The notes beneath the pieces are model-generated. The model made no database searches. It saw nothing but the letters and a program-made list of their open reading frames with translations, and was not told where the DNA came from. This document shows, piece by piece, positions 1 to 25,980 of a stretch of 25,980 bases of DNA (its first letter is position 1; each line of letters starts with the position of its first letter). The DNA comes from a virus, in IMG/VR virus record IMGVR_UViG_3300044712_000025, positions 1 to 25,980 of that record; one strand, given 5' to 3'. Made by a program: the position numbers and the translations under genes.

Positions 1-123
1 AATAATAGGAGCGATTGCTTGTTGAGATGCATATTGATACGCTTGAGAATCAGACAATTGCTTATCTGATTTTACTATGTAAGAGTTCCCATCAATTGTT
101 ACTTTATATTCAAATCCAGACAT
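1..123 (-). CDS. Partial phage protein, N-terminus only (runs off left edge)
   Basis: Only the first 41 codons lie in the window. The ATG at 121-123 shares one base with the TAA of the upstream gene (TAATG junction). The visible residues begin MSGFEYKVTIDGNSYIVKS, followed by a Gln/Ser/Ala-rich stretch. A short opening beta-like segment of this style is common at the start of large phage virion proteins, and the gene follows three candidate ejection proteins. A large internal virion or ejection protein is therefore a reasonable guess, but the function cannot be read from this fragment. Coding on the minus strand is clear from the open frame and the coupled start. Confidence 0.7.
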   Translation of the reverse strand, partial: MSGFEYKVTIDGNSYIVKSDKQLSDSQAYQYASQQAIAPII

Positions 124-1250
124 TATTTTGTCCTTTCAACTGTAACATTAGGTGGCAATCCAACATCCTCTGGAGCAGCACGACCAGCCTTAATATTTGC
201 AGATTTTAATAAGGCATTTAGTCTATCGCTCTTATCTTTAATTGCTGCTGGTTTATCTCCCAATTGTGGGAAGTATGATTTACTATAGTTTTGCAATTGC
301 TCACGAGTATATGCTGCACCTGTACCCAATGTTAATGCAGCATCAAGAATTTCTAATTGAGCATTTTCAATTTGTTGACGATCTGCTGGATTTGTTAAGT
401 TTTTAAGGTAATCAGATCCAGTAATAAATTTAACAGCTTCTGCACCAATTTTAGGTGCTGCTGCGTTAGGATTTTTAGTAATAACTTGATTTAATTGTTT
501 TAATCCAGTTTGCAACCTAGATGTCAAGAATCCAGCAGTACGTTCTGATTCGCTTGGCATATTAACAGTAAGTGTATTTGGTGGTGCAAATTGAGTTTCT
601 TTAACAATTGCATTATCAATGTCACGAAGTCTAGGATCATTAGGATTTGCTTTCGCAATATTTGCTCTGTATTCTTGTAGTTTTTGTAATGGTGTAGCAG
701 CTCCTTCTTTTGAGAAAGTTCCTTCAGCTAAAGATAATTTACCATTTTCATCTAATTGAACTACTGCACCAGCAGGAATATTATATCCAGAAGCACGAAG
801 TTGCTCAATTTCAGTAGGCTGTAAAATTTTAGCTGTTGGTTTTGCAGCTTTGGCCTTATTGGCAACCCATTGTTCTGGAGCTAATTTAGCATAAAGTTTT
901 TCATTAGGATCTTGAATCTTTTCAATTTCAGCTTGAACTTGTTTTTGTTGCTCAATTTTACGTTGAGCTTCAGCCATCTGTTGTGCTTTTAAATAATCTT
1001 GTGTAGCTGTATCATATACACCTTGCGCTCCTTGCACTCCAGCTTGAGCAGCGCCAGCTAAGATACGACCTAATCCTAAGTTTTGATTCTTAGGCATTGC
1101 AGCATAACCAATTAATGCGTTGACAAGGCCAGTACCAATTGATCTCTTACGCAAATCTTCTGTTGCGTTAGCGCCAAGTAAACCTTCCATGTAAGAAGGC
1201 GGTGTAGTACCTAAAGCACTACCTAATAAATCTAATAATCCGTTTGCCAT
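123..1250 (-). CDS. Candidate DNA-ejection / internal virion protein
   Basis: 375 residues, start ATG preceded by AAGGAAATAAA. The first 80 residues are Gly/Ala/Leu-rich. Residues about 80-120 form a Gln/Glu/Lys-rich segment likely to be helical or coiled coil. The C-terminal third contains LGTGAAYTREQLQNY followed by YFPQLGDKPAAIKDK, a motif I recognise from many podovirus virion-associated proteins, often called DNA transfer or ejection proteins. It lies at the end of the virion module next to a Gly-rich membrane-active-looking protein, as P22 and T7 ejection genes do. The role is inferred from the motif and position; no enzyme motif is visible. Confidence 0.6.
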   Translation of the reverse strand: MANGLLDLLGSALGTTPPSYMEGLLGANATEDLRKRSIGTGLVNALIGYAAMPKNQNLGLGRILAGAAQAGVQGAQGVYDTATQDYLKAQQMAEAQRKIEQQKQVQAEIEKIQDPNEKLYAKLAPEQWVANKAKAAKPTAKILQPTEIEQLRASGYNIPAGAVVQLDENGKLSLAEGTFSKEGAATPLQKLQEYRANIAKANPNDPRLRDIDNAIVKETQFAPPNTLTVNMPSESERTAGFLTSRLQTGLKQLNQVITKNPNAAAPKIGAEAVKFITGSDYLKNLTNPADRQQIENAQLEILDAALTLGTGAAYTREQLQNYSKSYFPQLGDKPAAIKDKSDRLNALLKSANIKAGRAAPEDVGLPPNVTVERTK

Positions 1251-1259
1251 TTTATTTCC

Positions 1260-1889
1260 TTACAATAAAGATATGCGTTTACGTTCTTTTGGCTTTGCAC
1301 TTGCAATTAATCCCATTACATCAGTACCTTGTGGAGCTTGTCCTCTTGATACACCACCAGCAGGAGCTTGAACCATTCTAGGTTGCTGATTAAATCTATC
1401 ATAAATATTTGCAGCACCAGAAAGATTTTGTACGTTTGCGTATGGTTTTATTTTCTCCCACATAGTTGGTGATGCAGCCATAATGTCTGTACCAGCACCT
1501 GTAGCATACTGACCAAGATTTGTAATTCCAGCTCCACCTTGAGCAGCAGATGCTGGAACAAAATCAAATAAATTTTCTCCAACATTAGCTAACTGAACAC
1601 CAGTACCAGTAGCTCCACCAATTCCAGTACCAGCGCCAACACCAGATGCAAGATTTGAACCTTGAAGTACAGTTGGCAATGAGTTAGATGCAGCAACATC
1701 TCCAAGAGTTACTCCAACTGTAGGAGAAGCAGAAGCAGCACCGCCACCCCATGCGCCAGCAGCAGCACCGCCACCGCCAACAGCAGCCCCAAGAGCTGCA
1801 GTCTTTAATGGATTTTTGCCAGTTACTAGGCCACCTAGTGCGCCAACACCAGCACCTATTAACATAGGTGTTACGATAGGATCACTCAT
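1260..1889 (-). CDS. Gly/Ala-rich virion protein with glycine-zipper segment
   Basis: 209 residues, start ATG with AGGGAG upstream. Residues about 8-55 are a Gly/Ala repeat (GAGVGALGGLVTG, AALGAAVGGGGAAAGAWGGG) that resembles a glycine-zipper membrane segment. The middle is low-complexity Gly/Ala/Thr/Ser, and the C-terminus is short and basic (KPKERKRISLL). Podovirus genomes often have such a protein among the DNA-ejection genes, where it is thought to insert into or cross the host envelope. I infer that role from composition and neighbours. No catalytic motif is seen, and the composition makes homology searches unreliable. Confidence 0.55.
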   Translation of the reverse strand: MSDPIVTPMLIGAGVGALGGLVTGKNPLKTAALGAAVGGGGAAAGAWGGGAASASPTVGVTLGDVAASNSLPTVLQGSNLASGVGAGTGIGGATGTGVQLANVGENLFDFVPASAAQGGAGITNLGQYATGAGTDIMAASPTMWEKIKPYANVQNLSGAANIYDRFNQQPRMVQAPAGGVSRGQAPQGTDVMGLIASAKPKERKRISLL

Positions 1890-1890
1890 A

Positions 1891-3015
1891 CTAAGCTCCC
1901 TTTACCTTACCTACAACAAAACAGATAGGCTCAATGATTGCACGATAGATTTTACCTAGTGTGTCACGCTTACCATGTTTTTGTTTCCAGATGTCTGCAG
2001 TACGATGGCGAGCAATATGCTCAAGTGCTGTACGAACTGCTTTGCGTAACCAAGTTTGTTTCTTAGCATAAGCAAAGAAAATAATTGGCATGAATAGTGT
2101 GTGATAACCTTTTTCGTATGCTGGATGTAAGTTAGCTGATTGTGATAGCCATACTTTTTGACGGAAAGAACCGAATCCATATACATGATTCATTGCGGTA
2201 CATACAATCTTACCACCACTTGATGATGTAGTTTGTGAAACGCTTCCTTGAGGAGCGCCATAAACACTTGATAAGAATGTCTGTAGTTTAGCATAAGGTT
2301 TGTTTTGTTCAAAGTTAAATCTATCAATATCAGCTTGAAGCGCTTGTTGTTGATAGTCCTCTGTACCTTGACCAACTTTAAGTAATTGATTGATGTCTGC
2401 ATAATCAGCAGCAGCCAGTTGTGGTGCGCCAGCAGCAGCAGCTTCTTGACGGCCTCGCTCTGTAGCATAGTTTTGGTATGCAAGTTCACCGTACTTATTA
2501 GCCAATGTGTTAGCCATAGTAGTAGCAGCACGATTTTGCAAGTCAGCAGATACGCCAGAGCCATAACGACCAGCTTGTGATGCGCCTGATTGAGCCTGTT
2601 TAATTGCATCAAAGTATGATTGCTGTGCAGCTTGTGATGCACCACCAAGAGCTTGATTGAAATATGGATTTGAATTTAGGTATTTACCGCTAATTACATC
2701 TTGTTGCTGACCTTGAGCTGCAGGAAGTAAAGGATTGCCAGCCATTGCACGATTAGTAGCAGCCTGTAATGCTTGCTGTGTTTGTTGTGATGGACTTACA
2801 TATGTTTGACCACCATAGTATTCTGGTGTAGATGTTTGGTATAGCTTTTGAGCTTCCGTTAGGCCGTATTGAACATATGGTTTCAATAAAGGATCAATAC
2901 CTTGCTGAGTAGTAGACTTTTGACCACCGCCACCACCGCCACCTTCAAGTGTCATACGTTTACCTACTGGTGAAAATGCCTTTTCTGGCAGCATATCTAA
3001 ATGGTTGTATCTCAT
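1891..3015 (-). CDS. Podovirus virion protein with conserved C-terminal YGFGSFR domain
   Basis: 374 residues, start ATG with AGGAG upstream. There are two parts. Residues 1-270 are low complexity: a poly-Gly run near 25-31, then Gln/Ala/Tyr-rich repeats that look helical. The C-terminal part, about 270-374, is a compact basic domain with CTAMNHVYGFGSFR, HPAYEKGYHTLFMP, EHIARHRTADIWK and GKIYRAIIEPICFVVGK. I have seen this domain at the end of podovirus tail or ejection-region proteins, with no established function that I know of. It ends one base before the next gene. A virion role is likely from context. Confidence 0.6.
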   Translation of the reverse strand: MRYNHLDMLPEKAFSPVGKRMTLEGGGGGGGQKSTTQQGIDPLLKPYVQYGLTEAQKLYQTSTPEYYGGQTYVSPSQQTQQALQAATNRAMAGNPLLPAAQGQQQDVISGKYLNSNPYFNQALGGASQAAQQSYFDAIKQAQSGASQAGRYGSGVSADLQNRAATTMANTLANKYGELAYQNYATERGRQEAAAAGAPQLAAADYADINQLLKVGQGTEDYQQQALQADIDRFNFEQNKPYAKLQTFLSSVYGAPQGSVSQTTSSSGGKIVCTAMNHVYGFGSFRQKVWLSQSANLHPAYEKGYHTLFMPIIFFAYAKKQTWLRKAVRTALEHIARHRTADIWKQKHGKRDTLGKIYRAIIEPICFVVGKVKGA

Positions 3016-3024
3016 GTATTGCTC

Positions 3025-3408
3025 CTAAATATCCAATTCCCAAATTCTTGGTCTGTATCCTAATTCCCTTGCCTTAACTTCCCATCCCTTGCGAACTGAA
3101 GAGAATGTAAGTTTAGTGCAGTTACCTTGCTTTGCTATATTTTTGGCAGCTTCAAGTCCTTTAGCTAAGTCATCAGGATTGCTTGAATCTAACCACGCTG
3201 CCCATATATGCATCTCAGTACCATTGGGCTGTAACACCATAAAACCATTTTCGCATACCCATAACATTGATCTCTGCTCAAAGCAGTCACAATATATATC
3301 TTCTGGTAACCATGCTGAATGGCCTTTTGATCTTACTTTTTCTAAACCTTCACGAACCCATGACCAATTTTGTCTTAGCTCTAAAGGTGGTATGTATTTA
3401 AAATCCAT
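3025..3408 (-). CDS. Small phage protein, possible GNAT-like fold (T7 gp13-like position)
   Basis: 127 residues, starting at a TAATG junction with the upstream gene. It opens MDFKYIPPLELRQNWSWV, has IPEDIY-like LPEDIYCDCF near residue 55, a central hydrophobic strand (MLWVCENGFMVLQ), and ends LTFSSVRKGWEVKARELGYRP. Strand, amphipathic helix, strand, then a 'GW...A.ELGY.P' tail is a pattern of GNAT-like phage proteins found beside tail and ejection genes; T7 gp13 occupies a similar place. I see no clear acetyl-CoA-binding loop, so an assembly role without enzymatic activity is as likely. Family assignment is tentative. Confidence 0.5.
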   Translation of the reverse strand: MDFKYIPPLELRQNWSWVREGLEKVRSKGHSAWLPEDIYCDCFEQRSMLWVCENGFMVLQPNGTEMHIWAAWLDSSNPDDLAKGLEAAKNIAKQGNCTKLTFSSVRKGWEVKARELGYRPRIWELDI

Positions 3409-4205
3409 TATCCAACTACAATATATTTATAAGTTAGTCCATATGTAGAATTTGCATGATGCGTTATTGTTGCCTGACCTTTTCCATATGAACTTACATA
3501 CGGAACTACAAAAATGTTAGCTGTAAATCCATCAGATGAAACATAATTCATTGTTGCAATTGTTGATGGAGTTGATGGCCGTGTAGGACTTGTTCTTGTT
3601 GGCTTGGCATCAATAGTCACTAATGTATTTGTTGTAGACCACATGATTTGAATGTAATCATCTTTAGCAAGGTCTATAAAATAATTCATTGCTGCAACAA
3701 CGTGATATGGATCAGTAGCATTCTTTCTTGGCGCTAAACCAAAATCAGTATTAGATTTAGGTATATCTGTACCATTTTTTCTAAACCAGATACTTACATC
3801 CTCTGTAGAGTTAGCCATATTTGCAAGTTGAAAACTAAACTGCAAATTATAAAGACCAGAATAATCAACTTTTAGCTGAGAGCCACTTACCACAGATATT
3901 CCATTAGAATAGTCAGTAGTATTAAATGTAATAGGATACGCAGTTGTTGTATTTGCTGCTGACTGATCTGTATCATCTTGCCAAGCGCCATAAGGTAAAG
4001 CAATATTACTTGCTGCAGCACTATTGGGCGTTAGTAATATGACAGAATCATAGCCAATACGTTCGTCATAGATAGTTGTAGTTGTTGCGCCACCAGTTGC
4101 TAATGTAATTGATCCAGTATTATTTGTCTTACCATTCATGGCATTATTAACAACCTCTGATATTTCACGAGGAGAACTGCCAGAAGGATTAAGAATACGA
4201 AACAT
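3408..4205 (-). CDS. Tail/appendage protein: conserved N-terminal module plus jelly-roll-like C-terminus
   Basis: 265 residues; both ends are TAATG junctions with neighbours. Residues about 10-65 carry PREISEVVNNAMNGKTNNTG and YDERIGYDSVILLTPNSAA, a module I recognise from many podovirus proteins located next to the tail nozzle. From about 90 the sequence is beta-rich (ISVVSGSQLKVDYSGLYNLQ, then VSIWFRKNGTDIP and DYIQIMWSTTN), which is the pattern of C1q/TNF-like jelly rolls seen in phage fibres and head decorations. Its likely role is a virion surface appendage. The fold assignment is inferred from sequence pattern only. Confidence 0.55.
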   Translation of the reverse strand: MFRILNPSGSSPREISEVVNNAMNGKTNNTGSITLATGGATTTTIYDERIGYDSVILLTPNSAAASNIALPYGAWQDDTDQSAANTTTAYPITFNTTDYSNGISVVSGSQLKVDYSGLYNLQFSFQLANMANSTEDVSIWFRKNGTDIPKSNTDFGLAPRKNATDPYHVVAAMNYFIDLAKDDYIQIMWSTTNTLVTIDAKPTRTSPTRPSTPSTIATMNYVSSDGFTANIFVVPYVSSYGKGQATITHHANSTYGLTYKYIVVG

Positions 4206-5635
4206 TAACGAGTACCTTGATTAGTTATTTCAATGTCAACACCAATGATATTTGACCATCTAGCGCCAGTTGGCTTAATAGATAACTTATGATATTTACC
4301 TGCACTACGCAATGATACACGATTTTCACTATCTGCGCTAATATATGTACCAAAATCAACAACTTGGTTTAATCTTACTTCAGATGCAATGGCTACGTCT
4401 GCAGAACCATTATCTACAATAGGTCTAGCAAGAGTAACTACTGACGGCATCTCACTTCCAATTTCACCTGTATCAAGTTGTGCTGCAGAAGGCTGACCAG
4501 TAAATGTAACAATTCTTGTATTGCGAGCGCCAGCAAATAAGAATTTACCACCAGAGAATAAGCGACTATCAAAAGATGTCGTAATGGTATCCATATTTCC
4601 GTATAGATCCATGCCCTCTAATGTAGTTCCAGCAGTTGCTGAAGATGCAACGTAATTAACGTCAGTAGATCCATAAGACCACTTCTGTACCTGCCAGTTA
4701 TAAATTAATAGTAAACGATTAGCAAAGTTATCTAAGAAGTTCCACACGACTATCTTACGGAAAGGATCAACTGTAGCTGACATCGTATCTAGTTTAGATG
4801 GGTTAGCATTAGCAAAGAACCAACGATCTACTTTTTCATTTCCAATTGGCGTAACAGTTGTGCCATCGCATGAGTAAAAACCTTCTTCACCTAAGAAGAA
4901 AGTTTGATTTCCATACTTAGCAATTGAGTTTCCTTCAACGCAACCTAAGCCACGAGCAATCGTGTCAAATTGGAAAAATAATGGACTGCCAATATATGAC
5001 ATACGAACTACTGCACGTTCTAGCAAGATTAAACCTGTTTCACCACCTGTAATACCTGTAATGTTACCGCCATCTGGGATAATTTGATAATCAGATTGTG
5101 ATGCAGAGCCAGCAGTCCAGTTTGTTTCATCATTGATGTTTGACCATTGAACCTTATTAGCATTAGTTCCAGAGTCTAGGTTAGCAGCAACAACAAAATC
5201 ACGAACAACAGTTACATATTTTGCAATAGGAGCAGCAGCAGCTAAATCACCAAATAAAGTGCTTGATCCTAAGGTAAACCCTTGAAGTTTATCTCTATCG
5301 TTTGCAGCAATAACTGTATCTCCAAATTGCACAAACTTCCATCTTTCTACGTTTGTGTAGTTGCCAGATTTTGATACATTATTCATTGCTAGAGTAGAAC
5401 CATCGAGCCTAAATAGCTTTGTTGCTCCGCCAGCAAATACGTTTGTAGTAGCACTAAAACGACCAGCAAATACATTATTAAGATTTTCACTTGCAGCGTT
5501 TGAGTAATTTTCAGCCAATGGGAATGGAGTAAATCCTACAGCAGCAGGAACTACATTTTTAGCTACAGAAAGATTCTCAACAATACTAGGTTGATCTGGT
5601 GTCCATTCTGTAAATGTTATACGTTGAGTTGCCAT
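4205..5635 (-). CDS. Tail nozzle / packaged-DNA stabilisation protein (P22 gp10-like)
   Basis: 476 residues, close to the length of P22 gp10 (about 472). Start ATG with AAGGAAC upstream. The N-terminus has SVAKNVVPAAVGFTPFP, typical of the first strand of these proteins, and the body is a series of beta repeats such as LFRLDGST, VQFGDTVIAANDRDKLQGF, AKYVTVVRDFVVAAN, VQWSNINDETNWT and FFLGEEGFYSCDGTTVTPIG. This is the blade pattern of the beta-propeller nozzle that closes the short tail (P22 gp10, T7 gp12). It sits between fibre and ejection genes, as expected. The family link is by recognition, not alignment. Confidence 0.7.
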   Translation of the reverse strand: MATQRITFTEWTPDQPSIVENLSVAKNVVPAAVGFTPFPLAENYSNAASENLNNVFAGRFSATTNVFAGGATKLFRLDGSTLAMNNVSKSGNYTNVERWKFVQFGDTVIAANDRDKLQGFTLGSSTLFGDLAAAAPIAKYVTVVRDFVVAANLDSGTNANKVQWSNINDETNWTAGSASQSDYQIIPDGGNITGITGGETGLILLERAVVRMSYIGSPLFFQFDTIARGLGCVEGNSIAKYGNQTFFLGEEGFYSCDGTTVTPIGNEKVDRWFFANANPSKLDTMSATVDPFRKIVVWNFLDNFANRLLLIYNWQVQKWSYGSTDVNYVASSATAGTTLEGMDLYGNMDTITTSFDSRLFSGGKFLFAGARNTRIVTFTGQPSAAQLDTGEIGSEMPSVVTLARPIVDNGSADVAIASEVRLNQVVDFGTYISADSENRVSLRSAGKYHKLSIKPTGARWSNIIGVDIEITNQGTR

Positions 5636-5643
5636 TGTGTTCC

Positions 5644-6300
5644 TTAGTATGTAATTATTACTACACCGCCATTGCCAGTACCACCTGTACCTTGTGGTTG
5701 AGCGCCAGAAGCGCCACGACCACCACCGCCACCACCACCTGCACCGTAACCAGTACCAGAAGAACCGTTGCCAGTTCCAAATCCAGCAGCACCACCAGTT
5801 GAGTATGATGGAGTGTATCCACCAACTCCACCATATACGTTTCCAGCATCGCCACTTAAAAATTGTCCATCAGATCCAGCAACACCATCTGGAGAGCCAG
5901 CAAATCCACCTAAGTAGTTATGTGTTGGTATTCCACTACTTCTACCGCCACCGCCACCTGTTGATGTAACGCTACCAAAGGTTGTATCACCGCCAGCATT
6001 ACCAGTAGCAGAGTTACCACCACCTGTACCACCTGTGCCAATTGAATATGAGATAGTTTGGTATGGGGCAACTGATATTGTTGTAGTTGTTATACCGCCA
6101 CCGCCACCACCACCACCACCAGATGTATATGGATCTCCTTCAGAACCACCTGCTCCACCACCGCCAGCGCCAATAACTACTAAACTTAAAGAGTAAATGC
6201 CAGATGGAACTGTAAAAGTACCAGAACCTGATGTAATCGTTTGAGTTCCTGACTCACCACGACCTGATGATGCAATTAATCCTTGAATAATTCCACTCAT
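5644..6300 (-). CDS. Glycine-rich tail-fibre / adhesin-like protein
   Basis: The frame is open upstream to 6330, but the ATG at 6298-6300 forms a TAATG junction with the upstream fibre gene, so the protein is probably 218 residues (MSGIIQGLIASS...). One glycine-rich domain fills nearly the whole length: it begins YSLSLVVIGAGGGGAGG, has long poly-Gly runs, a central FGSVTSTGGGGG signature, and ends GNGGVVIITY. The same signatures occur twice in the gene at 8111-9769. Gly-rich domains of this kind are common at the tips of phage fibres, where they are thought to bind receptors. Its place among fibre genes fits. Confidence 0.75.
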   Translation of the reverse strand: MSGIIQGLIASSGRGESGTQTITSGSGTFTVPSGIYSLSLVVIGAGGGGAGGSEGDPYTSGGGGGGGGGITTTTISVAPYQTISYSIGTGGTGGGNSATGNAGGDTTFGSVTSTGGGGGRSSGIPTHNYLGGFAGSPDGVAGSDGQFLSGDAGNVYGGVGGYTPSYSTGGAAGFGTGNGSSGTGYGAGGGGGGGRGASGAQPQGTGGTGNGGVVIITY

Positions 6301-6977
6301 TATGCCAACCCTACACCAGAGATAAACCAAGTATCTGTAGCTACTTTAATTAGTGTAGCCATACCTTTTGCATTTAATGTACGATTTCCTGTTAAGCTAG
6401 TTCCAGCAAAAAATACAGTTAAGGATGTTGTGCTGATTGTTAATGCACCTGATCCATTATTAATTAATGTAACAGCAGAACCTACAGGCAACGCTACTGC
6501 TGCGTTTGTAGGAATTGTAATGGTTGCTGTACTTCCTGTAGCATAAACGTGCTTTCCATTATCTGTTAATGTTAATGTATAGCTACCTGATTGTGTATTT
6601 TGTGGAATACTTCTATAGCCCAATAATATTCCATCAATAGTAGAATTTCCTGTCATTGTAGCAGAATCAGTATTCTGAGCAGACATTGTTCCTAATGTTC
6701 CAGTAATTGATTTAACGTATGCAGTAGTAGCAAACTTTGTTGAGTTATCAGACGTTAATGGAGTCACGCCAGTTGCTGTACCAACAACAACAAGATCACC
6801 ACCTACAGTAAATGAATCAGCATCAGTACCAGTTTGCTGGTCTTTAATCTGTGCCATCATCTCACGAATAGCATTATTGATGCCCGAAGGAGCGCAACCC
6901 TCAGCAATGTCGATTCCGCCAACGTCTGTGTTATTGGCTGGAACTGCTGACCATTCCGAAATTTTATTCTTTGCCAT
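6300..6977 (-). CDS. Tail fibre protein with conserved N-terminal attachment module
   Basis: 225 residues, start ATG with ACAAGGATAAATC upstream. The N-terminus has SEWSAVPANNTDVGGIDIAE and GINNAIREMMAQIKD, a well-known phage tail-fibre N-terminal module thought to attach the fibre to the virion. The middle has DNSTKFATTAYVKS, another frequent fibre motif. The C-terminal half is beta-rich (ATITIPTNAAVALPVGSAVT, then NRTLNAKGMATLIKV) as in trimeric fibre tips. It is translationally coupled to the Gly-rich protein that follows, so the two may act in one adsorption structure. Confidence 0.8.
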   Translation of the reverse strand: MAKNKISEWSAVPANNTDVGGIDIAEGCAPSGINNAIREMMAQIKDQQTGTDADSFTVGGDLVVVGTATGVTPLTSDNSTKFATTAYVKSITGTLGTMSAQNTDSATMTGNSTIDGILLGYRSIPQNTQSGSYTLTLTDNGKHVYATGSTATITIPTNAAVALPVGSAVTLINNGSGALTISTTSLTVFFAGTSLTGNRTLNAKGMATLIKVATDTWFISGVGLA

Positions 6978-6980
6978 GAT

Positions 6981-7754
6981 TTATCCTTGTCTATACCATT
7001 CGTTATTATTTACTGATACGTCAACCCAAGTATTTGTGTTCACGCTTACGTCTGACCATGTATTTGCGTTTACCGCAACTTGAGTCCATGTGTTTGCGTT
7101 TACCGCAACATCTGACCATGTATTTGTATCTACAGGAACTGGTGTCCAATTATGACCTAAATTAGTTCCATTAGCTATAACTGAAGCCATTCCAGTTACT
7201 GATCCATATCCACCCCAGATTGCATTAGGATCTGCTGTTACATAGGCATAACCATTAACTTGAGCCTCGCCTGAATACTCAACACCGCCTAGAGCTGTTA
7301 CGCTTGCATATCCATCTACAGTACCGCTAGATGTTCTTACTCGAATTGCATCTGCTGTTGTAGTTGCTGTGCCTGTTACTGTACCAATGACATAGAATAT
7401 ACGATGCCCATTAGCACTAAATGATGCAAAGCCTGTTACTGCACCTAAAGTTGTACGAACTCGTGTAGCATTTGTTGTAACGCTTGCCAAGCCATCAATT
7501 TGACCTGAGCTAGTCATTACCCTTATTGCATCTGCAACAACGCTTCCTACACCGTTTATAGCAGCAGAATCAGTACGAATTAGATAGGCAATAGACTCAA
7601 CTTGAGCATTACCAGTAATAAAAGCACTATCAGTGCGAATTGCATATGCTGAACCTGTGAAGGTAGCATCACCTGTAATCTGAGCAGATGCTAGTAGAAC
7701 CTGACTAGCAAGTGAGCTGAATGGTACTTGTGAAAATGCTGCTATACCAAACAT
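6981..7754 (-). CDS. Repeat-built tail protein (nine 20-residue and five 10-residue repeats)
   Basis: 257 residues starting at a TAATG junction. The N-terminus MFGIAAFSQVPFSSLA is a leader I recognise from many phage tail proteins. Residues 20-199 divide exactly into nine 20-residue units with the pattern R-x4-a-[IV]-[TDN]-G-x-a-[ST]-V-x-A-x-A-x-R-[VI]. Residues 203-252 divide into five 10-residue units beginning with Trp, pattern W-x-x-V-x-V-N-x-N-T. The fixed 20-residue period suggests a beta-solenoid shaft; that is inference. It is a probable appendage or fibre shaft given its neighbours. No catalytic residues were recognised. Confidence 0.7.
   Translation of the reverse strand: MFGIAAFSQVPFSSLASQVLLASAQITGDATFTGSAYAIRTDSAFITGNAQVESIAYLIRTDSAAINGVGSVVADAIRVMTSSGQIDGLASVTTNATRVRTTLGAVTGFASFSANGHRIFYVIGTVTGTATTTADAIRVRTSSGTVDGYASVTALGGVEYSGEAQVNGYAYVTADPNAIWGGYGSVTGMASVIANGTNLGHNWTPVPVDTNTWSDVAVNANTWTQVAVNANTWSDVSVNTNTWVDVSVNNNEWYRQG
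6999..7148 (-). repeat. Tandem 30-bp coding repeat, five copies
   Basis: Five consecutive 30-base units encode the 10-residue C-terminal repeats of the tail protein at 6981-7754. The best-conserved copies share GCGTTTACCGCAAC (plus strand) at about 7067-7080 and 7097-7110, and TCTGACCATGTATTTG recurs at about 7051 and 7111. There are no spacers and the reading frame runs through, so this is a coding tandem repeat and not a CRISPR array. Confidence 0.85.
7158..7697 (-). repeat. Degenerate 60-bp coding repeat, nine units
   Basis: Nine consecutive 60-base units encode the 20-residue repeats of the same tail protein. The period is exact at protein level with no insertions, but the DNA has diverged. 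Examples of matching segments are RTDSAFITGNA, RTDSAAINGVG, MTSSGQIDGLA and RTSSGTVDGYA. The spacing was read directly from the translation. Confidence 0.8.
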
Positions 7755-8101
7755 TAATCCCTCTCAATCCAAGATAATGTATCCTCATCCCATTTGTATG
7801 CTTTTCCATCTAAAGGCATTTCAACTGGCGAATACCACAAACAAGTTTCTTGATTTAACAGCCATGAATTAAATGGTTTTGGTGGAATAAAAGCATCAAG
7901 TTCTGCATTATATTCAAATCCAATTCCAGCGTAATTTTTACGTAATGGAACTCCACCTAGTAAGTGAACTCCACCATGCGTATTGTATGATGTTTGAATC
8001 CAATCACTAGGGTTTCCAACTGCACCAGAATCAATAAAGTCCTGTTCGGCAACTATTACTTGCGTAACAATTCCATTTTCTAGTTTTGCAAAATGACTCA
8101 T
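7754..8101 (-). CDS. Conserved phage structural protein (cyanophage-type small tail protein)
   Basis: 115 residues, start ATG with AGGT upstream. Sequence landmarks are MSHFAKLENGIVTQVIVAEQ, SYNTHGGVHLLGG, PLRKNYAGIGFEYNAELDAF, IPPKPFNSWLLNQETCLWY and YKWDEDTLSWIE. This is a compact family I recognise from many cyanophages and other aquatic phages, usually among tail or fibre genes, with no assigned biochemical role. The C-terminal Trp-rich beta pattern resembles small carbohydrate-binding or chaperone-like tail accessories, but that is only a comparison. Its place between two fibre-type genes supports a virion or fibre-assembly role. Confidence 0.7.
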   Translation of the reverse strand: MSHFAKLENGIVTQVIVAEQDFIDSGAVGNPSDWIQTSYNTHGGVHLLGGVPLRKNYAGIGFEYNAELDAFIPPKPFNSWLLNQETCLWYSPVEMPLDGKAYKWDEDTLSWIERD

Positions 8102-8110
8102 ATTAAATAC

Positions 8111-9769
8111 CTATGCTGTATATGTTCCAGATGATGTAAAAGTTAATATGGTGTTCGATCCGCTTGTAGTTACTGTTGGTGAGCCTGTGTAAGTTCCAGT
8201 GTATTGTGATGTAGGTATTACTAATACAACAATACCTGAACCGCCAGAGCCGCCTGATGTTGTTCCACCTGCGCCACCACCACCGCCACCACCGCCAGTA
8301 TTGGCTGTGCCAGAAGAACCACTTGCTGTTCTTGATACACCACCGTTACCACCGCCATCTACGCCAGATCCTCCAGAGCCAGCAGCATTTATGCCACCAC
8401 CACCACCACCGCCTCTAGCTACGGATGTTCCAGTAATAGATGATGTAACGCCAGCACCACCAGAGCTTCCAGCGCCACCAGCAGAGCCAGCAGCAGTTGC
8501 ACCACCGCCTCCTCCACCTAAATAGCTTCCTAATGATTGACCATTGCCACCATTATTACCTTGACCTACTGTTCCTGCTCCCCCAGCACCGCCAACTGTA
8601 CCACCACCACCACCGCCGCCTGAACCACCTGATGCTCCACCCCCAGTTAGTCCACCTGCACCTCTACCACCGCCTGTAGCAACAACAGTTGAGCCTATAG
8701 ATGAGTTTGCGCCGTTAGAGCCAATGTTACCTGATACTCCAGAACCACCTGCACCAACAGTAATTGTGTGTGAAACGCCTTTTTCTAAAAATGTTGTGCT
8801 TTCTAAATAGCCACCTGCGCCACCGCCTGCACCTGTATAGCTATTTAATGTACATCCACCACCTGCACCACCGCCAGCAACAACTAAATATGAAATTGCA
8901 ACGGCAGGAGCTAGTGAGCCTGATGTAGTAAATGTATGTATAGTCTTACCACTAGCGCTTGATATAGTTCCGCCAGTAAATACTTGAGTTCCTGTGTAGC
9001 TAACAACAACTAAACCTGATGCCCCAGAACCACCTGCAAATTCAGCGCCTGTTCCAGCATTACGACCGCCACCACCACCACCTGAACCTGTGTTTACAGT
9101 AGCATTACCACCTGTAGAACCTGCACTACCTGCACCTGCCCCACCTGAACCTGCTGCACCTGCTGTTGCATTGCTATCGTTACCACCGCCACCACCACCT
9201 GCTCTAGTTACAGCAGAACCTGTAATGCTTGATGAAGTACCTGAACCACCAGCACCTGATCTATTTGCTGAAAGACCATTACCGCCAGCAGAGCCTGAAC
9301 CACCGCCACCACCAGTAGCAATAGTAGTTGCCCATCCTAACGGGTTGCCACCACCATCATTACCTTGACCAGCAGTACCAGAAGCACCAGCAGTAGTCCA
9401 AATTGCTGAACCACCACCAGAGCCACCTGATGTACCTTGTGGAGTGCCTGAACTATTGCTTCCGCCTCCACCACCGCCTGTAGATGTAATAGAACCAAAT
9501 ACTGAATTAGAACCATTAGTTCCATTTACAGCAGTAGCACCTGCTGCGCCACCGCCCCCACCGCCGACAGTAACTGTATAAGTATTATTTTTGTTAATTA
9601 AAGTAGATGATGCTCTATATCCACCAGCGCCACCACCACCTGCTCTACCGCCGCCACCACCAGCACCACCAGCAATAACTAAATATTCAGCTAAAATTAA
9701 AGCTGCGTTACTTAAACTAAATCCAAAAGCAGATGCGGATATACCGCCTTTTGTCGTAATAGTAGGCAT
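8111..9769 (-). CDS. Large glycine-rich adhesin-like tail protein with two Gly-rich domains
   Basis: 552 residues. The N-terminus MPTITTKGGISASAFGFS is a short virion-attachment-like segment. Two Gly-rich domains follow: one from about 27 to 258, beginning EYLVVAGGAGGGGG and ending GLVVVSYTG; the other from about 292 to 525, beginning ISYLVVAGGGAGGGC and ending GIVVLVIP. Each is followed by a linker of the type TIHTFTTSGSL. The last residues (TILTFTSSGTYTA) are another copy of that linker with no third domain after it. A receptor-binding role is probable from family knowledge of Gly-rich phage adhesins. The proline-rich ORFs on the other strand are mirror images of this composition. Confidence 0.75.
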   Translation of the reverse strand: MPTITTKGGISASAFGFSLSNAALILAEYLVIAGGAGGGGGRAGGGGAGGYRASSTLINKNNTYTVTVGGGGGGAAGATAVNGTNGSNSVFGSITSTGGGGGGSNSSGTPQGTSGGSGGGSAIWTTAGASGTAGQGNDGGGNPLGWATTIATGGGGGSGSAGGNGLSANRSGAGGSGTSSSITGSAVTRAGGGGGGNDSNATAGAAGSGGAGAGSAGSTGGNATVNTGSGGGGGGRNAGTGAEFAGGSGASGLVVVSYTGTQVFTGGTISSASGKTIHTFTTSGSLAPAVAISYLVVAGGGAGGGCTLNSYTGAGGGAGGYLESTTFLEKGVSHTITVGAGGSGVSGNIGSNGANSSIGSTVVATGGGRGAGGLTGGGASGGSGGGGGGGTVGGAGGAGTVGQGNNGGNGQSLGSYLGGGGGGATAAGSAGGAGSSGGAGVTSSITGTSVARGGGGGGGINAAGSGGSGVDGGGNGGVSRTASGSSGTANTGGGGGGGGAGGTTSGGSGGSGIVVLVIPTSQYTGTYTGSPTVTTSGSNTILTFTSSGTYTA

Positions 9770-9771
9770 AA

Positions 9772-10494
9772 TTATTTAAACTGTGTTTGAGATGCAAAGA
9801 CTGTAAATGTAGCGCTTCCTGTTTTAATTACTGTATATGTATAAATATCAATAGAACTAGCGTTACCTGCCGTAGGAGCTACTCCGCCTTGCCATTTAGG
9901 AGTAATAGCATTTCCATCAATAGTTACTGCGCTGTTGTAATAAGCAGTAGCACCTTGAGTTACTAAAAAAGCAATGGTCATTGATTGACCTGTTGCCATT
10001 ATTGAATCTAAAGATACTGAGCTAGAGCCTCTAATATTTGTAGTCCAGTTAGCACTAGCATTAGATGTATAGTAAAGAACTGGCTGTGTAATTACATCAA
10101 AATTAACAGTTCCTGTTGCGGCTGTAGCACTATTTGTAGACTTTTCAAACATTGATGAAGGAAAAATTGACAAATCATTGATGCTTAAATAAAAAGATTT
10201 TTCAGCAGGATATGTACAGAATACGTCTTTAGCAGCAGAGCCAAAGTTGACTAATGAACCGCCATTAGATGATTCCAAAACTATATCACGAGTAAGCGTA
10301 CCTGCACCTACAGTACCTAGACCAACCTCAAAGTTAGCTGTACCTGATTCAGCAATTGCATAGTAAGTTGTGTTGCCGTTACCAATAGCACTAGAGAATG
10401 TTTGAAAGCCTAATACAGCACCAGTAAGCGTGATTGTGCCTGTGCCAGAGGTTACGCTATTTTCTCGTACCCTATCTTTGACTACTAAAGGCAT
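9772..10494 (-). CDS. Conserved phage tail protein (N-terminal KDRV...TGTGTITL module)
   Basis: 240 residues, start ATG with TAGGATAAAAT upstream. The N-terminal 95 residues contain VVKDRVRENSVTSGTGTITL, FQTFSSAIGNGNTTYYAI and KDVFCTYPAEK. This beta-rich module is very common at the start of phage fibre and tail proteins in aquatic phages. The C-terminal half (SMTIAFLVTQGATAYYNS, then YTYTVIKTGSATFTVFASQ) looks like a beta-sandwich tip domain. It probably anchors to or decorates the tail. It lies directly upstream of the large Gly-rich adhesin-like gene, consistent with a shared appendage. Confidence 0.7.
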   Translation of the reverse strand: MPLVVKDRVRENSVTSGTGTITLTGAVLGFQTFSSAIGNGNTTYYAIAESGTANFEVGLGTVGAGTLTRDIVLESSNGGSLVNFGSAAKDVFCTYPAEKSFYLSINDLSIFPSSMFEKSTNSATAATGTVNFDVITQPVLYYTSNASANWTTNIRGSSSVSLDSIMATGQSMTIAFLVTQGATAYYNSAVTIDGNAITPKWQGGVAPTAGNASSIDIYTYTVIKTGSATFTVFASQTQFK

Positions 10495-10502
10495 ATTTTA
10501 TC

Positions 10503-10889
10503 CTAGCTTAATTGTACTGTTAGGTTTGATGATGCAATCTTAAAGATGTCACCAGTTTCAATTGTTTTAGCAGCATCTAATACTGTATGGTAAAGAAGGT
10601 TACCACCACTTACAGCATCCAAGATACCAATCCAGCCTACTGTACCCCAGTTAGCAGTTGCTTGTGGGAAGGTTACGTCAGCATTAGAAGCTGATAGACC
10701 GTTAGAAGGTGCTGCAAAGGTTACTGATTGACGAGCGTAAGAGCCACCAGATACTTCTGTACCTGTGTTAGCATCTGTCGGATCGCTTGTGTATAAACCA
10801 ACATAAACAGTTGTAGGAGCTGTGTATGTAGTGCCACGAATTGTGCCGTTGATTAGAGCATTCTCAAGATAATTGCTTATTTCAGCCAT
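10503..10889 (-). CDS. Small phage tail protein
   Basis: 128 residues, start ATG with TAAGGAATTAAATC upstream. Motifs include TTVYVGLYTSDPTDANTGTE, GGSYARQSVTF, NADVTFPQATANWGTVGWIG and LLYHTVLDAAKTI. This is a widespread small phage tail or fibre-associated family; I recognise the pattern but know of no defined function. Its first codons overlap the end of the inserted HNH gene by 8 bases, so the HNH ORF stops just inside this gene. In an ancestor without the insertion the adaptor gene would probably have preceded it directly. Confidence 0.75.
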   Translation of the reverse strand: MAEISNYLENALINGTIRGTTYTAPTTVYVGLYTSDPTDANTGTEVSGGSYARQSVTFAAPSNGLSASNADVTFPQATANWGTVGWIGILDAVSGGNLLYHTVLDAAKTIETGDIFKIASSNLTVQLS

Positions 10890-11436
10890 GATTTAATTCC
10901 TTATAAAATTTATTTTGTTTACTTCTATTTTCATATTCTGTGATAATTTGTAAATTATTTGGAACATGAAGTCCACATACATTATTGTTCTTTAAAGGAA
11001 TAATATGATCAACTTCATATTTTATTCCAAACATTGTTAAATTCATCCAGTCACGCATAGCATAAATAGCATCAACACTATTTTTTACAGAATCAAACCA
11101 AGATGGTACTGCGTTTCTTTTTAATGCTCTTCTTTTTGCAGCATATGACATAATTTTTGATTTATTATTTTCATAACATTTTTTATAAAATTGTTTGTAT
11201 TTCTCTGGATTTTTTTTAATCCATTCGTTAGCTTTTTTAATTTTATGTTCACGTTTATCTGCATAAGTTGCATGATGGTATGCTTTAGCTTTTTCTATTT
11301 CACTATCTTTATTCTTTTGATACCATTCTTTTCTATGTTCTTTACAGCAATCTCTACACCAAGAATTAAGTCTAGTTTTTAATTTTCTAAACTCTAAATC
11401 TTCTTTTTTAACTTTGCATCTAACACAAAGTTTCAT
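10882..11436 (-). CDS. HNH endonuclease, freestanding (homing-type candidate)
   Basis: 184 residues, start ATG with AAGGAATAATC upstream. The N-terminal zinc-binding part has C4-x2-C7 and C27-x2-C30. A very basic Lys-rich helical middle follows (about 30-110). The C-terminal HNH core has VDHIIPLKNN (D143, H144), LHVPNNLQ (H157, N160, N161) and ENRSKQNKF (N170, N175, K176). The gene is visibly more AT-rich than its neighbours and sits between two structural genes, as freestanding phage homing endonucleases often do. The nuclease assignment is strong; homing behaviour is inference from position and composition. Confidence 0.88.
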   Translation of the reverse strand: MKLCVRCKVKKEDLEFRKLKTRLNSWCRDCCKEHRKEWYQKNKDSEIEKAKAYHHATYADKREHKIKKANEWIKKNPEKYKQFYKKCYENNKSKIMSYAAKRRALKRNAVPSWFDSVKNSVDAIYAMRDWMNLTMFGIKYEVDHIIPLKNNNVCGLHVPNNLQIITEYENRSKQNKFYKELNHG

Positions 11437-11445
11437 GATTATTCC

Positions 11446-12066
11446 TTATCGTAAAGCTATAGTCATTGTTAGTGGTGATCCTGCATACTCGCCCTGATCA
11501 TCTGAAATTGATAATGCATCCTTGCCTCGTTGATACAGTGCAGCCCATGTCTCTAAACGAGCGTCATTCATTAGGTAAGGCTCTGCCTCTGCTAAAGCTC
11601 CATACAACAATAAGTCTGGGCAGTTAGCCAAGAATACGTTTGATGGTACTGTGCTGCTCATGTACGGAGGCGCTGCGTAATACAGCATCTGCATCGTGTA
11701 GTTTGAATCAGGAATAGGTGAAAGCTGAAACTCCTGAGCTAACACTGTGTAAGACACTGGCTTCCCACTAATCGTAGAAAATGTATTCCTATAGAATACG
11801 TTGGGCGCGTCATACTTTAAAACTGAAATAGGATTTGTGTTTAAGTGTAGATCACGCATCTCTAAGAAGTCTGATGGCAACTCAACTGTGCTGTCATTAG
11901 CTGCACAAGTTGTTGTTGATACCTTTAACATCTGACGTAGGCGCAACTCTCTGCGTAAGCGATTCTCTGCCAACTGTATAAATACAGGGATCTCGTTTGT
12001 TAAATCGCTACGAGCTAGGTAACTAGCTACAGCGTCTTTTAAGCCAGAATAGTTAGATAAGTCCAT
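11446..12066 (-). CDS. Head-tail adaptor (SU10 adaptor-like)
   Basis: 206 residues, starting at a TAATG junction. The N-terminal helices carry LKDAVASYLARSDLTNEIPV and FIQLAENRLRRELRLRQML, the typical opening of podovirus adaptor or connector proteins of the SU10 adaptor type. VELPSDFLEMRDLHLN and MLYYAAPPYMS follow, then a C-terminal helical region (DLLLYGALAEAEPYLMND). Adaptors of this family bind the portal and join it to the tail nozzle. Its place after the capsid gene agrees with that role. Recognition is by motif; no alignment was made. Confidence 0.75.
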   Translation of the reverse strand: MDLSNYSGLKDAVASYLARSDLTNEIPVFIQLAENRLRRELRLRQMLKVSTTTCAANDSTVELPSDFLEMRDLHLNTNPISVLKYDAPNVFYRNTFSTISGKPVSYTVLAQEFQLSPIPDSNYTMQMLYYAAPPYMSSTVPSNVFLANCPDLLLYGALAEAEPYLMNDARLETWAALYQRGKDALSISDDQGEYAGSPLTMTIALR

Positions 12067-12383
12067 TAGATTTTTCCTGCGCGAGTTCTAAATACCCTGT
12101 TATCAGGATCGTTTAGCCAATCTTTAAAGCGCTTCATGTCAATGACAGTCAAGCCCCTTGTAATTCCTTTTTTTTCTAGGTCAGTAAATACTGCTAGAGG
12201 GATACGAGCTACTCGGTTATTTAGAGTATCGCCCCAACCTGCTCTTGAGTCGGTTGCATTGTAGTCAGCCTTATTAGCCTCAAGAATATCTGTAATGTTT
12301 TGTTCTTGTGTGACGATTAATTGATCACCATCGTCTCTAAAATCTGTGGTAGTAATACCGTTTGATATTTTTTTGTCTGTCAT
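12066..12383 (-). CDS. Small conserved podovirus protein between capsid and adaptor genes
   Basis: 105 residues. It ends with NRVFRTRAGKI, a tail I recognise from small proteins next to podovirus capsid genes, and has GWGDTLNNRVARIPLAVF and RFKDWLNDPD in the middle. Function is unknown; a minor virion or assembly role is plausible. There is no Shine-Dalgarno motif in the dozen bases before its ATG. The strong purine run (AAGGAGGGGGAG) lies about 20-30 bases upstream, inside the hairpin at 12387-12412, so expression may depend on that structure or on readthrough from the capsid gene. Confidence 0.7.
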   Translation of the reverse strand: MTDKKISNGITTTDFRDDGDQLIVTQEQNITDILEANKADYNATDSRAGWGDTLNNRVARIPLAVFTDLEKKGITRGLTVIDMKRFKDWLNDPDNRVFRTRAGKI

Positions 12384-12386
12384 ATT

Positions 12387-12412
12387 AAAAAGAGGGAGAT
12401 TTCTCCCCCTCC
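12387..12412 (-). terminator. Rho-independent terminator-like hairpin after the capsid gene
   Basis: On the minus strand, 13 bases after the capsid stop codon, GAGGGGGAG can pair with CTCCCTCTT around the loop AAAT, and the 3' arm runs into five T residues. It has about nine pairs including two G-T pairs. It is the clearest intrinsic-terminator shape in the window. It would reduce transcription of the tail genes relative to the capsid gene. It lies only 4 bases from the next start codon, so it probably acts as a partial terminator. Confidence 0.7.
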
Positions 12413-12424
12413 TTTCCTTAACGA

Positions 12425-13366
12425 TTAAGTCAAGTCAGCAATGATACCGTGTGCTGCTTCGTTGTTAACTTGCAATGTGTATTCCACAAGCAATTGAGTT
12501 TGCTCAGAGTCACCAACTTTAGCCAATTCGTTAGTTTGGAATGGGCGTAGGTATGAAACTGAAGCCATCTCTGTATCAACCAAGAAAGCGCAATCGTCGT
12601 TGTCTGTGTTAGGAATGAAGCGATCTGGAACGATTTGGATCACGCCAAAATCTGACACATAAACGTCTGCTGCACCGATGATTTGAGCTTGTTGTGAAGC
12701 TGGCACATCACGGAAGCGAGTAGCAACGCCTGAGAATGTTGAAGCCACAACCTTTTGAGCTGGAGTTACAAACAACATTGTAGGTGAGCCACCGTTTGTG
12801 AAGCATGATTGCATTGTGCTGTTCAATAATGTTGAAGTGAATGCACGATCTGTACCAGTTACACGAGCAGTTGTACCACCAGAACCAGCAGTACCAGTAC
12901 CGTTGTAGTTAGAGCTTAACCATGTTTGTAAGCCGCCTAATACGCGAGCAGTTGTTGAGCCGTTACCGTCAGCAGCAACTTGGTTTGACAAAAGAATCGC
13001 TTCCATGTCACGTTTCAATTCGCCTGATGCTTTAGCTAATTGGTATGCTTTTTCTGAACGACGACCAGCTTTGTTAACTGTGTCCAAAGTACCAGAAATT
13101 TTAACAGTTTTTTGGCTGATCTGAGTACGGTTACCCAAACGAACTGTTGGAGTTAATGTAGCTGATGATGCATCTGCACCCTCGATTGCCGCATTGCTTA
13201 CGTTAACAGCAGCCAAGCTGTCAGTTTGCCATTCGTGTAAACGTGCTGTGGCATTAGTTTTGCCAATAGAGTTCATGAATGGTGTTTCAGTTGGAGAGAT
13301 GTTGTAAATAACATCAATTAAGTCTTCACGTTGACCAATCGCTTGGTAGGTCTGATATGTAGCCAT
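12425..13366 (-). CDS. Major capsid protein (SU10-type, HK97 fold expected)
   Basis: 313 residues, start ATG with AAAGGAATAATC upstream. Motifs are AIGQREDLIDVIYNISPTET and FMNSIGKTNATARLHEWQTD, then RTQISQKTVKISGTLDTVNK, a DMEAILLSNQ helix, TMLFVTPAQKVV and ASVSYLRPFQTNELAKVG. This is the pattern of the SU10 major capsid family (DUF5309-like), which is expected to have the HK97 fold. It follows the scaffold gene directly and is followed by a terminator-like hairpin, which suits a protein needed in hundreds of copies. No protease gene or cleavage site is evident. Confidence 0.88.
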   Translation of the reverse strand: MATYQTYQAIGQREDLIDVIYNISPTETPFMNSIGKTNATARLHEWQTDSLAAVNVSNAAIEGADASSATLTPTVRLGNRTQISQKTVKISGTLDTVNKAGRRSEKAYQLAKASGELKRDMEAILLSNQVAADGNGSTTARVLGGLQTWLSSNYNGTGTAGSGGTTARVTGTDRAFTSTLLNSTMQSCFTNGGSPTMLFVTPAQKVVASTFSGVATRFRDVPASQQAQIIGAADVYVSDFGVIQIVPDRFIPNTDNDDCAFLVDTEMASVSYLRPFQTNELAKVGDSEQTQLLVEYTLQVNNEAAHGIIADLT

Positions 13367-13376
13367 GATTATTCCT

Positions 13377-14360
13377 TTATCCTAATAATTGTTCCCAGAT
13401 TCTGGCAGCGTCTTTAACTTTGCCAGTAGCTCTGAGCTGTTGTTTGTTCCGCTTCATCTGATCTGTATTGGTAGATTTAACACCGTTACCAGATTTTAGC
13501 GTTCTTGGTGCTTCACTAACACGCTTTGTTACTTGCGGCTTAGCTTGCTGTAATTTGTCGTATTGCATCGCCTTATACAATGTCAAAACGTGACGAGAGT
13601 CGACGACTTCAGCTAGCTCTTCATCAGAAAAACCTACTGTCTTAGCGAACCTACGCATATCACCGCGTAATTTTTCACCTTTTTCTGGATCTGCATACTC
13701 AGGTAGTGCTTTAGCTAAGACATCTGCCTGTTGAGCTACAAACTGCTGTTTCTGCATAACCTGTTCCGCTTGTTGCTCTTTAGCAATTCGGTCACGTTCT
13801 GCCATTACCAGACTCATCTGTTTCTCTTGTTGTTGCATTTCTGCAACTCTTACTGCATATCCGACAGGATCGTTTTCTTTCAGAGTCTCTAAGTCCTCTG
13901 GTTGATTTTGTGCAGACAGCACCTGCGCCAAAACCTGCAACCTCTCAGCATAGGCATCTCTCATCTGCCTTGCCTCTAGCACAGCGTGAGCTTCTTGTTC
14001 TAAGATCTTACGTTGCTCTGCTAATTGTTGCGTCTTTTTGGTGTAGTCAACACCTTGTTGAGCATAGTTGATTAATTCTTCTTCAGATAGTTCTAACTCT
14101 TCGCCATTAACTTTGATCTTAGCCAACTTCGGCTCGTCTTGTTCTGGTTCTTCGTCAGAGTCTTCGTATGAATCATCTTCACTATAATCGTCAAGATCTT
14201 CTTCACCCTGTAGTTCTACTTCATCTTCTGGCGCTGCATCTGCTTGCCCTTGTTCGGGTGCTTCGTCATCACCTAGTAAGTTAAAGAAAGAACTTGCTGC
14301 CTCATTAATAGTGCCTAACGGCTGTTGATTTTCACTCCCAGAAGGGTTGGTGGTTTCCAT
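13377..14360 (-). CDS. Capsid scaffolding protein
   Basis: 327 residues, start ATG with AAGGAAATAAATCG upstream. The first 80 residues are strongly acidic (EDEVELQGEEDLDDYSEDD). IKVNGEELELSEEELINYAQ follows at about 82-101, then QGVDYTKKTQQLAEQRK, a motif I recognise from podovirus scaffolds. A long Gln/Glu/Ala coiled-coil region spans roughly 105-205, and the C-terminus is basic (KSGNGVKSTNTDQMKRNKQ). An acidic helical body with a basic tail directly before the capsid gene is classic for scaffolds, whose basic C-terminus contacts the coat protein. No protease motif is visible. Confidence 0.82.
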   Translation of the reverse strand: METTNPSGSENQQPLGTINEAASSFFNLLGDDEAPEQGQADAAPEDEVELQGEEDLDDYSEDDSYEDSDEEPEQDEPKLAKIKVNGEELELSEEELINYAQQGVDYTKKTQQLAEQRKILEQEAHAVLEARQMRDAYAERLQVLAQVLSAQNQPEDLETLKENDPVGYAVRVAEMQQQEKQMSLVMAERDRIAKEQQAEQVMQKQQFVAQQADVLAKALPEYADPEKGEKLRGDMRRFAKTVGFSDEELAEVVDSRHVLTLYKAMQYDKLQQAKPQVTKRVSEAPRTLKSGNGVKSTNTDQMKRNKQQLRATGKVKDAARIWEQLLG

Positions 14361-14377
14361 CGATTTATTTCCTTATT

Positions 14378-14393
14378 GCCAACTTCGCTTGGC
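14378..14393 (-). other. Small hairpin upstream of the scaffold gene
   Basis: GCCAA and TTGGC can pair around a six-base loop in the 52-base gap before the scaffold ATG. The Shine-Dalgarno motif AAGGAA lies just after it and is unpaired. It has no T tract, so it is not a convincing terminator; it might protect or stabilise the downstream mRNA. Chance formation is possible. Confidence 0.25.
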
Positions 14394-14412
14394 TATACGT
14401 TTGATAAAATAT

Positions 14413-14643
14413 TTACCAAATCTTCCAGCGCTTCTCAATTATCTTCTTGTCAGCAGCCATCGCTTCTATACTCGAGTAGATTTGATTGTAAGCACTAATC
14501 ATTTGGTAAGCACTCTCACGCTCACCTATATTTTCAGGAGTTGAGCTAACAATTTTGCTAACTTCAATCTCCTTCAGTTCGTTGAATAATTCTTTGAAAT
14601 GCTCGCTATCAAGTAAGTTGATAGCCCACTCTGTTCTATTCAT
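14413..14643 (-). CDS. Small conserved phage protein between portal and scaffold genes
   Basis: 76 residues, overlapping the upstream gene by 8 bases. Charged and helical throughout: MNRTEWAINLLDSEHFKELF, ELKEIEVSKIVSSTP, and the end IIEKRWKIW. I recognise small proteins of this type, beginning 'NR.EWA..LL' and ending 'EKRWKI', near podovirus portal and scaffold genes; their function is not known to me. A role in assembly is suggested only by position. No metal-binding or membrane motif is present. Confidence 0.65.
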   Translation of the reverse strand: MNRTEWAINLLDSEHFKELFNELKEIEVSKIVSSTPENIGERESAYQMISAYNQIYSSIEAMAADKKIIEKRWKIW

Positions 14644-14965
14644 TAGCGTTGCCTAGTAATCCTAAGAACCTACCAGCGCCAGCGCTATTTGCTGGTGACA
14701 TGGTAGATGAAAGTAAAGCAGACATCTGCTCTGGCGTTGATACCATTGGAAACATCTCTTCAAGTGTTGGAGTGCCAACATCCTGATATGCCCTGTTAGC
14801 CGCTTGATTCAGAATAGGAATCATAGAGAAGTTAGTAGTTCTCTGATCGCCGTTACCAGTTAAGGCATAATACATACCAGCTTGTGGATCGTAGTATACC
14901 TCTGGCTGGGTATATGGAAACGGATCTGGCGTAGCAGGCGTTTTAGGTTTCTTTTTGCTTCCCAT
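14636..14965 (-). CDS. Small podovirus structural-region protein
   Basis: 109 residues, start ATG with AGAAGGAATAATTAT upstream. The N-terminus is Lys/Pro-rich (MGSKKKPKTPATPDPFPYTQ), followed by a Tyr/Gln-rich part (VYYDPQAGMYYALTGNG) and a small Gly-rich end. It has no recognisable domain. Its position between portal and scaffold suggests a minor virion or assembly protein. Coding is supported by the Shine-Dalgarno motif, the tight spacing to the portal gene (13 bases) and the small overlap with the following gene. Confidence 0.6.
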   Translation of the reverse strand: MGSKKKPKTPATPDPFPYTQPEVYYDPQAGMYYALTGNGDQRTTNFSMIPILNQAANRAYQDVGTPTLEEMFPMVSTPEQMSALLSSTMSPANSAGAGRFLGLLGNANE

Positions 14966-14978
14966 ATAATTATTCCTT

Positions 14979-17069
14979 CTATTCTTCTGTATTTATATCA
15001 TTTTTTGCTATTTGCTGCAATGAAGTTAATGAATTCATTACAGAATCAAGCTGCATAGAGTCGTTAGATTGTTGTGCCTTAGCTGCATCAATCTGTAACT
15101 TCATCTGTTTGATAGCAATCTCGGCATTGTCTTTATAAGATTTTTGCTCTAGCTCTAATTGTTTACGAGCATTCTCAAGCTGCATCTTCTCGCGCTCTAA
15201 CTCATTCTTAGCGTTGTCAGTCTGTGCTTTAAGTTCTGCCTTAGCTCTCTCGATGTCAGCAAGCATCTGTGCCGCCTGTGCTGATGGATCTTGTTGAGGC
15301 TGTGACGCTTGTTGCATTACTTGCATCTCTAGCTCTGGCGTAATTGTGTTCAAGAATGCTGTTGTATCCTTGAATCCAGCCATCTCTACCATGCGAGACA
15401 ATGTTTTTTGGTACTGACTTAGGCTTACTAATGGATTGTTCACGCCATATTGACCGATGATCTGTTCTTGTTTAGCCAAGATCATCTGTAGTGTAGCAAT
15501 TTGCTCTTGACGGTTACCGTTACCCAAGCCTACGTTAATTGTTACGTTATATTGGTCTGACCACTCACGCGGATCAAAGTTAACCCACTCACCACGCAAG
15601 CGAACTGTCTGTTCACGGTCTTGGTACTTGCATAGTAGGTGTAGAATGCCCTTAAACAATGACTTAACGCCAGTCTCAGCAAAGATACGAGCGATTAGTT
15701 CTAGCTTGCCTGTAGATTGCTGTGTCATTGCTGCAACTGCAGTCGCTGTAGTGTTTTGTAGGATAGATGGATCTAAACCTTGCTGCATATCGCTAACGCC
15801 AGTGCGTTTAGCCTGTACGCCATCCAAGTATTCAAACATTGGGAAGGTTTGTGCTGCAGTGTTTTGTACGACTAGCTGTTGTACAGCGTTTACGTTTTTA
15901 GCACGAATCACACCACCAGCAGTAGACGTCAATAAATCGTCATAGTTCACTTGACCTTCAACTGCAACAACGCGAGCATTGTTTGTGAGGTAAAGGTTAT
16001 CGAAAAGTTGACGGGTTAGTGTCGTTTTCTCAAGCTGGATGTCCATTGTACGATCAGCAAGTGACTGACCAAAGAATTTGTGTGGGATAGGGATCGGGCA
16101 TAGGCTGTGGAACGGTACATAGTCGCACTCTTCTTGATCCAAGATGAACTCGCCACCCATTACGATGCGATGTAACGAATTAAAGCCTTCACCATTGAAG
16201 TCTGACTTGATGTAGCACTCGAAAATCTCAACTTCCTGCATAGATGGATCATCTACAGGGATGTACTCTGGGATCTCGCCGTTAGAGTAACGTGCTAAAC
16301 GCTCAGGCGCGTATGTTAAACGATCATATGCTGGGATTTGCTCAACAAGTTTGCGATCATAACCCATAGCAACTAGGTCTCCACGCGCTATAAAGCGTCT
16401 ATGAGCGCAGAACTGTGCGTCGGCAATGCTAGTGGCTCGCTTGTCGATAATAAACTCTTCTGGCGGAACTGTTTCAACGATAATTCGGCTGTAATCTTCA
16501 GTTCTTTTGATCGTTACATTGTAAGTGTTGGCAATTGTGCCGTCATTTAGTGTAATTTGGTTGACTTCTTGCTTGACAATCTCCCATTCACCGTCTGCGA
16601 GCATCATTGTTAGCTCGTCTTCTGTCAAATCTTTGTATGATTCGCGTGTTGTGTCTTTATTTGACTGCCAGTAGGCTTTAACAATGCCCACTTTTTGCAT
16701 TAATGCGTCTTTAAACCAGTTGTGTAGGATCAAGAAGCCGTCATTTTGCTTATAGAACACCCAGTTTGCTAGTTCACTAGCCTGTTTTGCGAACTTTTCG
16801 TCACCATCTTTAACTGGCTCGAACTGTACAGCGTCTTCGTTGCTTGTAAATACGCGAATAAGCTGAGGCAATGCGCCGTCAATGGCTTCTGCCACCTCAC
16901 CAGTGACAATCTGTGATCTACCTTCGATCTCGTTGCCGTATGGATTACGCAAATACGCATTTAATGCGTCTGCCCTAGCCTCAACTGTCTCTGTCTCAAG
17001 ATAACCAATAGCGTTATCAATCTCCATACGCAGTAGGACTTTAATTTCTTCTTCGCTCATTCTTGCCAT
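14979..17069 (-). CDS. Portal protein
   Basis: I place the start at the ATG at 17067-17069 (MARMSEEE..., 696 residues) because it forms a TAATG junction with the terminase stop; the longer frame to 17081 would need a GTG. Motifs include YLRNPYGNEIEGRSQIVTGE and ALPQLIRVFTSNEDAVQFEP, typical of large podovirus portals of the P22/SU10 kind, and HKFFGQSLADRTMDIQLEKT in the core. Residues about 585-680 are Gln/Ala/Glu/Lys-rich coiled coil, as in the C-terminal barrel of P22-like portals. It forms the ring through which DNA is packaged and ejected. Terminase upstream and scaffold and capsid downstream agree. Confidence 0.9.
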   Translation of the reverse strand: MARMSEEEIKVLLRMEIDNAIGYLETETVEARADALNAYLRNPYGNEIEGRSQIVTGEVAEAIDGALPQLIRVFTSNEDAVQFEPVKDGDEKFAKQASELANWVFYKQNDGFLILHNWFKDALMQKVGIVKAYWQSNKDTTRESYKDLTEDELTMMLADGEWEIVKQEVNQITLNDGTIANTYNVTIKRTEDYSRIIVETVPPEEFIIDKRATSIADAQFCAHRRFIARGDLVAMGYDRKLVEQIPAYDRLTYAPERLARYSNGEIPEYIPVDDPSMQEVEIFECYIKSDFNGEGFNSLHRIVMGGEFILDQEECDYVPFHSLCPIPIPHKFFGQSLADRTMDIQLEKTTLTRQLFDNLYLTNNARVVAVEGQVNYDDLLTSTAGGVIRAKNVNAVQQLVVQNTAAQTFPMFEYLDGVQAKRTGVSDMQQGLDPSILQNTTATAVAAMTQQSTGKLELIARIFAETGVKSLFKGILHLLCKYQDREQTVRLRGEWVNFDPREWSDQYNVTINVGLGNGNRQEQIATLQMILAKQEQIIGQYGVNNPLVSLSQYQKTLSRMVEMAGFKDTTAFLNTITPELEMQVMQQASQPQQDPSAQAAQMLADIERAKAELKAQTDNAKNELEREKMQLENARKQLELEQKSYKDNAEIAIKQMKLQIDAAKAQQSNDSMQLDSVMNSLTSLQQIAKNDINTEE

Positions 17070-18364
17070 TATATGATCCACTTAGTGTTAATGTTTAAGG
17101 GTTTGCTCCAAGAGTGGTCTGTCTCCACCAATCCTACAGCAAGGTATCTCATTGAGTCTGCTGCGTGTGAACACCAATCATGTAGCGGTCTGTCATAAAA
17201 TACGTTACGCTTCTCGTCGTACTCTCTGCGGTAGTTACGCAATGCAGAAAGCCCTTGTTTAGTTCTCTCTTGATCAAACCAGCATCTTGGTAGCAGTTGT
17301 CTTACCGCCTGAATACCGTCTGCAACTGATAGTCTAGGTGCAACTGTAATCTCTAGCCCTGCCTCAATCAACATCTCTTTACGAGACTTGCCAGATCCTA
17401 GCTCTCGAACTTCCACGTCATGCGGAAGGATTTGTTCTGCGCCTGAATATCCACGTTCGCGCAGCCAGCTAACATAATAGTCCAGCCCAACGCCATGATT
17501 CTCACAAAAGTCAATTAGTCGTACCTCTTTACCTACTAGCTGGGCAACCCAGATTGCAGTAGAGTCGCTAATACCCAAATCCCAAGCGCATACAGTACGG
17601 GAGAGTGTTTCGTTAGGAATCTTTGTAATTCTTTCTTGCTCTTCAGCTTCATTGATCAGCCCACCATAGAAAGCACCTTCTACTGGCGCGTCAAAGCTAC
17701 ATTCATACTCTTGGCGATACTTGTCTTCGCCCATCTCTTGTTTGGCTGCAGCAAGCTCACCAGCGTCTAAGATCTTAGTCTCACTAGCCTTGAACTCTAA
17801 GAACTGCCAGCCGTTACCTTCTTTACCACGCTCTTTAAAGTCTGCAAAGTGATTGTTACCCTTTGGCGTACCAATGAATAAACACCAACCCTTGCGATCA
17901 GTTAGTGCAGGTCTAATAATATCTGTCCAGATTTTAGGGTTCTGGTCACCAATCTCATCTAGTACCACGCCATCAAAGTATTGACCACGCAATGACTCAG
18001 CATTCTCAGATCCATACAGGCTGATACGTCTACCCAAGAAGTCTACTCGTAGCTCGGCAATGTTTACCTTTGCGCCAAGTGGTCTCGTGTACTCAACCAA
18101 GTAATCCCACGCAATACGTTTAGCCTGTGCATAAGTTGGTGCGATATAACCGTATCTTGGGTTAGGCATGTCGTTATTCAATGCCCTGTCAACAAGCTCC
18201 ATGATTGCTGATACAGTTTTACCCATACGACGATGGGCAACAACTACAACGAACCTTGACTCCCTCATTGCTGCATGTATTCTGCTTTGAGGTTCGCGAG
18301 GTCTGTATCCTAAGTCAATCTCTTCCTGCTCTTCGTACTCTTCTACATCACTTAGGTCTGTCAT
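17069..18364 (-). CDS. terL: Terminase large subunit (packaging ATPase and nuclease)
   Basis: I chose the ATG at 18362-18364 (431 residues) because CACAGGAATTGCTA precedes it; an in-frame ATG at 18409 would add 15 residues but has no clear ribosome site. Visible motifs are a Walker A-type loop AHRRMGKT at about 43-50, Walker B VVLDE at about 133-137, the coupling motif FIGTPKGNNHF at about 163, and a RNase H-like nuclease start AWDLGISDSTA at about 260 whose Asp should bind metal. HAADSMRYLA near the C-terminus carries the last nuclease Asp. It cuts and pumps DNA through the portal. It overlaps the small subunit gene by 17 bases. Confidence 0.93.
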   Translation of the reverse strand: MTDLSDVEEYEEQEEIDLGYRPREPQSRIHAAMRESRFVVVVAHRRMGKTVSAIMELVDRALNNDMPNPRYGYIAPTYAQAKRIAWDYLVEYTRPLGAKVNIAELRVDFLGRRISLYGSENAESLRGQYFDGVVLDEIGDQNPKIWTDIIRPALTDRKGWCLFIGTPKGNNHFADFKERGKEGNGWQFLEFKASETKILDAGELAAAKQEMGEDKYRQEYECSFDAPVEGAFYGGLINEAEEQERITKIPNETLSRTVCAWDLGISDSTAIWVAQLVGKEVRLIDFCENHGVGLDYYVSWLRERGYSGAEQILPHDVEVRELGSGKSRKEMLIEAGLEITVAPRLSVADGIQAVRQLLPRCWFDQERTKQGLSALRNYRREYDEKRNVFYDRPLHDWCSHAADSMRYLAVGLVETDHSWSKPLNINTKWII

Positions 18365-18596
18365 TAGCAATTCCTGTGATGACTTTGAGTGCGACTGGGT
18401 TATCGTCATTGCCAGTAAGCTCTACTGATTGTAGATCTGGTATAGTTTTCTTGAGTAGTAACTCAATAGCCCTTATGCGACTTGCTGACAATTCAATATC
18501 GCCCATCGCGTGGCTTTCTAATAGCCCAATGAGTACGGAGGCTTGAATCCTTGCTCGTACTTCATCTTGATGTTTTGTTCTTATTCTAGCTGCCAT
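18348..18596 (-). CDS. terS: Terminase small subunit (short podovirus type)
   Basis: 82 residues, start ATG with GGGAG eight bases upstream. RTKHQDEVRARIQASVLIGL and SASRIRAIELLLKKTIPDLQ form two amphipathic helical blocks. This is a short packaging protein family I recognise directly upstream of large terminases in many phages; it is expected to recognise DNA and regulate the large subunit. The gene overlaps terL. No separate HTH domain is visible, which fits the short type. The start codon region can fold into a hairpin (18600-18621) that covers the ribosome site. Confidence 0.8.
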   Translation of the reverse strand: MAARIRTKHQDEVRARIQASVLIGLLESHAMGDIELSASRIRAIELLLKKTIPDLQSVELTGNDDNPVALKVITGIANDRPK

Positions 18597-18599
18597 AAT

Positions 18600-18621
18600 A
18601 TCACTCCCGAAGGTTGGTGAT
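18600..18621 (-). promoter_or_regulatory. Hairpin covering the terS ribosome-binding site
   Basis: On the minus strand ATCAC pairs with GTGAT, and inside it CC-TTCG-GG forms a stable UUCG tetraloop. The Shine-Dalgarno motif GGGAG lies inside the 3' side of this structure. It could lower terS translation until upstream ribosomes open it, since the preceding gene stops only 8 bases before. Read by eye; no folding energy was computed. Confidence 0.4.
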
Positions 18622-18628
18622 CCTTTTG

Positions 18629-19105
18629 TTATTTATAAAGCCTACCGTAGTTTGCTGATGCTTTAGCAATCTCATCTTTTGTTAATTGTTTACCAGAGTT
18701 TCGTGCTTGCACTGCAGCCCTGACTCCAGCCATATTTTCTTGGTAATCTTTCCATGCATCTAATTCACTTTTAGGATTTGATGCCTTCATGTAATCCATT
18801 AGCTGCCATGCCTTAGCCATTTTGTCAGCATTCTCAACAGTCATGTCTGGAATAGTTCCAAACTGATAACCGCCACCATAGTTAATAGCCATATCTAATG
18901 GGCTTCTATTAATTCTTGTAGTGCCTAAGTCTTTATATGCTGACAATTGGTTTTTAAGTTGTTCTGGATAAGCTCCATGCTCTAAGTATGCTGACGGGTT
19001 ATTAAACAATAAAGATGCAGAACTTACAGCTCCAGATCCTAAAGTTTTTAGTTTGTCCAGCATTGACATCTGAGCAAACATATTCTCATCTAACAAACTT
19101 GGCAT
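18629..19105 (-). CDS. Unrecognised phage protein upstream of terminase
   Basis: 158 residues. I do not recognise a family. The first 45 residues are Leu/Ser/Ala-rich (MSMLDKLKTLGSGAVSSASL); the rest is helical with scattered charged residues and ends LTKDEIAKASANYGRLYK. It has no Cys and no obvious catalytic motif. It starts just after the tiny Lys-rich gene and is followed by terS, so it could be a minor virion or packaging protein. Coding is supported by length, open frame and tight spacing. An internal ATG at codon 9 is an alternative start. Confidence 0.6.
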   Translation of the reverse strand: MPSLLDENMFAQMSMLDKLKTLGSGAVSSASLLFNNPSAYLEHGAYPEQLKNQLSAYKDLGTTRINRSPLDMAINYGGGYQFGTIPDMTVENADKMAKAWQLMDYMKASNPKSELDAWKDYQENMAGVRAAVQARNSGKQLTKDEIAKASANYGRLYK

Positions 19106-19106
19106 G

Positions 19107-19367
19107 CTACCACTTAACCTTATTAGCCCAGTACGCTGCGCTTAGTTTACCTTTAGCAATGTTATCTGCATGACGAGCCTTGAATGAATCATTACGCTTG
19201 CTGCCGTCTGGACTACCTTTAACACCTTGCTGACCAAAGCGAATAGTCTTAATCGTGTCACCTTGTTTGGCAACAACGACATGAGACTTAGTTGGATGGC
19301 TAGGAGTGGCTTTAGGTTTGTTGTAACCTTCTAGCCCAAGTTTTTCTAATCGTGAATCTTTCTTCAT
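19107..19367 (-). CDS. Conserved small basic phage protein
   Basis: 86 residues. Its ATG overlaps the stop of the upstream tiny gene (ATGA). Landmarks are LGLEGYNKPKATPSHPTKSH, VVVAKQGDTIKTIRFGQQGV, SFKARHADNIAKGK and AAYWANKVKW. I recognise this family from many aquatic phages; function is unknown to me. It is strongly basic, with Lys, Arg and His, which suggests nucleic-acid contact or packaging inside the head. It is one of four consecutive tiny lysine-rich genes upstream of terminase. Confidence 0.75.
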   Translation of the reverse strand: MKKDSRLEKLGLEGYNKPKATPSHPTKSHVVVAKQGDTIKTIRFGQQGVKGSPDGSKRNDSFKARHADNIAKGKLSAAYWANKVKW

Positions 19368-19522
19368 TTCTTAGCCTTTTTCTTGGCTGTCTTTGCTGCA
19401 TCCTTAAAGTCTTTATCTGAAGGAGCTGCTTTACTGCCAACCTTATTCATCTTCTCGCCTGAGCCAGCTTCAATACGCTTCTTCTTGGCGTGGATGTTTG
19501 CATAGAGTCCTTGTTTAGCCAT
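19364..19522 (-). CDS. Tiny lysine-rich phage protein (52 residues)
   Basis: The protein starts MAKQGLYANIHAKKKRIEAG, continues SGEKMNKVGSKAAPSD and ends in a Lys/Ala tail (AAKTAKKKAKK). It starts at a TAATG junction and ends by overlapping the next ATG by four bases, which supports real coding despite its size. 'QGLYANIHAK...GSGEKM...GSK.AP' is a pattern I recognise from aquatic phages, where this small protein sits near packaging genes. Its function is not established to my knowledge; DNA or head association is a guess from the charge. Confidence 0.75.
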   Translation of the reverse strand: MAKQGLYANIHAKKKRIEAGSGEKMNKVGSKAAPSDKDFKDAAKTAKKKAKK

Positions 19523-19668
19523 TACTTTTTACCCTTTTGGAACTTGTCCATAGCTTCTGTAATTAACTTGTCTGTAGTCTGTGCAGGCTTAACAGGCTTT
19601 ACTGGATGGTATTTGCCACCAGACCATAACTTGTCCATCTTTTCTGCAATCTTATTGTAATCACGCAT
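19522..19668 (-). CDS. Tiny lysine-rich phage protein (48 residues)
   Basis: Begins MRDYNKIAEKMDKLWSGGKY, continues HPVKPVKPAQTTDKL and ends DKFQKGKK. Both ends are TAATG junctions, so it is locked into the operon. Its N-terminus resembles that of the preceding 54-residue protein (MRNMDKVAEKISKV), so the pair may be an old duplication. No known domain. It is basic and probably helical at both ends with a Pro/Lys linker. Confidence 0.65.
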   Translation of the reverse strand: MRDYNKIAEKMDKLWSGGKYHPVKPVKPAQTTDKLITEAMDKFQKGKK

Positions 19669-19832
19669 TATTTTTTGCCTTTCTTAGCAACGCCTGCCTC
19701 TGATAGAGCAATCGCAATTGCCTGTTTCTTATTCTTTACAACTTTACCGCCTTTGCCAGAGTGCAAGCTCTTGTCTTTGTATTCGCCCATTACCTTGCTG
19801 ATCTTTTCAGCTACTTTATCCATGTTACGCAT
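19668..19832 (-). CDS. Tiny lysine-rich phage protein with KQAIAIALSEAG motif
   Basis: The ATG at 19830-19832 (MRNMDKVAEK..., 54 residues) is chosen because GGAGAG lies six bases before it; the frame stays open to 19850 without a better start. The C-terminus has GGKVVKNKKQAIAIALSEAG followed by a Lys tail. The KQAIAIALS motif is shared with small proteins of phages and bacteria of unknown function (DUF6496-like, from memory). It overlaps the upstream gene by 8 bases. The strongly basic character fits the neighbouring tiny proteins. Confidence 0.7.
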   Translation of the reverse strand: MRNMDKVAEKISKVMGEYKDKSLHSGKGGKVVKNKKQAIAIALSEAGVAKKGKK

Positions 19833-20223
19833 AATCGCTCTCCATATCATCTTCTGGGGTTTCGTATTCTTTCTCTTCCCATACGCTGCATACGCGAGAG
19901 TTATGGCAGATAAAGTCTAGCTTATGACAATAGCCACGCTGTGCTTGACCGTCATATAGATCGTACTTGTTCAATGGAATCGCTTCCATCGCTTCTAACA
20001 TGCTTGGTGTGTTTTCGTAGTATTCGCAATTGCCGCAACGTCTGCGCTTTGCTTGATCTGGTGTGATGCGCCACATATCAGCCATCTTTTTCCAGTAGGC
20101 TGTGTTAGGCAATGATGGGTTTTCTGGTGCTAATGCATAGTTCTTGATTGCATTCTCTGTATTCTTTGCAATCTCTTTGGCAGATGGGATTGTGGTTTTA
20201 GTGTCTAGTAAGCCTTTAATCAT
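19825..20223 (-). CDS. Cys-rich conserved phage protein (probable metal-binding)
   Basis: 132 residues, start ATG with AAGG seven bases upstream. It contains five cysteines in a pattern I recognise from phage proteins: CGNC at 63-66 with EYYENTPSMLEAMEAIPLNK after it, then GYCHKLDFICHNSRVCSVWE with C99, C106 and C112. These suggest a zinc site or iron-sulfur-type cluster. The N-terminal half has TAYWKKMADMWRITPDQAKR. Function is unknown. It is the first confident gene of the virion module after the tRNA region and may be either structural or regulatory. Confidence 0.7.
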   Translation of the reverse strand: MIKGLLDTKTTIPSAKEIAKNTENAIKNYALAPENPSLPNTAYWKKMADMWRITPDQAKRRRCGNCEYYENTPSMLEAMEAIPLNKYDLYDGQAQRGYCHKLDFICHNSRVCSVWEEKEYETPEDDMESDYA

Positions 20224-20344
20224 ATATCTGCCTTAGTAATAGGTTGCTACTCGCTGCATCTGTTTGTACTGCTACTCGGCTACCCAAGAAGCACAGCATC
20301 CGCTTTCGCATAAAGAACTCACAAGCATAAATGATGTGAGCCAT
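20216..20344 (-). CDS. Possible small ORF (42 residues), uncertain
   Basis: An open frame from ATG at 20344 to TAA at 20216, overlapping the start of the next gene by 8 bases as true neighbours here do. It would encode MAHIIYACEFFMRKRMLCFL followed by GSRVAVQTDAASSNLLLRQI and YD. The composition looks protein-like, but there is no Shine-Dalgarno motif (the upstream bases are CTCCTGAATT) and I do not recognise it. It may start at the internal ATG CGA at codon 12. Treat as a candidate. Confidence 0.3.
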   Translation of the reverse strand: MAHIIYACEFFMRKRMLCFLGSRVAVQTDAASSNLLLRQIYD

Positions 20345-20405
20345 AATTCAGGAGATTTTCATGGGCAAGCCATCTCGGAGCTTGGATGTATCTAGTATTC
20401 ATCAT
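20319..20405 (-). CDS. Possible tiny ORF (28 residues), uncertain
   Basis: ATG-ATG at 20405 opens a frame ending at TGA 20319, partly overlapping the 42-residue ORF in another frame. It would read MMNTRYIQAPRWLAHENLLN and then YGSHHLCL. The residues look protein-like, with RYIQAPRWLAHEN in particular, but no ribosome site was found. A frame change near 20330 would join it to the 42-residue ORF, so the two could be remnants of one gene. Confidence 0.2.
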   Translation of the reverse strand: MMNTRYIQAPRWLAHENLLNYGSHHLCL

Positions 20406-20462
20406 AACGTAGGTGATCATCTCTCGTTATCCCACGATTGCCGTTGCGGATCAGGCAACTAG
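20361..20462 (+). CDS. Possible plus-strand micro-ORF (33 residues), uncertain
   Basis: The only plus-strand ORF here with a good ribosome site: CAGGAG seven bases before the ATG. It would encode MGKPSRSLDVSSIHHNVGDH and LSLSHDCRCGSGN. It lies in the longest stretch without a confident gene. Against it: every confident gene is on the minus strand, no convincing promoter was found, and a site like this can occur by chance. Confidence 0.2.
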   Translation: MGKPSRSLDVSSIHHNVGDHLSLSHDCRCGSGN

Positions 20463-20477
20463 CAATATTCTAAAATT

Positions 20478-20552
20478 TGGTCTGAGTGGTAGGACTCGAA
20501 CCTACATCATCTTGCTTCCAAAGCAAGTAGCCAACCTTTGACCCACACTCAG
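20478..20552 (-). tRNA. tRNA-Pro (anticodon UGG)
   Basis: Read on the minus strand the cloverleaf is complete. The acceptor CTGAGTG pairs with CACTCAG, the discriminator is A, and CCA is encoded. The D stem GGTC/GGCT uses two G-U pairs. The anticodon stem CTTGC/GCAAG encloses the loop TTTGGAA, giving anticodon TGG (codon CCA, proline). The T stem GTAGG/CCTAC encloses TTCGAGT. The 75-base length is normal. An encoded CCA suits a phage tRNA independent of host end repair. Confidence 0.9.
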
Positions 20553-20607
20553 AGGTGATCGGTCGTGGGCTTGCATTCATTTCTTGCTTCTTATTCATAA
20601 AATTCCT

Positions 20608-20652
20608 AAAAAAAGTGATAGGCTTCATCGCGCTTGGTCGCATCCACCTATC
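20608..20652 (-). terminator. Weak terminator-like hairpin downstream of the DUF3310 gene
   Basis: On the minus strand GATAGG (20647-20652) can pair with CCTATC (20617-20622), followed two bases later by seven T residues. The loop is long (24 bases) and itself contains TGG...CCA. A competing stem CTTGG (20658-20662) with CCAAG (20633-20637) would exclude the first one. It may end early transcription before the tRNA, but the stem is short. Confidence 0.35.
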
Positions 20653-20704
20653 GAAGTCCAAGTAAACTCGGAGAAGAGTTACCATTGCTGGTAAACCGAA
20701 TATA

Positions 20705-21010
20705 TCACGCTTTAGCTAAATTAGTCAATAGCTTGGTGATGTACCATTGTGCTTTATGCAAATCTTCTTTGCCGTTCTTCTCTTTCCAGCGCCATAAGTA
20801 TTTAATTGCATTGGCGGTACAGACAGCTTCAATGCCATTTAAGTTCACTGTTGCAGCTTCTAGTGCATCAATACACTCAATGCCACCCTGTTTGTAATGA
20901 TTAGGGTTGATGTTGTCTTTAAGAATCTTGTCTACATCTTTGTTAAAGAATGTATCCCATGCTTGCTCTTCGTCTTCGTTCCACACCTGATCAGTTGTGA
21001 TTGGTTTCAT
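20705..21010 (-). CDS. DUF3310 family phage protein
   Basis: 101 residues, start ATG with GAGGTG six bases upstream. The core NPNHYKQGGIECIDALEAAT, EAVCTANAIKYLWRWKEKNG and DLHKAQWYITKLL is the DUF3310 signature (a family sometimes labelled nucleotide-kinase-like in phage genomes). It is common in phages as a small helical protein; a nucleotide-metabolism role has been suggested but not, to my knowledge, proven. The first 35 residues are acidic. It overlaps the upstream gene by 20 bases and is followed by the terminator-like hairpin and the tRNA. Confidence 0.85.
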   Translation of the reverse strand: MKPITTDQVWNEDEEQAWDTFFNKDVDKILKDNINPNHYKQGGIECIDALEAATVNLNGIEAVCTANAIKYLWRWKEKNGKEDLHKAQWYITKLLTNLAKA

Positions 21011-21173
21011 GTAACACCTCTAAAATATAATCCATAGATACTGATTTGCCTTTTGATGCTAGTGCTGGCATTGGATGCAAACCTTTTGTTTTACTACAGT
21101 AAAATAATCTTGTATGCACTTTCTTGCCATCAACTAAGATTGTAACTTCTTTTACGTTCTTGTAATCATCCAT
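20991..21173 (-). CDS. Small unrecognised phage protein
   Basis: 60 residues (MDDYKNVKEVTILVDGKKVH, then TRLFYCSKTKGLHPMPALAS). It starts with a two-strand beta hairpin pattern and ends in a helix (DYILEVLHETNHN). I do not recognise a family. It overlaps neighbours by 8 bases upstream and 20 downstream, as others in this operon do, which supports expression. No clear Shine-Dalgarno motif beyond GGAT; translation may be coupled to the Ref-like gene. Confidence 0.5.
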   Translation of the reverse strand: MDDYKNVKEVTILVDGKKVHTRLFYCSKTKGLHPMPALASKGKSVSMDYILEVLHETNHN

Positions 21174-21453
21174 TTAATAGATCCAGTTGTTTTGATAGCA
21201 GTTCTACCTCACTCATGCCAATAGCAGCTTCAAAAGATCTAATGCCAGCATGAATAGCCACACCATTCCCACCGTTCCTATGATGATTAGGACATAGCCC
21301 AATAGCTTTAGACCAATGTGATTTTTGTCCTGCACCAGCCCCTGTGCGTATATGGTGAATTTCGCAAGCTGAAAAGCCGTAACCAAGCACATGACAAGCA
21401 ATACACCCATACTGAGCAATTCTATCGTAGTGATTGCGTTCATCTTTAGTCAT
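21166..21453 (-). CDS. Ref-like HNH nuclease (RecA-dependent nuclease family)
   Basis: 95 residues. CIACHVLGYGFSACEIHHIR (C17, C20, H33, H34), GAGAGQKSHWSKAIGLCPNH (C54, H57) and HRNGGNGVAIHAG match the compact HNH domain of phage P1 Ref and its relatives, which cut DNA where RecA has loaded a strand. It lacks the long N-terminal DNA-binding tail of P1 Ref, which is usual for short phage versions. Its location near ninB-like and nuclease-like genes fits a phage recombination function. A hydrophobic ORF lies in another frame within this gene (21213-21443). Confidence 0.8.
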   Translation of the reverse strand: MTKDERNHYDRIAQYGCIACHVLGYGFSACEIHHIRTGAGAGQKSHWSKAIGLCPNHHRNGGNGVAIHAGIRSFEAAIGMSEVELLSKQLDLLNG

Positions 21454-21667
21454 TCTCCATCTCTCTTATTCTGTTAGCAAGCATCATGATCTCTTTAGCC
21501 ATTAGCTCAACTCTATTTGTTACGCCACGCTTCTTGTAGATGTTACATAGATGGCGCTTAACTTGCGACTCCGAGATGTCAAATATACTTGACATTTCTG
21601 CAGTCGAATATCCTAGCATAGACTCGTCATAGATCTCTTCTTCACGCCTTGTTAGTTTGATTGCCAT
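21446..21667 (-). CDS. LuxR-type HTH DNA-binding protein
   Basis: 73 residues, start ATG with AAGGAC nine bases upstream. The whole protein is a GerE/LuxR-type helix-turn-helix: LTRREEEIYDESMLGYSTAE (first helices), MSSIFDISESQVKRHLCNIY (scaffold and recognition helix) and KKRGVTNRVELMAKEI (dimer helix). It has no receiver or ligand domain. Such free-standing LuxR domains occur in phages as small transcription regulators. It lies between early genes and the virion operon, so a middle or late gene activator is possible. It overlaps the previous gene by 26 bases. Confidence 0.8.
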   Translation of the reverse strand: MAIKLTRREEEIYDESMLGYSTAEMSSIFDISESQVKRHLCNIYKKRGVTNRVELMAKEIMMLANRIREMEND

Positions 21668-21839
21668 ACAGCATGTCCTTAATCTCTGCCCTGCTTTGCT
21701 CTACAGTCTTTACCTTGATTGTGCTGATCTTTCCACCGTCTTCAATTGATCCACGATAGGACTGCTCACCATTAGAAGCCCTGAAGCTTCCAGTAAATCC
21801 TGCTGCAGCCATGTTCTTAATAAACTCGTTTACCGACAT
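21642..21839 (-). CDS. Small unrecognised phage protein
   Basis: 65 residues, start ATG preceded by GGGGAGAG, an excellent ribosome site that supports this start. Sequence: MSVNEFIKNMAAAGFTGSFR, then a Gly/Ser part (SYRGSIEDGGKISTIKVK) and a helical end (EQSRAEIKDMLYGNQTNKA). No family recognised. It overlaps the upstream gene by 23 bases and the downstream LuxR-type gene by 26, forming part of a ladder of overlapping small genes. Confidence 0.55.
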   Translation of the reverse strand: MSVNEFIKNMAAAGFTGSFRASNGEQSYRGSIEDGGKISTIKVKTVEQSRAEIKDMLYGNQTNKA

Positions 21840-22011
21840 TTACTCTCCCCATTCTCAAGTCTGAATGAAACCTATCTCCATCGTACTTAAAGCAAATAAG
21901 ATAAAGATGTGGCGCTCTGCGATTCTCTGGACAGTTCTTAATATAACGAGCTGGCTCTGAAACAATCTGCCTCATGCGATCAATGTTAAATACTGCGTGT
22001 ATATTTTCCAT
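21817..22011 (-). CDS. Small unrecognised phage protein
   Basis: 64 residues, start ATG preceded by GGAGAAAGAAGC. Sequence begins MENIHAVFNIDRMRQIVSEP and continues RYIKNCPENRRAPHLYLICF; the end is basic and aromatic (YDGDRFHSDLRMGRVNVGKR). No family recognised. The overlap with neighbours (26 bases upstream, 23 downstream) and the good ribosome site support coding. The final codons lie over the ribosome site of the next gene, suggesting coupled translation. Confidence 0.5.
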   Translation of the reverse strand: MENIHAVFNIDRMRQIVSEPARYIKNCPENRRAPHLYLICFKYDGDRFHSDLRMGRVNVGKRVY

Positions 22012-22141
22012 GCTTCTTTCTCCACGTCGCAGTCTTACTCGGTCTGTGTCTTAGCGCTATAGCTAACAGCAACCCTGTCGCAACACCTAACGCAAAGGCT
22101 GGCGAGTAACACAGCATGTAGTCTTTAACTGTTATCAGCAT
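21986..22141 (-). CDS. Tiny single-pass membrane protein (51 residues)
   Basis: The ATG at 22141 follows the upstream gene by two bases, with AAAGAG some 13 bases before it. The protein has one hydrophobic helix (AFALGVATGLLLAIAL, about residues 15-30) and a strongly basic tail (RHRPSKTATWRKKHGKYTRS) expected on the cytoplasmic side. It overlaps the next gene by 26 bases. Function is unknown; a small membrane regulator or a lysis-related protein is possible, but there is no endolysin nearby to support the latter. Confidence 0.6.
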   Translation of the reverse strand: MLITVKDYMLCYSPAFALGVATGLLLAIALRHRPSKTATWRKKHGKYTRSI

Positions 22142-22143
22142 AT

Positions 22144-22566
22144 TTATTTAATCTCTTTCCAATACTTAGCAAGCATCTCCTTCTTGATTAAGAAAGCCTT
22201 CTTGCTCTGTGTGTCACCGTTACCAACAAACTCTGTGTGCTGCAGCTTGTTTAGGAATATACATTGTACAATCTCTTTTGGCGTAATGCACCAAAATTTT
22301 CCATCATAGAATACCCAGAAGTCTGCAGTCGTTGTCATCAATGCTGAGGGCTTGCCATACATCTCAATCTCTACAACAATGTTGCCTGTATAGTTGCTCT
22401 TCTCGTCAGCCTTGACCTCGATAGACTTGCTGATCTCAGGTATCCATATGTCATAGCCCTTGAACTTATCTATCAGCGCAGCAGACGGATACTTTAACTT
22501 GAGCTTGTCTAGAAGCAGCTTCTCTATTTGTATGCCCCTGCTTAGATCTTCCTTGAAGGTATTCAT
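22144..22566 (-). CDS. PD-(D/E)XK nuclease-like phage protein
   Basis: 140 residues, starting at a TAATG junction. E15 in an N-terminal helix, D39 in GYDIWIPE, and E50-V-K52 in SIEVKADEKS give the E...D...ExK arrangement of PD-(D/E)XK nucleases. TGNIVVEIEMYGKPSALMTT and ADFWVFYDGKFWCI follow and are typical of phage members of this type. Possible roles are a resolvase- or exonuclease-like step in recombination or DNA turnover. Substrate is unknown. The nearby NinB-like and Ref-like genes support a DNA-processing context. Confidence 0.65.
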   Translation of the reverse strand: MNTFKEDLSRGIQIEKLLLDKLKLKYPSAALIDKFKGYDIWIPEISKSIEVKADEKSNYTGNIVVEIEMYGKPSALMTTTADFWVFYDGKFWCITPKEIVQCIFLNKLQHTEFVGNGDTQSKKAFLIKKEMLAKYWKEIK

Positions 22567-22709
22567 TATCTGCTGCCAACCATCACATGAACTTCATTGT
22601 CTTTAGAGTATGTCACAGTGCAGCCTCTATCCTTTGTAACCATCACTGCTGTATATGTGCCAGTAATAAAGCTGAATGCACAGCATAATAGAATTAGTTT
22701 AAGCTCCAT
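22566..22709 (-). CDS. Tiny membrane or exported protein (47 residues)
   Basis: ATG at 22707-22709, overlapping the previous gene by 11 bases; its TAA forms a TAATG junction with the nuclease-like gene. The N-terminus MELKLILLCCAFSFITGTYT is hydrophobic and could be a signal anchor, followed by a short polar part with one Cys (VTKDRGCTVTYSKDNEVHVM). No family recognised. Both tight junctions support real coding. It might be an inner-membrane or periplasmic small protein. Confidence 0.6.
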   Translation of the reverse strand: MELKLILLCCAFSFITGTYTAVMVTKDRGCTVTYSKDNEVHVMVGSR

Positions 22710-23214
22710 GATTCTTTTCCTTTAATGCTTGTTCAATACAAATCCTATATTCATCATATGGAAAATCATTGCCCCATTCCCATATACTTTGAATAATTGC
22801 TTCATTTTCAGCATCTGATAATCCTTGCCAAGTGCTCGTTGGCACGACCTGATGAGGGTGGGTGTAGAGTGCAATAGACTCATCACTTTGCCGTTCACTA
22901 TGTATGTCGTGATTGTCATACCATCCATAAGGCTCTTGCGCTGGGTGTTCTAGTGGTGCTTGATACAGCATCATTTGCAATCTATCAGCCATCAAAGCGT
23001 TGTCAGAGCTATTATTTGTTACACCAAATTTAGACAGCTTATCTAAAGCCCAAGCAATCGCTTCTAAATCGTAAATGTATAAAGGCTCTTGCGTTGGTTG
23101 TTCTAGTGCTTCTTTGCAAGCGTTGATACAATCATCATGCCCTGTATAAAATCCACCATCTTTAATAAATTCTAACGCTTCAATCGCCATCTTTAATGCT
23201 TCATCTTTATTCAT
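22699..23214 (-). CDS. Phage protein with paired 'QEP' segments, function unknown
   Basis: 171 residues, start ATG with GGAGAAG seven bases upstream. It begins MNKDEALKMAIEALEFIKDG and has a duplicated element, EALEQPTQEPLYIYD near 35-50 and APLEHPAQEPYGWYD near 86-100. IALYTHPHQVVPTSTWQGLS follows and then a helical end. This layout is very common in temperate and lytic phages of proteobacteria and has no defined function known to me. It is acidic, with no membrane segment. Its ATG overlaps the stop of the upstream 44-residue gene by four bases. Confidence 0.65.
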   Translation of the reverse strand: MNKDEALKMAIEALEFIKDGGFYTGHDDCINACKEALEQPTQEPLYIYDLEAIAWALDKLSKFGVTNNSSDNALMADRLQMMLYQAPLEHPAQEPYGWYDNHDIHSERQSDESIALYTHPHQVVPTSTWQGLSDAENEAIIQSIWEWGNDFPYDEYRICIEQALKEKNHGA

Positions 23215-23345
23215 AGTAACGCTTCTCCGAATTTATCCATCATCTCGTCAAAAGTCAGCTTAGGCTCAATAACCTCAACTGTACCCTCTGCAGGATAGTC
23301 AAAGTATCTAACAGGTTGACCTTCATCGTCTAGTAGTACCCACAT
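23211..23345 (-). CDS. Tiny phage protein (44 residues)
   Basis: ATG at 23343-23345 in a TGATG junction with the ninB-like gene, with AGGATGGAG upstream. Sequence: MWVLLDDEGQPVRYFDYPAE, GTVEVIEPKLTFDEMMDKFG, EALL. The acidic beta-hairpin plus C-terminal helix and the 'VRYFDYP..GTVEV' segment are of a type I have seen in phage genomes, without assigned function. The stop overlaps the next ATG by four bases, so coding is likely. Confidence 0.65.
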   Translation of the reverse strand: MWVLLDDEGQPVRYFDYPAEGTVEVIEPKLTFDEMMDKFGEALL

Positions 23346-23713
23346 CACCAACTCCATCCTAAGTTACTTGCCCACGCTTGTATCTTCTCCTGATACTCGC
23401 CCATATCCTTAACCGATAGTTTAGTCGTACTTTGAACTTTTGTCACCTTTTCTCTACCAATATTCTTCTCAATCAGCAAGAACTTATATCCCATCAAATC
23501 GTGCATCTCTTCTGCCGTATAGCCTAGATAATTGCCTACGCTGCTATATAGCTCCCATAGCCTTGCATTCTGCTCTACGCTACGATCACTATTGCGTTCC
23601 TTAATCAAAATCTGCCAATTCTTTTCTGGATAAATTTCAAGTAAATCGTTTAGTGTCATTACTAATACTGGTAGATTTCCTTTTGTGATATTGAATGGCT
23701 TGTGCTTTAACAT
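23345..23713 (-). CDS. ninB: NinB-like recombination protein
   Basis: 122 residues. The start at 23713 is supported by GGGGAGAG ten bases upstream and by the N-terminal strand expected in the family, though it overlaps the previous gene by 77 bases. The motif RSVEQNARLWELYSSVGNYL matches the conserved 'RS.eQN..LW' helix of lambda NinB (Orf), and MGYKFLLIEKN followed by TKLSVKDMGEYQEKIQAWAS matches the C-terminal part. Lambda Orf binds single-stranded DNA and SSB and helps recombinases load. A comparable recombination role is likely here. The gene is a little shorter than lambda NinB (146). Confidence 0.78.
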   Translation of the reverse strand: MLKHKPFNITKGNLPVLVMTLNDLLEIYPEKNWQILIKERNSDRSVEQNARLWELYSSVGNYLGYTAEEMHDLMGYKFLLIEKNIGREKVTKVQSTTKLSVKDMGEYQEKIQAWASNLGWSW

Positions 23714-23861
23714 GCTTTAAACTCTCTCCCCGATATATGAACTTAGCGCTGTTATAAGGCAGTTCCCATAGCTCATAAATATCTTTATCATAAACTGTTG
23801 ATTTACTTATAGAATATCCAACTGACTGTGTTGCACTAATACGATTGCCAGTTGACTCCAT
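23637..23861 (-). CDS. Small phage protein, function unknown
   Basis: I place the start at the ATG at 23859-23861 (74 residues, AAAGGA about 10 bases upstream); a GTG at 23891 would add ten residues but lacks a ribosome site. Residues: MESTGNRISATQSVGYSISK, STVYDKDIYELWELPY, YRGESLKHVKAQAIQYHKRK. Beta-strand pairs followed by a 'HVKAQAIQYH' helix resemble small phage proteins that begin with a 'YSISRS.V.....Y..W' pattern. Function unknown. The C-terminal 26 codons overlap the ninB-like gene, the longest overlap in the operon. Confidence 0.55.
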   Translation of the reverse strand: MESTGNRISATQSVGYSISKSTVYDKDIYELWELPYNSAKFIYRGESLKHVKAQAIQYHKRKSTSISNDTKRFT

Positions 23862-23868
23862 GTAATAG

Positions 23869-24051
23869 CTATCCTTTTGTGTCCAGATCACTTTGATTCT
23901 TCTCCCACATAAGCGTATCTAAGATTACGTTAAGCCATTGTGTACCACCCAAGAACTTAAACATCTCTAAGCGATCAGGGCGCAGTCTTAATGACGTTGT
24001 CTTAGCTCGCATATGTTCTGGGTATGCCTTCCTACCTTTTTTATTCATCAT
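23869..24051 (-). CDS. Small basic phage protein, possible ribbon-helix-helix
   Basis: 60 residues. The double ATG at 24046-24051 follows AAAGG; the second ATG has the better spacing. MRAKTTSLRLRPDRLEMFKF begins with a basic strand (TTSLRLR) followed by two helices (DRLEMFKFLGG, TQWLNVILDTLM), the layout of ribbon-helix-helix DNA-binding proteins. It could be a small transcription regulator. The assignment is tentative because the sequence is short. Confidence 0.5.
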   Translation of the reverse strand: MMNKKGRKAYPEHMRAKTTSLRLRPDRLEMFKFLGGTQWLNVILDTLMWEKNQSDLDTKG

Positions 24052-24163
24052 TTACCTTTAGTTTTAAAAAACATGATCTGCAGGATATGCCATAAACACA
24101 TTGGATGGCGTTTGTTAGCATTCCGCATTTAAAACACTTCTTAGTTGGAATTGGTGGATTCAT
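24041..24163 (-). CDS. Tiny zinc-ribbon-like protein (40 residues)
   Basis: ATG at 24163 to TAA at 24041. MNPPIPTKKCFKCGMLTNAI has C10-x2-C13, and QCVYGISCRSCFLKLKVNDE has C28-x2-C31 plus C22, which suggests a single zinc ribbon or knuckle. It overlaps the previous gene by 23 bases and the next by 11, as neighbours do. No clear Shine-Dalgarno motif was noted beyond GTAGAAGATG. Likely a small nucleic-acid- or protein-binding factor; function unknown. Confidence 0.6.
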   Translation of the reverse strand: MNPPIPTKKCFKCGMLTNAIQCVYGISCRSCFLKLKVNDE

Positions 24164-24443
24164 CTTCTACCTCTAGTTTAACTTTGCCTATGTATGTTTT
24201 GTAATATCCTAAAATAGCTCCTTGCTGAAATTCAATTACGCCATAACTATCTTGATACACATACAAATACTGTGGCTCTTTAGGCTGTGGTTTAATGCGA
24301 AATTTAATATCTTCATTGTCCCAATCTGGAAATCTATCAATATACCATTCAGGGTCATCTTCATCTGCAATATAACTAAATTTACTTTCAATCTCTGCAC
24401 CATCAGCCCATGCTTTTATTTCTTTATGCCATTTATGCTGCAT
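24141..24443 (-). CDS. Conserved phage protein ('IKAWADGAEIE' family)
   Basis: 100 residues. KEIKAWADGAEIESKF near the start and FRIKPQPKEPQYLYVYQDS in the middle form a pattern I know from many phages, including T4-like and podovirus genomes, where a short protein carries 'I.AWADGA.I' and then '...YRIKP.P'. Function is not known. The middle is acidic (YIADEDDPEWYIDRFPDWDN). It overlaps the upstream gene by 11 bases. AGAGAG lies about seven bases before the ATG. Confidence 0.7.
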   Translation of the reverse strand: MQHKWHKEIKAWADGAEIESKFSYIADEDDPEWYIDRFPDWDNEDIKFRIKPQPKEPQYLYVYQDSYGVIEFQQGAILGYYKTYIGKVKLEVEDESTNSN

Positions 24444-24780
24444 TTTTTTCTCTCTTTCTGTACGATATTACTTCACCATCAAGTTTGTAAACATAGCAGT
24501 AGACATCACCAACACGACAAAACCATTCGTTATAATCTTCGATAGGCTCGCCATACAAAATAGGGCTATCATCACCTTCATACTCTTCCACCTCTATCCA
24601 TCTATCACCACAGCATTCGCAATCAATTTCTTTTTCGCATCCATCAAAGTAAATGCCAATTGATTCTGCTATCTCGTTTGCATGGTTATGGTCGTTAGCT
24701 TCAATGATTACAAAATGAGCAACCTTATCATTCTCAATGAAATCACCGCCCGAATTATTTTGTCTGAACTGGTAAAACAT
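24433..24780 (-). CDS. Conserved phage protein (DUF7296-like)
   Basis: 115 residues, start ATG with GGAGAAGG upstream. Motifs: MFYQFRQNNSGGDFIENDKV, AHFVIIEANDHNHANEIAES, GIYFDGCEKEIDCECCGDRW (C54, C56, C57), then an acidic end. This family, from memory DUF7296, is common in phages; the CECCGDRW motif suggests a small metal-binding site. Function unknown. It overlaps the upstream exported protein gene by 26 bases, again with the ribosome site lying inside the previous frame. Confidence 0.75.
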   Translation of the reverse strand: MFYQFRQNNSGGDFIENDKVAHFVIIEANDHNHANEIAESIGIYFDGCEKEIDCECCGDRWIEVEEYEGDDSPILYGEPIEDYNEWFCRVGDVYCYVYKLDGEVISYRKREKNAA

Positions 24781-25009
24781 AAACCTTCTCCTCTAGCAAA
24801 TCAAAGTTATAGTTACTCTCGATCTGCGGTAATAATACTGGTTGGTTAACCACAAATACGTTGACAGGAAGCTGCTGAGGTCTTATCAACGTGTTGTACG
24901 TCTCAATTAACGTATTGCTATTATCACATACAATATCATTATTTGCAACACGACAATGTGCATTGGCTGCAGTTGACACTAAAAGCGTTAAATAGATTAT
25001 GTACTTCAT
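24755..25009 (-). CDS. Small exported protein
   Basis: 84 residues. The ATG overlaps the previous stop by four bases (ATGA) and AGGG lies upstream. The N-terminus MKYIIYLTLLVSTAANAHC is a classical signal peptide with a likely cleavage after ANA. The mature part is about 65 residues with two Cys (C19, C28) that could form a disulfide, then a hydrophobic Pro/Val-rich middle (PVNVFVVNQPVLLPQIESNY). No lipobox is seen. Periplasmic location is likely in a Gram-negative host. Function unknown; superinfection exclusion or envelope modification is only a guess. Confidence 0.65.
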   Translation of the reverse strand: MKYIIYLTLLVSTAANAHCRVANNDIVCDNSNTLIETYNTLIRPQQLPVNVFVVNQPVLLPQIESNYNFDLLEEKVYVLPVQTK

Positions 25010-25785
25010 AGCGATGCCCTCTTCTTGTCAATTAAAGCAAGTATCTCGAACCTAGACTTACCAGACGTATGTACTCCTAGCTGTGCTGCAATCTTCATGA
25101 TCTGTGTGTCATCATTACGCCATCCGAATGACTCTTTGATCTTAGGCTCTTCTGGTTTGATCCAGTCTGCCTTAAATCCTACCCAACCACGCTCACAACA
25201 AATCTTAATTGCCTGCTCTGTGGATAAGTTTGCAGCCTTAGCTTCTCGCTCTATTCCCTCAAATGCAGTCTTCGTTAAGTCCCCAGCCTTTTTAGCCTTC
25301 CTAACTTTTAGATAATCCGACAACAATTCTGAAGGAATTGGTGGTATATATTCTATTCTTTTCTTATCTAATCTTATCTTATCTGGCATGATATCGTCAT
25401 GACGCCGACATGATGCATTTTCATCTGATTGATTTTGTTTAACATTTTGAATCAGCACCCTCATCTGTGGGTTACTTGTAGCTGAAGTCATCAATCGTTT
25501 AGCAACCTTCAAGCATGTCACTGATCCGTTGGTGTCTTCAAACAATCCTAGCTTCACAAACTTACGCATCATCTCTTCAACCTTCTGGGGTGTTGATCCA
25601 GTGTTACGCGCAATAATGCGAGCGTCATGCTTTAGCTCAAAGGTTATGTTGTCCTGCGATATGCGCCCAACGATAAGCTCAAGGCAGTACCAGTACAGAC
25701 CATAACCCTCAAGTCCATAGTCAAGTAGCACCTCCTGCAGCTTCTCGTCTAGATTCGCATTAGAATCATGTTTAAACCAATCCAT
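25006..25785 (-). CDS. Replication initiator-like protein (DUF4373 / Lin1244-Lin1753-like N-terminus)
   Basis: The start at the ATG 25783-25785 (259 residues) is preceded by AGGAGA and forms a TAATG junction; the frame is open to 25827. MDWFKHDSNANLDEKLQEVL and DYGLEGYGLYWYCLELIVG are the signature of the DUF4373 (Lin1244/Lin1753-like) winged-helix domain, found in phage replication proteins. The segment NTGSTPQKVEEMMRKFVKLG continues that fold. A polar linker with HDDIMPDKIRLDKKR follows at about 128-147. The C-terminal part has LSTEQAIKICCERGWVGFKA, typical of phage replication proteins. It probably binds origin DNA and loads the replisome. Confidence 0.75.
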   Translation of the reverse strand: MDWFKHDSNANLDEKLQEVLLDYGLEGYGLYWYCLELIVGRISQDNITFELKHDARIIARNTGSTPQKVEEMMRKFVKLGLFEDTNGSVTCLKVAKRLMTSATSNPQMRVLIQNVKQNQSDENASCRRHDDIMPDKIRLDKKRIEYIPPIPSELLSDYLKVRKAKKAGDLTKTAFEGIEREAKAANLSTEQAIKICCERGWVGFKADWIKPEEPKIKESFGWRNDDTQIMKIAAQLGVHTSGKSRFEILALIDKKRASL

Positions 25786-25980
25786 TACTCTTCTCCTATT
25801 AAACCTCTGGCAATTGTTGTAGCACAAATATCATGATCATTTACTATCTGACCACAAAACTCATGCTGTGCCTCATATCTTACCTTTACCAACTCACCAG
25901 CAGAATTATATGTCTTATAAATATCTGTAACTATGCAAATTGCTCGTGAATTTTTGCCTTTCATTTCATATTTTGTTCCT
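25785..25980 (-). CDS. Small phage protein, partial at right edge
   Basis: The frame is open to the edge of the window. It ends at 25785 in a TAATG junction with the initiator-like gene. The visible residues read GTKYEMKGKNSRAICIVTDI, then YKTYNSAGELVKVRYEAQHE and FCGQIVNDHDICATTIARGL. It looks like a small beta-rich phage protein of a type I have seen in aquatic phages ('TYNS.GELVK.RY...HEF.GQ...D.D'). An ATG at 25962-25964 could be an internal start, but the upstream residues look like part of the protein. Function unknown. Confidence 0.65.
   Translation of the reverse strand, partial: GTKYEMKGKNSRAICIVTDIYKTYNSAGELVKVRYEAQHEFCGQIVNDHDICATTIARGLIGEE

Follow-up and report, generated by a model that had tools for sequence, protein, structure and literature searches.

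Four small basic genes upstream of a phage terminase region lie in an exchangeable slot and may serve head assembly

A virus record analyzed here over its whole length of 25,980 bases (the window) carries a run of four very small genes, g1 to g4, and raises the question of what task such short basic proteins could have beside the genes for DNA packaging. A preliminary description of the sequence had pictured four successive genes for proteins of 54, 48, 52 and 86 aa, placed before the terminase. The four genes are present and overlap by 1, 1 and 4 bases (Table 1). Their pI values of 10.2, 9.8, 10.2 and 10.3, respectively, bear out the basic character claimed for them, and the Lys-rich tails or Lys-Trp end were found as KKGKK in g1, KGKK in g2, KKKAKK in g3 and VKW in g4. 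The placement holds for the terminase region and fails for the large terminase subunit (TerL) itself, because g5 and a putative small subunit (TerS), for which neither Pfam nor PHROGs gave a confident family, separate g4 from TerL. On the minus strand, g4 is followed by g5, the putative TerS, TerL, an SU10-type portal protein, a scaffold and an SU10-type capsid protein.

Table 1. Small genes of the window and the neighboring terminase and head genes.
Feature	Length (aa)	Position	Strand	Basis or remark
g0, Cys-rich	132	19825-20223	minus	stop codon overlaps g1 start (ATGCGTAA); left end of cassette slot
g1, DUF6496 protein, Lys tail	54	19668-19832	minus	PF20106 E 2.9e-9; pN/pS 0-0.18 against 5 relatives
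g2, N-terminus common with g1, own tail	48	19522-19668	minus	shared motif; pN/pS 0.19-0.40
g3, GLYANIHAK...GSGEKM...FKxAAKTAKKK protein, two predicted helices	52	19364-19522	minus	phrog_16028 E 2.7e-23
g4, predicted beta-hairpin and helices	86	19107-19367	minus	phrog_7595 E 5.8e-34
g5	158	18629-19105	minus	present in 6 of 22 related loci
Putative small terminase subunit (TerS)	82	18348-18596	minus	position only; directly upstream of and overlapping TerL
Large terminase subunit (TerL)		17069-18409	minus	PF03237 2.3e-5; phrog_2 1.1e-37
SU10-type portal protein		14979-17081	minus	PF23899 1.1e-211
Head scaffolding protein		13377-14360	minus	phrog_3927 1.6e-46
SU10-type major capsid protein		12425-13366	minus	PF17236 4.2e-97; PDB 9ny2 1.8e-59

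All 20 pairwise comparisons of g1 to g4 with relatives gave pN/pS ratios between 0 and 0.40; the four are therefore real genes rather than chance frames, and all are under purifying selection. Three of them (g1, g3 and g4) match a described family. The g1 protein belongs to DUF6496, scoring 37.6 bits against a Pfam gathering cut-off of 24, and its window copy begins with a leader common to g2; tblastn found g1 matches in 5 of 50,697 phage records. The ORF list offers a 60-aa form of g1 from an upstream ATG; the start of the 54-aa form is the one common to relatives, and GGAGAG lies immediately 5' of it. Residues 1-49 of g3 align with positions 1-49 of the 50 in phrog_16028, with no marked difference, and residues 2-86 of g4 with positions 4-96 of the 96 in phrog_7595. 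Both are full-length matches, and PHROGs annotates both families as of unknown function. For g2, no significant match was obtained in Pfam, PHROGs, NCBIfam or PADLOC (best PHROG E 0.53). None of the four genes has a PADLOC match with E < 0.01 or an NCBIfam match, and a defence or toxin-antitoxin role is thus unsupported by these two collections; a JAB match to g1 is weak (E 0.016) and was judged to be chance. Neither a mention of DUF6496 nor virion proteomics or DNA-binding results attributable to the g1-g4 proteins were found in the literature covered, which excludes most subscription journals, and in the accessible part of the cobavirus paper the string 'proteom' occurs twice, both times in the reference list.

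The kinship that had been noticed between the N-termini of g1 (MRNMDKVAEK) and g2 (MRDYNKIAEK) is real. A scan of 12,522 ORFs from 141 loci found the motif in 33, each a g1, a g2 or a minigene of 30-31 aa, and in no g3, g4 or other ORF; the same leader is carried on three different tails, those of DUF6496, g2 and the minigene. In many loci, g0 ends in a stop codon that overlaps the start, ATGCGT[GA]A. Within one genome, the g1 and g2 leaders are 67-73% identical in DNA and agree at 6-8 of 11 residues. The first 33 bases of g2 in locus L021 are those of g1 in L029 and are followed by the g2 tail, and in L030 a g2 with the leader of the window's g2 lies directly behind g0, without g1. These arrangements fit recombination at the common 5' end of g1 and g2, which is a likely crossover point for gene exchange. 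Because a K..KVM.E pattern near the leader is native to DUF6496 in more distant relatives, the simplest origin of g2 would be the N-terminus of g1 on a new tail, and g2 looks like a lineage-specific chimera of this kind.

The distribution of the genes was assessed in loci with a related TerL, of which 22 of 57 had both ends of the interval, g0 and TerS (L057 was left out as part of the same contig as L012, and L059 had no TerS match). Genes g1 to g5 were present in 19, 14, 6, 8 and 6 of these 22 loci, respectively, with L010 and L011, identical in their gene pattern, perhaps being near-copies of each other. In all six loci with g3, g4 was present as well (Fisher p 0.0004); both were absent from 14. 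The complete set was found in only three, which rules out a fixed four-gene unit. The preliminary description had counted separate distribution against its own reading, and the distribution is in part separate, with g1, g3 and g4 each spread independently. The varied patterns of g1 to g5 identify the interval bounded by g0 and the TerS gene as a slot with exchangeable cassettes, swapped partly at the 5' end that g1 and g2 share. Other occupants include a 105-aa beta-type protein (L029:2207-2524) whose match to DUF7243 (E 6.8e-5) falls below the cut-off, a basic protein of 49 aa (L029:2688-2837) and, in two of the 22 loci, endonuclease genes (Endonuclease_7, L003:1181-1606; HNH_3, L019:3406-3897). 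Homing-type endonucleases could drive the exchange of cassettes. Since 14 of the 22 loci lack g3 and g4, the role of these genes is not essential, and the dispensability of g1 to g4 within the clade argues for an accessory task. At the left end of the slot, g0 has no Pfam family match; the gene at its place in ctYwJ313 and ct2t2046 is annotated as 'high potential iron-sulfur protein', an annotation without Pfam support in g0 itself.

Relatives of g4 are widespread, with g4-like matches in 49 of the 50,697 phage records (tblastn), at least 599 confirmed relatives from at least 600 IMG/VR stretches (80 loci kept), and, in the species-genome collection, a further 60 contigs, almost all with the title MAG, which are presumed to be phage contigs in bins. 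An AlphaFold2 model from an alignment of 48 sequences (alignment A1, in which the window copy is joined by 47 selected from 101 g4 loci) predicts a beta-hairpin with helices, the five models having pLDDT values of 83, 79, 61, 60 and 52, and the protein has a conserved core. Among 418 PDB chains compared by VIA-align, the model had no neighbor at Z >= 2. A Foldseek search of viral models with g4 returned close relatives, ORF125 of phage ICP1, phage proteins named ChaB or XkdF, and a 1393-aa protein. The ICP1 protein, annotated as 'capsid protease' in many ICP1 records among the matches listed, joins an XkdF/Peptidase_S78_2 protease (PF14550, 6.6e-10, residues 36-160) to a C-terminal g4 domain (phrog_7595, 5.8e-11, residues 184-261). 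The window's g4 matches positions 190-261 of phrog_9979, the ORF125 family, with E 6.5e-6; the PHROG values for the fused g4 domain are independent, and the HMMER E-values cover two sequences, one of the two profiles including the copy from GR11A. In contrast to ORF125, the g4 of the window is a standalone protein that lacks the XkdF protease part, and it has no Pfam match, Peptidase_S78_2 included, the protease domain being found only on the ICP1 fusion partner. Among the matches listed, the tail of the ICP1 protease shares 59% identity with the copy from GR11A, which is standalone; the g4 domain thus exists both free and fused. The gene order in ICP1 is TerL (128), 127, 126, 125, scaffold (124), decoration (123) and coat (122), the last three products being named as such in the accessible text of PMC10945586.

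A second kind of fusion was found in gp012 of Aphanizomenon phage CL131 (L230:8800-12981), a portal-MuF polyprotein of phrog_220 with the same length, 1393 aa, as the Foldseek match. It joins portal, g4, InPase-like and MuF segments, and its g4 domain (534-604) lies between Phage_portal_3 (6.6e-52) and Phage_Mu_F (4.5e-12), whereas the g4 of the window has none of these partners. Two further families gave weak signals. DUF5754, a giant-virus family, matched 19 of the 48 members of the g4 alignment at E values up to 10 (best 0.0014), and the GR11A copy scored 10.5 bits against a cut-off of 27.4. Weak single-sequence matches to DUF6321 (PF19846) were seen in 9 of the 48, and a profile-profile comparison (hhalign P 0.04 over 13 columns) led us to reject g4 as a relative of that family.

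For g3, the AlphaFold2 model (pLDDT 80) has helices at residues 6-18 and 36-48. Relatives were found by tblastn in 82 of the 50,697 phage records, among the matches listed in pelagiphages and cyanopodoviruses, and at least 600 IMG/VR stretches gave at least 577 confirmed relatives (80 loci kept). Like g4, g3 also occurs inside larger proteins, several of them phage proteins recovered in a fold search: it is fused with DUF6496 in ctYwJ313 and with DUF6321 in L162, L184 and L188. Among 80 DUF6321 loci (L291 being the same contig as L184), the g3 match lay in the same ORF in 10 and a g1-type match in 4. A 673-aa Lys/Gly-rich patchwork protein (L209:1633-3654) has an embedded g3 domain together with repeated KGG and Cys motifs.

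The neighborhoods of these genes in other phages point to the head module. In 8 of 12 annotated neighborhoods of g3 or g4 hits (HMO-2011, HTVC168P, ctYwJ313, P-SCSP1u, S-CBS2, CRP-810, KBS-S-2A and ct2t2046), a gene named as portal, scaffold, capsid, terminase, minor head or structural lies within 3 kb; the names of the neighbors in CRP-5, GR11A, SIO1 and D274 are not telling. A g3/g4-type gene lies between scaffold and capsid in HTVC168P, and the order in ctYwJ313 (g0-type gene, g4, g3 fused with DUF6496, structural protein, TerS, TerL) is close to that of the window. The phrog_2 TerL was detected in 20 of 50 g4 records, one of which (L057) is from the window's own clade, and g4 lies within 3.2 kb of it in 13 of the 20, where 5.3 would be expected by chance (p 0.0001). 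The genes also lie near one another, as judged by rate ratios inside versus outside 600 bp: from g4, the ratio was 12.7 to g3 (20 of 77 loci) and 5.8 to g1 (16 of 77), and from g3, 22.6 to g4 (7 of 80) and 110 to g1 (34 of 80), in sets selected for their resemblance to the genes of the window, with some loci mutually related and L057 to L059 excluded from the g4 set. Genes g1, g3 and g4 cluster across unrelated phages, beside head or terminase genes.

A link to the head or to packaging, the latter entertained in the preliminary description, is thus favored by gene neighborhoods elsewhere and by the g4 fusions to a capsid protease and a portal-MuF polyprotein. Since the g4 domain is built into head-making proteins of other phages, g1 to g4 probably help to make or fill the head. 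We lean towards reading them as late accessory genes of the head module, acting in the procapsid or in packaging, with g4 as a free-standing head-assembly domain. By association, the link to head assembly is strongly suggested for g4 and moderately for g3; for g1 it is weak, and for g2 nothing apart from position hints at it. Against the head reading weigh the 14 loci that do without g3 and g4, the P-SCSP1u cryo-EM paper described below, and the uneven quality of the five g4 models, with no PDB neighbor among the chains compared. The g4 protein would be a detached form of the small domain carried elsewhere inside the capsid protease or the polyprotein; its most likely docking site within the procapsid would be the portal, the scaffold or their vicinity. 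The short basic proteins g1 and g3, which travel together and are sometimes fused, would most likely enter the procapsid with g4 or beside it, where their Lys-rich tails could neutralize incoming DNA. We infer a procapsid location, partner binding, DNA contact and presence in the virion for g1 to g4.

Much of the same evidence could be read in other ways. Protamine-like condensers, which would form a coat on phage DNA, whether packaged or replicating, and be ejected with it, might be expected from the net charges of g1 to g4 (+10, +6, +11 and +12; ranking 2nd, 5th, 1st and 4th per residue among 48 hand-listed window genes) and from the terminase and portal neighborhoods. Charge by itself is weak evidence, however, and the predicted fold and conserved core of g4, together with its domain in the protease and the portal polyprotein, suggest docking; 14 of 22 relatives, moreover, do without g3 and g4, and we consider condensation unlikely. 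The high turnover of the slot, its endonuclease genes in L003 and L019, and the fact that no common function of g1 to g4 is known would suit moron-like passengers that act in host takeover or counter-defence and happen to lie in a late slot that homing endonucleases visit. Against such passengers stand the lack of PADLOC and NCBIfam matches reported above, the head-module placement kept in unrelated phages and the fusion of g4 to head proteins, which make them decidedly unlikely.

The leader of g1 and g2 could, by analogy with the capsid targeting sequence of T4, be an encapsidation signal with the tails as cargo. T4 internal proteins enter proheads via an N-terminal sequence of about 10 residues, according to the accessible text of PMC7697877, and one leader on three tails, agreeing in residues while its DNA has diverged within a genome, is what such a signal might look like. 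The leader is nevertheless missing from g3, g4 and every other ORF of the 141 loci, common descent accounts for it given the K..KVM.E pattern native to DUF6496, and no protease was found with Pfam and PHROGs among the head-region proteins scanned, a part of the window's proteins; we regard a targeting signal as very improbable. Small late genes adjoining capsid genes may also encode decoration or cement proteins on the exterior of the shell. Phage P-SCSP1u encodes a g3 homologue, yet the accessible text of its cryo-EM paper describes a shell solely of major capsid protein (MCP), with no decoration (cement) protein, and names no component corresponding to that homologue, which also matches no PDB chain although the P-SCSP1u MCP is in the PDB; a cement role is therefore unlikely for g3. 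No PDB chain matched the g1 or g3 profile and none credibly matched that of g4 (one chance-level match, E 0.49), and cement proteins appear highly improbable for the group.

Among known systems, a partial parallel is offered by the T4 internal proteins IPI-III, which are likewise small and of which several have a common short N-terminus; the leader of the window, in contrast, is limited to g1, g2 and the minigene. A bolder extension, which we rate as quite improbable, is that tiny encapsidated proteins form a kit common to aquatic phages, in which g4 at the portal or scaffold would recruit Lys-tailed g1, g3 and DUF6321 modules for pre-conditioning packaged DNA, with the g1/g2 leader as an encapsidation tag in this clade and the g4 fold perhaps present in giant viruses via DUF5754. 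With g3 or g4 present on hundreds of viral contigs and both families annotated as of unknown function, the protease and portal fusions of the g4 domain offer a concrete lead to a place of g4 in procapsids and to its contact with portal, scaffold or protease. As a likely crossover, the 5' end common to g1 and g2 points to a route by which genes this small may be swapped. Elsewhere in the window, a basic 184-aa protein (10882-11436) with Cys pairs and a DHIIPL stretch, HNH-like by eye and without a convincing Pfam match, is encoded within the run of structural genes.
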